A DNA stretch of 64,000 bases, from positions 1 through 64,000 of the forward strand of contig NZ_REFP01000009.1 in the NCBI RefSeq assembly GCF_003688725.1, read 5' to 3'. Position 1 is the stretch's first letter; the number at the start of each line of letters is the position of its first letter. This DNA is from Thermoactinomyces vulgaris (GTDB lineage: Bacteria > Bacillota > Bacilli > Thermoactinomycetales > Thermoactinomycetaceae). The notes under the pieces were generated by a model. It was not told the DNA's origin. It ran no database searches and saw nothing but the letters and a program-made list of their open reading frames with translations. Made by a program: the position numbers and the translations under genes. This document shows, one piece after another, positions 1-64,000 of the stretch.

Positions 1-236
<236 letters not shown>

Positions 237-344
237 GTTTGATGTGAACTCTCAAGAATTAACGAGTCATGTCTTCACTCTTCAGTTTTCAAGGAACACT
301 TCATTTCACTTTGTTTGTGCCGCTCTCTCGCGGCGACAAATATG

Positions 345-373
345 ATACTACCACCTTATTAGACATAAGTCAA
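345..373 (-). promoter_or_regulatory. rRNA operon promoter (sigma-A type)
   Basis: On the minus strand TTGACT (368-373) and TAGTAT (345-350) are separated by 17 nt. They lie just downstream of bofA and ~110 nt before the 16S 5' end, as expected for the last promoter of an rrn operon. The leader between promoter and 16S contains CTTGAAAACTGAA, a typical Bacillus rrn leader element. Confidence 0.75.
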
Positions 374-391
374 CACCTTTTTTCGATTTTT

Positions 392-664
392 TTATAGCCC
401 GATAAAAATTATTTTCACGGCCACCAGATAAGCGATTCCCGGAATCCCCAAACAGCCGGTGACAAACGCCGTCCAAAGATTAATCGGAATGTGGATTTGC
501 ACATATTGCCCCAGCAAGTTCAAAACAAACAAAACCAATGCCCCCACAGCGGTCGACAACACTCCTTTTCCCAACCACACCAGCGGCTTTTTCACCGACC
601 GGTTGATCATCATAAAAAACACCACGCCCAACAAGCCGGCAGCCATCCACCATTGATATTCCAA
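392..664 (-). CDS. bofA: BofA, pro-sigma-K processing inhibitor
   Basis: A 90-residue integral membrane protein. In Bacillus BofA sits in the forespore membrane with SpoIVFA and blocks the SpoIVFB protease until pro-sigma-K should be cleaved. The sequence shows two hydrophobic segments and the conserved tail IHIPINLWTAFVTGCLGIPG, close to the Bacillus IHVPINLVTTAISGILGIPG. I place the start at TTG 664, nine bases after GGGGAGGG and giving a protein of normal family length; the frame stays open upstream but without a ribosome site. Position between recR and the rRNA operon matches Bacillus subtilis, which supports the call. The usual yaaL gene between recR and bofA is not visible. Confidence 0.9.
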   Translation of the reverse strand: MEYQWWMAAGLLGVVFFMMINRSVKKPLVWLGKGVLSTAVGALVLFVLNLLGQYVQIHIPINLWTAFVTGCLGIPGIAYLVAVKIIFIGL

Positions 665-898
665 CAAACCCATCCCTCCCCGGATCATTTTTTTCGGAAT
701 CGGAATCAAGGCAAAAAGGCAAAACAGGAATGGAAACGGGAAACACATCCAAACGCAACCGGACATCCTTACAACCTCTGACACTCCTCCCCATGGATTC
801 CGCTGAGACGCCTCCCAAAATAAAACCGGACACAATCTCCCCTTGATCGTTTTGACGTGGTCCGTTTCGTCCCATCCGGCATTTCGGCCTGCTTTTCT

Positions 899-937
899 GG
901 CAAAAATAAAAGCGACAGCTTCCCGGGAAGTGTCGCT
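899..937 (-). terminator. Rho-independent terminator after recR
   Basis: On the minus strand GCGACACTTCCCGGGAAGC followed by TGTCGC forms a stem (arms at 912-917 and 931-936), then TTTTATTTTT. It ends the dnaX-ebfC-recR unit, so bofA probably has its own promoter downstream. Confidence 0.8.
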
Positions 938-977
938 TCCATTCTATGCACAAGGTTGTCTGTTTCATGACCAATTT

Positions 978-1574
978 TTATAACTCTTGTCTGCCTTCCA
1001 GCGCTTTGGCCAGGGTGACTTCATCCGCATATTCCAAATCCCCGCCGACCGGCAGTCCGTGGGCGATGCGCGTCACCTTCAACCCGAAAGGTTTGGTCAA
1101 ACGGGACAAATACATTGCCGTCGCTTCCCCTTCAATGTTGGGATTGGTCGCCAGGATCAGCTCCTTGACTTTTTCGTCTTCCAACCGCTTCAACAGTCCG
1201 GGAATATTCAAATCATCAGGGCCGATTCCTTCAATGGGTGAAATCGCCCCGTTCAACACATGATACAAGCCATTATATTCACGAGTCCGTTCCATGGCGA
1301 TCAAATCTTTGGTGTCCTGCACCACACAAATGGTGGACTGGTCCCGGTTTTTATCGGAACAGATATAACAAGGGTCCTGATCCGTGATATACCCGCATAC
1401 GGAACAATGGCACAAATCCCGTTGTACCCGGACCAATGCTTTGGCCAAATCCAAAACGTCCTCTTCTTCCATGGTCAATACATAAAAAGCCAGCCGTTGA
1501 GCCGTTTTGGGGCCAATCCCCGGCAAGCGCATGAATCCCTCGATCAGTTTTGAGATTGGTTCAGGCACATACAA
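978..1574 (-). CDS. recR: RecR recombination mediator
   Basis: A 198-residue protein of normal RecR length. RecR works with RecO (and RecF) to load RecA onto single-stranded DNA gaps during repair. Visible features are the N-terminal helix-hairpin-helix region ([20 protein letters not shown]), the C4 zinc finger [16 protein letters not shown] near residues 57-72, and a Toprim domain beginning [15 protein letters not shown] with the later [11 protein letters not shown] motif. It is the third gene of the dnaX-ebfC-recR cluster, 21 nt after the previous gene, and is followed by a terminator. The cluster order is that of Bacillus. Confidence 0.97.
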
Positions 1575-1595
1575 CGTTCCCCACCTCTGGTCACT

Positions 1596-1907
1596 TTAAA
1601 ATAGTCCGGGGATATTCAAACCGCCTGTGAATTTCCCTAAATCTTTGGCCACCAGCTCCTCGGCCTGTTTCATCGCTTCATTGATTGCGGCGGTGATCAA
1701 ATCCTGCAACATTTCCACATCACCCGGATCCACAACTTCCGGGGAAATCTCAATCCCCAATAATTGCTTATGGCCGTTCATCCGCACTTTGACCACACCA
1801 CCGCCGGCTGTTCCTTCCACTTCCTTTTTCTCCAGTTCTTGTTGGGCTTTCGCCATTTCCTGCTGCATTTTTTTCACTTGTTTCATCATCTGATTCATGT
1901 TCCGCAT
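1596..1907 (-). CDS. YbaB/EbfC family nucleoid-associated protein
   Basis: A 103-residue protein of the YbaB/EbfC family, dimeric DNA-binding proteins of bacterial nucleoids. It has the typical Met- and Lys/Gln-rich N-terminal helix ([20 protein letters not shown]), the central [16 protein letters not shown] strand region, and a C-terminal helical part ending GGLNIPGLF. The gene lies 13 nt after dnaX and 21 nt before recR, the conserved dnaX-yaaK-recR order. The molecular role is known only broadly (DNA bridging or recombination support), so I leave the symbol blank. Confidence 0.95.
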
Positions 1908-1920
1908 CCGTCATCGCCTC

Positions 1921-3630
1921 CTAAACTTTCGGTTCACTCTCATCGGAAACTTTGATGATTTCTTCGCCGAACAAATCCACGGCTTTTTTCACAATGTCTT
2001 CTTGCAAAGACTCCGGTTCCGGTTGCGGGCCGCTCTTGTTACCGGAAGCCGGAAGATTCTGTGCGGAAGCTTGTTTCTTCCAATCATCCAGCATCACGGT
2101 TTTCAGTTGCATCCGTTGCCCCGTCATCTGTGAAAGAATTCCTTCAATTAAAGACTTGTTGCTTTCCTTTTCCGTCGTTTCACGGTGAATTTTGCTTTTA
2201 AAAGCAACGATCACGGCATCATCGGTGGCTCCGACCGGTTCACCGTCAATCAACCAAGCATGAACCGTGATTTTTTCCTCTTTGACCCGTTGAAGCAATT
2301 CAGGCCAGATCTTTTTGATCCGGGCTCCTTGTTTCCCGGACAGCTTCTCCAACCATTGCCGGCTGAACGCCGGTTCGGAAGATTTGACAACCGGAGAAGA
2401 CGGGCCTGGACGGTTCCCGGAGGCCGGGGAAGCTTCTTCCTTCACGGCCGCGGTGTTTTTTGCCTGGCGAATCCAACTTTCCAACTTTTCGATCCGCTCT
2501 TCCAGCCTTGCCACCAGATCCGGCTCCACATTTTTTGGATCGCTTCCAAAAACATCCGCCAAACGGACCAAGGCCATCTCCAATAACACGCGGGGATGGG
2601 TCACCCATTTCATCTGCTGTTCGGAATGAACCAACACATCCAGCATCCGGGAAAGACGTTGATGTGTCAACTCCCCTGCAACCTTTTCCACCGATTTCAT
2701 CCACTGTGTTCTTCCTTCGTGCTCCATCAAAGAAGGTGCGGTTTTATACATCAACAAGTCCCGGCAAACATGGATGAAATCTTGAATCAACTTTTCCGGT
2801 TCCACGCCGCTTGCAATACACTCCTCCAGCTTTTGCAAGGCGGAAGGCATCTTCTGTCCGGCCAAATCAACGAAAATTGAAAGCACCATCTCCCTCGACG
2901 CACTTCCCGTCACGGCTTGCACCGCTTCAATGGTCAAGGAATCCCCACTGAAGGCCAGCGCTTGATCCAAGAGACTCAGCGCGTCCCGCAGTCCGCCGTC
3001 GGCGGTTTGCGCAATGGAGATCAAGGCTTCTTCATCAAAGGAAATATCCATCGACCGGCAGATCGTTTTTAAACGGTTCACGATCTTTTCAAAGGAAATG
3101 CGGCGAAAAGTAAATCGCTGACAGCGGGAAATGATCGTTGGAGGAAGTTTATGCGGCTCCGTGGTAGCCAGAATAAAAATCACGTGCTCCGGAGGTTCTT
3201 CCAATGTTTTCAACAGCGCATTAAATGCTTCTGTAGTCAACATATGAACCTCATCAATGATATACACCTTGTAACGGACTTCGGTCGGCGCATATTTCAC
3301 CTTGTCGCGCAGATCACGGATCTCATCCACCCCCCGGTTGGATGCCGCGTCAATTTCGACCACATCCATCAGGGAACCTTCGGTGATGCGCCGGCAAGCT
3401 TCGCATTCATTGCAAGGCTCTTTGGCCGGACCGTGAACGCAGTTCACTGCTTTGGCCAAAATCTTTGCCGCGCTGGTCTTCCCCGTTCCGCGCGGTCCGT
3501 TAAACAAATAAGCATGGGAAAGGTGTTTTTCGCTTAATGCATTCATCAATGTTTTTGTCACATGTTCCTGACCGACTAAATCCTCAAAGCGTTGCGGTCT
3601 CCAAACGCGATACAATGCCCGATAGGACAC
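1921..3630 (-). CDS. dnaX: DNA polymerase III subunits gamma/tau
   Basis: The clamp-loader ATPase that opens and loads the beta sliding clamp and tethers the replisome. About 569 residues, close to the Bacillus length. Visible are Walker A GPRGTGKTSAAK, a zinc module CVHGPAKEPCNECEAC, the Walker B region IIDEVHML, sensor 1 around ILATTEPHK, and a long less conserved C-terminal tau-like region. I choose GTG at 3630, giving the family start MSYRALYRVWRPQRF with GGAG eight bases upstream; a GTG nine bases earlier is also possible. It lies upstream of ebfC and recR. A histidine kinase gene separates it from the SRP RNA, which are adjacent in Bacillus subtilis. Confidence 0.97.
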   Translation of the reverse strand: MSYRALYRVWRPQRFEDLVGQEHVTKTLMNALSEKHLSHAYLFNGPRGTGKTSAAKILAKAVNCVHGPAKEPCNECEACRRITEGSLMDVVEIDAASNRGVDEIRDLRDKVKYAPTEVRYKVYIIDEVHMLTTEAFNALLKTLEEPPEHVIFILATTEPHKLPPTIISRCQRFTFRRISFEKIVNRLKTICRSMDISFDEEALISIAQTADGGLRDALSLLDQALAFSGDSLTIEAVQAVTGSASREMVLSIFVDLAGQKMPSALQKLEECIASGVEPEKLIQDFIHVCRDLLMYKTAPSLMEHEGRTQWMKSVEKVAGELTHQRLSRMLDVLVHSEQQMKWVTHPRVLLEMALVRLADVFGSDPKNVEPDLVARLEERIEKLESWIRQAKNTAAVKEEASPASGNRPGPSSPVVKSSEPAFSRQWLEKLSGKQGARIKKIWPELLQRVKEEKITVHAWLIDGEPVGATDDAVIVAFKSKIHRETTEKESNKSLIEGILSQMTGQRMQLKTVMLDDWKKQASAQNLPASGNKSGPQPEPESLQEDIVKKAVDLFGEEIIKVSDESEPKV

Positions 3631-3720
3631 ACCCAACACTCCAACTTGTTCCCCCTCAACGGGGCATATTCATGGTCTTTACTATCATACTACACTGGAA
3701 ACCTTTTTTCCAAAAGAAAC

Positions 3721-3768
3721 AACCCACTGCCTGTGGGAAAAGATCCGTCGTCTTATCGGCAGTGGGTT
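3721..3768 (-). terminator. Terminator after the histidine kinase gene
   Basis: AACCCACTGCC (3721-3731) pairs with GGCAGTGGGTT (3758-3768); on the minus strand a T-rich run (TTGTTTCTTTT) follows. It separates the kinase gene from dnaX. Confidence 0.75.
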
Positions 3769-4911
3769 TTATGTTTTGATAAGCGGCAAGCAGACTTTCA
3801 CCTTGGTTCCTTTCGGTCCGGACTCAATTTTGATTTCTCCGTCAATCTCCCGCAAAATCTGACGGCAAATGGGAAGTCCCAGACCGGTTCCGTTCTCTTT
3901 GGTTGTAAAAAACGGTTCATATATTTTTTCCAAAACATGAGGTGGTATTCCGGGACCGGTATCCATGATCTCCACAACCACATGTTTTCTTTTTTCATAT
4001 GTTTTGAGCCGAATCGTCAGCAGGCCGCCATCTTTCATTGCTTCAATCGCATTTTTGGAAATATTGAGAAAAACCTGTTTCAACAACTCCCCATCTGCTT
4101 CAATCATCGGAATCGTCGTCAGTTGCCGTTTGGTCACCACATCAATGTTATAAAGAAGTGCTTCGTTTTTGATGATGGGCAGGATATCGTTGAAGACCTT
4201 TGTCACATTCACGGATTGGACGTTTAAATGCCGTGGTTTGCTCAGCATCAAAAATTCCCCGACAAGGCTGCTGATCCGGCTGATCTCCCTTAACATGATA
4301 TCGATATACCCGTGTTCTTTCTGCTGCCCGTTCTCCTTCATTTTGTGCCCGATCACCTGTAAAAAGCCCCGGATTGCCGTGAGGGGATTGCGTATTTCAT
4401 GCGCGGTTCCGGCTGCAATCTGACCGATGGTCGCCAAACGGTTGTTTTGCTGAACCTGCTGCCTCAAAAGTTGCATCTCGGTTTGGTCCTCAATCATCAA
4501 AATTTGCCCTTTCAAGCCGCTTTCACTGTCTTCAAACGTGTGAAACCGCATCAGCAGGCACCGCGGTTCTTCCCCGTCCGGGCACCAGTCCAATTCCAGC
4601 TTCCGTTTCTCTTTGCGGGAATGCAAAATCGAAAACAACCGTTCCCTGTACTTTTTCGGCAACCCCAGCTGAATCACGGCATCCCGGAACGACCGGTACA
4701 TCATCTTTGACTTTTCCAGCCCCAACAGCCTTGCTGCTGCTTGATTGATTTCCACGACATTCAACCGGTCATCAACCACGATAACTCCCAAGTGGATTTT
4801 TGAAATTAACTGGACGGCCAAACGCTCATAGGGTGTCACAGGATAAAATGTGTATAAATGGATTGACCCATCTCCATTTCCTGCTAACGCCTTTGTGTTC
4901 ATATTCATCAT
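3769..4911 (-). CDS. Cytosolic PAS-domain sensor histidine kinase, sporulation-kinase-like
   Basis: A 380-residue soluble kinase with no membrane segment. Order of domains: an N-terminal PAS fold (about 30-140), a HisKA dimerisation domain with H171 in AAGTAHEIRNPLTAIRGFL, and a HATPase_c domain with the N box (FLNISKNAIEAM), G1 (DTGPGIP) and G2 (GTGLGLPI). The H-box wording is that of the Bacillus sporulation kinases that feed Spo0F, and no response regulator lies next to it, which fits an orphan kinase of that relay. Target is inference; an NtrB-like role is the alternative. It is inserted between the SRP RNA and dnaX and is followed by its own terminator. Three in-frame ATGs lie at the start, so the exact start is uncertain. 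Confidence 0.85.
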   Translation of the reverse strand: MMNMNTKALAGNGDGSIHLYTFYPVTPYERLAVQLISKIHLGVIVVDDRLNVVEINQAAARLLGLEKSKMMYRSFRDAVIQLGLPKKYRERLFSILHSRKEKRKLELDWCPDGEEPRCLLMRFHTFEDSESGLKGQILMIEDQTEMQLLRQQVQQNNRLATIGQIAAGTAHEIRNPLTAIRGFLQVIGHKMKENGQQKEHGYIDIMLREISRISSLVGEFLMLSKPRHLNVQSVNVTKVFNDILPIIKNEALLYNIDVVTKRQLTTIPMIEADGELLKQVFLNISKNAIEAMKDGGLLTIRLKTYEKRKHVVVEIMDTGPGIPPHVLEKIYEPFFTTKENGTGLGLPICRQILREIDGEIKIESGPKGTKVKVCLPLIKT

Positions 4912-5174
4912 CTTCGCACCGCCACATTAAAAGCTTCCCTTCTATCCTTCGTGCTTACTTTTTGCAACGAACGATTCATTGGAATCACATGAGATCAACA
5001 AGTGAACAACTTCTCCCATCACAACCGCAAACAACCGACATCAAAATGGGAAGTTCCCATCTTTTTTGACAACAACCTGCTGTGTACGGGCAACATGCCA
5101 CAAATAATTCTACCTTTTTATTCGCTGTTTACCTTTTTCTTCCTTCTTTAAGAAAAAATTTTCCATTCAAAACC
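4912..5174. other. Intergenic region upstream of the kinase gene
   Basis: About 260 nt between the kinase start and the SRP RNA terminator. It should hold the kinase promoter (minus strand), but I see no confident sigma-A pair and no open frame with a ribosome site. Confidence 0.4.
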
Positions 5175-5203
5175 TAAAAAAAACACCTTGTGCCCAAGGT
5201 GCG
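5175..5203 (-). terminator. Terminator of the SRP RNA gene
   Basis: On the minus strand GCACCTTGGGCACAAGGTG forms a short perfect stem (arms 5184-5190 and 5195-5201) followed by eight Ts. It lies ~25 nt after the end of the SRP RNA. Confidence 0.85.
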
Positions 5204-5227
5204 TTTTTCAAAGATGTCTATGTACCG

Positions 5228-5490
5228 CGCACCTGTCTCCGACGTGTCTTGCCCGAGCGGCCCCTGAACCATCAGCTCAGACCAGGCACCCCTGCGGCAC
5301 ACGACCGGTCTCCCTTAGTGCTGCTTCCGTCAGGACCTGACACGGTTCGGAAGTGATCGTTGCGCAGGACCCGGTCATCAACACGGATGATCCAGACCAG
5401 CCTCGCACAAAGCACGCCTCGGACAGGCGTCAACCCCGTTATAGCGGATTACGGGTTACAGGGCACCGCTACCTCCCCGTCTAGCGCGGT
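5228..5490 (-). ncRNA. ffs: Signal recognition particle RNA, large Bacillus type (scRNA)
   Basis: The complement carries the SRP RNA hallmark GTCAGGTCCTGACGGAAGCA followed by GCACTAAG, which is the SRP54 (Ffh)-binding domain with its conserved tetraloop and internal loop. The ~263-nt length and the 5' GGTAGCGGTGCCCTGTAACC region show that it has the Alu domain found in Bacillus and other Firmicutes, not the short 4.5S form. It pairs with Ffh in targeting membrane and secreted proteins. Ends are estimated from the promoter and the terminator. In Bacillus subtilis it lies between tadA and dnaX; here tadA is elsewhere and a kinase gene intervenes. Confidence 0.95.
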
Positions 5491-5496
5491 GTATTC

Positions 5497-5526
5497 ATCA
5501 TAACACAAGCTTGGCGTCAGAATCAA
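5497..5526 (-). promoter_or_regulatory. Promoter of the SRP RNA gene
   Basis: On the minus strand TTGATT (5521-5526) and TATGAT (5497-5502) are 18 nt apart. A start ~7 nt further on would fall at about 5490, the expected 5' end of the RNA. Confidence 0.6.
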
Positions 5527-5563
5527 TGGCAGGATCAGGATTTCCCGGAACCTCCCTCCTCCA

Positions 5564-5648
5564 TTGACAAACCTGTATAGACAGGAGTACAATTTGGTTA
5601 AATGAAAGGCTTTTCATTTTTTTATATTCCCTTTCCTGTATATACAGG
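5564..5648 (+). promoter_or_regulatory. Trehalose operon promoter with two TreR-type operators
   Basis: TTGACA (5564-5569) and TACAAT (5588-5593) are 18 nt apart. Between them is CCTGTATAGACAGG (5572-5585), and 50 nt downstream is the perfect palindrome CCTGTATATACAGG (5635-5648). Both resemble the GTATATAC core of known TreR operators, so the repressor encoded by the third gene probably blocks the promoter and acts again as a roadblock. The palindrome-like TGAAAGGCTTTTCA at about 5604-5617 resembles a catabolite (cre) site, but its central CG is reversed, so I do not call it. Confidence 0.75.
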
Positions 5649-5682
5649 CGACTGATTCCAACACGGGGATAGGAGGAAAATA

Positions 5683-7260
5683 ATGGCGAAAGGTTTCTCT
5701 TTTGACTTTTTTCAACGTGTCGGCCGCTCCATGATGGCCGTGGTTCTCATTCTTCCGCTTGTTTCGATTTTGATGGGTCTGGGCGGTGTGATTTTAAATC
5801 CCAATGTTCAAGAATTGATTCCTTTCTTGAGCAGCAACGGCTGGCAAGTCACCGGGGAATTGATGCAACGGGCAGGACAAGCCGTTTTTAATAATCTTCC
5901 CGTCCTGTTCGCCGTGGCAATTGCCATCACTTGGACCGGCAAAGGAATGGCTGGTTTCTCGGCACTGATTTCGTTCTTCATCATGCATACCACCCTCGGG
6001 GCGTTGATTGATATCACCGGAATCAACCTGAACGAAAAACTGCTGGGAACCGAACTTGGCATCGAAACCATGCAAATCGGTGTGTTCGGCGGGATCTTAA
6101 TCGGTTTTTTGACCGCCTATCTTTACAATCGCTTTCATAAAGTGGAATTGCCCGATTCGATTTCCTTGTTCAGCGGAGAACGGCTGGTTCCCATTGTTTC
6201 TTCGTTCGGGGCCATCTTGTCTGCGGTGGTTCTTTACTTCATCTGGCCGCCGGTCGGAAACGGGATTTTTGTTTTGGGGAACTATATTGCCACCCATACC
6301 AACCCGTTGATTGTGGGGTTGTACGGCGGGATTGAAAAACTGCTCATCCCGTTCGGTTTGCATCATATTTACAACACCCCCTTGCTGTTCACGGATATCG
6401 GCGGCGCTTACACTTCGTTGGACGGCGCCCGCATCGTGGGGGACCAAAACGTTTATATTTCCCAAGTCATCGACAAACTGCGTGACCCGTCGATTGCCAT
6501 TACCGGAGGCACCTACATCGCTGGGAAATTCATCCCGGTGATGTTCGGACTGCCGGCTGCGGGACTGGCCATCATTCACACGGCAAAACCGGGCAAAAAA
6601 ACAAAAACCAAATCCTTGATCGTGGCGGCTGCCGTCACCGCTTTGTTGACCGGAATCACGGAACCGCTTGAATTCACATTCCTGTTTGTTGCCCCGGTGT
6701 TATATGCCATTCATGCTGTTTTGACCGCCATCGCTTTCGGGCTTGTCAATGCTTTGGGCATGCACGGCGGTTTTGCCGGCGGATCCGGGCTGATTGACTT
6801 CATCTTGTTCAATGTACTGCCCAACCACTCCAATGCATGGCTTGTCACCATCGGACTCGGCCTTGTCTTTGCGGTTATTTACTATTTCACGTTCCGGATT
6901 TTGATCCAAAAAATGAACCTGAAAACACCGGGACGTGAAGATGATAACGAAGAAACCCGTCTCCGCACCAAAGACGAGTTCCGCGAAAAAATCGGCATCC
7001 AATCCGGAAGCAAAGAAAAAGAAAGCACAAGCAGCCAAGCCGCTCTCATTTTGGAAGCTTTGGGCGGCAAAGATAACATTGTCAAACTGGACGCGTGCAT
7101 CTCCCGCCTCCGGGTCGGGGTCAAAGAAATTGACAAAGTGGATGAAAACCGTCTGAAAGCATTGGGCGCCGCCGGTGTCATCAAAAAAGGCGACGGGATT
7201 CAGGCGGTGTTTGGAACGAAATCATCCATTATCAAGGAAGAAATCCAAGAGTTGATGTAG
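5683..7260 (+). CDS. PTS EIICB transporter of the glucose family, in the trehalose operon
   Basis: A 525-residue phosphotransferase permease that should take up and phosphorylate a sugar. Residues ~1-400 form the membrane EIIC domain, with the glucose-family signature GITEPLEFTFLF; a short linker is followed by an EIIB domain at ~448-525 with the phospho-cysteine C472 in LDACISRLRVG. Known TreP proteins have the opposite order, EIIB then EIIC, and belong to the sucrose/trehalose branch. This one has the C-B order of glucose/maltose/N-acetylglucosamine permeases. Its position before trehalose-6-phosphate hydrolase and TreR, behind TreR-like operators, argues that it imports trehalose. No EIIA is nearby, so one must be supplied from elsewhere. 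Ribosome site AGGAGG precedes the ATG. Confidence 0.88.
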   Translation: MAKGFSFDFFQRVGRSMMAVVLILPLVSILMGLGGVILNPNVQELIPFLSSNGWQVTGELMQRAGQAVFNNLPVLFAVAIAITWTGKGMAGFSALISFFIMHTTLGALIDITGINLNEKLLGTELGIETMQIGVFGGILIGFLTAYLYNRFHKVELPDSISLFSGERLVPIVSSFGAILSAVVLYFIWPPVGNGIFVLGNYIATHTNPLIVGLYGGIEKLLIPFGLHHIYNTPLLFTDIGGAYTSLDGARIVGDQNVYISQVIDKLRDPSIAITGGTYIAGKFIPVMFGLPAAGLAIIHTAKPGKKTKTKSLIVAAAVTALLTGITEPLEFTFLFVAPVLYAIHAVLTAIAFGLVNALGMHGGFAGGSGLIDFILFNVLPNHSNAWLVTIGLGLVFAVIYYFTFRILIQKMNLKTPGREDDNEETRLRTKDEFREKIGIQSGSKEKESTSSQAALILEALGGKDNIVKLDACISRLRVGVKEIDKVDENRLKALGAAGVIKKGDGIQAVFGTKSSIIKEEIQELM

Positions 7261-7280
7261 CTTACAAGGAGGTTTTTTTG

Positions 7281-8969
7281 TTGGCGGAATGGTGGAAAAA
7301 AGCTGTTGTCTACCAGATCTATCCAAAAAGCTTTTATGACACGACAGGGAGCGGAACAGGAGATTTAAGAGGAATCATTCAGAAGCTGGACTACCTGAAA
7401 GAGCTGGGGGTCGATGTTTTGTGGCTGACGCCGGTTTATGAATCTCCGCAAAACGACAACGGGTATGATATCAGCAATTATCACAAAATCCATGAAGAAT
7501 ACGGAACGATGGAGGATTTTAAAGAACTTCTCCATCAAGTGCACCAACGCGGCATGCGATTGATCATGGATATGGTGGTCAACCATACTTCCACCGAGCA
7601 TGAATGGTTTCAAGCGTCCCGATCTTCCAAAGAAAGTCCGTACCGTTCGTATTACATCTGGAAAGACGGAAAGGACGGAAAGGAACCGAACAATTGGCAA
7701 TCCAAATTCGGGGGTTCCGCTTGGAAACGGGACGAAAAAACCGGCCAATACTACTTGCACTTATTTGATGAAACCCAAGCGGATTTAAACTGGGAAAATC
7801 CGGAGCTGAGACAAAAAATTTACGAAATGATGCGTTGGTGGCTGGATCTGGGCGTGGACGGATTCCGGTTGGACGTGATCAACCTGATCTCCAAAGATCA
7901 GCGGTTCCCCGATGACGACGGATCCGTCCCTCCCGGGGACGGCCGCAAATTTTACACCGACGGGCCGCGCATCCACGAATTTATGCAGGAGATGAACCGG
8001 GAAGTCTTTTCCCGCTATGATATCATGACCGTAGGCGAAATGTCGTCCACGACCATCCCGCACTGCATTCAATACACCCGTCCGGACAACCGCGAGTTAA
8101 ACATGGTTTTTCAATTCCATCATTTGAAAGTGGATTATCCGGACGGGAAGAAGTGGGAAACAGGCCAAATGGATTTTGAAGCATTAAAACGAATCCTTTC
8201 TTCTTGGCAGACGGAAATGCAAAAAGGCGGCGGCTGGAACACCTTGTTTTGGTGCAACCATGATCAGCCGCGGGTGGTTTCCCGCTACGGCAATGACGGA
8301 CCATACCACAAAGAATCGGCCAAAATGTTGGCCACCGCCATGTATTTGATGCATGGAACCCCGTTTATTTTCCAAGGGGAAGAAATCGGCATGACCAACC
8401 CGGATTTTACGTCCATCGACGAGTACCGGGATGTCGAAACAAGGAATATGTATCACATTTTGCGGGAGCAGGGGAAAACCGAGGAAGAAGTGATGCGGAT
8501 CATCCGGCAAAAATCCCGTGACAACGCGCGCACCCCGATGCAATGGACAGCGGGGAAACACGGGGGCTTCACCCAAGGGACCCCTTGGATTCCCATTGCA
8601 CCGAATTACCGGCAAATCAACGTGGAACAAGCCTTAAAGGACAACAACTCCATTTTTCATCATTACAAACGTCTCATTCAGCTGCGAAAAGAGCACGATG
8701 TCTTGATCAACGGCACTTTTGAACCCGTTCAATTGGATCACCCGGATGTCTTTTCTTATCTGAGGCACGGCCGGAATGAAAAATGGCTCGTCATCAATAA
8801 TTTCTTTGCTCATTCCACCCGTTGGCATCTGCCGTCTTCCCATGTGCCGGAAGACTGGAAAGGAGAATTGGTGCTCTCCAACTATCCGGATGCGCCGGAC
8901 CATTTCCGGGAAATGACATTGCGTCCTTACGAATCCCTTGTTTTCCGTTTAACGAAAACCAATCATTGA
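7281..8969 (+). CDS. treA: Trehalose-6-phosphate hydrolase (GH13 alpha-phosphotrehalase)
   Basis: Cleaves imported trehalose 6-phosphate to glucose and glucose 6-phosphate. The 562-residue sequence follows Bacillus TreA almost throughout: WWKKAVVYQIYPKSF at the start, the GH13 regions DMVVNHTS, GFRLDVINLISK (nucleophile Asp), VGEMSS (acid/base Glu) and CNHDQPR (transition-state Asp). The WESKFGGSAW-type phosphate-sugar region of TreA is present as NWQSKFGGSAW. Start TTG at 7281 is eight bases from AAGGAGG; TTG 7278 is also possible. It lies 20 nt after the PTS gene and its stop is 11 nt before the treR start, so the three are one operon. Confidence 0.95.
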   Translation: MAEWWKKAVVYQIYPKSFYDTTGSGTGDLRGIIQKLDYLKELGVDVLWLTPVYESPQNDNGYDISNYHKIHEEYGTMEDFKELLHQVHQRGMRLIMDMVVNHTSTEHEWFQASRSSKESPYRSYYIWKDGKDGKEPNNWQSKFGGSAWKRDEKTGQYYLHLFDETQADLNWENPELRQKIYEMMRWWLDLGVDGFRLDVINLISKDQRFPDDDGSVPPGDGRKFYTDGPRIHEFMQEMNREVFSRYDIMTVGEMSSTTIPHCIQYTRPDNRELNMVFQFHHLKVDYPDGKKWETGQMDFEALKRILSSWQTEMQKGGGWNTLFWCNHDQPRVVSRYGNDGPYHKESAKMLATAMYLMHGTPFIFQGEEIGMTNPDFTSIDEYRDVETRNMYHILREQGKTEEEVMRIIRQKSRDNARTPMQWTAGKHGGFTQGTPWIPIAPNYRQINVEQALKDNNSIFHHYKRLIQLRKEHDVLINGTFEPVQLDHPDVFSYLRHGRNEKWLVINNFFAHSTRWHLPSSHVPEDWKGELVLSNYPDAPDHFREMTLRPYESLVFRLTKTNH

Positions 8970-8980
8970 GGGGAAACAAA

Positions 8981-9691
8981 GTGGGAAACATTTATCTGAC
9001 CATTTACCATGAACTTGCCGAACAAATCGAAAAAGGAAAGTTAAAACCCGGAGGGAAACTTCCCTCCGAACATGATCTTTCCAAACAATACCAAACCTCT
9101 CGTGAAACGGTGCGAAAGGCACTGAACTTGTTGTCCCAAAACGGCTATATCCAAAAAATCAAAGGCAAAGGATCTTTTGTGTTGGGAATTCACCGGTACG
9201 ACTTTCCGGTTTCGGGATTGGTCGGTTTCAAAGAATTGTTCTCCAAATTAAATAAACAATGGAAGACCCATGTGAAGAAATTGGAATTAAAACCGGCGGA
9301 TCCGACAATCCACGCGGAACTTGGGTTAAAGCGCAAGGAACCGGTTTGGGAAGTTGTCCGGATCCGTGAAGTGGACGGGGAAAAAATCATTTTGGACAAG
9401 GATTACTTCCGACAGGCTTATGTTCCCGAGTTGACCAAAGAAGTCTGCCAAGATTCCATTTATGAATATCTGGAAAAACAGTGCGGGCTTTCCATCAGCT
9501 TTGCCAAAAAAGTCATCACCATCGAACCCATTACGGAAGAAGACCGGAACTTCCTTGACCATCAAAAAGAGCCTTATGTGGCGGTGGTCCGAAATTATGT
9601 CTTTTTGGAGGACAACACGCTTTTTCAATACACGGAATCCCGCCATCTGCCGGAAAAATTCCGTTTTGTCGACTTTGCAAGGCGTCATTAA
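8981..9691 (+). CDS. treR: TreR, GntR/HutC-family repressor of the trehalose operon
   Basis: A 236-residue regulator, the length of Bacillus TreR. It has an N-terminal winged helix (about 1-70, with KLPSEHDLSKQYQTSRETVR and the wing GYIQKIKGKGSFVL) and a C-terminal UTRA ligand-binding domain from ~90 on. TreR binds the operator until trehalose 6-phosphate releases it. I choose GTG 8981, seven bases after GAGGGG and immediately after treA; the frame is open further upstream inside treA but without a ribosome site. It is the last gene before a terminator and its own operators are upstream of the PTS gene. Confidence 0.92.
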   Translation: MGNIYLTIYHELAEQIEKGKLKPGGKLPSEHDLSKQYQTSRETVRKALNLLSQNGYIQKIKGKGSFVLGIHRYDFPVSGLVGFKELFSKLNKQWKTHVKKLELKPADPTIHAELGLKRKEPVWEVVRIREVDGEKIILDKDYFRQAYVPELTKEVCQDSIYEYLEKQCGLSISFAKKVITIEPITEEDRNFLDHQKEPYVAVVRNYVFLEDNTLFQYTESRHLPEKFRFVDFARRH

Positions 9692-9833
9692 AAAATCTGC
9701 CCGCGAGGACAGAAAATCAAAAACGGGTCCGAATAATAATATGAGACCCGAGACCTTCTCGCATCCGTCTGTGCTGCAGCAGGCGGGTTCATTATAACCC
9801 AATCCCTTTTTCACAGCGTTTTCCTACGTGTTT

Positions 9834-9860
9834 AGCCACTCCTCACCGGAGTGGCTTTTT
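9834..9860 (+). terminator. Terminator of the trehalose operon
   Basis: AGCCACTC (9834-9841) pairs with GAGTGGCT (9849-9856), followed by a T run on the plus strand. It also separates treR from the convergent lipL. Confidence 0.85.
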
Positions 9861-9861
9861 G

Positions 9862-10671
9862 TCATTTTCCATATCTTTTTTGGATCTTCGTCAACATTTC
9901 CCGAACCGGTCCTTCATACACCGGATCGTAATCATGTCTTTCCTTTTTCCGTCCGTCACCAACCACTTCTTTGACCCGCGATACAAACCGGTCAACGGTC
10001 AGATCCTGGTTCCATTCGGACAAGGCAGCCATTTTGCCGGGTTCCACTTTGGGGAAATCCGCGCTGAAATCGCCGCCTGACGCCAAATCATAAAATTGTT
10101 TCGCTTTCTTTCCTCTTTCCTTTCCGTTTCCTTCCACCAGAACAAATGCCTGAATCACAAAGGCCCGGATCTGTCTCCGCTGGGCAATGCCGCAAAACTT
10201 CCGCCCGTCAATGCTTAAATCATAATCCCCCGGGCAGTAGGATCCTTCGATTTCCCCTTTTTCAACGGGGGGAACCAAAGGTTTTAAACACTCCCGCATC
10301 AGCTGATACATGATTTCAAAGTCTTGTTTGATTTCCACTTTTCCCCTTGGTGAAGGCAAAATCAAAGAAAGATTGACCACCCCCGGATCCAAAGGAACAG
10401 CGGCTCCCCCGGAATTTCGGACTCCCACACGGGAACCAAGTGATTCCAACCAACCGATCGCTTTTTCAGCATGAGGCAATTTCCGGTCCCGGATTCCCAG
10501 GATAAAAGCATTTTGATGCCGCCAAATATGAAGCACCGGGGGAAGATGGCCGCTTCCCACTTCCTTGCAAAGAATTTCATCCACCGCAAATGGATATAAA
10601 GCCTGGCCGGTTAATAAACCGGCAGAGGTATCGATGATTTCCCGAACCTTTTTGTACGCATTTTGTCCCAT
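9862..10671 (-). CDS. lipL: LipL, octanoyl-[GcvH]:protein N-octanoyltransferase
   Basis: A lipoate-protein ligase-fold enzyme of 269 residues. In Bacillus LipL moves octanoate from GcvH to the E2 subunits of dehydrogenase complexes, before LipA adds sulfur. Visible are the RNSGGAAVPLDPGVVNLSLI block, and SYCPGDYDLSIDGRKFCGIAQRR with C146 at the place of the LipL catalytic cysteine. Plain lipoate ligases (LplA) lack that Cys and carry a C-terminal domain that is absent here; LipM is the other cysteine-type family, but SYCPGxYDLSI wording favours LipL. It stands alone, convergent with the trehalose operon. Confidence 0.85.
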   Translation of the reverse strand: MGQNAYKKVREIIDTSAGLLTGQALYPFAVDEILCKEVGSGHLPPVLHIWRHQNAFILGIRDRKLPHAEKAIGWLESLGSRVGVRNSGGAAVPLDPGVVNLSLILPSPRGKVEIKQDFEIMYQLMRECLKPLVPPVEKGEIEGSYCPGDYDLSIDGRKFCGIAQRRQIRAFVIQAFVLVEGNGKERGKKAKQFYDLASGGDFSADFPKVEPGKMAALSEWNQDLTVDRFVSRVKEVVGDGRKKERHDYDPVYEGPVREMLTKIQKRYGK

Positions 10672-10901
10672 TCGCTCGTACTCCTTTTTCTTTCAACCAA
10701 AATACCATGCTTCCCATTCATGCACAGCATTCCGGTTCCCTTCGGTTATCGTTCCATCCAAATCCAACCAGCCAAAAGTATAGCCCATTCCTCCTTCCGG
10801 CGCCATGGGAAGAATGACCATCCTGAATAATCCGCATGAAGTGCCCGTCCGTGAACCTCTTTTCAACCAAGGGATAAAACCGGCAACCGATGGGAACACT
10901 A
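10672..10901. other. Intergenic region upstream of lipL
   Basis: About 230 nt that should hold the lipL promoter. A minus-strand frame of up to 75 codons exists but overlaps the upstream terminator and has no sensibly spaced ribosome site, so I do not call it a gene. Confidence 0.4.
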
Positions 10902-10934
10902 ATAAAAAACCACCCTGCATTTCACAGGGCGGTG
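10902..10934 (-). terminator. Terminator after the 126-residue membrane protein gene
   Basis: On the minus strand CACCGCCCTG pairs with CAGGGTGG, then TTTTTTATTAG. It separates the small membrane-protein gene from lipL. Confidence 0.85.
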
Positions 10935-10950
10935 CATTCCGGGACTTCGT

Positions 10951-11331
10951 TTACCGGTTGGATTCCTTATCTTGATTCAATTGCTTATGCATCGAACGAA
11001 GAACTTCCCGGTATTCTTGGTCACTGTACCGGTCGGGATCCCGGGGCGGCTCTTCTTTCGTTTCCGTATCTGTTTGTTTTTTCAAGCTTCTGCGCAAGGC
11101 TTCCCGATACTCATCATCGGTCATGGTGTATCCGGAGGAATCCGTTTCTTTCCCGGTCACTTTTTTCGCCGGAGATTCATTGTTTTGAGGCGCTTCTTTT
11201 TGGGACGGGACCTCCGCGGTTCCCGCCTGCTCTTCTTCCTCAACATTTTTCCCGGCACGGGAATTGATGGCATACAACACTATTCCGCCAAGAACAATGA
11301 GCGCCCCGTAAAAAAGAATCAAAAAAGTCAA
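10951..11331 (-). CDS. Small membrane-anchored protein of unknown function
   Basis: About 126 residues: an N-terminal transmembrane segment (LTFLILFYGALIVLGGIVLY) followed by a charged, Glu/Lys/Gln-rich soluble tail. The tail contains two related motifs, YTMTDDEYREALRRSLKKQ and YSDQEYREVLRSMHKQL, a short internal repeat of the form Y-x(2-3)-[DE]-[DQ]-EYRE-[AV]-LR. I recognise no family. TTG 11331 follows GGGGGGAG closely; the frame is open a little further upstream. It is 43 nt after the flavoprotein gene and probably cotranscribed with it. Confidence 0.7.
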   Translation of the reverse strand: MTFLILFYGALIVLGGIVLYAINSRAGKNVEEEEQAGTAEVPSQKEAPQNNESPAKKVTGKETDSSGYTMTDDEYREALRRSLKKQTDTETKEEPPRDPDRYSDQEYREVLRSMHKQLNQDKESNR

Positions 11332-11374
11332 TCGACTCCCCCCTTTTGTTCCGGGTTTAAAGCATATCAACTTT

Positions 11375-11902
11375 TTACTTCAACTTTTTCGCAACGTTGG
11401 CCACACGGCGTCCCAATGCTCTTCCGAGTGACAAGTCATTTTCGCCCGGTGAATCTTCTTCCCCATCCGTGACCGGACAAGTCACAGACAATCCGTAATA
11501 AGAGCCCAACATGACATTTTCCGGCAAATTACTCGGCAGTCCGACAATAATCATTCCATTATGAAGCATCGGCGTAATCAAATTCCACAATGTCATTTCC
11601 GCACCGCCGTGCAGGGTTGCGGTCGTGCAGAAAACCGCTCCCACTTTTCCAATCAATTTTCCGTTCGCCCACAGATGTCCCAAACGGTCAATCCATGACT
11701 TCAATCCGGAACTGATTGTTCCGAAATGGCCGGGGCATCCCCAGATGATCGCATCCACATCGTTTAACTCCCGCACATCGGCTTCATTGACGTGACGGAG
11801 GATCACCTCCGCCCCTTCCACTTCGCGTGCGCCCTCTGCAATCGATGCGGCCACTTTTTCCGTATGTCCGCTTTCACTGTCATATACCACATAAATCTTC
11901 AT
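11375..11902 (-). CDS. WrbA/flavodoxin-like NAD(P)H:quinone oxidoreductase family protein
   Basis: A 175-residue flavodoxin-fold protein. It begins with the phosphate-binding loop region [18 protein letters not shown], and has the WrbA-like block [21 protein letters not shown] and then [20 protein letters not shown]. Such proteins bind FMN and usually reduce quinones by two electrons; the exact substrate here is not known. The N-terminal motif and the GHFG...SGLKSWID block are close to WrbA, so I am fairly sure of the family. Preceded by AGAAGTGATTC, a weak ribosome site. It lies just downstream of the efflux operon on the same strand. Confidence 0.85.
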
Positions 11903-11951
11903 GAATCACTTCTCTCCCTTCCACGACATTCCGAGTAATTTCAGGAACCAT

Positions 11952-13514
11952 TCAACCGGATACTTTCTTGTCTTTCCGCACATCCCGCAAGAAGAAACTC
12001 AAAATCAAACCAATAAACGCAAAAACGGTGGCCCAAACAAAAGCATCATTGATTCCCAAAACTGAAGCATGTTGGGCAGCTTGCCCGTACAATGTGCTGG
12101 TCATCAAACTTTGTGCTTGTTCCGCCGGCAAGCCGACAGCTTGGGCAAAACCGCTCAGTGCCGAATAAAAATGATCGCTGTAAGCCGGATCCATCATATT
12201 GGCTTGATCCGCCAGTTTCCCTAAATGATATTGGGTGCGGATGGAAAAGATCGTCGTAAACACACTGATTCCAAGTGATCCGGCGATTTGCCGTGATGTG
12301 TTGGCCATCGCCGTGCCGTGACCGTTCATCTCTTCCGGCAATTGGTTCAAACCGGCCGTCATAATCGGCATCATCAACAGGGACATTCCGAAAGAACGGA
12401 TCATATAGATGATCAAGATCCAAGTATAACTGGTTTCCAGGGTTAAATGCGTAAATTCATAAGTGGTCACCGTGGTGATCAACAGCCCGATCACCGCCAG
12501 AGGACGGGGACCCACTTTATCAAACAACACACCGGAAATCGGGGACATCAACCCCATGATAATCGCTCCCGGCAGCAGCAATAACCCGGATTCGAAAGCG
12601 GTAAAGCCGCGCAGGTTTTGCAAGTAAATCGGAATCAAAAACATGCCCGCAAACATGGCAATGGTGATAATCGCATTAATCACGCTCGACAGGGTAAACA
12701 TATCAAATTTAAACACGGAAAAATCGAGCAACGGTTTTTTCGAACGAACTTGCAACAGCACAAACACATAAAGGAAGAACACACCCAGCACAAGGGTGGA
12801 AACCACCACCGGATCATCCCAGTCTTTGTTCCCGGCTTCACTCAATCCGTACAGCAACAGACCGACGCCGAGCGAAGAGGTGACGGCCCCCCAAAAATCA
12901 AATTGCGGCTTGGTCTCTTTTCTCAAACCATCTTTTAAAAGGAAGAATGCAAAACCAATGACGATCAGACCAAGCGGCACCATCCCGTTAAACAAAATGC
13001 GCCAATCGTAATGTTCAATGACCCATCCTGACAACGTGGGACCAATGGCCGGGGCAAAAATCATCCCGAGCCCGAACAGCCCCATTCCTTTTCCGCGCGC
13101 CTCCGGCGGGAAAATATGAAGGGTCACCACCATCACCAGCGGCATCAGGATTCCGGCACCAACCGCCTGAATCAGACGACCGATCAACATCATGGAAAAC
13201 GTGGCGGCCAGCCCGCAGATGAGTGAACCTGCTGTGAAAAACACCATCGAAGCGATGAAAAGCCGCCGGATTCCGTAACGGTCAACCAAATAAGCGGAGA
13301 AGGGAATCAAAATCCCGTTGACCAACATATAACCAGTGAGCAACCATTGTGCCGTGCTTGCCGTCACATTGAATTCATTAATCAAACTGGGAATGGCCAC
13401 ATTGAGCAAAGTCTGGTTCAATACCGCCAAAAACATTCCCAGCATAATCACGATCATCAGCGGCAAATGCTGTCGGAATCCGCCGCCGTCCGCTGTATTT
13501 TGATTCGCACTCAT
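11952..13514 (-). CDS. DHA2-family (EmrB-type) multidrug efflux transporter
   Basis: A 520-residue major facilitator with about 14 membrane segments, the size and layout of EmrB/QacA drug:proton antiporters. Motif A appears as YLVDRYGIRRLF after the second segment and the DHA2 motif C-like GPTLSGW in the fifth. It pumps drugs out with the HlyD-type proteins encoded just before it. The gene is third in a marR-hlyD-hlyD-emrB operon; a GGAGG site precedes the ATG. Substrates cannot be told from sequence. Confidence 0.93.
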   Translation of the reverse strand: MSANQNTADGGGFRQHLPLMIVIMLGMFLAVLNQTLLNVAIPSLINEFNVTASTAQWLLTGYMLVNGILIPFSAYLVDRYGIRRLFIASMVFFTAGSLICGLAATFSMMLIGRLIQAVGAGILMPLVMVVTLHIFPPEARGKGMGLFGLGMIFAPAIGPTLSGWVIEHYDWRILFNGMVPLGLIVIGFAFFLLKDGLRKETKPQFDFWGAVTSSLGVGLLLYGLSEAGNKDWDDPVVVSTLVLGVFFLYVFVLLQVRSKKPLLDFSVFKFDMFTLSSVINAIITIAMFAGMFLIPIYLQNLRGFTAFESGLLLLPGAIIMGLMSPISGVLFDKVGPRPLAVIGLLITTVTTYEFTHLTLETSYTWILIIYMIRSFGMSLLMMPIMTAGLNQLPEEMNGHGTAMANTSRQIAGSLGISVFTTIFSIRTQYHLGKLADQANMMDPAYSDHFYSALSGFAQAVGLPAEQAQSLMTSTLYGQAAQHASVLGINDAFVWATVFAFIGLILSFFLRDVRKDKKVSG

Positions 13515-13552
13515 TCTTTTCCTCCTTTCCTGACAAATCTGTTTAAATCAAC

Positions 13553-14188
13553 TTATTTATGAATGAGGATCGTTGCATTCATACCCGGCACCACGGTATC
13601 CGGATAGCTTTCCATTTCAATGACCACCGGAATGCGTTGGACCACTTTGGTATAATCACCACTGGCGGTTTGTTGCGGCAACAGGGAGAAGACGGAGTTG
13701 GTCGCTTTTCCGATTTTCTTCACCGTTCCTTTGATTTTGGTGCCTTCTTCCGCATCGATCTTAATGTCCACTTCTTGTCCGACACTTACATCTTTAATCT
13801 CGGTTTCCTCGATGTTCGCTTCAATGTAAAGTTTGTTCAAATCCACCATTTGGACCAAGGTTTGGCCTGCGGCAACCATTTGCCCCTCAGAAAAATCGCT
13901 TTTCACGATGGTTCCGTCCATCGGAGCTTGAATGTCCACGGTTTGCTGTCCGGTGTTTACTTTCCCCAGAACCTGACCGCTTTTCACTTGTTGCCCTTCT
14001 TCAACCTTCCATTCTTCCAACTTTCCGTTTCCGACCGAAGCCACCGGAATCAAATCCCCTTTTACCCGGGCATCTTCGGTTTCAATATAATTGGATTTCA
14101 TATAATAGAAGTAATAGCCGCCAATTCCCAATCCCATGATAATAAGGAACACAAGCGCATTCGTCAAAACAAGACGTCCTGTTTTCAT
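13553..14188 (-). CDS. HlyD/EmrA-family efflux adaptor (second copy)
   Basis: A 211-residue periplasmic-adaptor-like protein: one N-terminal membrane anchor (ALVFLIIMGLGIGGYYFYY), a lipoyl/barrel-sandwich half with KSGQVLGKV and IQAPMDGTIVKSDFSEGQMV, and a beta-barrel region. There is almost no coiled-coil hairpin, so it is much shorter than Gram-negative EmrA. In Gram-positives such adaptors sit on the outer face of the pump. It lies 24 nt from the other adaptor gene and shares its layout, so the pair looks like an old gene duplication. Confidence 0.88.
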   Translation of the reverse strand: MKTGRLVLTNALVFLIIMGLGIGGYYFYYMKSNYIETEDARVKGDLIPVASVGNGKLEEWKVEEGQQVKSGQVLGKVNTGQQTVDIQAPMDGTIVKSDFSEGQMVAAGQTLVQMVDLNKLYIEANIEETEIKDVSVGQEVDIKIDAEEGTKIKGTVKKIGKATNSVFSLLPQQTASGDYTKVVQRIPVVIEMESYPDTVVPGMNATILIHK

Positions 14189-14211
14189 GAGCCATCACCT
14201 TTCCCCTTGAT

Positions 14212-14874
14212 TTAAGACTGTATTTTCACCTCAGCATTCATTCCGGGCATCAAATTCACGTTGATTTGGTCATCAAAGACGATTTGTACCGGAACACGCT
14301 GAACCTTTTTATTTTCATTTTGGCTGTCCGTGCTTGCCGATGGATTGGTGAAATCCCCGGCCGTCGAACCAATCTTTTGCACTTTTCCTTTAAAAATGCG
14401 GTCTTTGAAAGCATCCACCGTAATGTCCACTTTTTTGCCCGGTTTGACCCGGTCGATTTCTGTCTCATCAATGTAAGCAACGATGTATTTGTTCGATAAA
14501 TCGGCAACCATCGCAACCGGTTGTCCCGGTCTGACCACCTTTCCGGGAACGGCATTGCTTTTGACAAGGACACCCGAATATGGCGAAGTAATGGATTGTG
14601 TCAACGGAGCATCGGATTCCTCGTCAGACGGCCGGCCGGACTGCAGAAGCGTCTCCGTTCCCAGGATCTGACCTTTTTCCACGGAATCCCCTTCTTCAAC
14701 CGCCCACTCTTTCAGCACACCGGCCTGATCCGGATAAACCGGAACCATCTCTGCCGTCACTTGGGCAATTTCACTGGTCACATAAAGGGATTGATTGGTA
14801 AGATAGTATCCCGCACCGATAACCATCCCCAGCACAAAAAGGACCAAAATCAAGTTGTTCACCGCACGCTTCAA
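14212..14874 (-). CDS. HlyD/EmrA-family efflux adaptor (first copy)
   Basis: A 220-residue adaptor with an N-terminal membrane segment (LILVLFVLGMVIGAGYYL), a split biotinyl-lipoyl-like domain (EEGDSVEKGQILGTE ... ITSPYSGVLVKSNAVPGKVV) and a barrel domain. Its start overlaps the marR stop by 4 nt (14871-14874), which indicates translational coupling. It is related to the next gene, and two adaptors for one EmrB-type pump is unusual; they may form a hetero-oligomer or serve different pumps. Confidence 0.88.
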   Translation of the reverse strand: MKRAVNNLILVLFVLGMVIGAGYYLTNQSLYVTSEIAQVTAEMVPVYPDQAGVLKEWAVEEGDSVEKGQILGTETLLQSGRPSDEESDAPLTQSITSPYSGVLVKSNAVPGKVVRPGQPVAMVADLSNKYIVAYIDETEIDRVKPGKKVDITVDAFKDRIFKGKVQKIGSTAGDFTNPSASTDSQNENKKVQRVPVQIVFDDQINVNLMPGMNAEVKIQS

Positions 14875-15338
14875 TGCTTTGTCCCTCCTTTCTCCAACCG
14901 GTTTTCGTGTACCCCCTCGATAAACCTTTGCATATTTTCAATGAATCGCTCCATTTCCTCAGAAGAAAGATTCAACCTTTTGACATGCGCATAAATCTTG
15001 TTTCTCTGGGAGTCGGAGAGTTCATCAATCATCTCCCGGCTTTTGTCCGTCAGCCGGATCTGTACGATTCGCCGGTCTTTCTGATCCCGTTTCCTCAAAA
15101 CCATACCCATCTCTTCCAAACGCCCGATCATTCCGCTCAGTGAACTCAGCGGTATATCCAGATGCTTGCTGATCTCCACCAGCGGGGAGGCTCCTTTGAC
15201 ATTGAGAAAATGAAGAACCAGCGCATGGGAAAAAGTTAAATGATGTTTTTTTAATTCTTCCCGCAGCAAGAGGTGACAGAGCGCCATTATTTGGTGAAAC
15301 AGGCCAATCAAATTGTCCATTTGATCATCACGAATCAC
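14871..15338 (-). CDS. MarR-family transcriptional regulator of the efflux operon
   Basis: About 155 residues with a MarR winged helix in the middle: LVEISKHLDIPLSSLSGMIGRLEEMGMVLRKRDQKDRRIVQIRLT, i.e. recognition helix followed by the D-x-R-D/DRR wing. It is the first gene of the efflux operon and overlaps the next start by 4 nt. GTG 15338 is five bases from GGAGG; ATG 15320 is an alternative. Autoregulation is likely because palindromic sequences overlap both copies of the promoter upstream (15365-15502). Ligand unknown. Confidence 0.9.
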   Translation of the reverse strand: MIRDDQMDNLIGLFHQIMALCHLLLREELKKHHLTFSHALVLHFLNVKGASPLVEISKHLDIPLSSLSGMIGRLEEMGMVLRKRDQKDRRIVQIRLTDKSREMIDELSDSQRNKIYAHVKRLNLSSEEMERFIENMQRFIEGVHENRLEKGGTKH

Positions 15339-15364
15339 AATCACCTCCCCCAGGGAAATGATGT

Positions 15365-15414
15365 TTCGATTATCGAATGATTAATACAATAAAATATTAA
15401 CCTGCATAAGTCAA
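15365..15414 (-). promoter_or_regulatory. marR operon promoter, proximal copy, with palindromic operator
   Basis: On the minus strand TTGACT (15409-15414), 17 nt, TATTGT (15386-15391). Just downstream lies the perfect palindrome TTCGATTATCGAA (15365-15377), a likely MarR site at the transcription start. The whole block is repeated 88 bp upstream. Confidence 0.65.
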
Positions 15415-15452
15415 TATGCGTCACAAGATGTTCAACAACCTTCCAAAATTAC

Positions 15453-15502
15453 TTCGATGACCGAATGATTCATATCATAAAATATCAACCTTTCAAAGTC
15501 AA
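15453..15502 (-). promoter_or_regulatory. marR operon promoter, distal copy
   Basis: On the minus strand TTGACT (15497-15502), 17 nt, TATGAT (15474-15479), then TTCGATGACCGAA (15453-15465), the degenerate counterpart of the proximal palindrome. It is a diverged duplicate of 15365-15414, offset 88 bp, with the same spacing throughout. Confidence 0.6.
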
Positions 15503-15520
15503 TCTCATCATCAAATGATT

Positions 15521-16054
15521 TGGATCTCTTTTTTCCGGTGCCACATAAAAGGAAAAACATGGATTGGAGGAATTGTTCTCTTTTGCAGGGTTTTGTTGGA
15601 AACCACGTTTAAATATTTATTTTCTATCGTGTAATAAAAACCCTCTTTTTTATTTCTTTTCTATCCTCTCGTTTGAATCCAGTCGTTTTCTGCTTTTTTC
15701 AAAAGGAAAAGAACGAAATTAATTCATATGGAAAATTATTCAGCCACCTTCCCATCCGCTTCAATTTGTTTTAATATGAATATGAATAATTTATTTTTTA
15801 TTTAACAATTTATTTTGTTTATTGTATATATTCATAATGATAAGTGAATAATCTTTGTTTTTTCGGGATAATCCGAAAAAAGAGGGAGAAATAAACCATT
15901 TCCATCCATATCAAGCATATTTTGTGCGAAAAAAACCGCTTTATTAATGGATGATCTTGGAACCTAAAAACCGAACAGCTTTCCGGTTTCATCCTCTGTA
16001 CGTTGGTTTTAATTTTTAGACATTTAAATATTTAAAACACGTATGAAATAATTG
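15521..16054. other. AT-rich intergenic stretch without genes
   Basis: About 530 nt between the marR promoters and the YitT promoter. It is markedly AT-rich (for example 15770-15850) and holds only short frames. A small inverted repeat, TTTTTTCGG-GATAAT-CCGAAAAAA, lies at about 15856-15882. I see no RNA gene. Confidence 0.4.
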
Positions 16055-16063
16055 TGATATAAT
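16055..16063 (+). promoter_or_regulatory. Extended -10 promoter for the YitT gene
   Basis: TGATATAAT at 16055-16063 is an extended -10 element (TG-N-TATAAT). No good -35 is seen at the usual distance, as is common for extended -10 promoters. The gene start is ~105 nt downstream. Confidence 0.5.
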
Positions 16064-16106
16064 TAAAGAATCATTGTTATGGAAAGAAATTGAAAAGCTC
16101 GCCATT

Positions 16107-16156
16107 CCCTTTTTTGTAACCTGATCCCCTCTTGGATTACACACTGTCAAAAAGGG
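16107..16156 (+). promoter_or_regulatory. Structured leader that could mask the YitT ribosome site
   Basis: CCCTTTTT (16107-16114) pairs with AAAAAGGG (16149-16156), which includes the ribosome site, and inside it TGTAACC (16115-16121) pairs with GGATTACA (16134-16141) with one bulged A. The two helices stack in one extended hairpin. Whether it folds in the cell is not known. Confidence 0.4.
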
Positions 16157-16168
16157 GTTGTGAATCAT

Positions 16169-17068
16169 ATGGAGTTATTAACTTCTTCCAATGAAATGGA
16201 ACAAACGGAAAAGCCAAAAAAGTTGATTTGGTTAAATACTATCAAAAGAATTTTCTTTATCTTGGTCGGTGCCTTATTGTTTTCGCTCGGTTTGGAAGTT
16301 TTCCTCGTACCCAATCAGGTGATTGACGGCGGCATCGTCGGTATCTCCATCATCATTTCTCATTTAACGAATTGGAATCTTGGATTGTTATTGGTCATTT
16401 TTAACCTTCCGTTCCTCTTTTTGGGGTACAAACAAATCGGGAAAACCTTTGCTTTTTCCACCATGTTCGGGATTGTTGTGATGTCCGCGTTTACCAACAT
16501 ATTTCATCACGTTCCGGCTGTAACCAAAGATCCGCTTCTTGCCGCCGTGTTTGGCGGAATTATTCTGGGAGTCGGAGTCGGTCTGGTCATCCGGTACGGC
16601 GGTTCCTTGGACGGTACAGAAATCCTCGCCATCCTCATCAATAAGAAAGTTCCTTTTTCCGTCGGTCAAATCGTGATGTTTGCCAACCTGTTCATTTTAA
16701 GCAGTGCCGGCTTTGTCTTCAGCTGGGATCGTGCCATGTACTCTTTGATCACTTATTTCATCGCTTTTAAAATGATAGACGTCGTCATTGAAGGTTTTGA
16801 AGAAATGAAATCTGTTTGGATCATCAGTGACAAAACCGAAATCATCGGCCAGACGATTTCCAACCGTTTGGGACGGGGTGTCACTTATTTGGCCGGGGAA
16901 GGCGGCTACAGCGGAGAAAACAAAAAAGTGATTTTTTGTATCATCACACGGTTGGAGGAAGCAAAATTAAAATCCATTGTCGAGGATATTGATCCGAATG
17001 CATTTTTGGCCACCGGAAACATCCATGATGTGCAGGGCGGTTCCTTCAAAAAGAAAGATATTCACTAA
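16169..17068 (+). CDS. YitT family membrane protein (DUF2179 domain)
   Basis: A 299-residue protein with about five or six N-terminal membrane segments (to ~residue 200) and a cytosolic C-terminal DUF2179 domain (VWIISDKTEIIGQTISNRLGRGVTYL ... ). The membrane part has the family motifs GLEVFLVPNQVIDGGIVGIS and RYGGSLDGTEILAILINKK. Function of the family is not established; members are common multi-copy proteins in Bacillales. ATG 16169 is preceded by AAGGGG at 11 nt; a GTG nine bases earlier is closer to that site and could also be used. It is a single-gene unit followed by a terminator. Confidence 0.9.
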   Translation: MELLTSSNEMEQTEKPKKLIWLNTIKRIFFILVGALLFSLGLEVFLVPNQVIDGGIVGISIIISHLTNWNLGLLLVIFNLPFLFLGYKQIGKTFAFSTMFGIVVMSAFTNIFHHVPAVTKDPLLAAVFGGIILGVGVGLVIRYGGSLDGTEILAILINKKVPFSVGQIVMFANLFILSSAGFVFSWDRAMYSLITYFIAFKMIDVVIEGFEEMKSVWIISDKTEIIGQTISNRLGRGVTYLAGEGGYSGENKKVIFCIITRLEEAKLKSIVEDIDPNAFLATGNIHDVQGGSFKKKDIH

Positions 17069-17114
17069 GAGGAAAAAATTCAGAGGCGATCAGGTTATTG
17101 AAAAGCGGGATAAA

Positions 17115-17145
17115 GAGGCGTGTCCGAAGGCACGTCTCCATTTAT
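17115..17145 (+). terminator. Terminator after the YitT gene
   Basis: GAGGCGTG (17115-17122) pairs with CACGTCTC (17131-17138), allowing one G-T pair, followed by CATTTATA. The U tract is weak. Confidence 0.5.
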
Positions 17146-17243
17146 ACCCTCCGCGGTGGATGAGCCCGGGAACTCAGGTGGTAAATTTCCGGCCCTTCCG
17201 TTAAGATGATTTCAAACAAACCGATTGGCACCAAGGTGATGGC

Positions 17244-17720
17244 ATGAATATCATCGAGTATTATTTGTTGCTCAGACTTCAATATCAAGAGTACCGTTGT
17301 CATCAATCGTTTTATGTCAGTTTGAACGAATTGGCCCGGGTCTTGTGTTGTTCCACCCGCAACGTAAAACGGTTGTTGCGAAAAATGGTGGATGACCAAC
17401 TGATCTTCTTTAAACCGGGCGGCGGGCGCGGCAAACGCTCCAAGTTGCAATTCAGACGGCCGCTACACCATGTATTCCCTTTATACATACAATTTTTGAT
17501 TCAACAAGGACAATTCCGGGAAGCCGTCCGCTGGATCAAAAGAGAAGGAATCCCGGCAAAAGTGCGCGAGCAGTGCTATCGCGAACTGCTCCGTCACTTG
17601 AGCTTTCCCGGAATTCCTCTTCATGAAATCAACGGGTTTCAACAACATCCCTTTCCGGTGACACCGACCATGATCGCTTCTTCCACCGGAAAATGGTATC
17701 TGGTGGAACGAAATGATTAA
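17244..17720 (+). CDS. SgrR-type N-terminal DNA-binding domain protein, possibly truncated
   Basis: A 158-residue protein that matches only the N-terminal SgrR_N winged-helix region: VSLNELARVLCCSTRNVKRLLRKMVDDQLIFFKPGGGRGKRSKLQF, then a short helical part (REAVRWIKREGIPAKVREQCYRELL). Full-length SgrR-type regulators continue with a ~400-residue solute-binding (SBP_bac_5) domain that senses the ligand. Here the frame ends after ~40 further residues and runs tail-to-tail into the GDPD gene, overlapping its stop codon. Ribosome site AAGGTGATGGC precedes the ATG. It is either a decayed regulator or a stand-alone DNA-binding domain. Confidence 0.7.
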   Translation: MNIIEYYLLLRLQYQEYRCHQSFYVSLNELARVLCCSTRNVKRLLRKMVDDQLIFFKPGGGRGKRSKLQFRRPLHHVFPLYIQFLIQQGQFREAVRWIKREGIPAKVREQCYRELLRHLSFPGIPLHEINGFQQHPFPVTPTMIASSTGKWYLVERND

Positions 17721-18703
17721 TCCTTAAAAAGCGGGGCCATGCGATCAATCCGGTTTGTCCAGATCCACCGGTTGTAACCTTCGGGGAGACGGTATACATC
17801 TTCGGCTTGGTCAAATCCATCTGAAAAGCCGCCGCTTCCCTTCACCAGAATCACCCGGGTGTCCACCCGGTCCATCCTTTCCAGGAACCGGTCAGGCCAT
17901 CCCCACAGCCAGGGAGCGATCTCATCCGGAATATGAATCTGGGTTTGCCGGCAACTTGCCGGGACATAACCGCTCCAACCCACGGCCAGATAAGAAAGCA
18001 GGCAACTTTTCAATGATGCTTTGCTCATCGTGCGGAGCTCCGGAAGCTGTTTTTGCAATTCTTCCACCGGTTGGTCTCCGCCATACACCGCCAATTGACG
18101 GAGGCGGTCTGCAGGGAGCGATTTAAGTTTTTCTGCAAGCACGATTCCCTCTTGGGGATCATTGCTTTTCACATGAATGAGCAGCATTTTTCCGGGGAAG
18201 GCCTGAAGCACTTCGTCCAGTGACGGCATCAAGCCGACGCCTTTCCCGCGAAAGGGATGCGTTTTTCCCCCATCGGCCGTATAACCATACCCCACATCCA
18301 ATTTCTTCAGTTCATCCATAGTATAATCGCGTACTTTCCCCTTGGCATTGGTCCGGCATTCCAGCATATGATCATGGAACACGGCAAACTGATGGTCTTT
18401 GGTCAGCTGAATATCCAGTTCGACCATGTCCGCTCCGGCCTGAAAAGCCGCACGCATGGAAGGAAGCGTGTTTTCCAGATAAGAATGTTCCGGCGGATGG
18501 ATCCGCTCGGCGGTGCAGGTGTCATTTTCCACCCCCTCCAAGTCAAAGGTTTGTGCCAGCCCGCGATGAGCCATGAGATACGGATCGCCAGAACGCGGTT
18601 TTGCCAAAAGAGAAGTGTTGTTGACATAAACCAAAGAGACGAACAGCAAAAGAACCACAAGAATCCAAATCCATTTGCGCTTGCTTTTTTTGATTCCTGC
18701 CAA
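17717..18703 (-). CDS. Membrane-anchored glycerophosphodiester phosphodiesterase family protein
   Basis: A 328-residue protein with one N-terminal membrane segment (WIWILVVLLLFVSLVYV) and a GDPD TIM barrel outside. The catalytic elements are present: LMAHRGLAQ (first His-Arg-Gly), PENT-like site given here as SYLENTLPSMRAAFQAGADMVELDIQLTKDHQFAVFHD (metal Glu/Asp residues and second His). GDPDs release sn-glycerol 3-phosphate from glycerophosphodiesters. An insertion with three Cys residues lies between the first His and the EN motif. Its stop overlaps that of the convergent SgrR-like gene by 3-4 nt. No partner genes nearby. Confidence 0.88.
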   Translation of the reverse strand: MAGIKKSKRKWIWILVVLLLFVSLVYVNNTSLLAKPRSGDPYLMAHRGLAQTFDLEGVENDTCTAERIHPPEHSYLENTLPSMRAAFQAGADMVELDIQLTKDHQFAVFHDHMLECRTNAKGKVRDYTMDELKKLDVGYGYTADGGKTHPFRGKGVGLMPSLDEVLQAFPGKMLLIHVKSNDPQEGIVLAEKLKSLPADRLRQLAVYGGDQPVEELQKQLPELRTMSKASLKSCLLSYLAVGWSGYVPASCRQTQIHIPDEIAPWLWGWPDRFLERMDRVDTRVILVKGSGGFSDGFDQAEDVYRLPEGYNRWIWTNRIDRMAPLFKD

Positions 18704-18817
18704 TTCCCTTTCACCCTTTCATGTGCATCGGTCGGTTGAATGATTCCTTTGTTTATCATAGCCGGCCGGCTGAATAAAAAAAGATCCTTCTTTCCCCGCT
18801 TTTGTCCCCTTTTTCAA

Positions 18818-18850
18818 GCAAAAAGCGGAAAGGTGTTTTCTCCTTTCCGC
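18818..18850 (-). terminator. Terminator left behind the dead BCCT transporter gene
   Basis: On the minus strand GCGGAAAGG pairs with CCTTTCCGC, then TTTTTGC. It directly follows the BCCT remnant and probably was its terminator. Confidence 0.75.
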
Positions 18851-18858
18851 GCACCACC

Positions 18859-19100
18859 TTAATTTTTCTCTTGTCTTAAAGATTTGATCAGGGAAAAACT
18901 CATCAAAATCAAAATAATGGCAAAAGGAAGAGCTGAAATCAAGGCGGCGGTCTGCAATCCTTCCAAGCCGCTGCTGATGATGAGAACGGCCGTAATGGCG
19001 GCCATCAACGTTCCCCAGATGAAGCGGCGCAGGATGGAAGGATCGGAGTTCGCGCCGGATGTCATCATCCCCAGCACAAATGTTGCCGAATCAGCCAAAC
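18859..19100 (-). pseudogene. C-terminal remnant of a BCCT (betaine/carnitine/choline) transporter
   Basis: The last ~79 codons match the C-terminal end of BCCT transporters such as OpuD/BetP: ADSATFVLGMMTSGANSDPS, then WGTLMAAITAVLIISSGLEGLQTAALISALPFAIILILMSFSLIKSLR. A working member has about 500 residues and 12 membrane segments; here only about the last two or three remain, and the frame upstream of about 19095 loses all likeness before the galM terminator. There is no start or promoter. It is a leftover of a deletion between the xylose operon and the GDPD gene. Confidence 0.8.
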
Positions 19101-19253
19101 TTCCCGGGCCCTCAATTTGCACCGGCAATCCCTGGTGTACCGTCTGCGCAAAATTGAATCGTTGACCGGACGGTCCCTGGAAAATCCCGATGATCTGTTT
19201 CTGCTTGACCTGAGTATCAAACTGTGGACCACGGGAATGGTTTTGAATCAGAA

Positions 19254-19283
19254 ATAAAAAAAAGCGGCCCGTTAGGGCCACGC
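19254..19283 (-). terminator. Terminator of the xylose-type operon
   Basis: On the minus strand GTGGCCC-TAAC-GGGCCGC followed by TTTTTTTATTT, starting ~12 nt after the galM stop. Confidence 0.85.
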
Positions 19284-19292
19284 CATCTGCCA

Positions 19293-20324
19293 CTATTTGA
19301 TTCCAAACGAAAAAACCGTTTTTTTGCGGTAAACTTCATCCCTCTTTAATAGCACGGACGGAAACCTCTGATCATGCAAGGAGGCAGGCGATGCTTGTGT
19401 TTCAAAACAAACTCCCAAATATTTTCTCGACCATCCCCCCGCCAGCATCCGGTCCTTTTTCATCTGATTGGATGTATACAAGACCATCCCCGGCTGGTTT
19501 GTAATGATTTGCATCATCCGGCCGCTTTTTATTTCTTCGACTGACACGCATCCCGGGTTGGAAGCAAAGAAAAAATAGTGGTCATATCCGCCGCCAACCA
19601 TCCGGTTTTGCGGATGGCTGCCGGTAAAACCGTCTTTCAGATTTCGTCCCTGCCCAAAATCAAACGGGGTTTGGCGGACGGAAAGGATTCTTCCCGTCGG
19701 AAGCAACGCTTCGTCCAATTCCGCAAAACGGGAAGCATTCATCCGCACCCGGTGGTTTTCAACGGTATCCTTCAAGTTCCCCGACAAATTAAAATAGGAG
19801 TGGTTGGTCAAGGTAACCGGGGTCGTCCGGTCCGTGACAGCTTGATAATCCATGACCAACTCATTTTTCCGGTTCAGCCAATAGATCACCGTTACTTTGA
19901 CGTTTCCGGGATATCCGCTTTCTCCGTCTTTGCTTTCATAACACAGCTTCACGCCGACACCCTCCGGTGTTTGAAGCGGTTCCGCTTCCCAAATCACTTG
20001 GTGAAACCCCTGCGATCCGCCGTGCAAATGATTGTTCCCCTCATTTTTTTCCAGTTTAAATGTTTGATCATTCCATTGAAATTCGGCCCCTTGGATCCGG
20101 CCTGCCACCGGCCCGATCAACGCCCCCAGATAATAAGGATCCGTCTCATAATCCTTCTCCTTTTCATATCCCAAAACAATATTTTCCACTTTGCCAAAGC
20201 GATCTGGGACCATGATTTTTTGGATGATCCCGCCATAATTTAATACATGGATTTCAATTCCTTCCCTGTTTTGGAGAATGAATTTTTTCCATTTTTCGTG
20301 GAGCCGGATGGTTTGAACATGCAC
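19293..20324 (-). CDS. galM: Aldose 1-epimerase (mutarotase)
   Basis: Interconverts the alpha and beta anomers of free sugars, here probably xylose or glucose released from oligosaccharides. The 343-residue protein shows the family motifs NNHLHGGSQGFHQV (catalytic His region), TNHSYFNLSG (second His) and a GGGYDHYFFF block; the general-base Glu lies in GVCFETQ. GTG 20324 follows GGGAGGG by six bases and is the sensible start although the frame is open further up. It is the last gene of the xylose-type operon, 14 nt after the symporter. Confidence 0.93.
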   Translation of the reverse strand: MHVQTIRLHEKWKKFILQNREGIEIHVLNYGGIIQKIMVPDRFGKVENIVLGYEKEKDYETDPYYLGALIGPVAGRIQGAEFQWNDQTFKLEKNEGNNHLHGGSQGFHQVIWEAEPLQTPEGVGVKLCYESKDGESGYPGNVKVTVIYWLNRKNELVMDYQAVTDRTTPVTLTNHSYFNLSGNLKDTVENHRVRMNASRFAELDEALLPTGRILSVRQTPFDFGQGRNLKDGFTGSHPQNRMVGGGYDHYFFFASNPGCVSVEEIKSGRMMQIITNQPGMVLYTSNQMKKDRMLAGGWSRKYLGVCFETQASPASLHDQRFPSVLLKRDEVYRKKTVFSFGIK

Positions 20325-20337
20325 CGGATTCCCTCCC

Positions 20338-21714
20338 TCAATGATTTCGGCTTTGAATTTCCTGTCTGATTTTCGGCATTTTTTTCTCATAATCCAACAA
20401 CATGAGCACCCCGAGCATCAAGAGAATGACGAGGAACGGAAAATACATAAACATCGACTTGATCGCGAAAACGGCACTTTCCGACTGGACGCCGGCATTG
20501 GCCACGTACCCTCCGATTTGCAGGGCCCAACCGACCAGAGCGGAGGTGAGTCCTTGTCCGATTTTCATGCCGGCGCTGGTCAAGCTGAAGACCGAGCCTT
20601 GAACCGGCACGCCGGATTTCCAATAAACCAGATCCCCCACATCCGCCACGATGGCACTCAGCCCTGCCTGCAAGGGAACCAATCCGATGGCGTTGATCAC
20701 AATGCCGATAATCAAGGCGATTAAATTTTCGGAAAACACCATCATGATCAAGGACCCGGCGGCTGAAATCAACAACCCGTAACAGGCGCTTTTTTTCATT
20801 CCGAATTTGCCTACCACATACGGGGCAAAAAAGAGTCCTGCCAGCAAAGGAATCAATCCGGCTGTGCTTAAGACGCCCATCAGATTCGGCTGATGGAAAA
20901 TGTAAGACGCATAATAAATTCTTGCCCCTGTTTCCGTTTGGCGCAGATACCACAACAAGTACAAAATCAAAGCCAGAATAAAGTATTTGTTGGTAAACAG
21001 CACCTTCATGGTCGGGAAAAAAGAGGTTTTGGTTTCTGCTTTTTTCTTTTTGGCCACATTTCTTTCTTTGACAAACCAACCGGTGATCATCAGGGGAACG
21101 GCGCACAGCATCCCGTAAATGGCCGCGGTGACGGTCCAACCTTGCTGGCCGCCGCCGAATGTTCCGACCAACACGGTGGTGAACGTGGTGATAATCCATA
21201 CCGCCGCATTGGCGAAAATAAACCGGATGCTTCCCAAAGCGACACGGTCTTTTTCACGGTTGGTCATGAATGAGGTCAACGAAGCATAAGCGACATTGTT
21301 CGCCGTGTAAAAAACCGCAGAAATTAAAAGATAAACCGTAAAAATATAAGCAATTTTCCAAATATCACTGATATCATCCGGCACATGAAACAACATGAAT
21401 GTCAGGATTCCGAGAACCGGAGCCGTCCAAAACACCCACGGTTTGGCTTTCCCCATTTTTGTCCGGGTATGGTCAATGATGTTTCCCATGAACAGATCCG
21501 TGAAGCCGTCAAAAATCCGGGCAATCAAAATAATCGTTCCGATCACCCCGGCTTGAATCCCCACCGTATCCGTCATGTAAATCGTGATAAACGAAGCGAT
21601 GAAGGTCCAACTGAAATTGGCACCGAAATCCCCGATCCCAAACGTCAGTTTCTCCAGCATTGTCAACTTCGGGGTTTCCCCGGCCTTCGGTTTGTACTCC
21701 CTGATGTGTTCCAT
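20338..21714 (-). CDS. GPH-family glycoside/pentoside:cation symporter
   Basis: A 458-residue, 12-segment transporter of the glycoside-pentoside-hexuronide family (XynP/MelB/XylP type), bringing in sugars or oligosaccharides with Na+ or H+. Visible are the early ...LTFGIGDFGANFSWTFI segment, the DGFTDLFMGNIIDHTRTKMGKAKPW loop typical for the family, and a C-terminal hydrophilic tail. Together with the GH3 glycosidase, kinase and mutarotase, xylosides or xylo-oligosaccharides are the likely cargo; this is inferred from context. Confidence 0.92.
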   Translation of the reverse strand: MEHIREYKPKAGETPKLTMLEKLTFGIGDFGANFSWTFIASFITIYMTDTVGIQAGVIGTIILIARIFDGFTDLFMGNIIDHTRTKMGKAKPWVFWTAPVLGILTFMLFHVPDDISDIWKIAYIFTVYLLISAVFYTANNVAYASLTSFMTNREKDRVALGSIRFIFANAAVWIITTFTTVLVGTFGGGQQGWTVTAAIYGMLCAVPLMITGWFVKERNVAKKKKAETKTSFFPTMKVLFTNKYFILALILYLLWYLRQTETGARIYYASYIFHQPNLMGVLSTAGLIPLLAGLFFAPYVVGKFGMKKSACYGLLISAAGSLIMMVFSENLIALIIGIVINAIGLVPLQAGLSAIVADVGDLVYWKSGVPVQGSVFSLTSAGMKIGQGLTSALVGWALQIGGYVANAGVQSESAVFAIKSMFMYFPFLVILLMLGVLMLLDYEKKMPKIRQEIQSRNH

Positions 21715-21790
21715 ACAAATCCCCCAAACACTTTAAATTTTGGTTGGGACACGGAAAAGACCCGTCCGGCCTTTTCCGCGCGCAAAAGAA

Positions 21791-23869
21791 TCACAACGTG
21801 ACCTTGCCTTTGATCAAATCCCGCTCATGGCTGCTGTTTCCGATATAGACTTCATACTCCATATGCTCCAGCTCCCACTGGCGGGTTTTGGGATTAAACC
21901 ACTTCAGCTTATCAACGGGGCACCGGATCTCCACTTTTTTGGCCTCTCCCGGTTGAAGGCGGACGCGTTCAAACCCGCGCAACACTTTCACCGGCCGGTC
22001 CACTTTGGCCTGGCTGAATCCGACATACATCTGGATGACTTCATCCCCCGCCCGGTTTCCGGTGTTTTTGACCGTACAGCTGGCAGTGACCCACCCGTCG
22101 CCGGCGGAAAACCCGGCATCATACAGATCAAACGTGGTGTAAGACAAGCCAAACCCATACGGCAAAGACGGTTCGACCCCTTCTTTTTCCAATTTGACAT
22201 AACCATGGTCATATCCATAGACAATCTCATCGGCTTCCCAATCGACCGGTGGGAGATGGCTCTCCTTTTTGGGGACAACAAACGGCAGCTTTCCGCCGGG
22301 ATTCACATCGCCGAATAACGTTTTGGCAATCGCAGTTCCGCCTTCCATCCCCGGATAATAAGCCATCAGAATGGAGGAAACGAAATCTTTCCACTCCTCG
22401 ATCATGATCATGTTCCCGCCGATCAAAACGACTGCAGAATTTTGATTCACCGGCCCCACGGCTTGAATCAACCGGATCTCTTCTTCATGGAGCCCCAAGG
22501 ACCGGACCCGGTCTCCGCCCACCGCATCAAACCCGGCACCGATGGCGGACAATCCGCTGTCATCCTGAGCATTGTTGATATATTCACCTTCATCATCATG
22601 GTCATAGCCCACCGCAAAAATGACCGCATCCGCCGTGGCGGCCAATTTTCGGGCCCGCCCGATGTCTTGTCCGTCATCAAAAATCACTTCGGCACCGGGG
22701 ACAATTCGCCGGATTCCTTCCACCGGTGTCACCACATATTCGGGATAAACCCGGCTGGAACCATGATCGCCCGTATTTTCTTTGCTCCCCAGCCGGCCGA
22801 TTACTGCGATGCGCTTGCAACGTTCTTTGGAAAATGGAAGCGTCTCATGCTTGTTTTGTAGCAGGGTCATCGACTTTTCCGCCGCTTCCAGCGCCAAAGC
22901 AACATGTTCTTTGCAGCCGACAACCTCTTCGCCGTATTTTTTTTCATCCGCTTCCGAAAAAGCCAGAAGCGTCCGGACAATGCGCACGGCGGCTTCATCG
23001 ATTTTCTTTTCGGGAACTTGGCCGTTTTTGACCGCTTCCACCAATTTTTCGCCAAAGTATTTCACAGCGTTCATTTCGATGTCCATCCCGCCGTTGGCCG
23101 CTTCAACCGTATCCCGGACTCCCCACAAGAAGTCGCTGATCACAAATCCGTCAAAGTCCCATTCGCCTTTGAGCACCTGATTCAGCAAATAATCATGATG
23201 TCCGCAATACGTTCCCCGGTATTTGTTGTAAGCACTCATCACACAAGCCGCCCCGGCGTCGATCACGTCTTTGAAATGGGCCAGATACACTTCCCGTTCC
23301 GTGCGCTCGTCCGCTTTCACATTGACCGTAAACCGGGCATTTTCCATGCTGTTAAATGCAAAATGCTTGACGCAGGCAATCACGTTTTCACTCTGGACTC
23401 CTTTGGCCAGGTGAGAGCCCATCACCCCCAGATGGAACGAATCCTCCCCGTACGTCTCCTGGCTCCTTCCCCATCCGGGATGGCGCGGAAGATTGATGCA
23501 AACTCCCCCGAACAAGTTCCCGCCAAGTGCTTTCACTTCTTTCCCGATCGCCTGTCCGATTCTTTCTTCCAAGTCTTTGTCAAAGGTCGCCCCTCTGGCC
23601 ATGGAAACCGGGAAACAGGTGCTTCGATTTCCCGACACCGCCCCGCGCGGCCCGTCGACAAACTTGACGGCCGGCACGCCCAGGCGTCGGTTCCCACCCG
23701 CTTCATAAGGAACTTCATTGTAGCGGATGCCTTTTTTGTCTTCCTCAACCAAGTCTTCTCTCGTCAAATTCCCGCTCATCAGATACACTTTTTCTTCCAA
23801 GGTCATTTGGCTGACGATTTCCTTGGCCTTTTCGGTGAAAGATAACCGGTATGCTTTGTCTGCCTTCAC
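21791..23869 (-). CDS. Glycoside hydrolase family 3 beta-glycosidase (beta-xylosidase or beta-glucosidase)
   Basis: A 692-residue, leaderless (cytosolic) GH3 enzyme. Domains in order: (beta/alpha)8 barrel to ~300 with ACVKHFAFNS and the nucleophile Asp in FDGFVISDF; alpha/beta sandwich (~310-560); and a C-terminal fibronectin-III-like domain from ~610 (GDEVIQMYVGF ... ERVRLQPGEAKKVEIR). It would hydrolyse imported beta-linked oligosaccharides. Substrate cannot be read from sequence; the operon with xylulokinase under XylR suggests beta-xylosides. Ribosome site AAGAGGAGG precedes ATG. Confidence 0.9.
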   Translation of the reverse strand: MKADKAYRLSFTEKAKEIVSQMTLEEKVYLMSGNLTREDLVEEDKKGIRYNEVPYEAGGNRRLGVPAVKFVDGPRGAVSGNRSTCFPVSMARGATFDKDLEERIGQAIGKEVKALGGNLFGGVCINLPRHPGWGRSQETYGEDSFHLGVMGSHLAKGVQSENVIACVKHFAFNSMENARFTVNVKADERTEREVYLAHFKDVIDAGAACVMSAYNKYRGTYCGHHDYLLNQVLKGEWDFDGFVISDFLWGVRDTVEAANGGMDIEMNAVKYFGEKLVEAVKNGQVPEKKIDEAAVRIVRTLLAFSEADEKKYGEEVVGCKEHVALALEAAEKSMTLLQNKHETLPFSKERCKRIAVIGRLGSKENTGDHGSSRVYPEYVVTPVEGIRRIVPGAEVIFDDGQDIGRARKLAATADAVIFAVGYDHDDEGEYINNAQDDSGLSAIGAGFDAVGGDRVRSLGLHEEEIRLIQAVGPVNQNSAVVLIGGNMIMIEEWKDFVSSILMAYYPGMEGGTAIAKTLFGDVNPGGKLPFVVPKKESHLPPVDWEADEIVYGYDHGYVKLEKEGVEPSLPYGFGLSYTTFDLYDAGFSAGDGWVTASCTVKNTGNRAGDEVIQMYVGFSQAKVDRPVKVLRGFERVRLQPGEAKKVEIRCPVDKLKWFNPKTRQWELEHMEYEVYIGNSSHERDLIKGKVTL

Positions 23870-23893
23870 CTACGCATCCTCCTCTTTAAAAGA

Positions 23894-25399
23894 TCATCCT
23901 CCATGGCGGAACGCCTGCAATTGACGGCTCAGTCCGCTGGTAGCCGGATAAATTTCCCGGTAGATCCGAAACAGTTGCCGGTATTTTTTCACGTTTTCCG
24001 GAATCGGCTCGTAAACCCGTTCCTCTTTGACGAATTGCTCCGCACATTCTGATAACGATTCAAACCAGCCGCATCCGGCAGCCGCCAGCATGGCCGCTCC
24101 CATCCCCGGGCCTTGTTCGCTTTTCAGTTTCACGACTTTGGCCCCGAAAATATCCGCCTGCATTTGCAGCCATGTTTCATTTTTGGCCCCGCCGCCGATG
24201 GAGATCACCTGATCCACCTTTTTGCCGTTTGCACGAAACATTTCCACGGATTCATTCAGCGAAAAGGTGATTCCCTCCAACACGGAACGGACCAAATGCT
24301 CCTTTTGATGCGAACTGTCCAGTCCGATCCAACTTCCGCGAATCAAGGCATCGGCATGCGGTGTTCGTTCCCCGGCAATATAAGGGGTAAACAGCAGGCC
24401 GTCCGCCCCGGCGGGAATCCGGTCGATCCCGTTTAACAGTTCGTCAAAATCCCCGTCGTTGGCTAAGACCTCTTTCAACCAGGACAAACTGTACCCGGCG
24501 GCCAACGTGACGCCCATGGTGTAAAACGCATCGGGGGCGCCATGGTTAAAATAATGGACTTTTCCGCCAAAGTCTTTGGTTCCGTCTTTTTCATACGTTA
24601 AAACCACTCCGGAAGTCCCGATGCTGACAAGCGTTTTTCCTTCTTTTAAAATTCCGGCCCCAATCGCGCCGCAGGCATTATCCGCCCCTCCGGCAAAGAC
24701 GCGGGTCGCCGGCGACAAGCCGGTCTCTTTTGTGATTTCCGGTGTGACCGTACCGACTTCATCTACCGAGTCAATAAGTGGCGGACACAGGCGCATGTCC
24801 ACCCCGACCCGTTCCCCGATTTCCCGGCTCCATGTTTTTTCCGGCACATTCATCAAAAGGGTGCCCGCCGCATCGGAATAGTCCATATGAAGTTTCCCGG
24901 TGAGCTTAAAGCGCACATAATCTTTGGGCAGGACAAAAGCGCCGGCTTTTTGATACAAATGTGGTTCATGCTTTTTCACCCAGAGGAGTTTCGGCAAGGT
25001 GAACCCTTCCAAGGCCGGGTTTTTGGTGATTTCGAGCAACCTTTCTTTGCCCACCCGCTCTTCGATCTCCCGGCATTCTTCCGTCGTGCGCGTATCATTC
25101 CACAAAATGGCGTTTCTCAGCACTTCCAGGTTTTCATCCAGCAGCACCAAGCCGTGCATCTGCCCGGAAAAACTGATCCCCTCAATGTCTTCGGGATCCC
25201 CCGCAAATTGGTGCAAAAGCTCTTTTAATCCGCTGATGGTGGCCTTCACCCAATCATCCGGGTTTTGTTCGCTCCACCCAGACCTTTCCTGAATCAGCGG
25301 ATAGGATTTGGAGACTTGTAATACCACTTCCCCCGGCTTGTTGACCAGAAGAAGCTTGACTGCACTCGTCCCCAAATCGACACCGATGACATATTTCAT
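23894..25399 (-). CDS. xylB: Xylulokinase
   Basis: Phosphorylates D-xylulose to xylulose 5-phosphate for the pentose phosphate pathway. The 501-residue FGGY kinase has VIGVDLGTSAVKLLLV at the start, SFSGQMHGLVLL (typical of XylB), WNDTRTTEE, the SIGTSGVV phosphate loop, and GGGAKNETWLQMQADIFG near the end. ATG 25399 follows AGGAG at 10 nt. First gene of the minus-strand operon, behind the promoter with xylO and cre and divergent from xylR. Its usual partner xylA (xylose isomerase) is not in the operon or the window. Confidence 0.94.
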   Translation of the reverse strand: MKYVIGVDLGTSAVKLLLVNKPGEVVLQVSKSYPLIQERSGWSEQNPDDWVKATISGLKELLHQFAGDPEDIEGISFSGQMHGLVLLDENLEVLRNAILWNDTRTTEECREIEERVGKERLLEITKNPALEGFTLPKLLWVKKHEPHLYQKAGAFVLPKDYVRFKLTGKLHMDYSDAAGTLLMNVPEKTWSREIGERVGVDMRLCPPLIDSVDEVGTVTPEITKETGLSPATRVFAGGADNACGAIGAGILKEGKTLVSIGTSGVVLTYEKDGTKDFGGKVHYFNHGAPDAFYTMGVTLAAGYSLSWLKEVLANDGDFDELLNGIDRIPAGADGLLFTPYIAGERTPHADALIRGSWIGLDSSHQKEHLVRSVLEGITFSLNESVEMFRANGKKVDQVISIGGGAKNETWLQMQADIFGAKVVKLKSEQGPGMGAAMLAAAGCGWFESLSECAEQFVKEERVYEPIPENVKKYRQLFRIYREIYPATSGLSRQLQAFRHGG

Positions 25400-25530
25400 A
25401 TTGAACCAGCTCCTGTCTCCATGTTGCCTGCAGGTTTCTTTCAACCGCAAATTTAGAAAGAATATTATGCCATTTGACGGAATTTCCTGACATCCCGGAA
25501 ACCTTTCCAGCCCACACTCAGCGAAACTTT

Positions 25531-25577
25531 GTTTAATTGTTAAACTAAGATTAACACTTTGATGAAAGCGTTGTCAA
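25531..25577 (-). promoter_or_regulatory. xyl operon promoter with overlapping cre and xylO
   Basis: On the minus strand TTGACA (25572-25577), 18 nt, TAATCT (25548-25553). The -35 overlaps TGAAAGCGTTGTCA (25563-25576 as read on plus), a full match to the catabolite-control cre consensus TGWAANCGNTNWCA. Immediately downstream lies GTTTAATTGTTAAAC (25531-25545), a 6-3-6 palindrome resembling XylR operators of Bacillus. This gives xylose induction plus glucose repression on one promoter. Confidence 0.8.
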
Positions 25578-25748
25578 TAAAAATAAGAATATATCCAAAT
25601 ATATAATTTCTATATATAATAAAATACAAAATCCACGGCGGTTGGCAGCATAACTTTGTATAAACCATAAACAATCATTGCGCATGAACCGAACCATGGA
25701 GTATGATAAAATTTCAACAACAGAGGTTGCAGTAAGGAGAAAAAAGAA

Positions 25749-26954
25749 ATGAAAGCACTCAGAACCGGTGATCAAAACCTGGTCAAACAGATCAATAAAT
25801 CCGTTGTTTTCCACACCATCAAAAACAAAGGCCCGATCTCCCGGGCACAAATTTCCAAAGAAACCGGTTTGAATAAAGCCACGGTGTCCACCATGGTTGC
25901 CGAATTGTTGAAAGAATCCTTCGTCAAAGAAATCGGCGCCGGCCAATCCAGTGGCGGCCGGAAGCCTGTAATGCTTTATTTTCATCATCACGCCGGTTAC
26001 GCCATCGGCATGGATGTCGGCGTGAACTATCTCTCGGGAATCTTAACGGATTTAAGCGGAAATATCGTCGAAAAAACCACGAGCAAATTAAAGTCAACCC
26101 GGCTGGAAACGGTCGTGGACCAAATGACGGCCGTCACGGAGAACCTTATCCAAAAAGCTCCCGACAGCCCGTATGGCATTGTCGGCATCGGCATCGGGGT
26201 CCCGGGACTGGTTGATTCCGGGGGACAAATTTTATTCGCCCCCAATCTGAAATGGAAAAACGTGGATTTAAAACAAGTGATGGAAGAAAAATTCCACATT
26301 CCGGTCAAAATCGAAAACGAAGCCAATGCCGGCGCCCACGGGGAACAGTTGTACGGATCCGGCAAACACATTGCCAATTCAGTGTATATCAGCATCGGCA
26401 TCGGGATCGGAACGGGGATCGTGATCAACCATCAACTCTATCGGGGCTTTACGGGGATTGCCGGGGAAATGGGACATATGTCCATCGACTTTCAGGGCAG
26501 AAAATGCTCGTGCGGCAACCGCGGTTGCTGGGAATTATATGCATCGGAAAGCGCCCTTTTAAATGCGGCTTCCAAACGGAACCTCCCGGAAGGACATCCG
26601 GAAGCCGATTTGGATGTTCTTTACACCGAAGCCCAAAAAGGAAACGTTGAAGTCATTCAACTGTTGAACACTTTGGGAGAATACATCGGCATCGGCCTGA
26701 CCAATGTCATGAATACGTTCAATCCCGAAGCCATGATCATCGGAAACCGGATCGCCCGCTTTGAACCCTGGATTAAAAACCCCATTGAACGCGTTTTGGA
26801 AGAGCGGCTGTCCAACCATCATCCCTTCCCAACCCGCCTTCGCTTTTCCAAGCTGAAAGATGATTCGACAGCCCTTGGCGCCGCTTCGTTTGCCATTTCA
26901 GCTTTCTTTTCCAATCAAAAGATCACGGAAATGGAATCCCTCTCCTTCACCTGA
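25749..26954 (+). CDS. xylR: XylR, ROK-family repressor
   Basis: A 401-residue ROK repressor. An N-terminal winged helix (about 10-75; ISRAQISKETGLNKATVSTMVAELLKE) is followed by the ROK sugar-binding domain: AIGMDVGVNYLSGILTDLSG, then IGIGIGTGIVIN and the zinc-site CSCGNRGCWELYA. XylR blocks xyl genes until xylose binds, and glucose can antagonise it. It is transcribed away from the xylB operon across a shared 350-nt region. GTAAGGAG precedes ATG. The N-terminal text (RTGDQNLVKQINKSVVF) is typical of XylR of Bacillus. Confidence 0.93.
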   Translation: MKALRTGDQNLVKQINKSVVFHTIKNKGPISRAQISKETGLNKATVSTMVAELLKESFVKEIGAGQSSGGRKPVMLYFHHHAGYAIGMDVGVNYLSGILTDLSGNIVEKTTSKLKSTRLETVVDQMTAVTENLIQKAPDSPYGIVGIGIGVPGLVDSGGQILFAPNLKWKNVDLKQVMEEKFHIPVKIENEANAGAHGEQLYGSGKHIANSVYISIGIGIGTGIVINHQLYRGFTGIAGEMGHMSIDFQGRKCSCGNRGCWELYASESALLNAASKRNLPEGHPEADLDVLYTEAQKGNVEVIQLLNTLGEYIGIGLTNVMNTFNPEAMIIGNRIARFEPWIKNPIERVLEERLSNHHPFPTRLRFSKLKDDSTALGAASFAISAFFSNQKITEMESLSFT

Positions 26955-27053
26955 AAAGCATCAAAACCGGCTTTCCCCTTTTGATGAAAGCCGGTTGAAG
27001 TCGTGACAGCCCCTCTTTTCCTCTTCACGACATCGGAAACGGACCTTGCAGTT

Positions 27054-27245
27054 TCAATCCTCCCCGCCGGCTTTGACAGTCTGATCGAGGATCCGGATCA
27101 GTTCCCGGCTGTATGTTTCCAAATCCACTTTTTGCATGAGACCTGAATCCAGCATGTATTCTCCGATTGATCCCTGAATGACGTGAACCATCACATCCAA
27201 ATGGAAGTCTCCAAAAACTCCTTCTTTCTGCCCTTCCCTAAAAAA
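27054..27245 (-). pseudogene. C-terminal fragment of a TetR-type regulator, frameshifted
   Basis: Reading the minus strand upward from the stop at 27054-27056 gives about 63 codons: REGQKEGVFGDFHLDVMVHV, QGSIGEYMLDSGLMQKVDLE and a final helix TYSRELIRILDQTVKAGGED. This looks like the ligand-domain end of a TetR-family repressor. An in-frame TGA at 27246-27248, next to a six-T run, closes the frame; adding one T would rejoin it to MFGMFLFDF just upstream. No DNA-binding part is present. Assignment to TetR rests on the look of the C-terminal helices, so it is moderate. Confidence 0.5.
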
Positions 27246-27281
27246 TCAAAAAGGAACATTCCAAACATGGATCCAAAAGAT

Positions 27282-27342
27282 ATTCAAAAGGATATTTGAA
27301 TCTATGCCGCTTGGTGTTATCATATAATCAAACAATCATTTG
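27282..27342 (+). promoter_or_regulatory. cad operon control region with CadC-type palindromes
   Basis: ATTCAAA (27282-27288) and TTTGAAT (27295-27301) are perfect arms around AGGATA. A second copy with CAAA-CAATCA-TTTG lies at 27329-27342, overlapping TATAAT (27323-27328). Both resemble the known CadC operator of plasmid pI258 (CTCAAATAA...TATTTGAAT). CadC should release them on Cd, Pb or Zn. Confidence 0.6.
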
Positions 27343-27402
27343 AATATTTGATGGTAAAAACCGGCCTGTCCCCGATATTTCCAAAGAAACGAGGTGCCAT
27401 CG

Positions 27403-27774
27403 TTGAGTAAAGACCGTTGTGAAATTTATTGTTTTGATGAAGAAAAAGTCGAAAGAGCCCGGTCTTCCCTGAAAGACACAAATTTCAGCGATACGTCACA
27501 AATGTTTAAAGCTTTGGCTGACCCGACCCGCTTGAAAATCGCTTATGCTTTATTAAAGGAAAGTGAACTATGCGTTTGTGATGTGGCCAATATCATCCGG
27601 TCTTCGCCGGCAACCGCCTCCCATCATTTACGCTTGTTGCGGAATATGGGCCTGGCCAAATACCGGAAGGAAGGAAAAATGGTTTTTTATTCACTGGATG
27701 ATGATCACGTCAAAGACTTGATCCGGTTGGCCTTTGATCACAGTAAGGAGTTACGCGAAAATGGAAACCAATGA
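27403..27774 (+). CDS. cadC: CadC, ArsR-family metal-sensing repressor
   Basis: A 123-residue ArsR/SmtB regulator. It carries both parts of the CadC Cd/Pb sensor: N-terminal Cys residues in [11 protein letters not shown] and ELCVCD in the alpha-3 helix; [13 protein letters not shown] at the C-end resembles the alpha-5 zinc site. The helix-turn-helix is [24 protein letters not shown]. Start TTG 27403 is eight bases after GAGG; a GTG overlapping that site is less likely. Its stop overlaps the start of cadA by 14 nt, as in plasmid cadCA operons. Confidence 0.92.
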
Positions 27775-29872
27775 AGCGAAAAAAATTTACCGTATTCACG
27801 GGTTATCCTGCGCCCATTGCGCTGCACAATTTGAGAAAAATGTTTGCAATCTGCCCGGTGTAAAAGATGCCAAGGTAAATTTCGGGGCTTCCAAGATCAC
27901 GGTGCTTGGCAATGCCACCATGGAAGAAATTGAAAAAGCCGGCGCCTTTGAAAACTTGAAAATCTCACCGGAGCATGAAATCCCGGGTGAAAACCGCCTT
28001 TCATTTTGGAAGAACAAAGCGAATTATCCCGTCTTTCTCTCTGCTTTCTTTCTGATTGCCGCCTGGATCTTGAGCCGGCAATCCGGCGAAAATCTTCCCG
28101 TCATCCTCTTGTATGCGGCTTCCATCCTCACGGGAGGATACCGGTTGTTTATCCACGGTTTGAAAAACCTCATCCGATTTGAATTTCAAATGAATACCCT
28201 GATGACCATTGCCATCGTCGGTGCCGTCGCCATCGGAGAGTGGGGGGAAGGCGCCATGGTCGTTATTTTGTTCGCCATCAGTGAAATGCTGGAATCATAC
28301 TCCATGGATAAAGCGCGCACATCGATTCGCTCGCTCATGGATATCGCACCGAAACAGGCCTGGATTCGCCGCAACGGGGAAGAAAAACTCATTCCCGTCC
28401 AGGAAATTGAAACGGGCGACATTATGCTGGTCAAACCCGGGCAAAAAATAGCCATGGACGGGATGGTCATCAACGGAGCTTCCACGGTCAACCAGGCCGC
28501 CATCACCGGCGAATCCGTTCCCGTGGCCAAAAGCACCGGGGATGAAGTGTTTGCCGGAACCTTAAACGAAGAAGGATTCCTGGAAGTGCGGGTGACCAAA
28601 CGGGTTGAAGACACCACCCTGGCCAAAATCATTCATTTAGTGGAAGAAGCCCAGGCCGGACGGGCTCCGGCGCAAGCCTTCATTGACCGGTTTGCACGGG
28701 TGTATACCCCGGCGATACTGGCTGCCGGCATTCTTTTGGCCATCCTCCCTCCCCTGATCTTCCGGGCAGACTGGAGCGAATGGATTTACCGGGGGTTGTC
28801 GCTGCTTGTTGTCGGATGTCCCTGTGCTTTGGTCATCTCCACCCCGGTTTCCATCGTCACGGCCATCGGCACGGCCGCACGGAACGGGGTGCTCATCAAA
28901 GGCGGAATTCACCTGGAATCCGCGGCCAAACTCAAAGCCATCGCTTTTGACAAAACCGGCACCCTGACCAAAGGGACACCGGCAGTCACGGATTTCGTGC
29001 CGCTTTGTTCAAGGTCCGCAGAAGAACTGCTTGCCATTGCGGCAGCGATCGAAAAAAACTCCCAACATCCGTTGTCGTCAGCCATTCTCAAAAAAGCGGA
29101 AGAATGGAATGTTCCTTTCGGCTCCCGCGTGGTGGAGGATTTTTCCTCGCTGACGGGAAAAGGCGTGCGGGCCAAAGTGGACGGCATCCTTTACGAAATT
29201 GGAAATCCAGGGTTATTCCGTGACCGGATGCCCGATGATCTCAAAGATCGGGTCCAATCGCAACAAGCCCAAGGCAAAACCGTCATGTTGATGGGGAACG
29301 AAGAAGAAATCCTGGCTTTGATCGCTGTTTCGGATGAAATCCGGGAGTCCGGGCAAAAAGTGATTCAAAAATTGCATTCCCTGGGAATCCAAAGAACCGT
29401 CATGTTAACGGGAGACAATGCTTCCACGGCACAAGCCATCAGCCAAAAACTGGGGGTCAGCGAAGTCCGGGCAGAGCTTCTGCCACAGGAAAAATTGAAA
29501 TGGATCAAGCAGTTGCAACAAGAGACCGGATCCGTCGCCATGGTGGGAGACGGCATCAACGACGCCCCGGCGCTGGCTGCATCCACTGTCGGCATCGCCA
29601 TGGGCGGAGCCGGGACTGACACGGCGCTGGAAACCGCAGATATTGCGCTGATGGGGGATGATCTGGAAAAACTCCCGTTCACCATCCGACTGAGCCGGAA
29701 AGCCCTAAACATCATCAAGCAAAATATCACGCTGGCCATCGCATTGAAATTAATCGCCCTTTTGCTGATCATTCCGGGATGGCTGACACTTTGGATGGCC
29801 ATTTTCGCGGATACGGGAGCCACCTTGCTGGTCACGTTAAACGGGCTCCGTCTGCTTCGCAACCAAAAATGA
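27761..29872 (+). CDS. cadA: CadA, heavy-metal (Cd/Zn/Pb) exporting P1B-type ATPase
   Basis: A 703-residue pump. It starts with one heavy-metal-associated domain ([12 protein letters not shown]17/C20), then eight predicted membrane segments, the actuator loop TGES, the ion-binding CPCALV in segment 6, the phosphorylation site [13 protein letters not shown] motif (SQHPLSSAI) and the hinge [15 protein letters not shown] with an HMA N-terminus and a neighbouring cadC points to Cd/Zn/Pb rather than Cu. ATG 27761 has AAGGAG upstream and overlaps cadC. A terminator follows 24 nt later. Confidence 0.94.
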
Positions 29873-29895
29873 ATAAAAGAGGCCGGATGGTCACA

Positions 29896-29929
29896 CCCTG
29901 ATCTTATTGATAGATCAGGGTTTTCTTTA
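29896..29929 (+). terminator. Terminator of cadCA
   Basis: CCCTGATC (29896-29903) pairs with GATCAGGG (29913-29920) and TTTTCTTTA follows. Confidence 0.85.
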
Positions 29930-29956
29930 TGAAACATTTGTTTCTTCCCACCAGAC

Positions 29957-30009
29957 CGAAACCGTTTACAAACCAACCGTTTCCTGGTAGGATACTTGTA
30001 TACAAGTAT
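29957..30009 (+). promoter_or_regulatory. gnt operon promoter, operator and cre
   Basis: TTTACA (29965-29970), 17 nt, TAGGAT (29988-29993). The perfect palindrome ATACTTGTATACAAGTAT (29992-30009) is the same sequence as the known GntR operator of the Bacillus subtilis gnt operon and covers the -10/start. On the complement TGTAAACGGTTTCG (29957-29970) matches the cre consensus at 13 of 14 positions and overlaps the -35. Gluconate induction and glucose repression follow. Confidence 0.85.
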
Positions 30010-30032
30010 TCAAAACCAAAAGAGGTGATGAT

Positions 30033-30752
30033 TTGAAAGGGCTTTATCCGGAAAAAAGACTCGCAAAGTCCTCGATCGGCCAACAAGTGGCTGCCGATTT
30101 GCGAATGAGGATCCTTTCCAGGGATCTTAAAAATGGAACCGTTTTATCAGAAAACCGGCTGTCTGAGGAATACAACGTCAGCCGCTCCCCCATCCGGGAA
30201 GCATTGAGGATACTGGAACGGGAAGATTTGGTGCAATTAAACCGGATGGGCGCCAAAGTGGCCGGCATCACGGAAAAAGACATTGATGAAATTTATGATG
30301 TCCGGCTGATGATGGAATCTTTTGTTTTTAAAAACTTATTGGAGCGGGAAAATAATGATTCTCTGCTCCGGGAACTAAATAAAATCCTGGAAATGATGAA
30401 GGTTGCCATCAAATACAAAGATGCCGATGAATTTTCGTTTCGGGATATCGAATTTCATGAAACAATCATCCGGTCCATCCAACACCGGTATCTTTTCATC
30501 CTCTGGTCCAATATCAAACCGGTGATGGAATGCCTCATTTTGCTGGACATGCGGCATCGGATGAAAAACAACGATGCGGATTTTGGCCGGATTATCCAAA
30601 ACCACCAACTCCTGATCCAGTCCATCGAAGAAAAGGACATGCGATTGGTTGAAGAAGCTTTTTACAAAAACTTCAGAGACGTAAAGAGAAAATCGGACGG
30701 ATTGTGGACAACCCCGGAATTTTTAAAGAAAGCGAATGAGCAATATGAATGA
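30033..30752 (+). CDS. gntR: GntR, repressor of the gluconate operon
   Basis: A 239-residue GntR/FadR-subfamily regulator: winged helix in residues ~20-85 (GTVLSENRLSEEYNVSRSPIREALRILEREDLVQ) and an FCD ligand domain (RDIEFHETIIRSI ... ) with the Asp/His metal-site residues. Gluconate relieves repression. It is the first gene of the operon and overlaps the gntK start by 17 nt. Start codon is TTG at 30033 after AGAGGTGATGA. The operator directly upstream is identical to that of Bacillus GntR. Confidence 0.95.
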   Translation: MKGLYPEKRLAKSSIGQQVAADLRMRILSRDLKNGTVLSENRLSEEYNVSRSPIREALRILEREDLVQLNRMGAKVAGITEKDIDEIYDVRLMMESFVFKNLLERENNDSLLRELNKILEMMKVAIKYKDADEFSFRDIEFHETIIRSIQHRYLFILWSNIKPVMECLILLDMRHRMKNNDADFGRIIQNHQLLIQSIEEKDMRLVEEAFYKNFRDVKRKSDGLWTTPEFLKKANEQYE

Positions 30753-32280
30753 GAACAAATGGATGATGGGTGTGGATATCGGAACCACCAGTACGAAAGC
30801 GGTATTGTACAAGGAAAACGGAGAGATTGTCGCATCGGAAAACAACGGCTATCCATTGTACACACCGGACAGCCACACTGCCGAACAAGATCCGGAAGAA
30901 ATCTTTGAAGCCGTTCTCCTGTCGGTTCGCCATGTCATGAAGAAGTCGGGAATCAACCCCGAGAATTTGTCGTTTATCGCCTTCAGCAGCGCGATGCACA
31001 GTGTCATTGCCGTCGATGCCAAGGGACACCCCCTGTCACGCTGCATCACTTGGGCCGACAACCGCAGTGCAAAATGGGCGGAAACCATCAAAACCGAACG
31101 GGACGGTCATGCCATTTACCAACGAACCGGAACCCCGGTCCATCCCATGTCCCCGTTATGCAAAATCGCCTGGCTGGAACATGATGTGCCGGAAATTGCC
31201 GTCAAAACCCATAAATACATCGGGATCAAGGAATATGTGTTTTTCCGTCTTTTCGGCGAATACGCCGTCGATGTTTCCATCGCCTCGTGCACCGGGTTGA
31301 TGAACCTCGAATCAATGGACTGGGATCCGAAAGCGCTTCAAGTCGCGGGCATCACGGAAGAAAAATTATCTCGGATTGTCCCGACCGGGGAAGTGTTTAC
31401 CGGATGCAACCCGTCTTTTGCCGAACAAATGGGAATCCTGCCTGAAACCCCGTTTGTCATCGGTGCAAGTGACGGCGTCCTGTCCAATCTGGGGGTTGGT
31501 GCCGTCAAAAAAGGGGAAGTGGCCGTCACCATCGGAACCAGCGGCGCCATCCGGACCGTGATCGACAAACCCCAAACCGATCCCAAAGGCCGCATCTTTT
31601 GTTATGCATTGACCGAGGATCACTGGGTCATCGGCGGCCCTGTCAACAACGGCGGCATTGTGCTTCGCTGGATCCGCGAAGAACTGGCCGCGGCGGAAGC
31701 GGAAACGGCAAAATCGTTCGGCATGGATCCTTACGATGCCTTGACCAAAATTGCCGGCCAGGTCCAACCGGGAGCAGACGGGCTGCTGTTTCTCCCCTAC
31801 TTGTCCGGGGAAAGGGCGCCGCTGTGGAACGCGGATGTCCGGGGCTCCTTTGTGGGTCTCACCCTCAGCCACAAAAAAGAACACCTGATCCGCGCCGCCC
31901 TGGAAGGCGTGCTATACAACCTGTACTCCGTCTTTCTGGCTTTGGTGGAAGTCATGGATCATCCCGTCACTTCCATCAGGGCAACCGGCGGTTTTGCAAG
32001 ATCCGAATTGTGGCGGCAGATGCTGGCAGACATCTTTGACCAGGAAGTGATCATCCCGGAAAGCCATGAGTCTTCGTGCCTGGGGGCCTGCCTGCTCGGG
32101 CTTTACGCTTTTGGAAAAATCGACTCCTTTGACGTGGTGACTGAATGGATCGGCAAAACCCATCAGCACAAACCCGTTCCTTCCCATGTCCGGGAGTACC
32201 GCAAATGGATCCCGGTCTTCATCCGCCTTTCCCGGGTTCTGGCACCAGAGTATAACCAATTTGCCACCCTCAAACCATAA
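30736..32280 (+). CDS. gntK: Gluconokinase
   Basis: Phosphorylates gluconate to 6-phosphogluconate. A 514-residue FGGY kinase: WMMGVDIGTTSTKAVLY at the start, AFSSAMHSVIAVD, TWADNRSAKWA, the TIGTSGAIRTV loop, LPYLSGERAPLWN and ATGGFARSELWRQMLADIF. The TWADNRS and APLWNADVRG wording is that of GntK rather than xylulokinase. ATG 30736 overlaps gntR; an ATG nine bases later is also possible. Second gene in the operon and 19 nt before gntP. Confidence 0.95.
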   Translation: MSNMNENKWMMGVDIGTTSTKAVLYKENGEIVASENNGYPLYTPDSHTAEQDPEEIFEAVLLSVRHVMKKSGINPENLSFIAFSSAMHSVIAVDAKGHPLSRCITWADNRSAKWAETIKTERDGHAIYQRTGTPVHPMSPLCKIAWLEHDVPEIAVKTHKYIGIKEYVFFRLFGEYAVDVSIASCTGLMNLESMDWDPKALQVAGITEEKLSRIVPTGEVFTGCNPSFAEQMGILPETPFVIGASDGVLSNLGVGAVKKGEVAVTIGTSGAIRTVIDKPQTDPKGRIFCYALTEDHWVIGGPVNNGGIVLRWIREELAAAEAETAKSFGMDPYDALTKIAGQVQPGADGLLFLPYLSGERAPLWNADVRGSFVGLTLSHKKEHLIRAALEGVLYNLYSVFLALVEVMDHPVTSIRATGGFARSELWRQMLADIFDQEVIIPESHESSCLGACLLGLYAFGKIDSFDVVTEWIGKTHQHKPVPSHVREYRKWIPVFIRLSRVLAPEYNQFATLKP

Positions 32281-32299
32281 CGGATGGGAGTGAAAACCA

Positions 32300-33664
32300 A
32301 TGCAAAACATGTTGCCGCTTTTGATTGTGGCACTCGGCATCATCTTTTTGCTTGTTTTGATCACCAAGTTCAAACTCAACACATTTATTTCTTTGATCAT
32401 CACTGCCTTTGCCGTCGGGCTGGCGCTCGGTATTCCATTGGGTAAAATCGTCGAATCGATTGAAGGCGGAATGGGAGCAACCCTGGGCAGTATCGCTTTG
32501 ATTTTCGGACTGGGAGCCATTCTCGGAAGATTGGTCGCCGATGCTGGCGGGGCCCGGCAAATCGCCGTGACGCTCATTGGCCGGTTTGGCCAAAAACGCA
32601 TTCAATGGGCAGTGGTCATTTCATCCTTTATAATTGGAATTGCCCTGTTTTTTGAAGTGGGGTTGGTGCTGTTGGTGCCAATTGTATTTCAAATCGCCAA
32701 GGAATCCAAAGTTCCCGTTTTGTATTTGGGAATTCCGATGGCGGCGGCCCTTTCGGTCACCCACGGATTTTTGCCCCCGCATCCCGGCCCGACCGTGATT
32801 GCCCGGCAGTATGATGCAAATATCGGAATGGTGCTGCTTTATGGAACCATCATTGCCATTCCGGCCGTGATCCTTGCCGGACCGTTATTTGCCCGGTTGG
32901 TCAAAAAAATCAGCCCTGATTCTTTTCATAAATCGGAAGCGGAACAAATCGATTCCCTTGTCAGCAACAAAGAAATTCAACCGGAAAAGCTTCCCGGATT
33001 CGGAATCAGTGTTTTCACTTCCTTGTTGCCCGTGATTTTAATGGCCATTGCAACCTTGGTTGAACTCCTTCAGGATTTGGGGGTGGCAGGCGACAACCTG
33101 TTCTTTGACGCCATCCATTTGGTCGGAGAACCGACCACGGCTTTATTGATCTCCGTATTGCTCGCCGTCTATACCATGGGCATCAAGCGACACATTCCGA
33201 TGAAACAAGTGATGCAATCGGCAGAGGAAGCCGTCCGTGCCATCGGGATGATGCTGCTGGTCATCGGCGGCGGCGGGGTCCTGAAACAAGTTTTGATCGA
33301 TGGCGGTGTGGGAGACTCGGTATCCGCACTGTTTGCCGGCAGCCACATGTCGCCGCTTTTGCTGGCTTGGTTGATCGCCGCCATTTTGAGAATTGCGCTC
33401 GGTTCCGCAACGGTTTCTGCACTGACCACTGCCGGTCTGGTCATTCCCTTGATGCAAGGAGCCGATGTGGACCCGGCCCTGATGGTTCTGGCAACCGGCG
33501 CCGGCAGCCTGATCGCTTCCCACGTCAATGATGCCGGTTTTTGGATGTTTAAAGAATTCTTCAATCTGAACATAAAAGAAACATTTGCAACCTGGACTTT
33601 GCTGGAGACCGTCATCTCAGTCACCGGTCTGGCAGGAGTCCTGATTCTCAATCTGTTTGTCTAA
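32300..33664 (+). CDS. gntP: Gluconate permease
   Basis: A 454-residue GntP-family proton symporter with about 12 to 14 membrane segments. Family stretches seen: AVGLALGIPLGKIVESIEGG with GLGAILGRLVADAGGARQIA, FEVGLVLLVPI, THGFLPPHPGPT, and GAGSLIASHVNDAGFWMFKEFFN near the end. It imports gluconate for gntK. GGGAG precedes ATG. The stop overlaps the region just before the gntZ start. Confidence 0.95.
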   Translation: MQNMLPLLIVALGIIFLLVLITKFKLNTFISLIITAFAVGLALGIPLGKIVESIEGGMGATLGSIALIFGLGAILGRLVADAGGARQIAVTLIGRFGQKRIQWAVVISSFIIGIALFFEVGLVLLVPIVFQIAKESKVPVLYLGIPMAAALSVTHGFLPPHPGPTVIARQYDANIGMVLLYGTIIAIPAVILAGPLFARLVKKISPDSFHKSEAEQIDSLVSNKEIQPEKLPGFGISVFTSLLPVILMAIATLVELLQDLGVAGDNLFFDAIHLVGEPTTALLISVLLAVYTMGIKRHIPMKQVMQSAEEAVRAIGMMLLVIGGGGVLKQVLIDGGVGDSVSALFAGSHMSPLLLAWLIAAILRIALGSATVSALTTAGLVIPLMQGADVDPALMVLATGAGSLIASHVNDAGFWMFKEFFNLNIKETFATWTLLETVISVTGLAGVLILNLFV

Positions 33665-33677
33665 AGGGTGGAATTCA

Positions 33678-35120
33678 ATGAAGAACAGCATAGGTGTTTA
33701 TGGTTTAGGTGTGATGGGGTCCAATTTGGCCAGAAACATGGCCAATCACGGCGAAAATGTCGCCGTCTACAACTACACGCCGGATCTGACCGACAAATTT
33801 GTCAGCCGACATGCACACAGCCGGATCGAGGCTTATTATGAACTGGAACCCTTTGTCCGTTCCTTAAAAAGCCCGCGCAAAATCTTTCTGATGGTATCCG
33901 CCGGGGCGGCAGTCGATTCCGTCATCGAATCCCTTCTGCCTCTTTTGGATCAAGGGGACATCATCATGGACGGCGGAAATTCCGACTTCCATGATTCCAA
34001 CCGGAGATACCGGGCTTTAAAAGAACGGGGAATCCATTTCATCAGCGTGGGCGTCTCCGGCGGGGAAGAAGGTGCATTAAACGGTCCGGCGCTGATGCCA
34101 AGCGGCGACAAAGAAGCTTACCGCCAAGTGGCCCCGATCCTGGAAAAAATCGCTGCACAAGTCGACGGAAAACCCTGCTGCACCTACATCGGCCCTGAAG
34201 GTTCAGGGCATTATGTCAAAATGGTGCATAACGGAATCGAATATGCGGACATGCAATTGATTGCCGAAGCCTGGCAATTCCTCCATCAAATCGTCGGGCT
34301 TTCCATCCCGGAAACAGCTGATGTATTTAAGTCCTGGAATGAATCGGAACTCAAAAGCTACCTGATCGAAATCACCGCAGAAATCCTTTCCAAAACCGAT
34401 CAGGAAACGGGAAAACCGATGGTGGAAGTGATACTGGACAAAGCCGGGCAAAAAGGAACGGGGAAATGGTCCAGCCAGGATGCGCTGAACCTCGGCGTTC
34501 CCACCACCATCATGACCGAATCGGTCTTTGCAAGATTTTTATCTTCCTTGAAAGAGGAAAGAATCCAAGCCGAATCCCTTTTGGAAGGACCTTCCCCGTC
34601 GGGAGAAGAAGCCGACAAGGCATACTGGATCGAACAAGTGAAGCAAGCACTTTTCATGGGGAAAATCTGCGCCTACGCCCAAGGGTTTCAGCAATACAAA
34701 ACAGCTTCCGAACAATACGGCTGGTCGCTTGATTTGGGGGACATCGCTCTGATCTTCCGCGGCGGGTGCATTATCCGGGCCGACTTCTTAAACCGCATTT
34801 CCGAAGCCTACGAGGAAAACAAAGACTTGTCCAATCTGCTTTTGGCTCCTTATTTCTTGGAAAAAACCAACCGCTATCAGGCATCATTGCGGAAAGTGGT
34901 CATCAAAGGATTTGAAAACGGCCTGCCGCTGTCGTGTCTCAGTTCGGCCCTCGCCTTTTACGACGGATACCGGTCTTCCACCGGTTGTGCCAACCTGATC
35001 CAAGCCCAACGGGACTACTTTGGTGCACACGGCTTCGAACGCACCGATCAACAAGGAACCTTCCATGCCGGCTGGATGGAACCCGGAACCGTCATCCCAT
35101 CCGTTAAAGTAAACAAATAG
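33678..35120 (+). CDS. gntZ: 6-phosphogluconate dehydrogenase, decarboxylating
   Basis: Oxidises and decarboxylates 6-phosphogluconate to ribulose 5-phosphate with NAD(P)+. The ~480-residue protein has the Rossmann fingerprint GVYGLGVMGSNLARNMANHG, the MDGGNSD substrate region, SVGVSGGEEGALNGPALMPSG, the catalytic HNGIEYADMQLIAEA, and a C-terminal domain ending with FHAGW. ATG 33678 follows GGGTGG; an earlier in-frame TTG exists within the end of gntP. Last gene of the gnt operon, before a strong terminator. Confidence 0.95.
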   Translation: MKNSIGVYGLGVMGSNLARNMANHGENVAVYNYTPDLTDKFVSRHAHSRIEAYYELEPFVRSLKSPRKIFLMVSAGAAVDSVIESLLPLLDQGDIIMDGGNSDFHDSNRRYRALKERGIHFISVGVSGGEEGALNGPALMPSGDKEAYRQVAPILEKIAAQVDGKPCCTYIGPEGSGHYVKMVHNGIEYADMQLIAEAWQFLHQIVGLSIPETADVFKSWNESELKSYLIEITAEILSKTDQETGKPMVEVILDKAGQKGTGKWSSQDALNLGVPTTIMTESVFARFLSSLKEERIQAESLLEGPSPSGEEADKAYWIEQVKQALFMGKICAYAQGFQQYKTASEQYGWSLDLGDIALIFRGGCIIRADFLNRISEAYEENKDLSNLLLAPYFLEKTNRYQASLRKVVIKGFENGLPLSCLSSALAFYDGYRSSTGCANLIQAQRDYFGAHGFERTDQQGTFHAGWMEPGTVIPSVKVNK

Positions 35121-35125
35121 GACGC

Positions 35126-35162
35126 AAAAACCCCGACCGTTTTTTCACGGCCGGGGTTTTTT
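35126..35162 (+). terminator. Two-way terminator between gntZ and the ADP-ribosylglycohydrolase gene
   Basis: CCCCGACCGT (35131-35140) pairs with ACGGCCGGGG (35147-35156), with A and T runs on either side, so it can stop transcription from both converging genes. Confidence 0.85.
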
Positions 35163-35178
35163 ACAACAGAATTTTTAT

Positions 35179-36099
35179 TCAAAATCCGGGAGTTGCAGCG
35201 CGTTCCGGTGAAGCCTTTTCCGTTTCGTTTTTTCGTACTTGCCACAGCTGTTCCGCCAGGGATGCCAGCTCTCCTTTGATTAAAATCGCTTCTTTATATT
35301 GCGGGGGAATGGATTCAAATCCCCAGTAAAGGCCGGCAAGACCGCCGGAAATAGCTGCGATGGTATCGGAATCTCCCCCCAGATTGGCCGCCTCTTGCAC
35401 CACTTCTTCAAAAGAAGAGGCATGCCACAACAGGTACAACACCCATTTGAAGGTATTTTCCACATAGCCGTTGGGCGGAACTTGGGGTTTCTCTTTGACG
35501 GCCTCAGCATATCGGGTGTCTTGAATCTCCTCTTCCAACGCCGTTTTCAGGGATTCCCCGCAAAGAACCCGGTGAGCGATGCGATTGTACAGCACACAGG
35601 CTTCTGAAGCCAAATCATCATAATGCGTCATTTTCGATTGCAAGCGGCTGATTTCCGTGATTTTGGCCGGATCACCGTACACGAGGGCAACCGGCAAACA
35701 GCGCATCAAGGTTCCGTTCCCTGCACTTCTTCCGCTTAACACTTGATGGGCCTTTTCCGCTGCTTCAAACCAGTCCCCGTCGTAACAATCATATGTTGTG
35801 CGAATGATGTTCCCGATGTCCCGGGGATTCTTTTCAACCCACTTTTTGATCTCATCGCCAATCCATCCCAACGGATTGTCCGGGTTTTTCATCAACCCGT
35901 TGGCCACGGCAATGGTCAATTCCGTATCATCGGTCGTTTCCCCCGGTTTTAGATTCAGCCATCCTCCACCGGTGATTTCGGTCAAATATCCATATTGCTC
36001 CTCAATTTCCCCCCGGCTCATAAATTCGGTGGTCGCCCCCAATGCATCCCCGATTGCCACTCCGAATAAACCGCCTTTGATCTTATCCAGCATCTTCAT
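35179..36099 (-). CDS. ADP-ribosylglycohydrolase family protein
   Basis: A 306-residue all-helical DraG/ARH-type enzyme that would remove ADP-ribose from proteins or small molecules. The metal-binding Asp motifs are present: GVAIGDALGATTEF at the N-terminus, ETTDDTELTIAVA, and GGDSDTIAAISGGLAG near residue 260. These are the residues that hold two Mg ions. No ADP-ribosyltransferase is seen nearby, so the target is unknown. It is a single gene facing the gnt operon. Confidence 0.9.
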   Translation of the reverse strand: MKMLDKIKGGLFGVAIGDALGATTEFMSRGEIEEQYGYLTEITGGGWLNLKPGETTDDTELTIAVANGLMKNPDNPLGWIGDEIKKWVEKNPRDIGNIIRTTYDCYDGDWFEAAEKAHQVLSGRSAGNGTLMRCLPVALVYGDPAKITEISRLQSKMTHYDDLASEACVLYNRIAHRVLCGESLKTALEEEIQDTRYAEAVKEKPQVPPNGYVENTFKWVLYLLWHASSFEEVVQEAANLGGDSDTIAAISGGLAGLYWGFESIPPQYKEAILIKGELASLAEQLWQVRKNETEKASPERAATPGF

Positions 36100-36195
36100 A
36101 ACTCCCTAAGCAAAACTTAAAAGTCTCATCATTCATTTTAGCGCAGAGCGGCCCCTTCCACATGTTCATTTAGCATGAGTCTTGTGACAAATCTT

Positions 36196-36681
36196 TTAAA
36201 TCAAAATATCCTTTTTCATCCGGACCGTTCTTAGATCATGTCCGAAAAAAGGCTCTGTGTACACTTTCACCACCCGAAACCCCTTGGCTTGATAAAAGCA
36301 AAATCCCGTTTCATTGCCGGATTCCACATCCACGAGCCACGCTTTGGCCTGTTTCAGCTTCCCAAAAGCCGATTGGAACAGCCGGGTCCCCATCCCTTTT
36401 CCTTGGAATTCAGGCAACACATAAATCGCATCAATCACCGCCATCCTCCCTTTTTCCGTCACCTGAATAAAACCGGTTGCTTTTTCTCTTGCCACGGCCA
36501 CCAAAAAAATGGATTCTCCGATTCGCCGCTTCAGCATTTCATCGGAATAAGCCACGGACAGAAACTGTTGCCGGACCGGTTCCGGAATCAGGTTTTCATA
36601 CGTATGATGCCAGGTAATGCGGGCAATCTCACGAATCGCGCCGATATCGGAAAAAACAGCCGGACGAATTTGAACAGCCAC
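36196..36681 (-). CDS. GNAT-family N-acetyltransferase
   Basis: A 161-residue acetyltransferase. The acetyl-CoA pyrophosphate loop is visible as VLPEFQGKGMGTRLFQSAFG (Q-x-x-G-x-G/A), preceded by the beta-4 strand VIDAIY and followed by AWLVDVESGNETGFCFYQAKGFRVV. The N-terminus starts VQIRPAVFSDIGAIREIARITWHHTY. Substrate unknown; general resemblance to the YkwB/PaiA-like group is only suggestive. Confidence 0.85.
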   Translation of the reverse strand: MAVQIRPAVFSDIGAIREIARITWHHTYENLIPEPVRQQFLSVAYSDEMLKRRIGESIFLVAVAREKATGFIQVTEKGRMAVIDAIYVLPEFQGKGMGTRLFQSAFGKLKQAKAWLVDVESGNETGFCFYQAKGFRVVKVYTEPFFGHDLRTVRMKKDILI

Positions 36682-36733
36682 ACTGTCACCCCCCCTAAAA
36701 TTTCACCTTGGCACCAACGATGCACACACCCTG

Positions 36734-36940
36734 TCAACTGCAAAACCGAATAAACTTATCCCACTGGTCATCACTTAAGTAAAAACCGTCCGCTCTTTGC
36801 TCAAACGTGATATTCTTTTTCTCCATGCATGGAACATGGGCCGACAAATCCCCCCGATTGGTCATTTTTTCTTCAGAACAACCTGCCACTCCCGTCAGCA
36901 GGAACGTACATACCAAGATCATCGATACTTTTTTCAACAT
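36734..36940 (-). CDS. Small lipoprotein of unknown function
   Basis: A 68-residue precursor with a lipoprotein signal: MLKKVSMILVCTFLLTGVAGC, lipobox VAGC at residue 21, leaving a mature peptide of about 48 residues. The mature part has two more Cys residues, one in the middle and one near the end (FIRFCS), which could form a disulfide. GGGGGA lies eight bases before the chosen ATG; a longer in-frame start exists without such a site. I recognise no family. It is 90 nt downstream of the next minus-strand gene (37031-37609). Confidence 0.7.
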   Translation of the reverse strand: MLKKVSMILVCTFLLTGVAGCSEEKMTNRGDLSAHVPCMEKKNITFEQRADGFYLSDDQWDKFIRFCS

Positions 36941-37030
36941 CACATCGTTCCCCCATGTTGTTCTCGTGAAGCTGCTGTCATCCGTCACATGATAACATAC
37001 CGACGCCGGGGGAACTCCCAAGCGATCGCT

Positions 37031-37609
37031 TTATACAGTCACAAAGCCGCTTTTTTTCATTATGTATTCGTGAAACTCCGTAAGCCCTTGGTAATCATCA
37101 ACCGGCACTGGTATGCGCGGTTCCAAACCGATGCGGATATACATGCCGTCTTCTTTTGCTTCTTCGTACGGATACCTTTTAAGCAACCACAACGCATTTT
37201 CCTTGAAATCCGCGATATCCGAAGCAAACGAGCATCCGCTGTAAATCATACCGATTTTTCTGCTTTTCATTTGTTGATACGCTTGAGTGTTTCCTTTTCT
37301 TTTTTCCCTCATCATTTGGACATAAAAACCGACAGCTCGCGGCGGGAATCCCAAAGTCATCCCCAAAATGCGGTCTGTGTCCGCTAACGAAAAAGTGCTT
37401 TGTTTCAACTCTTCTTCAAACCGGTGACGCATGAAGTCGGTTTGAAAAAACAAATAAAACCGGTTACCGGACAATAAGTCGTAATCACGATGACTCACAT
37501 GCGGATAGTTCGCCAATAAAAAATTCAAGTGCTTTGTCGTCTGTTTCAAGCCGAGTATTTCCAAAAATGCAGGCTTGTATCCCTTTAAAAAAGCATCTGC
37601 CGTTTTCAA
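37031..37609 (-). CDS. Hypothetical protein (192 residues)
   Basis: A soluble, mostly helical 192-residue protein without signal or membrane segment. It begins with TTG after AAGGAG (11 nt). Notable parts are RDYDLLSGNRFYLFFQTDFMRHRFEEEL and LGFPPRAVGFYVQMM. I do not recognise a family. With the lipoprotein gene it forms a minus-strand pair at the left side of an AT-rich islet. Confidence 0.7.
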   Translation of the reverse strand: MKTADAFLKGYKPAFLEILGLKQTTKHLNFLLANYPHVSHRDYDLLSGNRFYLFFQTDFMRHRFEEELKQSTFSLADTDRILGMTLGFPPRAVGFYVQMMREKRKGNTQAYQQMKSRKIGMIYSGCSFASDIADFKENALWLLKRYPYEEAKEDGMYIRIGLEPRIPVPVDDYQGLTEFHEYIMKKSGFVTV

Positions 37610-37681
37610 TGGACTTTGACTCCTTCAATGGATGTTGCTAATACTTATTCCACAGGATCATTCTTATTACCTTGGTATAAA

Positions 37682-37705
37682 AAGAAAACTCCCGCTGTGC
37701 GGGAA
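37682..37705 (-). terminator. Terminator of the small zinc-ribbon gene
   Basis: On the minus strand CCCGC-ACA-GCGGG followed by AGTTTTCTTTTT, starting right after the stop codon. Confidence 0.7.
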
Positions 37706-37709
37706 CAAC

Positions 37710-37838
37710 TCATCCCTCATATTCTTCATAATCACATTCGTCACAAACCACATATCCGTCTATGGTTTTATGCAGCTTCCCTTCTCCACAACGGGGACAT
37801 GTTTTCAAACCGGGGCTTATCTCTTGAAAACGGCTCAC
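37710..37838 (-). CDS. Small zinc-ribbon protein (42 residues)
   Basis: A very short gene: GTG 37836-37838 to TGA 37710-37712. The peptide has two CxxC knuckles, TCPRCGEGKL (C14, C17) and VVCDECDYEEY (C32, C35), with 14 residues between them, the pattern of a zinc ribbon. A strong GGAGGAGG lies nine bases before the GTG and a hairpin terminator directly follows, which make a real gene likely. Function is unknown. It is convergent/divergent with an exported-protein gene to its right. Confidence 0.75.
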   Translation of the reverse strand: MSRFQEISPGLKTCPRCGEGKLHKTIDGYVVCDECDYEEYEG

Positions 37839-38065
37839 GCCAACACACCTCCTCCTTTATTATATATAAAATTCAATCATTTCTGTATATTATTAATAAA
37901 CTTGGAGAAGATTTGAATAAGACGCGACCCAATTATCAATCTGTAATTGGTATAAAAATAAGAATAACAATAAAAATCAAATTAAATATCATCTATATAA
38001 AACTCTTGAATATTTTTATAAATCTAGTGATAATAGAATTAATTAAGTGTAAAGGAGCTTAATAT

Positions 38066-38707
38066 ATGAAAAAAATTTTTATGTTATTCACATTACTAAC
38101 ACTAACAATTAGCTCTTTCATTCCTTCTTACAGCCATGCAGCAGGAATTAAAATGAGTGATGCAGAGCTGGACAGTACATATGAGGTAGTTGATGGAGAT
38201 GAACTAGTAACAAACTTGCCGAGCACTGGGGAAAGCCTAACACTAGAACAACTCTTTCAAAAATACAATTTAGAACCCGCAACTAATATCCCTCAAGGAA
38301 CAGAAGTCATTAAATTTGATAGTGTTGAGGCAGCTGATAAATTCTTTACAAAAATCAATAAGGACGCTGAAAACCCAATAATCGAAGACTCTTCATTTAG
38401 TACCCTTGCGTTAGGAACAACTCAAGTAAGATCTGTATCGTTTGGATTCTCAAAAATTAATCTTTATGCCGATATTACTTGGAATAGTAATAAAATAATT
38501 ACAAGCTGCCGTGCTTGGACAACACATACAGGTGTGACTTTTTCTCTTGGGTGGGACCAAAAATATGCTTATTGTACTCCAACAAGCGGCTCAAGAACCA
38601 CTATGGTAAAAGGTGGAGGAACAGGTAAATGGGTTGTATTTGTTCAGGGAGTCGGAACCGTTTACTCTAAAGACATCAATATTCACTATGGATATACTGT
38701 ACCGTAA
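38066..38707 (+). CDS. Exported protein of unknown function in an AT-rich islet
   Basis: A 213-residue secreted protein: signal peptide of about 27 residues (MKKIFMLFTLLTLTISSFIP ... SHA|AG) with a likely type I cleavage after AHA-type site. The middle (about 45-110) is acidic and helical, perhaps a propeptide; the C-terminal ~90 residues are rich in Ser, Thr, Gly and aromatic residues and look like beta strands, with two Cys (ITSCRAW, YAYCTP) 27 residues apart. AT-rich codons (many ATA, TTA, AAA) differ strongly from neighbouring genes, suggesting transfer. AAGGAGC precedes ATG. I do not recognise the family; a secreted toxin or bacteriocin-like protein is one possibility, based only on layout. 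Confidence 0.75.
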   Translation: MKKIFMLFTLLTLTISSFIPSYSHAAGIKMSDAELDSTYEVVDGDELVTNLPSTGESLTLEQLFQKYNLEPATNIPQGTEVIKFDSVEAADKFFTKINKDAENPIIEDSSFSTLALGTTQVRSVSFGFSKINLYADITWNSNKIITSCRAWTTHTGVTFSLGWDQKYAYCTPTSGSRTTMVKGGGTGKWVVFVQGVGTVYSKDINIHYGYTVP

Positions 38708-38745
38708 AATTTCAATATACTCCACCATAACAAAATCAACAGGAG

Positions 38746-38856
38746 TTGGTTAAAATATTTAGTATCGCTACTCTTCTGTACCAGACATTGATGTTTGTAT
38801 TTGGCATTGTCATCATTGGGGCCATTATTTATTGGGTGAAGAAAAAAAACAAGTAA
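38746..38856 (+). CDS. Tiny membrane peptide downstream of the exported protein
   Basis: An open frame of up to 36 residues ends at TAA 38854-38856. It contains a single hydrophobic helix (LMFVFGIVIIGAIIYW) and a basic tail VKKKNK. AGGAG at 38741-38745 is followed after nine bases by ATA, a rare start codon; TTG 38746 is too close to the site, and the first ATG (38791) has none. A strong terminator follows 7 nt later. The position right after the exported protein suggests cotranscription and a helper, immunity or anchoring role; this is inference. Confidence 0.5.
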   Translation: MVKIFSIATLLYQTLMFVFGIVIIGAIIYWVKKKNK

Positions 38857-38862
38857 TGCTGT

Positions 38863-38902
38863 GTAAAGGGGATTCGTCAGAAGGAATCCCCTTTACTTTT
38901 AT
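38863..38902 (+). terminator. Terminator of the exported-protein unit
   Basis: GTAAAGGGGATT (38863-38874) pairs perfectly with AATCCCCTTTAC (38885-38896), followed by TTTTATATA. Confidence 0.9.
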
Positions 38903-39041
38903 ATATTCACCAAAAAAAGAGGCGAGCCAAAGGTCACCTGAAAGGAGGAAATGAAATCACCTGTAAAAAATCGCACTCTATGTTAACAACTAAGAAAGTA
39001 TCCTTCAATCCTATACTGTCTGTCTTGTCCATTTTGAAAGC

Positions 39042-39077
39042 AAAACAAAAAAAGAGCTCCGCTGTTGCGAAGCTCTT
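39042..39077 (-). terminator. Terminator after tRNA-Ser(CGA)
   Basis: On the minus strand AAGAGCT (39071-39077) pairs with AGCTCTT (39052-39058), then TTTTTGTTTTG. Confidence 0.85.
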
Positions 39078-39083
39078 GGCGTT

Positions 39084-39174
<91 letters not shown>

Positions 39175-39283
39175 AAGATGATATCCTGATCATACAGTTG
39201 TATATTGTACAGGAGAAATGGATGTCTGTCAAGGGAAAAAGAGAAAGAGGAATTGCCGTGAGTTTTGTGGATATGAGCGGCAA

Positions 39284-40278
<995 letters not shown>

Positions 40279-40302
40279 CCCTCTCTCTCCTATTTTCCAC
40301 CA

Positions 40303-41169
40303 TTACTTTCCCTTTATTTTATAATAAATTCTTCCCGTTTTCCTCGTCATTTTTTTGAAACACAAAATAAAAAGCCAAATGATCAGCGAAACGATGACAA
40401 TGGTTCCTCCCGAAGCCCAGTCCAGATAATAAGCGGCAATCAGTCCGCTGAATACGGCCAACTCCGAAAAAAGCACCGACCAAAACAATGCTTCTTTAAA
40501 GCTTTTCGCCAGTTGCAACCCGGCCGCCACCGGAAGCGTCATGAGGGCGGAGACCAATAAAATCCCGACCACCCGGATGGAAGCCGTAATCACGAGCGCC
40601 ACGATCACCAAAAACAAAAAGTGCAAGGTTTTGCGGGGAATGCCTGTTAAAACGGCATGTTCCTCATCAAAGGCAAGGGCAAACATCTCTTTGTAAAAGA
40701 TCAGGATGAATAAGACCACGATTCCCCCGATGGCTGCCATAAAGCCCAATTCCTCACGGGTAACGGCCAGGATATTTCCGAACAAATACCCGGCGATATC
40801 GACATTGAAACCGTCCGCCGCACTGATGAGCACGACGCCCAATCCGATTCCGCCCGACAACAAGATCGGGATGGCGATTTCTTCAAAGGATTTGTACAAG
40901 CGGCGGATTTGTTCCACCAAAACCGAACCGGCGACGGCAAAAGCCATGCCGACATAAAGCGGGTTGACCGCATAAAAAAGCGGCAGCTCTTTTTGCAACA
41001 GCATTCCGGCCGCCACCCCCGACAGTGTGATATGGGACAACGCATCGGCAATCAAAGACATGCGCCGGACCACCAAAAATACGCCGACAAGCGGTGAAAT
41101 GAACCCGATGATGATTCCGGCATAAAACGCGTTTTGCATCCATTCATATTGTAAGATCTCCATCATCAT
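40303..41169 (-). CDS. znuB: ZnuB-type zinc ABC transporter permease
   Basis: A 288-residue ABC-3 family permease with about eight or nine membrane helices. Typical parts: FISPLVGVFLVVRRMSLIADALSHITLSG, the family's coupling region near the N-terminus, and ALVITASIRVVGILLVSALMTLPVAAGL. It forms the channel for zinc (or manganese in relatives); zinc is inferred from Zur and the Zur box. Third gene of znuA-znuC-znuB-zur. Confidence 0.92.
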   Translation of the reverse strand: MMMEILQYEWMQNAFYAGIIIGFISPLVGVFLVVRRMSLIADALSHITLSGVAAGMLLQKELPLFYAVNPLYVGMAFAVAGSVLVEQIRRLYKSFEEIAIPILLSGGIGLGVVLISAADGFNVDIAGYLFGNILAVTREELGFMAAIGGIVVLFILIFYKEMFALAFDEEHAVLTGIPRKTLHFLFLVIVALVITASIRVVGILLVSALMTLPVAAGLQLAKSFKEALFWSVLFSELAVFSGLIAAYYLDWASGGTIVIVSLIIWLFILCFKKMTRKTGRIYYKIKGK

Positions 41170-41204
41170 AGGAAAAAAGCTCTTCCCTCCCTGTCTTTCT
41201 CCGG

Positions 41205-41948
41205 TCAGACGCCCATCAGTTCATATTGATAGGCTTTGCTCAAAATTTCCTGCTGTCTTTGTTGAAACTCCCCGGGATCGCCGTGAAAGATCAAGCGCCG
41301 GTTGAGGCAGGCCACCTGATCCGCCAACCCGGACACCGCTTGAAGATCGTGATTCACCATCAGCAAGGTCAAACCCTCTTCCCGGTGAAGCCGGTTTAAC
41401 AAATCATAAAACTGTCCGGTTGTTTTTTCGTCCACCCCCACGGTAGGCTCGTCCAATACAAGGAGCTCCGGTTCAGCCACCAATGCCCTGGCGATAAAAG
41501 CCCGTTGCTGCTGACCGCCGGACAGTTTGCCGATGCTCCTGTTTTGGACGGACGTCAAACCGACCAGATCGATGGCATTTTCCACCTGTTCGATATGTTC
41601 TTTTTTCAGCCGCCGAAATAACCCCAGTTTTCCATACAAGCCGGATTGAACCACTTCTTTCACCGTGGCAGGAAACATCGAATGGAAACTGTTCGCTTTT
41701 TGGGAAACGTAGCCGACATTCAGCCGGTCTTGCAGTTTGGAGACTTCCTCGCCTCTTACCCGGATGCGTCCTTGCCGGGTTTTTAAAAAGCCGAGCAGGC
41801 ACCGGACCAAGGTCGATTTGCCCGATCCGTTTGGCCCCACGATCCCGAGGAATTCCCCTTCCTCCACAGTCAAATGGATATCTTCCAGTACGGGTTGTTC
41901 CGCATAGGCATAATGTAAATGCTCAATTTCAATCAGAGGCGTTTTCAT
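41205..41948 (-). CDS. znuC: ZnuC-type zinc ABC transporter ATPase
   Basis: A ~247-residue ATPase: Walker A GPNGSGKST, Q-loop VSQKANSF, signature LSGGQQQRAFIARAL, Walker B LLVLDEPTVGVDEKTT and switch His in MVNHDLQAV. It energises uptake through ZnuB. ATG 41948 overlaps the last ~20 nt of znuA, so translation may be coupled; the frame is open further into znuA. Confidence 0.93.
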   Translation of the reverse strand: MKTPLIEIEHLHYAYAEQPVLEDIHLTVEEGEFLGIVGPNGSGKSTLVRCLLGFLKTRQGRIRVRGEEVSKLQDRLNVGYVSQKANSFHSMFPATVKEVVQSGLYGKLGLFRRLKKEHIEQVENAIDLVGLTSVQNRSIGKLSGGQQQRAFIARALVAEPELLVLDEPTVGVDEKTTGQFYDLLNRLHREEGLTLLMVNHDLQAVSGLADQVACLNRRLIFHGDPGEFQQRQQEILSKAYQYELMGV

Positions 41949-42873
41949 CTGTAGAAGAAACCCCCAATGCTTTTGCAAGGTTTTCCTTATTTTCACGCAT
42001 GACACTAAAATAATCCTTCCCTTGCTTCATTTCCTGTTCCGTCAATCCTTCCAGCGGGTTTAAAACCAGAACTTCGGCTCCGGCTTCCTTTTTCACCACA
42101 TTGGCAATCCGGTTGCTGACCAGGGTTTCAAAGAAAATCACATCAATGTCATGGGATTTGACTTGTTCCACCACTTGTTGAAGTTCTTTGGGGCTCGGTT
42201 CGTCGGAAGGACTCAGTCCGGAAACGGCGATTTGCGTCAGTCCGTAACGCTTCGCCAGATAGGAAAAAGAGGCATGGGAAACGGCAAACTCTTTTTTGGC
42301 GGCTTTCTCCGTCATGTCCCGGTATTCCCGGTCCAGTTGATCCAGCCCGGCGGCCAACGCTTCATAATTTTTTTCATAGTCCTTTTGGTGTTGGGGATCC
42401 AGCTGAATGAGGGCATCCAAAATTGCCGATGCCTGCTTTTTCGCCAACATCGGATCCAGCCACACATGCGGATCGGTTTGTCCCCCGTGTTGATCATCAC
42501 GGAGCAGGGATATCGGTTTGGATGCTTCGACGATTTTGGTTTTCTCCGGATTTAACATCCGGCTCACCCGCTCGATCCACGGTTCAAACCCGCCGCCGTT
42601 ATAAACAAATAAATCCGCTTCACTCATTTTGCTCATATCACGCGCTGTGAATTCAAAGTCATGCGGCTCAACCCCCGGAGGCACCAGATTGGTCACCACC
42701 GCATGCTCGCCGCCGATTTTTTTCGCAAAGTCGTAGAGCGGGTATATACTGGTATACACTTGTATTTTATCCCCCGGCTGTTTGGCCTCCTTTTCCGGGG
42801 TTCCCGCCGAACAGCCCGTGAGCGCAAGGACCGTGAAAAGAATCCAGCACACGGCGCTTTTCAGGTGTTTCAT
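41929..42873 (-). CDS. znuA: ZnuA-type zinc-binding lipoprotein
   Basis: A 314-residue cluster A-I binding protein. Signal peptide with lipobox LTGC (C21), then the metal-binding pieces VPPGVEPHDFEF (His), TDPHVWLDP (His) and AVSHASFSYLAKRYGL (His) and an acidic C-terminal site. The His-rich loop of Gram-negative ZnuA is short here (HGGQTDPH). It catches zinc outside the membrane and hands it to ZnuB. ATG 42873 follows AAGGTGAT; the promoter upstream overlaps a Zur box. Confidence 0.93.
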   Translation of the reverse strand: MKHLKSAVCWILFTVLALTGCSAGTPEKEAKQPGDKIQVYTSIYPLYDFAKKIGGEHAVVTNLVPPGVEPHDFEFTARDMSKMSEADLFVYNGGGFEPWIERVSRMLNPEKTKIVEASKPISLLRDDQHGGQTDPHVWLDPMLAKKQASAILDALIQLDPQHQKDYEKNYEALAAGLDQLDREYRDMTEKAAKKEFAVSHASFSYLAKRYGLTQIAVSGLSPSDEPSPKELQQVVEQVKSHDIDVIFFETLVSNRIANVVKKEAGAEVLVLNPLEGLTEQEMKQGKDYFSVMRENKENLAKALGVSSTDENASD

Positions 42874-42919
42874 GTTATGGATCACCTTCTCAAGACAAAA
42901 TTCGTTCACAGATCTTTTT

Positions 42920-42967
42920 CATTATAACCCCCTTAGACATCTATGTAAATCGTAAATATTACGATTT
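42920..42967 (-). promoter_or_regulatory. Zur box and znu promoter, shared with the divergent gene
   Basis: AAATCGTAA (42947-42955) and TTACGATTT (42959-42967) are perfect 9-nt arms around ATA, matching the known Bacillus Zur box TCGTAATNATTACGA closely. On the minus strand TTTACA (42944-42949), 17 nt, TATAAT forms the znuA promoter, and the box overlaps its -35. The box centre is 47 nt from the ATG of the plus-strand gene at 43004, so that gene's promoter should also be covered. Confidence 0.85.
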
Positions 42968-43003
42968 AAATCTTTTTCGTTCCAAAGGAGAATTCTTTTC
43001 AAA

Positions 43004-43624
43004 ATGGATAAGTATGCGAATTATAAAGAATTGTCGGCACATCAGCAAATCGGAAAAGACTATACGATTCACATTCAGTATGCCCTTCCCGACATCGTGA
43101 TTTTAGCCATTCACGGCGGGAGGATTGAAGCCGGCACCAGCGAAATTGCCCGGGGCATCGCCGGCGAAAGGTGGAGCTTTTATGATTTCCGCGGGAAAAA
43201 AAAGAAAAATAACCGGGATCTCCACATTACTTCCACCTGTTTTGACGAACCGCGCGCCTTGAACCTGGTGGCCCATGCCTCCCGTGTGGTCACGGTTCAC
43301 GGAACCAAAGGCGACAAACCGTTCGTTTATCTTGGCGGCCGGGATGAGGCGTTGTTGAAAAAAACCCGGCTTTACCTGTTGGATGCATCCTTTCCGGTCG
43401 GTGTCACCCCCGGCCGTCTTAAAGGAACAGACCCGAAAAACATCGTCAATCGCGGCGCCCGTGGCAAAGGACTGCAAATCGAACTGACCCGGGGCATGCG
43501 TTCGGAGCTTTTCAAGGATTTGAGCCGGCCCGGAGGAAGTGAGCCTTCCCCCCGCTTTCAACCGTTTGTGGAAGCGATCCGTTCCGCCATTCACAGTCTT
43601 CCCCAAAAAAAGCGTCCGGATTAA
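43004..43624 (+). CDS. Poly-gamma-glutamate hydrolase (PghP)-like protein
   Basis: A 206-residue protein of the phage-type poly-gamma-glutamate hydrolase / UPF0714 family, small zinc-dependent hydrolases with a carboxypeptidase-like fold. Family text seen: VILAIHGGRIEAGTSEIARGIAG (metal ligands His and Glu), DLHITSTCFDEPRALNLV (His and Asp region), VVTVHGTKGD and, near the end, NRGARGKGLQIELTRGMR (catalytic Glu). No signal peptide is seen, as in the phage enzyme. AAAGGAG is 13 nt from ATG, rather far. It is divergent from znuA and shares the Zur box, suggesting that zinc starvation controls it. Confidence 0.82.
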   Translation: MDKYANYKELSAHQQIGKDYTIHIQYALPDIVILAIHGGRIEAGTSEIARGIAGERWSFYDFRGKKKKNNRDLHITSTCFDEPRALNLVAHASRVVTVHGTKGDKPFVYLGGRDEALLKKTRLYLLDASFPVGVTPGRLKGTDPKNIVNRGARGKGLQIELTRGMRSELFKDLSRPGGSEPSPRFQPFVEAIRSAIHSLPQKKRPD

Positions 43625-43641
43625 TCCGGACGCTTTTTTTA
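43604..43641 (+). terminator. Two-way terminator between the PghP-like and YhgE genes
   Basis: AGCGTCCGGATTAATCCGGA continues to CGCT as a perfect hairpin (43611-43634), flanked by A7 and T8, so it works in both directions. Confidence 0.9.
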
Positions 43642-45669
43642 TGCTTTGCTCCATTTTAATTTGATTTGCTGCACGCCTTTTTTCAGCAACGGTTTTCCGA
43701 TTTGAAGGTGGAACTGGGTGATCACAATCGCCGCGGTCATAAACGCGAGCAAAATATACATGCAGTGTTCCACGATCTCCATGTTTCCGCTGGACAAAAT
43801 CGCACGCAATCCCTGAACGGTGTAAGTCATGGGCAAATAATCGTGGATCGTGCGGAAAAACGAAGGCAACAACTCCACCGGATATGTCCCGGCACTGGAT
43901 GCCAGTTGCAGCATCAAAATCCCGATTGACAGGAAGCGGCCCACATTGCCCAAAAAGACATTTAACATATGGTTCAAAGCGATAAAGGTGATCGACATCA
44001 CGATACTGAACAGATAGAGCCATCCCGGAAGTTCCGGCTCGATCTTCAGGCCCCAGATGATGGCCGTGATAAGCAACACTGCCTGCCCGATGCCGATCAA
44101 TCCGGCGGCCGGCACGGAAAGCGGCTCTTTGCGGTGGGAAAACACTTGATACAAATCGACCACGGTAAACAGCAACATGGCGCCCACCCAGAGCGACAAA
44201 GAGATAAAATACGGGGCAAATCCGGTTGCATAGTTCGGTACATCATGATGAACATTTTCCTTTATCTGTACCGGATCGGAAATCACTTCTTCTTTTTGTT
44301 CCGAACCTTGAAGTTGGTCTTTGGCTTTATCCACCCCGTCACTCAAGCCTTGGGCCAACTCACTTTGTCCGGACTGGATTTTGCCCAATCCTTCCGACAG
44401 TTTTCCTGCTCCCGTTTCCAGCTGTCGGATGCCGCTGACCAGCTGTTGCTGTCCGTCAGACAGCTGGGAAGTCGCCTGAACCAACTGGCTCGCTTTTCCT
44501 TTTAACTCCTTGGCTTTCGCCACTGCCTGATCCACTTTTTGTGTCAACTGATTGGCATGGTCCGCCACTTTTTGTCTTTCGTTTAAAAACTCTTTCCAAT
44601 GTTTTTCCCAGTCGGGGATTTTTTGGTCGATCTCGCGGAACCGGTTCATTCCCGATACGTTGCCCGCCTCCGCTTCTTTTAAAGACTCCTTCATGGAAAG
44701 AACCGACGGGTCTTGGGCCAGTTCCGGATGTTTTTCGATCAACCGGTTTAAATCCGCTTCGGTTTTTTGCAGATCCTCCGTGGCTTTTTTCACCGACCGT
44801 TGCCCTTCCGACAGCGGTGTTTTAAGATCCGGGGGATCCTCAGGCAGCGGAATCCTGGCAAGCTTTTGAATCTCATCATTCACTTGATGAATGATTTGTT
44901 GCGCCTTTTCCATATCCTCCATCGGAATCTTGTTGATTTCCTTCTCCGCTTGGGTTGCTTTTTGATTAAACAGTTGCAAATACCCGAGGATTTTGGAGGC
45001 GCCTTGATCCAACTTGGATAAGCTGCCGGTAATGGTTTCGGAACCGGATTGGGCATCCCCGGTTTTTTCCGCCAACAAGCCGGCCCCGTTTGCCGCTTTT
45101 TGCAATTCTTCCACTGAATCCGACAGTTGCGCAAAAATTTGTTCCACGTAAATTTTGCTTATCTTTTCATCCAGGTTCATCTCCAATTCCCGTTTGATGG
45201 AATCCCCGATCGTCCCGGACAAATAGTTGTTGCTCTTATCCACGTGATACTCCAACTGCCCTTTCAGCGGTTCCGGAGAATCCACGGAAACCACGGCTTG
45301 CGAGAAGTTCTTGGGGATGACGATTCCCATGTAATAGGTCCCTTTATCCAGACCTTCCTCCAGCTTGTTCCGGTCGGTCACTTCCCATTTCACCTTGGAA
45401 TCCTTTTGCAGTTCCTCCACCAGTTCATTTCCGACATGCAAGTTCTCTCCGTCCCGAACGGCTCCCTGGTCTTCATTCACCAACGCCACCGGCAGGTACT
45501 CTAAATTTTCATAGGGATCATAAAACGCCGACAGGTAAATGACGCAGTAGATCAGGGGGATCAAAAGGATCCCGACCAAACCGAGGCGCATGGGCTTGGA
45601 TGCCCATAACCGCTCCAAATCCTTAAAACCGGACAAAAACAAAAATTTGTTCTCTTTCCTCCTTTTCAT
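43639..45669 (-). CDS. YhgE/Pip-family membrane protein
   Basis: A ~676-residue protein: one N-terminal membrane helix (LGLVGILLIPLIYCVIYL), a ~450-residue extracellular part rich in Gln/Lys/Glu with long coiled coils, heptad-like tracts (LSDGQQQLVSGIRQLETGAGKLSEGLGKI), and five or six C-terminal membrane helices of the ABC-2 type. This is the YhgE/Pip architecture (phage infection protein of Lactococcus; related proteins occur in type VII secretion loci). ATG 45669 is five bases after GAGGGGA; longer starts exist. A TetR gene lies upstream on the same strand, with a palindrome between them. Confidence 0.88.
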   Translation of the reverse strand: MKRRKENKFLFLSGFKDLERLWASKPMRLGLVGILLIPLIYCVIYLSAFYDPYENLEYLPVALVNEDQGAVRDGENLHVGNELVEELQKDSKVKWEVTDRNKLEEGLDKGTYYMGIVIPKNFSQAVVSVDSPEPLKGQLEYHVDKSNNYLSGTIGDSIKRELEMNLDEKISKIYVEQIFAQLSDSVEELQKAANGAGLLAEKTGDAQSGSETITGSLSKLDQGASKILGYLQLFNQKATQAEKEINKIPMEDMEKAQQIIHQVNDEIQKLARIPLPEDPPDLKTPLSEGQRSVKKATEDLQKTEADLNRLIEKHPELAQDPSVLSMKESLKEAEAGNVSGMNRFREIDQKIPDWEKHWKEFLNERQKVADHANQLTQKVDQAVAKAKELKGKASQLVQATSQLSDGQQQLVSGIRQLETGAGKLSEGLGKIQSGQSELAQGLSDGVDKAKDQLQGSEQKEEVISDPVQIKENVHHDVPNYATGFAPYFISLSLWVGAMLLFTVVDLYQVFSHRKEPLSVPAAGLIGIGQAVLLITAIIWGLKIEPELPGWLYLFSIVMSITFIALNHMLNVFLGNVGRFLSIGILMLQLASSAGTYPVELLPSFFRTIHDYLPMTYTVQGLRAILSSGNMEIVEHCMYILLAFMTAAIVITQFHLQIGKPLLKKGVQQIKLKWSKA

Positions 45670-45697
45670 CATTCCCCTCCTCACAGGGATCGCAAAA

Positions 45698-45731
45698 ACT
45701 GACTGGTCAGTATAAATGATATTATACTACT
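45698..45731 (-). promoter_or_regulatory. yhgE promoter with TetR-type operator
   Basis: ACTGACTGGTCAGT (45698-45711) has perfect 5-nt arms ACTGA/TCAGT, the form of many TetR-family operators. On the minus strand TATAAT lies just upstream at about 45720-45730 with TTGTTT 16 nt further up. The repressor encoded by 45760-46362 probably binds here. Confidence 0.6.
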
Positions 45732-45759
45732 CCTATTCGCATAAACAAGTATAATTTCC

Positions 45760-46362
45760 TTAAAAATATGGCGAATTTTTAATACTGCACAAAACAATGT
45801 GCTGGAGACTTTCAATCATTTGCGGAACATCTTTCTCGATTTGTTCGGAATCCAATTCTTCCAAACTATACAATTTTTGTAAAACCACCACGCTGGCCGC
45901 CCCAAAAAATGCACTGGCCGCTTCCGGAACATGCTTGACACAGAATTCACCGATCTGGTTTCCTTCCTCCATCACTTTCTCAATCAACTTCAAATATTCG
46001 CCAATTTTAATCCGGAACTGATGTTGCCTTGTTTTCGTTCCGAACGCTTCGCTCAACAACAGCTTGGCCAATTTTCCGTTTTGCACATAAAAATGAACCT
46101 GATTCTCCACCAATGCCAACAATTGATCCGTCGGCGACTCGTGTAAATCCACATTCCGCTGTGCACTGTCAATCAGCTTTTGGACGCCTTCATTCATCAA
46201 ACCGACAAACAGTTCTTCTTTGCTTTTAAAGTGATAATAAATGGTTCCCTTCGCAACGCCGGCCGCTTTGGCGATATCATCCATTTTCGCCTGATCAAAA
46301 CCGCTTTCCGCAAACACTTCAATGGCAGCTTTAAAAATCAAATCCACTTTTTCATGACGCAT
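45760..46362 (-). CDS. TetR-family transcriptional regulator
   Basis: A 200-residue regulator. N-terminal helix-turn-helix: IFKAAIEVFAESGFDQAKMDDIAKAAGVAKGTIYYHFKSKEELF; C-terminal ligand domain from ~60. This N-terminal text is typical of TetR proteins paired with YhgE or efflux genes. ATG 46362 is eight bases after GGGAGG. It likely represses yhgE and itself through ACTGACTGGTCAGT. Ligand unknown. Confidence 0.9.
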   Translation of the reverse strand: MRHEKVDLIFKAAIEVFAESGFDQAKMDDIAKAAGVAKGTIYYHFKSKEELFVGLMNEGVQKLIDSAQRNVDLHESPTDQLLALVENQVHFYVQNGKLAKLLLSEAFGTKTRQHQFRIKIGEYLKLIEKVMEEGNQIGEFCVKHVPEAASAFFGAASVVVLQKLYSLEELDSEQIEKDVPQMIESLQHIVLCSIKNSPYF

Positions 46363-46702
46363 AAATAAGTCCTCCCAGTTTTCTGTCAATCCGATACAAA
46401 CCCATTTAAAATCAGTATACGCTAAAACAATAATATATTGAAGTAATCAAACAGAAGTTTAGAAAAAAATAGAATCCCGTCTCCATTTGCGTTATACTAC
46501 AAATAGATTTTCATTTTTTATTTACCAGCCAAATAAGCTATGTCTTTTCAGAAGACTACATAAGGCAAAAAGAGTCTGTCCCCCACAGACTCTTTTTCCT
46601 GCAATCAGGGACCTTTTCATCTTGTTCCAAATCGCAAGGAATAAGGATAGAATATTCTATATAAATCATTTATACAGAACCTTTTCACAGGAGGGTGGTT
46701 GC
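46363..46702. other. Intergenic region with an orphan terminator
   Basis: About 340 nt between the divergent tetR and the FAD-protein gene. It holds TATACT at about 46493 (plus), a two-way terminator at 46566-46598 with no gene assigned, and then the leader of the FAD gene. A short RNA of ~100 nt between the TATACT and the terminator is possible but unproven. Confidence 0.4.
46566..46598 (+). terminator. Orphan hairpin terminator
   Basis: AAAGAGTCTGT (46569-46579) pairs perfectly with ACAGACTCTTT (46585-46595) and has A and T runs at its sides. No coding gene ends near it on either strand. Confidence 0.75.
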
Positions 46703-47272
46703 ATGTTTGACATCGCCATCGTCGGAGCCGGTCCAACCGGTGCAAGCGCCGCGATTTTCGCAGCCAAAGCAGGAAAGAAAACCATACTGATCGATCATGA
46801 AAAAACCCCCATTGGAAGAGCTTTGTTAAAAAATTATCCCGGTATCAAGGAAATCAACGGGGCTGATTTGCTGAAAACCATTCAGGAACAAGCCGTTTCG
46901 TTTGGCGCGGAATGGGTGAAAGACAACGTGTCCGACATCCGCAGAGAATCGGAATATTTTGTCATCGAAACTGATAACAGAGAACCCATCCAAGCCAAGC
47001 AAGTCATTCTGGCCACCGGAATGGTTGCCAAACTTGCCGACAAAACCGGCATCCAAACCAAGCCGGGAACCGAACCATTCATCAAAACCATCTTTGAAGT
47101 GGATGAAAACGGAAAAACCAATATTGATGGGATCTGGGCGGCCGGAATCTGTGCCGGCGCGAGCTTCCACACCGTCATTGCCGCCGGGGACGGAGCCCGG
47201 GTCGCCATCAATGTAATCAGTGAATTAAACGGGGAAAGATATATGGATCATGATGCCCTCCCCAAAAAGTAA
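46703..47272 (+). CDS. Small FAD/NAD(P)-binding oxidoreductase, thioredoxin-reductase-like
   Basis: A 189-residue flavoprotein: FAD fingerprint IAIVGAGPTGASAAIFAAKAG, the ILATG motif, and the second FAD motif GIWAAGICAGASFHTVIAAGDGARVAINVI near the end. It is about 60% of the normal thioredoxin reductase length: the NAD(P)H-binding domain is missing and there is no CxxC, so it cannot act as a standard thioredoxin reductase. The frame is clean and GGAGG precedes ATG, so it looks like a compact family rather than a broken gene. Reaction unknown. Confidence 0.8.
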   Translation: MFDIAIVGAGPTGASAAIFAAKAGKKTILIDHEKTPIGRALLKNYPGIKEINGADLLKTIQEQAVSFGAEWVKDNVSDIRRESEYFVIETDNREPIQAKQVILATGMVAKLADKTGIQTKPGTEPFIKTIFEVDENGKTNIDGIWAAGICAGASFHTVIAAGDGARVAINVISELNGERYMDHDALPKK

Positions 47273-47283
47273 AAACGAAAGAA

Positions 47284-47320
47284 GGCATCTTCCCAACCTC
47301 CCGGAAGGTGCCCTCTTTTC
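47284..47320 (+). terminator. Two-way terminator between the FAD-protein and dps genes
   Basis: GGCATCTTCC (47284-47293) pairs with GGAAGGTGCC (47303-47312) with one mismatch, then CTCTTTTC; it lies between two converging genes. Confidence 0.65.
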
Positions 47321-47321
47321 T

Positions 47322-47759
47322 TCACTTGGCCAAGTATGACGTCAGCATCCAAATGTGTTTTTCAAGGTTTGTCCGTATGTCGGTCAACAAATCGGCACTG
47401 GAATCATCTTCGGCGCGTTCCGCTTCTTTGATGCCTTTTTTTGCCTCGTCCACCACCACTTGGAAATCTTGAATCAATTGCTCCACCATTTGTTCAGCGG
47501 TTTCGTTGCCCACCGCTTCTTGGATGGTGGCATGATCCAAATACTCTTTCATGGTGCTGAGCGGAATGCCTTTGATGGCCAAAATCCGTTCTGCAATTTC
47601 GTCAATGTAAGATGCCGCTTCTTTGTAAAATTCCTCGAATTTGGCATGGAGTTCAAAAAACTTTTCTCCTTTGACAAACCAATGATAATGATAAAGCTTA
47701 AAATAAAGAACGCCAAAATTGGCCAGTTGCTGATTCAAGGTCTTATGCAATTCTTGCAT
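47322..47759 (-). CDS. dps: Dps-family DNA-binding ferritin-like protein
   Basis: A ~145-residue four-helix protein that forms 12-subunit shells, oxidises and stores iron and protects DNA. The ferroxidase site residues are visible: LYHYHWFVKGEKFFELHAKFEEFYKEAASYIDEIAERI (His, Asp and Glu ligands). The end is DIRTNLEKHIWMLTSYLAK, typical of Gram-positive Dps/MrgA. Three ATGs follow GAGGG directly; the third (47759) has the best spacing. Convergent with the FAD gene. Confidence 0.93.
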   Translation of the reverse strand: MQELHKTLNQQLANFGVLYFKLYHYHWFVKGEKFFELHAKFEEFYKEAASYIDEIAERILAIKGIPLSTMKEYLDHATIQEAVGNETAEQMVEQLIQDFQVVVDEAKKGIKEAERAEDDSSADLLTDIRTNLEKHIWMLTSYLAK

Positions 47760-47876
47760 CATCATCCCTCTTTTCCATGCGAAGTCCACGTCCCTATTTT
47801 TTTCAAAACGCGTTTTATTATGCATGGATGAAGGAATTTCCGGCCAAATACACCTTTTTCGGCCATCCGCAATATC

Positions 47877-47905
47877 TGGACATTTTTATTCCCAAACGTT
47901 ATAAT
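47877..47905 (+). promoter_or_regulatory. Promoter of tRNA-Arg(CCT)
   Basis: TGGACA (47877-47882), 17 nt, TATAAT (47900-47905), ending 24 nt before the tRNA. Confidence 0.75.
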
Positions 47906-47929
47906 GAAGATTGGATCATTAAACATTGA

Positions 47930-48006
47930 GCGCCCGTAGCTCAGCAGGATAGAGCAGCGGTTTCCTAAACCGCGTGTCGGAGGTTCGAGTCCTCTCGGGT
48001 GCACCA
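47930..48006 (+). tRNA. tRNA-Arg (anticodon CCT)
   Basis: GCGCCCG acceptor, D arm TAGCTCAGCAGGATAGAGCA, anticodon stem GCGGT/ACCGC around TTCCTAA (anticodon CCT), T arm GGAGGTTCGAGTCCTCT and encoded CCA. Reads AGG codons. Own promoter directly upstream and a hairpin terminator ~60 nt downstream. Confidence 0.96.
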
Positions 48007-48065
48007 AGCCGGACAGGATGCAGGGTTTCACAGTTAACCGTGAAAATTCCTGATCCGTACGTACA

Positions 48066-48117
48066 GCCGCCACTTTACCATGCAATTGCCGGTAAAGAAA
48101 GGCGGCGTTTTATTTTA
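48066..48117 (+). terminator. Terminator after tRNA-Arg
   Basis: GCCGCC-A-CTTTACC pairs with GGTAAAG-AAA-GGCGGC around a loop, followed by GTTTTATTTTA. Confidence 0.75.
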
Positions 48118-48216
48118 TGAGAAGCCGGTAAGCCGACCGTCTGAAGAAGAACCGATGATTATTGAAGAAAATTCGATGATATGGTATATTTAGGGTATCG
48201 AAATATTTTAACCGTG

Positions 48217-48270
48217 TGATTGCGGATTTTCACCCGCGTGCCGGGGGTTCCAATCCTTCCGGTGCTCCAG
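48217..48270 (+). pseudogene. Decayed tRNA (3' half) resembling tRNA-Arg
   Basis: The stretch keeps a tRNA-like 3' half: anticodon stem TGCGG/CCGCG around an 8-nt loop ATTTTCAC (one too many), then GTGCCGGGGGTTCCAATC with a T loop TTCCAAT instead of TTCRANY, and ends GGTGCTCCA. About four of five bases of the last 48 match the tRNA-Arg(CCT) 264 bp upstream, e.g. CCGCGTG.CGG.GGTTC. The 5' half is not recognisable as a D arm and cannot pair as acceptor. It could be a decayed duplicate tRNA or an old attachment-site copy. Confidence 0.55.
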
Positions 48271-48315
48271 GAAACGCGCTGACTCTGTTGTGGAGGGCGC
48301 ATTTTATTTTGCTTT

Positions 48316-48350
48316 AAAAAGAAGTCGCCGATCGGGGCCGGCTTCTTTTT
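48316..48350 (+). terminator. Terminator upstream of the MFS gene
   Basis: GAAGTCGCC...GGCCGGCTTC stem between A5 and T5 runs. It closes the decayed tRNA unit just before the next gene. Confidence 0.6.
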
Positions 48351-48380
48351 CATTACATGATAAAGGAGTGATGGTTTTAT

Positions 48381-49592
48381 ATGGAAAATGACAAGCTGTG
48401 GACGAAAAATTTCCTTTTTTTATTTTTGTCCAATTCTTTCGTGTCCCTAATTTTTTACTTATTGATGACCACCATGGCCGTTTATGCCGTGAAACAGTAT
48501 CATGCCTCCGAAAGCTCGGCCGGACTGGCTGCGGGGATTTTTGTCATCGGGGCATTGGTTTCCCGGTTGTTTGCCGGAAAATACATTGAAGTGATCGGCC
48601 GAAGACGCCTGCTTTTGGGAGGATTGTTTTTTTACCTGATTGCCACCTTGTGCTATTTTCTTGCTGATCATTTGATTTTGTTGCTGTTGATCCGTTTTCT
48701 TCACGGAGCTGCTTTCGGGTGTGCTTCGACGGCCATGCAAACGGCGGTCATGGACATGATTCCTCATCATCGGAAAGGTGAAGGCATTGGTTATTTCACC
48801 TTGAGCACCACCGTGGCAACCGCCATCGGTCCGTTTCTCGGCCTTTTCATTTCCCAACACGCGGATTACCAAGTGATCTTTGAGTTTTGTGCACTCTTTT
48901 CATTCCTTTCCTTGCTCTTCGCTTTTTTTGCGGACATTCCTCAAGTCTCCGTCACCGAGGAACAGCTGCAGGCGATGAAAAGCGGATTCAGCTTCTGGGA
49001 TTTTTTTGAAAAGAAGGCTCTTCCGATTTCTTTATACATGGTTCTCATCGGGATCACTTACTCCGGCATCGTTTCGTTTATCAATTCTTATGCCATCGAA
49101 GTGAATTTGACTGAGTCTGCCGGCTTCTTTTTTATCGTCTATGCCGTCATGCTTCTGATCTCGCGCCCTTTTGCCGGGAAACTGCTGGACTTGAAAGGGG
49201 AAAACATGGTTCTATATCCGGCCATCATTTTGCATGCGCTTTGTTTCCTGTTCCTCAGCCAAGCCCGGAGCGGATCCGTTCTGCTGTTGGCAGGTGCATT
49301 GCTTGCGCTTGGGTTCGGCGCCCTCATGTCCTGTTGCCAGGTGGTTGCCATTAAAGAATCCCCCAAGCACAAAGTCGGTTTGGCCACTTCCACCTTCTAT
49401 TCTCTGGTGGATGGCGGCGTGGGCATCGGCCCTTACTTGATCGGGATCGTCATCCAGTACATGGACTTCCGGAGTATGTATTTGATGCTTTCATTCCTTG
49501 TTCTCCTGTCGATTTTCCTGTATTTCATCTTGCACGGCAAAAAAGCCGCCTTAAGAAAAAAACAGCAACAACGCTCCCAACAAGCGGCCTGA
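48381..49592 (+). CDS. Major facilitator superfamily transporter (YwoG/YfkL-like drug exporter group)
   Basis: A 403-residue, 12-helix MFS protein. Motif A appears as GKYIEVIGRRRLLLGG after helix 2, and GAAFGCASTAMQTAVMDMIPHHRKGEGIGYF in the helix 4-5 region is typical of Bacillus exporters of this group. C-terminal tail is basic and glutamine-rich (RKKQQQRSQQ). AAAGGAG precedes ATG. Substrate unknown. Expressed alone, with a terminator on each side. Confidence 0.88.
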   Translation: MENDKLWTKNFLFLFLSNSFVSLIFYLLMTTMAVYAVKQYHASESSAGLAAGIFVIGALVSRLFAGKYIEVIGRRRLLLGGLFFYLIATLCYFLADHLILLLLIRFLHGAAFGCASTAMQTAVMDMIPHHRKGEGIGYFTLSTTVATAIGPFLGLFISQHADYQVIFEFCALFSFLSLLFAFFADIPQVSVTEEQLQAMKSGFSFWDFFEKKALPISLYMVLIGITYSGIVSFINSYAIEVNLTESAGFFFIVYAVMLLISRPFAGKLLDLKGENMVLYPAIILHALCFLFLSQARSGSVLLLAGALLALGFGALMSCCQVVAIKESPKHKVGLATSTFYSLVDGGVGIGPYLIGIVIQYMDFRSMYLMLSFLVLLSIFLYFILHGKKAALRKKQQQRSQQAA

Positions 49593-49596
49593 TCCA

Positions 49597-49620
49597 CCCG
49601 GGGGAAACCCCGGCTTTTTT
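49597..49620 (+). terminator. Terminator of the MFS gene
   Basis: CCGGGGGAAACCCCGG hairpin followed by CTTTTTTC, five bases after the stop. Confidence 0.85.
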
Positions 49621-49686
49621 CTGCCATGGGGCTGGATCCCCGGTTCCGGTAATACACGGCTGGAGAAATTCGGGCTATCAGGGATA

Positions 49687-49731
49687 CAAAAAAAGTGTCG
49701 CCGGAGCTGAAATACCGGCGACACTTTTTTA
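49687..49731 (-). terminator. Terminator of the amino-acid exchanger gene (two-way)
   Basis: AGTGTCGCCGG (49694-49704) pairs perfectly with CCGGCGACACT (49715-49725), with A7 and T6 at the sides. Confidence 0.85.
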
Positions 49732-51066
49732 TTGATCCGCAAGTTTTTCTTTTCGTTTCATCCATCCGTAAAACGGCAAACCGGCCAAAGCAATGAGGAT
49801 GGTGATCACGGCTCCTTCCAAGTCGTGGGTCAGCATACTGAAGACCACAAACAAAGAACCGATAATCGCCAGAACCGGAGTCACCGGATAAAGCGGCACC
49901 CGGTAATTCCCTTTTTCGCGAACCCATTCCGGGTCTCTTTTTCTCAGCAAGAATACGGCAATGAAAGCCTGGATGTAGAAAATAAAAATAGCAAAAATGG
50001 CGATTTCCGACAAACGATCCGGGTCACTCAACACCATGAACAGGACAGCCAGCAGGATTTGCAACAAAATCGCGCGGATCGGCGTGCCAAATTTGGGATG
50101 TACCTGCGACAAGAAGTTTCCTCCCGGCAGCAGGCGGTCATTGGCCATGGCAAACGCAAGCCGGGGATAGCTTAAAATTTTCCCGTTTAAACCGCCAAAA
50201 ATAGAAATGATAATACCGATACTGATGATTTGTTGTCCGACCTCTCCAAACAAGAGACCGGCTGCCGTCCCCGCTGCATTTTCACCCAACGCTTGAATCT
50301 GGCCGGCCGGCATGACGGAAAGCAAAGCCAGATTGACCGCAAGATAAGCGACAATAATGACTACCAAACCGAGACTCAGCGCCTTGGGAAGGATTTTCGC
50401 CGGGTTTTTCATTTCCCCCGCCACTGATGAAGCCGCAATCCAACCGTCATAAGCAAACATGGCGGCAAGCATGGCAGCCCCCAGTCCTTCTTTGCTTCCC
50501 CCGAAGGTTGCGGAAGAAAAGATGTCGCCGGAACCTTGCCACAATCCAAATGTGGAAATCAGGACAATGGGCACCAATTTGGCAATCGTGGTGATCACTT
50601 GGATGATTCCGCCGTATTTCACGCCCAGACTGTTGACGATGGTCAGAAAAAGCACGGTTCCAATGCCAATCCACAGATGCCAGGATTCAGCCAAAGATAA
50701 ATAATTCCCTGTCAACAATCCGAAGTAAAGCCCCATGGATCCGATCAGCGCCGGCTGATAAATCACCGTCTGCACCCAGCCGCTTAAAAAACCGGAAAAC
50801 CTTCCGTATACGTTCTCCAAATAAATATAAAGCCCGCCGGTTTTGGGAATCCGGGCACTCAGCTCGGCAATGGTCAGGCCCGCGGCCAGCATCAATAAAC
50901 CGCCCAATAACCAAGCCAATAAGGCCAGAGAGGAGTCCCCTCCCACATAATCCAGCACCGTACCGGGCTTGACGAAGATTCCCGAACCAATGACAACTCC
51001 CACCACCAAGGAAATCGCAGGCCAGAAACCGAGATCCTTTTTCAACTTTGTTTCTTGATTTTGCAT
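49729..51066 (-). CDS. APC-family amino-acid exchanger (SteT-like)
   Basis: A ~445-residue, 12-helix transporter of the LAT branch. The helix 1 motif VVGVVIGSGIFVKPG and the TGGLYIYLENVYGRFSGFLSGW stretch are those of SteT, the Bacillus serine/threonine exchanger. The helix 6 substrate region reads MFAYDGWIAASSVAGEMKNP. ATG 51066 (MQNQETKLKK) is chosen because the upstream extension is not conserved-looking. Substrate is inferred from likeness only. Confidence 0.88.
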   Translation of the reverse strand: MQNQETKLKKDLGFWPAISLVVGVVIGSGIFVKPGTVLDYVGGDSSLALLAWLLGGLLMLAAGLTIAELSARIPKTGGLYIYLENVYGRFSGFLSGWVQTVIYQPALIGSMGLYFGLLTGNYLSLAESWHLWIGIGTVLFLTIVNSLGVKYGGIIQVITTIAKLVPIVLISTFGLWQGSGDIFSSATFGGSKEGLGAAMLAAMFAYDGWIAASSVAGEMKNPAKILPKALSLGLVVIIVAYLAVNLALLSVMPAGQIQALGENAAGTAAGLLFGEVGQQIISIGIIISIFGGLNGKILSYPRLAFAMANDRLLPGGNFLSQVHPKFGTPIRAILLQILLAVLFMVLSDPDRLSEIAIFAIFIFYIQAFIAVFLLRKRDPEWVREKGNYRVPLYPVTPVLAIIGSLFVVFSMLTHDLEGAVITILIALAGLPFYGWMKRKEKLADQ

Positions 51067-51173
51067 CGTTTCTATCACCGTCCGATAAAGTACAATCATG
51101 CTCCATCCATTATAACGCCATTGCTTTAATGAAGTAAATTATTAATATAAAAAAGAACGGTGTTATTTTATGC

Positions 51174-51205
51174 CAAAAAACGCGGGATTGAATTCATTCC
51201 CGCGT
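51174..51205 (-). terminator. Terminator of asnB
   Basis: On the minus strand ACGCGGGA (51198-51205) pairs with TCCCGCGT (51180-51187), then TTTTTTGG. It overlaps the end of the gene closely. Confidence 0.8.
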
Positions 51206-53050
51206 TTATTGGATCACCACTTTATACCGTTTCATCCATTCATTGATTTGCCACCAGTAAGCCAACAAGGCCGGCACGTTCATCAATTGACCAAACCAAG
51301 GCAAATGCAACTGGGTCAAATCCTGATTCATGAAATTTTCGACTTCCTTTGGATCCAATAATTGAAATAACGGCGCCGACGGGTCATCCAGGATTTCGCG
51401 AATTTGTTTTTTCATCAGGCGCAAATAATCGGGATGATGGGTCTTGGGATAGGGGCTTTTTTTGCGCTCAACAATGGGTTGGGGGAGAACCTCTTTCATG
51501 GCATAACGCAGTAATCCTTTTTCCCGGTTTCCATGCTTTTTCATCGACCAGGGGATGTTCCACACATATTCCACCAAATGATGATCACAAAACGGCACGC
51601 GCACTTCCAAACCGAATGCCATGCTCATGCGGTCATTCCGGTCCAGCAAGGTGGGCATCCATCGGGTTAAATTCAAATAAAACATTTCCCGCATCCGTGC
51701 TTCCCGGGTGTGATCTTCACAAAAGCGCGGAACTTCCGACAAGGCTTCTTGATACCTTGCTTCCACATATTCCAACAGATTCACCCGTTCTTTTATTTCC
51801 GGGGAAATAAAAGGAAGCCGTTTTTCAACCAAGCGCGCCCAAGGGAACGTATCGGCATTCACCATCTCTTCCCGGTGAAACCACGGATACCCGCCGAACA
51901 CTTCATCCGCGGATTCCCCGGAAAGAACCACGGACATTTCTTTCTTGATTTCTCTGGCAAAAAGGAGCATGGAAGCATCGACATCGGCCATCCCCGGCAA
52001 ATCCCTTGCCTCCATCGCTTGGATGATACTGCGAAACAGTTCATGATTATCCAGTAAAATGGTATGGTGCTCAGACCCGATCTCTTCCGACATCATTTTG
52101 ACCCAAGGGGGATCGGCATTGGGCTGAAATTCATTGACATGAAAGTATTTTTCATTATCAATATAATCCACCGAAAAAGTATGCAACGGCCCCCGGTTTT
52201 CTTCTTTATAAACCTGTGCCATGCATGTCGCGATGGCACTGGAATCCAATCCCCCCGACAGCATCGTGCCCACAGGAATATCCGAAACCAATTGCCTTTT
52301 CACCGCATCCCGGAAAAGTTCGCGCACTTTTTCGGCCGTGGTTTCCAGATCATCTTCATGCTCGCGGCTGGTCAGCTCCCAGTAAGTCCACGTTTTGAGG
52401 CCGTTCCGGTCATAACGGAGCATCTGTCCGGGACGCAATTCATGAATGTCTTTAAACACTCCGCATCCCGGGGTTCTTGCCGGGCCTATCACCAAAATTT
52501 CGGCCAACCCTTGATCATCCAATACCGGTTCCACTTCCGGATGGGCCAGAATGGCTTTCAACTCGGATCCGAACAGAAAAGCATCTTTTGTTTTGGTATA
52601 AAAGAACGGTTTTACCCCCAACCGGTCCCTGGCCGCAAAACAAGCCTGCTTTTTTCCGTCCCAAATGACAAAAGCGAAAATTCCATTTAAATGCTTGGGA
52701 CAATCTTCCCCCCATTCCAAGTACGCCGTCAAGATCAATTCCACATCGGACCGGGTCTCAAAGGTATGCCCCAATGACCGGAGTTTGAGGCGGAGTTCCT
52801 CCATGTTGTAGATTTCGCCGTTATAATTAATGACAAATTCATACCCATCCACTTTTTTCACCATCGGTTGGTTTCCGCCTTCCGGGTCAATCACGATCAG
52901 CCGCCGGTGTCCCAAAGCGGCATGTTCGGAAAACCAAAACCCTTCTCCATCCGGTCCTCTGGATTGGAGCGTTTTATTCATCCGGCGTAAAATTTCCCGT
53001 TCCCGGGTCAAATCCCTCGTAAAATCTATCCATCCGGTAATTCCGCACAT
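51206..53050 (-). CDS. asnB: Asparagine synthase (glutamine-hydrolysing)
   Basis: Makes asparagine from aspartate, glutamine and ATP. The 614-residue protein starts MCGITGW, so Cys2 is the glutaminase nucleophile after Met removal; I choose ATG 53050 for this reason. Glutaminase domain 1-~200 (LQSRGPDGEGF, NYNGEIYN, SDVELIL), synthetase domain with the PP-loop MLSGGLDSSAIATCM and SGESADEVFGGY. Of the Bacillus paralogues (AsnB, AsnH, AsnO) I cannot say which it matches best. Isolated gene. Confidence 0.94.
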   Translation of the reverse strand: MCGITGWIDFTRDLTREREILRRMNKTLQSRGPDGEGFWFSEHAALGHRRLIVIDPEGGNQPMVKKVDGYEFVINYNGEIYNMEELRLKLRSLGHTFETRSDVELILTAYLEWGEDCPKHLNGIFAFVIWDGKKQACFAARDRLGVKPFFYTKTKDAFLFGSELKAILAHPEVEPVLDDQGLAEILVIGPARTPGCGVFKDIHELRPGQMLRYDRNGLKTWTYWELTSREHEDDLETTAEKVRELFRDAVKRQLVSDIPVGTMLSGGLDSSAIATCMAQVYKEENRGPLHTFSVDYIDNEKYFHVNEFQPNADPPWVKMMSEEIGSEHHTILLDNHELFRSIIQAMEARDLPGMADVDASMLLFAREIKKEMSVVLSGESADEVFGGYPWFHREEMVNADTFPWARLVEKRLPFISPEIKERVNLLEYVEARYQEALSEVPRFCEDHTREARMREMFYLNLTRWMPTLLDRNDRMSMAFGLEVRVPFCDHHLVEYVWNIPWSMKKHGNREKGLLRYAMKEVLPQPIVERKKSPYPKTHHPDYLRLMKKQIREILDDPSAPLFQLLDPKEVENFMNQDLTQLHLPWFGQLMNVPALLAYWWQINEWMKRYKVVIQ

Positions 53051-53219
53051 GGACATCCCCCATTTTTCTGATAAAGTGTCTTCTTCTCATACTATGTAGA
53101 AACCCCGGAAAAGTGCCCATAAAAAACAGAAAAATATTCAATATCGGGAAATGTCTTATTTTGTGTTATGATATAATTGGTCTTTTTAACCAAATTCTCG
53201 CCCAAAGGAGGGATACCTG

Positions 53220-53957
53220 TTGATTTTCAAATCATTAGCCAGCTTGGGAATCGGAGCCGCACAAGTGGACACCCGCCTGAACCAAGAAACTTTTTACGCC
53301 GGCGATTCAGTTCAAGGCGTTGTATTTATACAAGGCGGACAAGCCGAACAACAAATTGACGATATTTATTTGTATCTGGTGATTCATTATTTAAGATACA
53401 ATAAAAAAGTCTCTTACATCCTGCAAGAATACCAGTTGTCCAAATCCTTTGTCATTCAAGCCAATGAGACCAAGGAAATTCCTTTTCAGATTCATCTGCC
53501 GATTGTCACACCGATGTCCACAGGCAGTTACCCCATTTACTTAAAAACCGGATTGGACATCAAAATGGCCATCGATCCCAGTGACGAAGACCTGATTGAG
53601 GTGCTTCCCCATCCAACCGTGCAAAATTGCCTGAAACAAATCGAGGAGTCGGAATTTATTTTGTATCAGATTTATAACCAATATGATCCGGAAGCCAAGC
53701 CTTTCGGTTTTCAACAAGTATTCCAATTCCGGCCCATCGGGCGTTACCACGGTTATATCGACGAGTTGAATGTGGTTTTCAATCTCTCTGACAGCGAAGT
53801 GTTGATGAACCTGGAAATGATCCGGGCCAATCAGTCTTTTTACACCACATTGTCCTGGAATCCTCACGAACTGGGACAGGTTTATGTCAACGGACAACAA
53901 ACACTGACCAACCCCACCAACAAATTAAAGGAAATCCTGAGCCGAAAATTGGTTTAA
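53220..53957 (+). CDS. spo0M: Spo0M (SpoOM) family protein
   Basis: A 245-residue arrestin-like protein linked to control of sporulation in Bacillus. Visible are the start IFKSLASLGIGAAQVDTRLN, FYAGDSVQGVVFIQGGQAEQQIDDIYLYLVI, the IPFQIHLPIVTPMSTG strand typical of the family, and the C-terminal GYIDELNVVFNL region. Start is TTG 53220, after AAAGGAGGG at 9 nt. Single gene with its own terminator; one more sporulation-linked gene in the window. Confidence 0.92.
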   Translation: MIFKSLASLGIGAAQVDTRLNQETFYAGDSVQGVVFIQGGQAEQQIDDIYLYLVIHYLRYNKKVSYILQEYQLSKSFVIQANETKEIPFQIHLPIVTPMSTGSYPIYLKTGLDIKMAIDPSDEDLIEVLPHPTVQNCLKQIEESEFILYQIYNQYDPEAKPFGFQQVFQFRPIGRYHGYIDELNVVFNLSDSEVLMNLEMIRANQSFYTTLSWNPHELGQVYVNGQQTLTNPTNKLKEILSRKLV

Positions 53958-53962
53958 CCCGC

Positions 53963-54002
53963 AGGGCGATGCCCTTTTACCGGACTACATCGCCCTTTTT
54001 TT
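53963..54002 (+). terminator. Terminator of spo0M
   Basis: AGGGCGATG (53963-53971) pairs with CATCGCCCT (53988-53996), then TTTTTTT. Confidence 0.8.
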
Positions 54003-55293
54003 CGGCGGTGTTATGTTGTTCGACCAAGATGCGGGAAATGCGCCACTGGTCCATTTCTTTGACCGTGAACACAAATCCCTCAAACTCCACTTGATCCCCG
54101 ACGCTCGGCACTTTTTCCAGCTTGGAAAACAACCAGCCCCCGATGGTGTCATTATCTTCGTCCTCAATATGGATGTTAAAATAATTGTTGATTTCTTCAA
54201 TCAACAACCCGGAATCAATCAGGATGCCTTGTTTTTCTTTTTGGAAAAATGGCCTTTCATCATCAAATTCATCTTGAATCTCGCCGAAAATCTCTTCGAT
54301 GATATCTTCCGTGGTAACCAGCCCGGATGTCCCGCCAAATTCATCGATAACAATCGCCATTCCTGTTTTCTTTTTCTGCAATTGGCGAAGCACATCCTTG
54401 ATTTCCATCGTTTCCGGCACAACGACAACCGGGCGTACCAACGCCGTTAAATCGGGCTTTCTTCCTTCCACCAGTTGCTCATAAACATCCCGGATGTGAA
54501 TCAGTCCCTGGATATTGTCTTTGTCATATTTGCACAAAGGAAAACGGGTGTGATGAAACTGCTTGATGATGTTCAGATTTTCTTCGAGCGGTTTTTCCAC
54601 GTACATACAATGCATTCGCACACGGGGAACCATCACTTCCCTGGCGACGCGTTCGGTGAAATCAAACACATTGTCAAACAGCTTGAGTTCGGTCTGGTCA
54701 ATGAAACCGCTGCGATGGCTTTGAGCAATCAACATGCGGATTTCTTCTTCGGTATGCGCTTGTTGCGTTTCGCTCGTTCCGACGCCAAATCTTTGGAGAA
54801 ACCAATTAGCGGACTGGTTCAACAAAAAAATAAACGGGCGAAACAACCTGTAAAATCCGTGCAGAAAAACAGACGTCCATAAAGTGATCCGTTCCGACTG
54901 GCGAATGGCAAGCGATTTGGGGGCCATTTCCCCGATCACAATATGCAAAAAGGTGATCAAGGAAAAGGCAATCGCAAAAGAAATTGTATGAATCAGAAGT
55001 TCCGGAATCCCGACCCAACGAAAAAAGGGCTCCAAAGACCGTGCGATCGCCGGTTCCCCGATCCATCCAAGCCCCAAAGACGCCAAGGTGATTCCCAATT
55101 GAGTGGCCGATAAATATTCATCCAGATTGGACAAAACCTGTTGTGCAACTCTTCCCCGCTTGGTGTCAATCTGCGCGATCCGGCTGGAACGGACTTTCAC
55201 AATGGCAAACTCGGAAGCCACAAAAAAACCGTTTAACAAGACAAAGATGAGGACCAACAAAAGATAAAAAAGATGGCTGATAAGCTCCTGCAT
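53977..55293 (-). CDS. CNNM/CorC-type membrane protein with CBS domains (hemolysin family)
   Basis: A 438-residue protein with the standard layout: DUF21/CNNM membrane domain (about 1-190, four helices; NGFFVASEFAIVKVRSSRI), a pair of CBS domains (~205-330; VPRVRMHCM, DVLRQLQKKKTGMAIVIDEFGGTSGLVT) and a C-terminal CorC_HlyC domain (~345-425; LIEEINNYFNI, IGGWLFSKL). Members are linked to Mg/Co or Na-driven Mg export. The terminal codons overlap the spo0M terminator. Start ATG 55293, AGGAG upstream. Confidence 0.92.
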   Translation of the reverse strand: MQELISHLFYLLLVLIFVLLNGFFVASEFAIVKVRSSRIAQIDTKRGRVAQQVLSNLDEYLSATQLGITLASLGLGWIGEPAIARSLEPFFRWVGIPELLIHTISFAIAFSLITFLHIVIGEMAPKSLAIRQSERITLWTSVFLHGFYRLFRPFIFLLNQSANWFLQRFGVGTSETQQAHTEEEIRMLIAQSHRSGFIDQTELKLFDNVFDFTERVAREVMVPRVRMHCMYVEKPLEENLNIIKQFHHTRFPLCKYDKDNIQGLIHIRDVYEQLVEGRKPDLTALVRPVVVVPETMEIKDVLRQLQKKKTGMAIVIDEFGGTSGLVTTEDIIEEIFGEIQDEFDDERPFFQKEKQGILIDSGLLIEEINNYFNIHIEDEDNDTIGGWLFSKLEKVPSVGDQVEFEGFVFTVKEMDQWRISRILVEQHNTAEKKGDVVR

Positions 55294-55400
55294 AACAACT
55301 CCTCCACCTGAAGCGGACCACTTTTTCTTAGTATGTCCCGTCTTTTCATAAATAAATTTGCTATCATAACAAAAGAAACGAAACGATACGGAGGGTCATC

Positions 55401-56069
55401 ATGCCATACCATATTTTGGTCATCGAGGACGACGCTGATATTCAGGAGCTGATTCGTGAATTTTTAACGGTTCAGGATTACTATGTCGATGTGGCCGGTG
55501 ACGGAAAAGAAGGAATCCAAAAATTTATGGAAACGAATCCGGACCTGTTGATTTTGGATGTCATGCTCCCGGAGATGAACGGATATCAGGTATTGAAAGC
55601 CATCCGCCGACAATCCGGTGTTCCCGTGATCATGCTGACGGCTTTGGATGAGGAAGCCGACCAACTGAAAGGATTTGAGCTGGGGGTGGATGATTACATC
55701 ACCAAACCGTTTTCTTTTCATATTTTGATCAAACGCGTCGAAGCCGTGCTGCGCAGAACCTATCAGACAGCAGAGTCAACGCGAAAATTAAAGTACCAGG
55801 AAATCACATTGGATTTGGACGGCTATAACGTTTATGTCGGCAAGCATCAAAAACACTTGACGACCAAGGAATTTGAAATTTTGCAAACCCTGATGAAACA
55901 CAAAGGGAAAGTGTGTTCAAGAGAGCTTTTGCTCAACAAAGTTTGGGGATTTGATTATTACGGAGATCCCCGGGTTGTCGACACCCATATCAAAAACTTG
56001 CGCAAAAAATTGGGGGTCCCCTACATACAGACGGTAAAAGGAGTGGGCTACAAGCTTGATACAGCATAA
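55401..56069 (+). CDS. OmpR/PhoB-family response regulator
   Basis: A 222-residue response regulator. Receiver domain 1-120 with acidic pocket EDDAD, phospho-acceptor D53 (LLILDVMLPEMNG), Thr in VIMLTA and Lys in YITKPF; C-terminal winged helix 130-222 (LTTKEFEILQTLMKHKG ... DPRVVDTHIKNLRKKLG). It controls unknown targets with the kinase encoded next, which overlaps its last 14 nt. GGAGGG precedes ATG. Confidence 0.95.
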   Translation: MPYHILVIEDDADIQELIREFLTVQDYYVDVAGDGKEGIQKFMETNPDLLILDVMLPEMNGYQVLKAIRRQSGVPVIMLTALDEEADQLKGFELGVDDYITKPFSFHILIKRVEAVLRRTYQTAESTRKLKYQEITLDLDGYNVYVGKHQKHLTTKEFEILQTLMKHKGKVCSRELLLNKVWGFDYYGDPRVVDTHIKNLRKKLGVPYIQTVKGVGYKLDTA

Positions 56070-57480
56070 AAAAAGCATTACCCTGAAAATTTTTTGGATC
56101 ACCAGCCTGCTGATCGCTCTGACCACCAGCATCCTGTTTGCTGCCTTTTATTTTTTGTTGCCTTCTTTTTATTATGAATACAAGATCAATAAATTAAACC
56201 ACGGCATCGACCAATTGTTGGCCGATGTTTCGGAGGTTCCCGTTTCCCAAGCACAAAACCTTTTATACGAATTCACCCATGACTACAACATCCATTTGCT
56301 GATCCGGGATCAACAGGGAAACATGATTTCGATTCCGTCTTCCTCTTCTCCTTTGGTTAAAATCCCGTACCGTAATAATTACGAAAAGGAAACAGATGGC
56401 ATCCCGCCGATCCGGATCATCGAAAAACCCATCTCCTTTCAGGACGGCCGGTTTATCGCCATTTTTGTCGCCACCTTGCAGCCTATCGATGAGGCTTCCA
56501 ATGCCATTTTGATGCTGATGCCGTACATGGGTTTTTTTGTCCTGTTGATCTCCATGGTTGGTGCATTTCTCTACACCAAACTGATCACCCAACCCCTGCT
56601 TAAAATTAATCAAGTGGCCAAGCGAATGGCCAAACTGGATTTCAGCCAGAGGTTGGAAAACCGGTCCGATGATGAAATCGGGGAATTGTCCCAGAGCCTG
56701 AATGAATTGTCGCAAAATCTCAAACAAACGATGTCCGAATTGCAACAAGCCAATGCGAAGTTAAAAAATGACATTCAACGCGAAAGGGAACAAGAAGCGA
56801 AGCGGAGGGAATGGATGGCGACCATTTCGCATGAATTGAAATCACCGATCACGGCCGTGATGGGGCAACTGGAAGGCATGATCCACCAAATCGGTGTGTA
56901 CAAAGACCGGGATAAATATTTGCGCCGATCCTATTCGATTATCAAAAACATGGAACAACTGGTAAAAGAAATCCTGGAAGTCTCCAAACTGGAATCGGAT
57001 GCATTTCATCCGCTGAAAAAAACCGTTTCTTTATCAGGCATGATTCAATCCGTCATCAAAAGGCTGGAATTTTTCCGCGAGGACAAACAAATCCGATTTG
57101 ACGTGAACATCGAGCCGGACCTGTTTGTCACAGCCGATCCCGGCTATCTGCAAAAAGCGGTGGCAAACATCATCCACAATGCCATCAACTATGCTCCTTC
57201 CGGCGAAACCGTCCGGATTTCCCTTGCACAAAAAAACTCCCATATCGAATTTCACGTACTGAATACGGGAGCCTCCATCCCGGAAGCCGAACTGCAAAAA
57301 GTCTTCGAACCCTTTTACCGTTTGGAAAAATCCCGAAACCGAAACACCGGGGGAAGCGGTTTGGGGCTTTATATCGTGAAACAGATTTTGGATATCCATT
57401 CGTTCCCTTACCAGCTGACCAATGAAGAAAACGGCGTTTTGTTTACGATTCATTTTCCTTTTCCTGAACAAAATGAATAA
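56056..57480 (+). CDS. Membrane sensor histidine kinase
   Basis: A 474-residue kinase: two membrane helices (about 12-38 and 150-175) around a ~110-residue extracellular sensor, HAMP linker (180-232), HisKA with H259 in MATISHELKSPITAVMGQL, and HATPase_c (AVANIIHNAINYAPSG N box, GGSGLGLYIV). TTG start overlapping the regulator gene points to coupled translation. Layout resembles Bacillus envelope-stress kinases; signal unknown. Confidence 0.93.
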   Translation: MIQHKKSITLKIFWITSLLIALTTSILFAAFYFLLPSFYYEYKINKLNHGIDQLLADVSEVPVSQAQNLLYEFTHDYNIHLLIRDQQGNMISIPSSSSPLVKIPYRNNYEKETDGIPPIRIIEKPISFQDGRFIAIFVATLQPIDEASNAILMLMPYMGFFVLLISMVGAFLYTKLITQPLLKINQVAKRMAKLDFSQRLENRSDDEIGELSQSLNELSQNLKQTMSELQQANAKLKNDIQREREQEAKRREWMATISHELKSPITAVMGQLEGMIHQIGVYKDRDKYLRRSYSIIKNMEQLVKEILEVSKLESDAFHPLKKTVSLSGMIQSVIKRLEFFREDKQIRFDVNIEPDLFVTADPGYLQKAVANIIHNAINYAPSGETVRISLAQKNSHIEFHVLNTGASIPEAELQKVFEPFYRLEKSRNRNTGGSGLGLYIVKQILDIHSFPYQLTNEENGVLFTIHFPFPEQNE

Positions 57481-57498
57481 TTCCATTCTTTCTGCCGG

Positions 57499-57527
57499 AC
57501 CGGGGCAATGCCAAACCCGGTTGTTTT
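57499..57527 (+). terminator. Probable terminator after the kinase gene
   Basis: ACCGGG (57499-57504) pairs with CCCGGT (57516-57521), then TGTTTTC. Short but well placed. Confidence 0.5.
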
Positions 57528-57693
57528 CTGCCGGCAAAGTGAGACCGGTTCCACGGAAAAAAGCCGGATGATTACAACATCCTGTCAAACCAAAAACAGT
57601 TTCAAAAAAAGCTTTCAACCTTTGAATAAACCATCTTTTCCCTTGGTACAGATTTTTTAATGCATTTAAAACAGCTGATCCCGATGCCGGCCC

Positions 57694-57742
57694 ATCAACA
57701 TATCCACAACTTTATCCACATTATCCACAACATATAGTGCAA
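57694..57742 (+). repeat. DnaA-box array, copy 1
   Basis: Three DnaA boxes in the same direction: ATATCCACA (57700-57708, one mismatch), TTATCCACA (57712-57720) and TTATCCACA (57721-57729), the last two touching. The consensus is TTATNCACA. The 49-bp stretch is 44/49 identical without gaps to 58198-58246. It lies ~80 bp upstream of the promoter of the 53-codon gene. Confidence 0.85.
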
Positions 57743-57808
57743 TTTCGGAACAGCATGCTTTTCAACCCCAAAACAAGAACATACGTTCCTATTTCGCCGA
57801 ATATATGA

Positions 57809-57814
57809 TATAAT
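57809..57814 (+). promoter_or_regulatory. -10 element for the 53-codon gene
   Basis: TATAAT at 57809-57814, 36 nt before the ATG; the -35 at the right distance (TTCCTA, 57786-57791) is weak, so an activator or another sigma factor may be needed. Confidence 0.45.
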
Positions 57815-57849
57815 AATAAAACAAAACCACTTCCAAAGGAGCCGATGGA

Positions 57850-58011
57850 ATGCATAATCCATGGCTGATCTGGGCTGCCCGTATCATTGAAGAAACCCTT
57901 CCCTTGGTCCAAGAACAACTATCCCATAATCAAAGCGTGATCTTGAAAATGGAGAATATGTTTGAGGAATTAACCTTCAAAACTTCTTCTTCCAAAAACC
58001 ATCATTCATAA
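57850..58011 (+). CDS. Small protein (53 residues) between two DnaA-box arrays
   Basis: ATG 57850 to TAA 58009-58011, with AAAGGAG eight bases upstream. The peptide starts MHNPWLIWAARIIEETLPLV, continues as an amphipathic acidic helix (QEQLSHNQSVILKMENMFEE) and ends SSSKNHHS. Small DnaA-controlled genes are known (Sda in Bacillus also has DnaA boxes), but this sequence lacks the Sda signature and I do not recognise it. The flanking DnaA arrays, a -10 element and a terminator downstream make it a real gene in my view. Confidence 0.7.
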   Translation: MHNPWLIWAARIIEETLPLVQEQLSHNQSVILKMENMFEELTFKTSSSKNHHS

Positions 58012-58139
58012 TTATGCATGTGTCTTTTTTATGACCCTTTCCATAATAATATTTCGAATCAACCGATGATTCGTTATAATGAAAATGTAAGATTTCAACG
58101 GGATTGAATCACGGGAAAAAACCGATACCCTCCGGTGAG

Positions 58140-58168
58140 TCGCGCTAAAAAGCCGGCTCTTTTTTTTC
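58140..58168 (+). terminator. Terminator after the 53-codon gene
   Basis: AGTCG pairs with CGGCT around CGCTAAAAAGC, then CTTTTTTTT. Confidence 0.6.
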
Positions 58169-58197
58169 ATTCAGTATGTTGTATAAAAATAAAATTT

Positions 58198-58246
58198 ATC
58201 AACATATCCACAATTTTATCCACACTATCCACAACATCTTGTGCTA
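58198..58246 (+). repeat. DnaA-box array, copy 2
   Basis: Boxes ATATCCACA (58204-58212), TTATCCACA (58216-58224) and CTATCCACA (58225-58233), with the same spacing (12 and 9 nt) and direction as copy 1. Five mismatches in 49 bp separate the copies. A further box-like TTATCAACA overlaps at 58196-58204. Confidence 0.85.
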
Positions 58247-58264
58247 ATATAAATGTTAAGATTG

Positions 58265-58293
58265 ATAAAAAAAAGAGGAGGTTTCCCCCTCCC
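58265..58293 (-). terminator. Terminator of the 65-codon gene
   Basis: On the minus strand GGAGG-GGGAAA-CCTCC, then TCTTTTTTTT. Confidence 0.7.
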
Positions 58294-58327
58294 ACTTTGA
58301 TCATATTCAGCTTTTTGTCGGATTGTC

Positions 58328-58525
58328 TCAAACTTCAACCTGAACTTCTTTCCAATTGCTTTTGTCCGTACTGATATAGAAGCGGCTGGCTTCATGTTTT
58401 TTGGGAAACAAGCGAATCAGAGATTTTATGTATTCGTTGGCGGATTCTTCGGTCTCAAATCCGGCGGGGTATTCATGCGTTTTGATTTCCCCGTTTTTTT
58501 CAGTTTCAATTTTTAAGTAGAACAT
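58328..58525 (-). CDS. Hypothetical small protein (65 residues)
   Basis: A 65-residue soluble protein: MFYLKIETEKNGEIKTHEY, then FETEESANEYIKSLIRLFP and a final strand RFYISTDKSNWKEVQVEV. It looks like a small alpha/beta fold. GGAGGG lies six bases before ATG and a terminator follows. I do not recognise a family. Between a DnaA-box array and tRNA-Ser. Confidence 0.75.
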   Translation of the reverse strand: MFYLKIETEKNGEIKTHEYPAGFETEESANEYIKSLIRLFPKKHEASRFYISTDKSNWKEVQVEV

Positions 58526-58807
58526 TCTTTACCCTCCTTGTTTTAAATGTTGAATGAGATTTTAACATTTGATCAAATCATTGTGAAAACTATATCTTTA
58601 ATTCTGAATTTACATGAATCAGGCCGTTGGTTCAATCCTTTTATTTAAGAACCCCTGCTGATGAATGTCGATTCTCTTTCTATTTGATTAATTTTTTATG
58701 TTTTTTTAATGTTTTTTTCCATGAATGATATCTTTTGTGCATGAACAACCAGCAACAACATGGATCACACATCAAACGCATCCCGTAAAAATTTAACCTG
58801 GCAGTAA
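58526..58807. other. Intergenic region between the 65-codon gene and tRNA-Ser(TGA)
   Basis: About 280 nt, AT-rich, with the promoter of the small minus-strand gene somewhere in it. I see no further gene or RNA. Confidence 0.4.
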
Positions 58808-58838
58808 AGAAAAAGGTTTCGCTTTCCGCGAAACCTTT
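58808..58838 (-). terminator. Terminator after tRNA-Ser(TGA)
   Basis: On the minus strand AAAGGTTTCG pairs perfectly with CGAAACCTTT across CGGAAAG, then TTCTTT. Confidence 0.85.
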
Positions 58839-58847
58839 CTGTCCATT

Positions 58848-58937
58848 TGGCGGAGAGGGTGGGATTCGAACCCACGGAGGGCGTGAACCCTCGGCGGTTT
58901 TCAAGACCGCTGCCTTAAACCACTCGACCACCTCTCC
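58848..58937 (-). tRNA. tRNA-Ser (anticodon TGA)
   Basis: Class II tRNA on the minus strand: GGAGAGG acceptor, GTCGAGTGGTTTAAGGC D arm, anticodon stem GCGGT/ACCGC around CTTGAAA (anticodon TGA), long variable arm GAGGGT/GCCCTC, T arm GTGGGTTCGAATCCCAC, encoded G73 and CCA. Downstream of serS, as in Bacillus. Confidence 0.97.
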
Positions 58938-59039
58938 ACAATGTAAATATTCAATTACAAAGTTATATTATACTGATTTTTTGTGCGATGTCAACCAACC
59001 TCAAAAGATAAATCCCTGCAATATCTGCAGGGATTTATT

Positions 59040-60317
59040 TTATCCAATCTTCTCGATTCCGCCCATGTAAGGACGCAATGCTTCGGGAATCCGGATCGTT
59101 CCATCCGCTTGCTGGTGATTTTCCAAGATGGCGGCAACGGTCCGTCCCACGGCCAGTCCCGAACCATTGAGCGTATGGACATACTCCGGTTTACTTTTGG
59201 GACCGGGACGGAAGCGGATTTGTGCGCGGCGCGCTTGGAAATCTTCACAATTGCTGCAGGAAGAGATTTCCCGATAGCTTTGATTGCTGGGCATCCATAC
59301 CTCCAGATCATAGGTTTTGGCGGCAGAAAACCCGAGATCTCCCGTACACAAAGCCACCACCCGATAGGGGAGTTCCAACAATTGCAAGACCTTTTCGGCA
59401 TTCTCCACCATTTTTTCCAGCTCTTCATAGGATGATTCCGGATGGACCAATTTCAGCAATTCCACTTTGTTAAATTGATGAAGACGAATCAAACCGCGGG
59501 TATCCCGTCCGGCCGATCCCGCTTCCGAGCGGAAACAACTGCTGTAAGCCGTGTAATATTTGGGCAGGTCTTCCAAAGACAAAATCTCGCCGGCATGATA
59601 GTTTATGACCGGTACTTCGGAAGTGGGAATCAAGAAATAATCCGTATTTTCCGCCAGCTTAAAGGCATCGTTCTCAAATTTGGGCAATTGCCCTGTACCG
59701 GTCATGGTGCGGCGGTTCACAATATAAGGCGGAATAATTTCCGTATATCCATGCTCCCTGGTATGCAAATCCAGCATGAAATCGATCAACGCCCGCTCCA
59801 GACGCGCTCCCAGACCCTTATAAAAGACAAACCGGGAACCCGTTACTTTGGCGGCGCGTTCAAAATCAAGCAAATCCAATTCTTCCGCCAGTTCCCAGTG
59901 CGGCTTCTGCTCGAAGGAAGGAGCGGGAACTTCCCCCCATGTGCGAACCACTTCGTTCTCTTCTTCCGACTTTCCGACGGGAACGCTTTCATGAGGAATG
60001 TTAGGAAGTTGGAGCAGGATTTGATTCATTTCTTCTTCATACCGGCGCAATTCTTCATCCAACCGTTTGATTTCCTCTCCCACTTGGCGCATTTCCTTGA
60101 TTTTGTCTTCTGCATCCTCATTGTTCTTTTTCTTTTGGGAGATTTCTTTGGATACCACGTTCCGTTTGTTTTTCAATTGCTCACTTTGCTGAATCAATGC
60201 GCGTCGCCGCTGATCCAATTCCGTGAAGGCGCGGAGTCCTTCCAATTCGTCATTTCTTGTCGATAATTTTTTCTTCACATCCTCCATTTGATTGCGAAGG
60301 ATTTTCATATCCAGCAC
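59040..60317 (-). CDS. serS: Seryl-tRNA synthetase
   Basis: Charges tRNA-Ser. The 425-residue class II synthetase begins with a long N-terminal coiled-coil arm (~28-105) that grips the tRNA variable arm; motif 2 [32 protein letters not shown] and motif 3 [18 protein letters not shown] are clear. GTG 60317 is nine bases after GGAGG. It is controlled by a T-box leader upstream and followed by tRNA-Ser. Confidence 0.97.
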
Positions 60318-60336
60318 TCACACACACCTCCTATAA

Positions 60337-60598
60337 AATAATAAACCTTCCCCCCTCATACAAGGGACGGAAGGTTCCGCGTTGCCACCCTTCTTGGCCG
60401 TGGACGCATCCACCGGCCCGCTCTGACGAGATAACGGTTCGTTCACCGAAAACACTTATGCGAACCCGGTTCGCTTCGTGCCTCGCTCCAAGGTGGATTC
60501 ACTGATCATTTTGGACGGTTCGCACCTTCCACCGCCTCTCTGGATGGCAAAACAATCAGCTACTCGCCTTTTCCTCGCGGCCTGCCATTTCAAATTTT
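60337..60598 (-). promoter_or_regulatory. T-box riboswitch of serS
   Basis: A ~260-nt leader on the minus strand. It holds the T-box core GGGTGGCAACGCGG (60378-60391), whose bulge pairs with the CCA end of uncharged tRNA, followed by a terminator stem (CCTTCC ... GGAAGG then TTTATTATTT; 60340-60375). A TCC (serine) triplet lies in the likely specifier loop (60495-60497). Uncharged tRNA-Ser should favour the antiterminator and serS expression. Confidence 0.92.
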
Positions 60599-60605
60599 AC
60601 CTTTT

Positions 60606-60633
60606 ATTATATCCGATTGTACACCCTTTGTAA
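60606..60633 (-). promoter_or_regulatory. serS promoter
   Basis: On the minus strand TTACAA (60628-60633), 16 nt, TATAAT (60606-60611), just ahead of the T-box leader. Confidence 0.6.
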
Positions 60634-60696
60634 CCATCCCAACCAAAAAATCCTCCCCAAAACAGGGAGGATTCCGTCAAGAATGAAAATTTTCCG

Positions 60697-61284
60697 TTAT
60701 ACTGCTTTTTCTGCCATCGATTCACGAACCATTTCAGCAAAATAAGCGTGAACCCGCGGATCTTCGGTCAATTCCGGATGGAAAGACATCGCGAGCAAAT
60801 TCCCTTGCTTGGCAGCGACAATTTTTCCGTCCACTTCGGCGAAGACCTCGACTCCCGGTTCCACCTTTTCGATGTAAGGAGCACGAATAAAGACCGCCGG
60901 GTAATCATCAGCAATGTTTTTTAACGCCAGCTCCGCTTCAAAACTTTCCCGCTGGCGTCCAAACCCATTCCGCTTCACCGTGATGTTCATGATGCCCAAA
61001 TGGGGTTCTTCTTCCGGCCCGATATTTTTGGCAATCAGGATCATTCCGGCACAGGTTCCGAAAATGGGTTTCCCAGCACGATGAAGCGCGAGAATCGGTT
61101 CGGTCAGTTCATATTTTTTCACCAATTTGCCAATCGTTGTGGATTCCCCGCCCGGAATCACCAGACCGTCCAGATCCGACAACTCTTCCGCCCTCTTCAC
61201 CGCCACGGCCATTGCCCCGGTTTGTTGAAGCAGGCGGATATGTTCACGGACTGCGCCTTGTAATGCCAATACTCCAATTTTCAT
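60697..61284 (-). CDS. pdxT: PdxT, glutaminase subunit of PLP synthase
   Basis: Releases ammonia from glutamine for PdxS. A 195-residue class I amidotransferase: MKIGVLALQGAVREH, GLVIPGGESTTIGKL, nucleophile Cys in IFGTCAGMIL and His-Glu in SFHPELTED. ATG 61284 follows AAGGAGG; it lies 20 nt after pdxS, same transcription unit. Confidence 0.97.
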   Translation of the reverse strand: MKIGVLALQGAVREHIRLLQQTGAMAVAVKRAEELSDLDGLVIPGGESTTIGKLVKKYELTEPILALHRAGKPIFGTCAGMILIAKNIGPEEEPHLGIMNITVKRNGFGRQRESFEAELALKNIADDYPAVFIRAPYIEKVEPGVEVFAEVDGKIVAAKQGNLLAMSFHPELTEDPRVHAYFAEMVRESMAEKAV

Positions 61285-61303
61285 CGGATCTGTCCTCCTT
61301 ATG

Positions 61304-62197
61304 TCACCAACCGCGCTCTTGCATCCGTTCTTCCGCACTCAGTTTGGAAATTTCAATCCCGGTCATCGCCGAACCCAGATCTTTGGAGACTTCTGCAATC
61401 AAAGCAAAATCTTCATAATGGGTGGTCGCTTCCACAATCGCGCGCGCATATTTTTCCGGGTTTTCCGATTTAAAAATACCGGAGCCCACAAACACGCCAT
61501 CGGATCCCAAGTGCATCATGAGTGCGGCATCCGCCGGGGTGGCGACGCCTCCTGCCGCAAAGTTGACCACCGGCAATCTTCCGGTCTCATGCACTTCCAG
61601 GAGCAGTTCATACGGAGCCCCCAGTTTTTTCGCTTCGGCCATCAATTCATCACGGGACATATTTTGCACTTGGCGAATTTGTGCCTGCATCTTACGCATA
61701 TGGCGAACCGCTTCCACAATGTTTCCGGTACCGGGTTCCCCCTTGGTCCGGATCATGGATGCCCCTTCCCCGATGCGACGCAACGCTTCCCCCAAATCAC
61801 GGGCACCGCATACAAATGGAACGGTGAATTGGGATTTGTCGATATGGAACAAATCATCCGCCGGGGTTAACACTTCACTCTCATCAATATAATCAACCCC
61901 CATGGATTCCAATACACGCGCTTCGACAAAATGGCCGATCCGTGCTTTGGCCATTACCGGAATGGAAACAGCGTTCATCACTTCTTCCACCACACGCGGA
62001 TCAGCCATGCGGGCAACGCCTCCTGCCGCACGGATATCCGACGGAACGCGCTCCAGCGCCATCACTGCCACCGCGCCGGCTTGTTCGGCAATTTTGGCCT
62101 GCTCGGCGTTCACCACGTCCATGATGACGCCGCCTTTTTGCATTTCAGCCATCCCGCGTTTTACCCGGTCCGTTCCTGTTTTCCGTGTTTGACTCAT
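61304..62197 (-). CDS. pdxS: PdxS, pyridoxal 5'-phosphate synthase subunit
   Basis: Makes PLP from ribose 5-phosphate, glyceraldehyde 3-phosphate and ammonia. 297 residues, normal length; TIM barrel with [18 protein letters not shown], the Lys of [17 protein letters not shown], and [39 protein letters not shown] precedes ATG. Order dacA-pdxS-pdxT-serS is as in Bacillus. Confidence 0.98.
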
Positions 62198-62333
62198 CTT
62201 GCTGCCTCCTCTGTGATCTTATGGATGTCTTCAACTGTGATCGTCATGGAAGGGGGGTTTCATTTTGCAAGAGAGAAAATCCCCCTTTTCCTCCCTCTTT
62301 TATTATAATTGAATGGAAGCATTTGAAAAATAA

Positions 62334-63575
62334 TCAATCAAACCAACTTGAAATTTCATCCCCCACCGAGCGGAAAAAGAGGCGAATCCAGCTCCCTTCT
62401 TCCACGGATTGAGAAGTGACCACATTGATTGGTTTGAAGCCTTCCATTTTCTTTCCATCATAAACGACATATGCTTTTCCGACAATGGTGCCTTTCTCCA
62501 GAGGGGCTTTCACGTTGGAATCAAACTCCACTTTGATGGAATATTTGCCTTGTTCTCCTTTTTGAACCGGCAGCGACACGGCTTTTTCCACTTCCACCGG
62601 GACGGTCCGTTCCACGCCGTTAGGCAATGTCAATGATTCTTGCCCTTTTACTTTTCCGTGTTCCGGGACCAAAGTGGTGAATGAAAATTGGTCAAATCCG
62701 TAATCCAAAAGTTTTTTCGTTTCAGAAAAACGCCTTTGATCATTCGCGGTTCCCATCACGACCGAAACCAAGCGGTATCCGTTCCGTTGCGCGGTTCCCG
62801 TGAAACAATAACCGGCGGCATTGGTATGTCCGGTCTTCATTCCGTCCACACCCGGATAGGCATACACAAAATCCGGAAGCATAAGGTTCCAGTTCGTCAC
62901 CGTTTGTTCCCGGTTGGTTCCGGGCCGGACCTTATATTTCGCCGTCGCCGTTACCTTCAGAACTTCGGGGTGTCTTTGAATCAACGTCGAAGCAAGAATC
63001 GCCGTGTCCCGGGCCGACATCACGTGTTTCCCGGGCACCTTGGGCGGATCGGGATACAGATGCAGATCCAAACCGGAGGCTCCTTGAAAATGGGTGTTGT
63101 TCATCCCAATTTCTTTCGCTTTTTCATTCATCCGGTCGACAAATCCTTCTTCGCTTCCGCCCACATGTTCCGCCAAGGCCACGGTCGCATCATTGGCGGA
63201 ATAAATCAACATCGCTTCAAAAAGTTCCTTGACCGTGATCTTTTCGCCTTCGGTTAAATAAATTTGTGCTTCTTCCACATCGGCCGCCCGTTTGCTGACC
63301 GTCACCACATCATCCCAATGCAATTTTCCGTCCTGAATGTCATCCAAAACCACCAGGGCCGTCATCATTTTGGTCATGCTGGCCGGGGGATAAGGGGTTT
63401 CTTCATCTTTCGCGGCCAAAACCACCCCGGAATAAAAATCCATCAAAAAATAAGAACGCGCTTCCACTGGAGGAAGCTCTGCCTGCTCAGCCTGCACCGG
63501 AACCGGAAACATCCATATGAAAAAAGCAAACGCGCTTAAAAACAACCAAACTTTTTTGTCATGAAAATGATTCAT
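62334..63575 (-). CDS. dacA: D-alanyl-D-alanine carboxypeptidase (PBP5)
   Basis: Trims the terminal D-Ala from peptidoglycan side chains. 413 residues: signal peptide ending near VPVQA|E, active-site SMTK (PPASMTKMMTAL), SAN (IYSANDATVALAEH) and KTG (GMKTGHTNAAGYCFTG), then the C-terminal beta domain (PBP5_C) and a hydrophobic/amphipathic tail (WIRLFFRSVGDEISSWF) for membrane binding. Position between guaB and pdxS matches Bacillus. Confidence 0.97.
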   Translation of the reverse strand: MNHFHDKKVWLFLSAFAFFIWMFPVPVQAEQAELPPVEARSYFLMDFYSGVVLAAKDEETPYPPASMTKMMTALVVLDDIQDGKLHWDDVVTVSKRAADVEEAQIYLTEGEKITVKELFEAMLIYSANDATVALAEHVGGSEEGFVDRMNEKAKEIGMNNTHFQGASGLDLHLYPDPPKVPGKHVMSARDTAILASTLIQRHPEVLKVTATAKYKVRPGTNREQTVTNWNLMLPDFVYAYPGVDGMKTGHTNAAGYCFTGTAQRNGYRLVSVVMGTANDQRRFSETKKLLDYGFDQFSFTTLVPEHGKVKGQESLTLPNGVERTVPVEVEKAVSLPVQKGEQGKYSIKVEFDSNVKAPLEKGTIVGKAYVVYDGKKMEGFKPINVVTSQSVEEGSWIRLFFRSVGDEISSWFD

Positions 63576-63718
63576 CGTCGCTCATTCCCTACTTCCCTGT
63601 CTCTGTTTTGAAATCGTCCTCTACAACAACATTCGAAAAGGATGAAAAGGATGAGAATCATTTTACAAAATTGCAATAAAAAAAGAAATGGACAAGAAAA
63701 GAAAAATTTCGCATCACG

Positions 63719-63756
63719 AAGAAAAGCTGTTGACCGAATCAACGATCAACAGCTTG
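63719..63756 (-). terminator. Terminator of guaB
   Basis: On the minus strand AAGCTGTTGA (63746-63755) pairs perfectly with TCAACAGCTT (63724-63733), then TTCTTCG. Confidence 0.85.
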
Positions 63757-63772
63757 CATTTTAACGGATGGA

Positions 63773-64000
<228 letters not shown>

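What the first reader, a model, noticed from the sequence alone, without database searches (positions are those of the whole stretch)
57694..58246. Two nearly identical triple DnaA-box arrays, 504 bp apart, flank a 53-codon gene
Each 49-bp array has three same-direction DnaA boxes at 12- and 9-nt steps (two adjacent TTATCCACA in copy 1). The copies agree at 44 of 49 positions without gaps, which suggests duplication kept by selection. They sit in non-coding DNA close to origin-linked genes (serS, pdxST, dacA, guaB). Possible roles are DnaA titration, control of the small gene by DnaA as for Sda in Bacillus, or an accessory origin element.
Basis: partly seen in the sequence, partly recalled or inferred. 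Interest (0 to 1): 0.72.

Follow-up and report, generated by a model that had tools for sequence, protein, structure and literature searches.

The report
Paired DnaA-box arrays near oriC
Two short, nearly identical docking strips for the replication-starting protein DnaA sit about 16 kb from the replication origin of a Thermoactinomyces bacterium, are kept in a sister species, and most likely soak up DnaA to help time DNA replication rather than control the small gene between them.

Summary
Two 49-bp arrays (44/49 identical) each hold three same-direction DnaA boxes at 12- and 9-nt steps, 504 bp apart and about 16.4 kb from oriC, in a Thermoactinomyces genome. Both copies recur in the only other species of the genus held, T. 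mirandus, 457 bp apart, although four-fold sites there match at only 43%. In the gap only the arrays and a 75-bp promoter-like block stand out as conserved; the 53-codon ORF is not. A 45-bp signature that reaches beyond the boxes recurs in three more genomes of the family, in other gene contexts where read. The abutting pair has the geometry of the family's oriC unwinding platform, without its DnaA-trios. No Sda was found in the family. Best reading: an oriC-proximal DnaA-box cluster of the Bacillus subtilis kind, acting as a DnaA sink and timing element. An accessory origin, a DARS-type element and an Sda-like switch for the ORF fit less well. DnaA binding is not shown here, and reviews differ on how much such clusters matter in B. 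subtilis. New parts: the duplicated unit, its central block, and a second family-wide cluster upstream of guaB.

The parts
57694..57742 (+). DnaA-box array 1: boxes 57700-57708, 57712-57720, 57721-57729 (3-bp gap, then 0-bp gap), flanked by ATCAAC and ACATATAGTG
58198..58246 (+). DnaA-box array 2: boxes 58204-58212, 58216-58224, 58225-58233; a one-mismatch box TTATCAACA at 58196-58204
58016..58090 (+). Conserved promoter-like block: inverted repeat CGAATCA-ACCGA-TGATTCG (58055-58073) directly before TATAAT (58075-58080); the 27-bp core differs at one position from T. mirandus and is found once in each of the two Thermoactinomyces genomes
   Evidence: that it is a promoter is inference (the scan does not list it)
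58137..58167 (+). Terminator-like hairpin plus T-run that would end a transcript of about 85 nt started from the block; a stronger hairpin stands at the same place in T. mirandus (L106:6523-6556)
   Evidence: z -2.1 here, -5.4 in T. mirandus
57850..58011 (+). 53-codon ORF with AAAGGAG before its ATG; coding-like codon use; no relative found
58271..58293 (-). Terminator-like hairpin of the convergent 65-codon ORF; array 2 thus lies between two converging terminator-like hairpins
58328..58525 (-). 65-codon ORF, coding-like, no Pfam family above cut-off
56056..57480 (+). Histidine kinase gene of an OmpR-type two-component pair; ends 214 bp before array 1 (176 bp in T. mirandus)

Best explanation
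The two arrays are one oriC-proximal, extra-oriC DnaA-box cluster. Each array is a landing strip for about three DnaA molecules in head-to-tail order: boxes 1-2 form a 'double DnaA box' with a 3-bp gap, and boxes 2-3 abut exactly like the tandem pair that precedes the DnaA-trios in the family's oriCs. Because no trios follow, DnaA should load but not open the duplex, so the arrays act as decoy platforms. Lying about 16 kb from oriC, they are doubled soon after initiation and lower free DnaA, which helps to prevent early re-initiation. Shown by sequence: box content, spacing, conservation, linkage to oriC, lack of trios. Inferred: DnaA binding, titration, effect on timing. Unexplained: why two copies flank a conserved short transcription-like unit; bridging of the arrays by DnaA is possible but untested.
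For: Both copies and their order are kept in T. mirandus (504 and 457 bp apart) while four-fold sites of five neighbouring genes match at 253 of 588 (43%); windows over the arrays reach 19-24 of 25 against a null maximum of 18 of 25 in 660 shuffled comparisons. The 45-bp signature, non-box flanks included, is in 5 of 42 genomes of the order; its neighbours differ: a histidine kinase gene in G000 and T. mirandus, thrC-like and HD-hydrolase-like ORFs in G003, a TetR-like ORF in G015 (names read from translations). In the window array 2 lies between converging terminator-like hairpins. The abutting pair equals that of 20 of 20 oriCs read, whose trio score is 10-15 of 15; beside eight arrays it is 5-9. 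Without oriC's twelve, 14 of 41 exact boxes still lie in the 171-kb stretch, 2.7 expected (stretch chosen post hoc). Literature: removing six extra-oriC clusters gives early initiation in B. subtilis, partly relieved by putting one back at various places (PMC5295017, passages; also PMC13220808, passages; both cite Okumura 2012, which is not held and which I did not read). E. coli DnaA prefers boxes 2-3 bp apart in vivo (PMC11317965, passages) and is titrated on the chromosome, with boxes enriched near oriC (PMC12371093, abstract and one results section).
Against: No binding or replication data for this genus turned up (one literature search). The same review says that B. subtilis clusters with significant roles in initiation control have not been identified, in contrast to E. 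[quoted passage not shown] the other says that about tenfold DnaA overproduction does not cause over-initiation in B. subtilis. Placement is not general: beyond serS, 17 of 19 stretches of other genomes (1.8-20 kb; G000, T. mirandus and a second G015 stretch not counted) show no cluster, and the two that do (G022, G013) have another layout; related kinase/regulator genes in G003 and G002 have no cluster beside them. Titration does not explain the conserved block between the arrays.
Confidence: 0.6

Rival explanations
1. The arrays are operator sites: DnaA bound to one or both controls the conserved promoter-like block between them, and so a short untranslated RNA: a replication-linked transcription switch.
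For: Apart from the arrays, this block is the only stretch of the intergenic region above the null; its 27-bp core is unique in each of the two genomes and a terminator-like hairpin follows in both. DnaA acts as a transcription factor elsewhere.
Against: Neither array overlaps the block: array 1 ends 274 bp before it and array 2 starts 108 bp after it, behind the terminator. The block was not found (up to 3 mismatches) in G003, G016 and G015, which keep the array signature. The stretch that would be transcribed is poorly conserved.
Confidence: 0.17
2. DnaA controls the 53-codon gene, as it controls sda in B. subtilis, and the peptide is a checkpoint factor in a family without Sda.
For: Codon use of the ORF exceeds 99.7% of 765 non-coding frames (it is at the 12th percentile of 153 coding segments). 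It has a ribosome-binding site and a TATAAT upstream. No Sda was found in 23 of 23 genomes, while B. subtilis rings among 14 controls.
Against: No match in 60 other genomes, T. mirandus included, where both arrays persist. No Sda profile match. A model made without alignment is one long helix, whereas Sda is a helical hairpin (recalled).
Confidence: 0.06
3. Accessory or relic replication origin.
For: The abutting box pair is that of the oriC unwinding region, and B. subtilis oriC is itself two box clusters on either side of a gene. A permissive trio rule (three NTN in a row) passes in 3 of 8 array tails (G000 copy 2, T. mirandus copy 1, G015).
Against: Trio score 6-9 of 15 at seven arrays of this type, where random tails peak at 6, against 10-15 at 20 of 20 oriCs; the permissive rule also passes in 15% of random tails. 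dnaA, dnaN and the gyrase genes stay at oriC (dnaN and gyrase named from translations).
Confidence: 0.05
4. DARS- or datA-like element that changes the nucleotide state of DnaA.
For: Three clustered boxes in about 50 bp near oriC; the essential datA boxes also share one direction.
Against: In DARS box I faces opposite to II and III; here all three face the same way. The IHF homologue and the loci datA, DARS1 and DARS2 are stated to be absent in B. subtilis; IHF was not searched for here.
Confidence: 0.06
5. Neutral duplicate or mobile repeat without function.
For: The same 45-bp signature occurs in different gene contexts.
Against: Only one or two copies per genome, and conservation well above four-fold sites and shuffles.
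Confidence: 0.06

Closest known systems
Extra-oriC DnaA-box clusters of Bacillus subtilis (Okumura et al. 2012, seen only through PMC5295017 and PMC13220808; regions 3-8 of Table 1 in PMC4447404)
   Same: Intergenic groups of DnaA boxes outside oriC in a spore-forming Bacillota; in B. subtilis they are the strongest in vitro DnaA regions after oriC.
   Different: None of the flanking genes named in that table adjoins the arrays; here two like three-box units flank a conserved promoter-like block. Binding not tested here.
Basal unwinding system (BUS) of oriC (PMC8287927, passages)
   Same: Tandem DnaA boxes in the same 0-bp-gap geometry as in this family's oriCs.
   Different: DnaA-trios lacking; one more box lies 3 bp upstream of the pair.
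E. coli 'double DnaA box' (PMC11317965, passages)
   Same: Boxes 1 and 2 stand in tandem with a 3-bp gap, one of the two gaps preferred in vivo in E. coli.
   Different: A third box abuts; other organism.
E. coli datA and DARS1/2 (PMC5742627, passages)
   Same: Non-coding box clusters outside oriC that tune initiation; essential datA boxes share direction.
   Different: DARS orientation not met; IHF or Fis dependence not tested.
DnaA-controlled sda of B. subtilis
   Same: A small ORF close to DnaA boxes.
   Different: The ORF is not Sda and not conserved; no Sda found in the family.

Membership tests
Extra-oriC DnaA-box cluster (B. subtilis kind) | Several consensus or near-consensus DnaA boxes within a few hundred bp, outside oriC | tested here: met
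Extra-oriC DnaA-box cluster (B. subtilis kind) | Box content above chance and conserved | tested here: met
Extra-oriC DnaA-box cluster (B. subtilis kind) | Bound by DnaA | not testable with these tools
   needs ChIP-seq or in vitro binding
Extra-oriC DnaA-box cluster (B. subtilis kind) | Deletion (with other clusters) advances initiation | not testable with these tools
   needs strains
oriC unwinding module (BUS) | Tandem DnaA boxes in oriC geometry | tested here: met
oriC unwinding module (BUS) | DnaA-trios next to the boxes | tested here: not met
   score 6-9 of 15 at seven arrays of this type and 5 at the 227.9-kb array, against 10-15 at 20 oriCs; the permissive NTN rule passes in 3 of 8 array tails and in 15% of random tails
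DARS | Box I opposite to boxes II and III | tested here: not met
   all three boxes on the + strand; definition
datA | Essential boxes share one direction | tested here: met
   definition
datA | IHF-binding site and IHF-dependent ATP hydrolysis | not tested
   no search for IHF genes or sites was made
sda-type DnaA-controlled gene | Encoded protein is Sda (PF08970) | tested here: not met
   no Sda match at E up to 1; 0 of 23 genomes
sda-type DnaA-controlled gene | Gene and boxes conserved together | tested here: not met

The most novel reading that the evidence does not exclude
The 57.6-58.3 kb unit is a dedicated replication-state sensor: DnaA bound to both arrays bridges them, enclosing a loop with a single, conserved, regulated promoter that makes a short untranslated RNA, so that the free DnaA level is both titrated and read out. 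It would stand in for Sda, which was not found in the family.
Probability: 0.1. Interest if true: 0.75.

Novelty: new member of a known kind. Interest (0 to 1): 0.45.

Why it matters
How Bacillota that lack the E. coli regulators Hda, SeqA, datA and DARS (stated for B. subtilis) limit re-initiation is unsettled, and reviews disagree on the weight of extra-oriC clusters. These arrays are a compact, conserved, portable element whose layout (3-bp-gap pair fused to a trio-less oriC-type pair) makes a 'decoy platform' idea directly testable. The family also has a second, widely kept cluster upstream of guaB that may link initiator level to guanine nucleotide synthesis.

Tried and rejected
Rfam scan of 57.4-59.2 kb: only the tRNA passes its gathering score, so no family for the putative short RNA. 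Pfam: nothing above cut-off for the 53- and 65-codon ORFs. The inverted-repeat block was searched as a regulon operator: one place in each Thermoactinomyces genome, none in 21 other family genomes at up to 3 mismatches, so no regulon was recognised. A transporter-promoter role for the 227.9-kb array was considered: in G021 the transporter genes were not found between HU and csp, yet the array remains, so that is unlikely there. Folding 58083-58172 as RNA gave no excess stability (z -0.9) although the T. mirandus counterpart did (z -3.5), so no conserved RNA structure is claimed. A four-way comparison of the arrays was misframed by one base for T. mirandus and repeated. The density test uses a stretch chosen after seeing the boxes, and contig order is unknown. 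The null uses plain shuffles. The coding score was not held out from its training genes. In one search each oriC value is the best-scoring abutting pair of its stretch; the sequences agree with the dnaA-dnaN gaps printed. The guaB count has no shuffled control. The list was cut. The 53-codon ORF was folded alone; no fold search was run. A paper on tRNA read-through at datA was seen as abstract and outline only and not used as evidence.

Full report
WHAT WAS CHECKED. The reported arrays are present as described. Array 1 (57694-57742) and array 2 (58198-58246) agree at 44 of 49 positions and are not alike outside. Read as 6 + 9 + 3 + 9 + 9 + 13 nt, the 27 box positions differ at 1 and the other 22 at 4, so likeness extends beyond the boxes (counted by eye). 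All boxes point the same way. The organism is a Thermoactinomyces: serS is 83% identical to that of T. mirandus AMNI-1, and relative G001, listed as same genus, has a contig of the same length as the T. mirandus record (179942), so I treat G001 as that species.

POSITION. The window is part of contig C3 of a 2.56-Mb assembly in 15 contigs. dnaA matches at C3:74783-76132, with box-rich stretches on both sides. The exact box of the dnaA-dnaN unwinding pair (74668) is 16.4 kb from the last box of array 2. Exact TTATCCACA occurs 53 times genome-wide against 7 for the reversed pattern; TTATNCACA 104 against 40 (list cut). 26 of the 53 lie between 57.7 and 228.4 kb of C3: 24 in five groups (the reported pair 3, upstream of guaB 3, the two sides of dnaA 3 and 9, 227.9-228.4 kb 6) and two single ones. 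Without the twelve at oriC, 14 of 41 remain against 2.7 expected. The stretch was chosen after seeing the data, and the distance of other contigs from oriC is unknown.

CONSERVATION. The triple pattern (at most one mismatch) has 14 places in 9 of 23 family genomes, reversed control 0. T. mirandus has both copies, 457 bp apart, the first 176 bp after the same histidine kinase gene. Between the two species, 253 of 588 four-fold sites of five genes agree and the intergenic DNA mostly does not align. Windows above the null maximum (18 of 25) fall in three blocks: 57691-57740, 58016-58090 and 58181-58250. In-frame identities are 41/49 for copy 1 across species, 39/49 for copy 2, 44/49 for G000 copy 2 with T. 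mirandus copy 1, 39/49 for the other cross pair, and 38/49 between the T. mirandus copies. The copies are thus about as alike within as between genomes. Both copies stand in the same order after the same gene, and the copy-2 pair shares ATAAAATTT just upstream, which the copy-1 pair lacks, so the doubling most simply predates the split of the two species.

PORTABILITY. The signature TCAACATATCCACA-NNN-TTATCCACATTATCCACAAYATNTTGTG, at most 3 mismatches, occurs in 5 of 42 genomes of the order, reversed control 0: twice in G000, once in G001 (its copy 2 exceeds the limit), once each in G003, G016 and G015. In G003 it lies between a thrC-like and an HD-hydrolase-like ORF, in G015 beside a TetR-like ORF, 1.6 kb from asnB; these names come from reading the translations. 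G016 has the same array flanks as G003; its genes were not listed. This speaks for a function of the array rather than of one neighbouring promoter. A second layout, without those flanks, lies between an amino-acid ABC binding-protein gene and its permease gene near HU and csp (G000 227.9 kb). I read that locus in 9 genomes, each because a box match led there, so the count is biased; all 9 have at least two boxes there, G003 and G016 only the abutting pair with scattered boxes, and in G021 the array stands between HU and csp although the transporter genes were not found. Beyond serS, on the side away from dnaA, clusters appear in G000, T. mirandus, G022 and G013; the other 17 of 19 stretches read (1.8-20 kb) have none, and G022 and G013 have another layout. 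The kinase/regulator relatives in G003 and G002 (kinase 55-56% identical) have no cluster beside them.

ANATOMY AND MECHANISM. Boxes 1-2 have a 3-bp gap, one of the two gaps that E. coli DnaA prefers in vivo (PMC11317965, passages). Boxes 2-3 abut. An abutting pair precedes the DnaA-trios in 20 of 20 dnaA-dnaN regions read (G006, G007 and G022 not read for this), with trio scores 10-15 of 15. Beside seven arrays of this type the score is 6-9 and beside the 227.9-kb array 5; random tails peak at 6. Under the looser NTN rule three of eight tails pass (G000 copy 2, T. mirandus copy 1, G015) against 15% of random tails; I do not count that as trios. The simplest mechanism is a set of trio-less loading platforms that bind DnaA but do not open DNA: a sink that is doubled soon after initiation. 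In B. subtilis, removal of six such clusters gives early initiation, strong only when all are removed and partly relieved by one put back (PMC5295017, passage), and the strongest in vitro DnaA regions after oriC are such clusters (PMC4447404, one section). [quoted passage not shown] subtilis, and another that about tenfold DnaA overproduction does not cause over-initiation there (PMC13220808, passage). DnaA binding, titration and timing are inference here.

THE GAP BETWEEN THE ARRAYS. The 53-codon ORF looks coding (above all but 0.3% of 765 non-coding frames, at the 12th percentile of 153 coding segments) but has no match at E 0.01 in 60 other genomes, no Pfam family above cut-off and a single-helix model made without alignment. 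No Sda was found in 23 of 23 family genomes; 1 of 14 control genomes, B. subtilis, rings. What is conserved instead is 58016-58090: an inverted repeat before a TATAAT (TATGAT in T. mirandus), with the 27-bp core found once in each of the two Thermoactinomyces genomes and in none of the other 21 family genomes at up to 3 mismatches. Terminator-like hairpins follow in both species. A short untranslated transcript is the natural reading, but there are no RNA data, the promoter scan did not list it, and no Rfam family fits. Titration does not explain this block.

VERDICT. A known kind of element (extra-oriC DnaA-box cluster), new in this lineage as far as I searched, with two unusual traits: doubling around a conserved promoter-like block and a portable extended signature. 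The one literature search for the genus with DnaA gave one unrelated paper (listing only); a search on box clusters outside oriC gave 7 papers (listing only), none with this family in the title or the start of the abstract. I do not claim that nothing is published elsewhere.

Noticed in passing
G000 contig C3:65330-65385, just beyond the window end (L009:8330-8385): A DnaA-box cluster 100-150 nt upstream of the guaB start. At least two boxes (at most 1 mismatch) stand within 170 nt upstream of guaB in 21 of 21 family genomes where this was read (no shuffled control), which suggests DnaA control of guanine nucleotide synthesis or a widely kept DnaA sink. A site within E. coli guaB was described as DnaA-regulated but not seen by ChIP-seq.
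   Followed up: partly
G000 contig C3:227870-228411 (L010:7870-8411): A second strong DnaA-box cluster with a 12/9 array between an amino-acid ABC binding-protein gene and its permease gene; boxes stand there in the 9 genomes read (chosen by box matches), and in G021 without the transporter.
   Followed up: partly
G007:C1:417452-419120: 45 closely spaced DnaA-box pairs, many in a repeat of about 64 bp, directly beside dnaA (419306-420334): an extreme expansion at oriC.
   Followed up: no
family-wide: The sporulation checkpoint protein Sda (PF08970) was not found in any of 23 Thermoactinomycetaceae genomes.
   Followed up: no
window 58328-58525 (-): A 65-codon ORF with strong coding-like codon use, no Pfam family above cut-off, convergent on array 2 with a terminator-like hairpin.
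   Followed up: no
   Followed up: no
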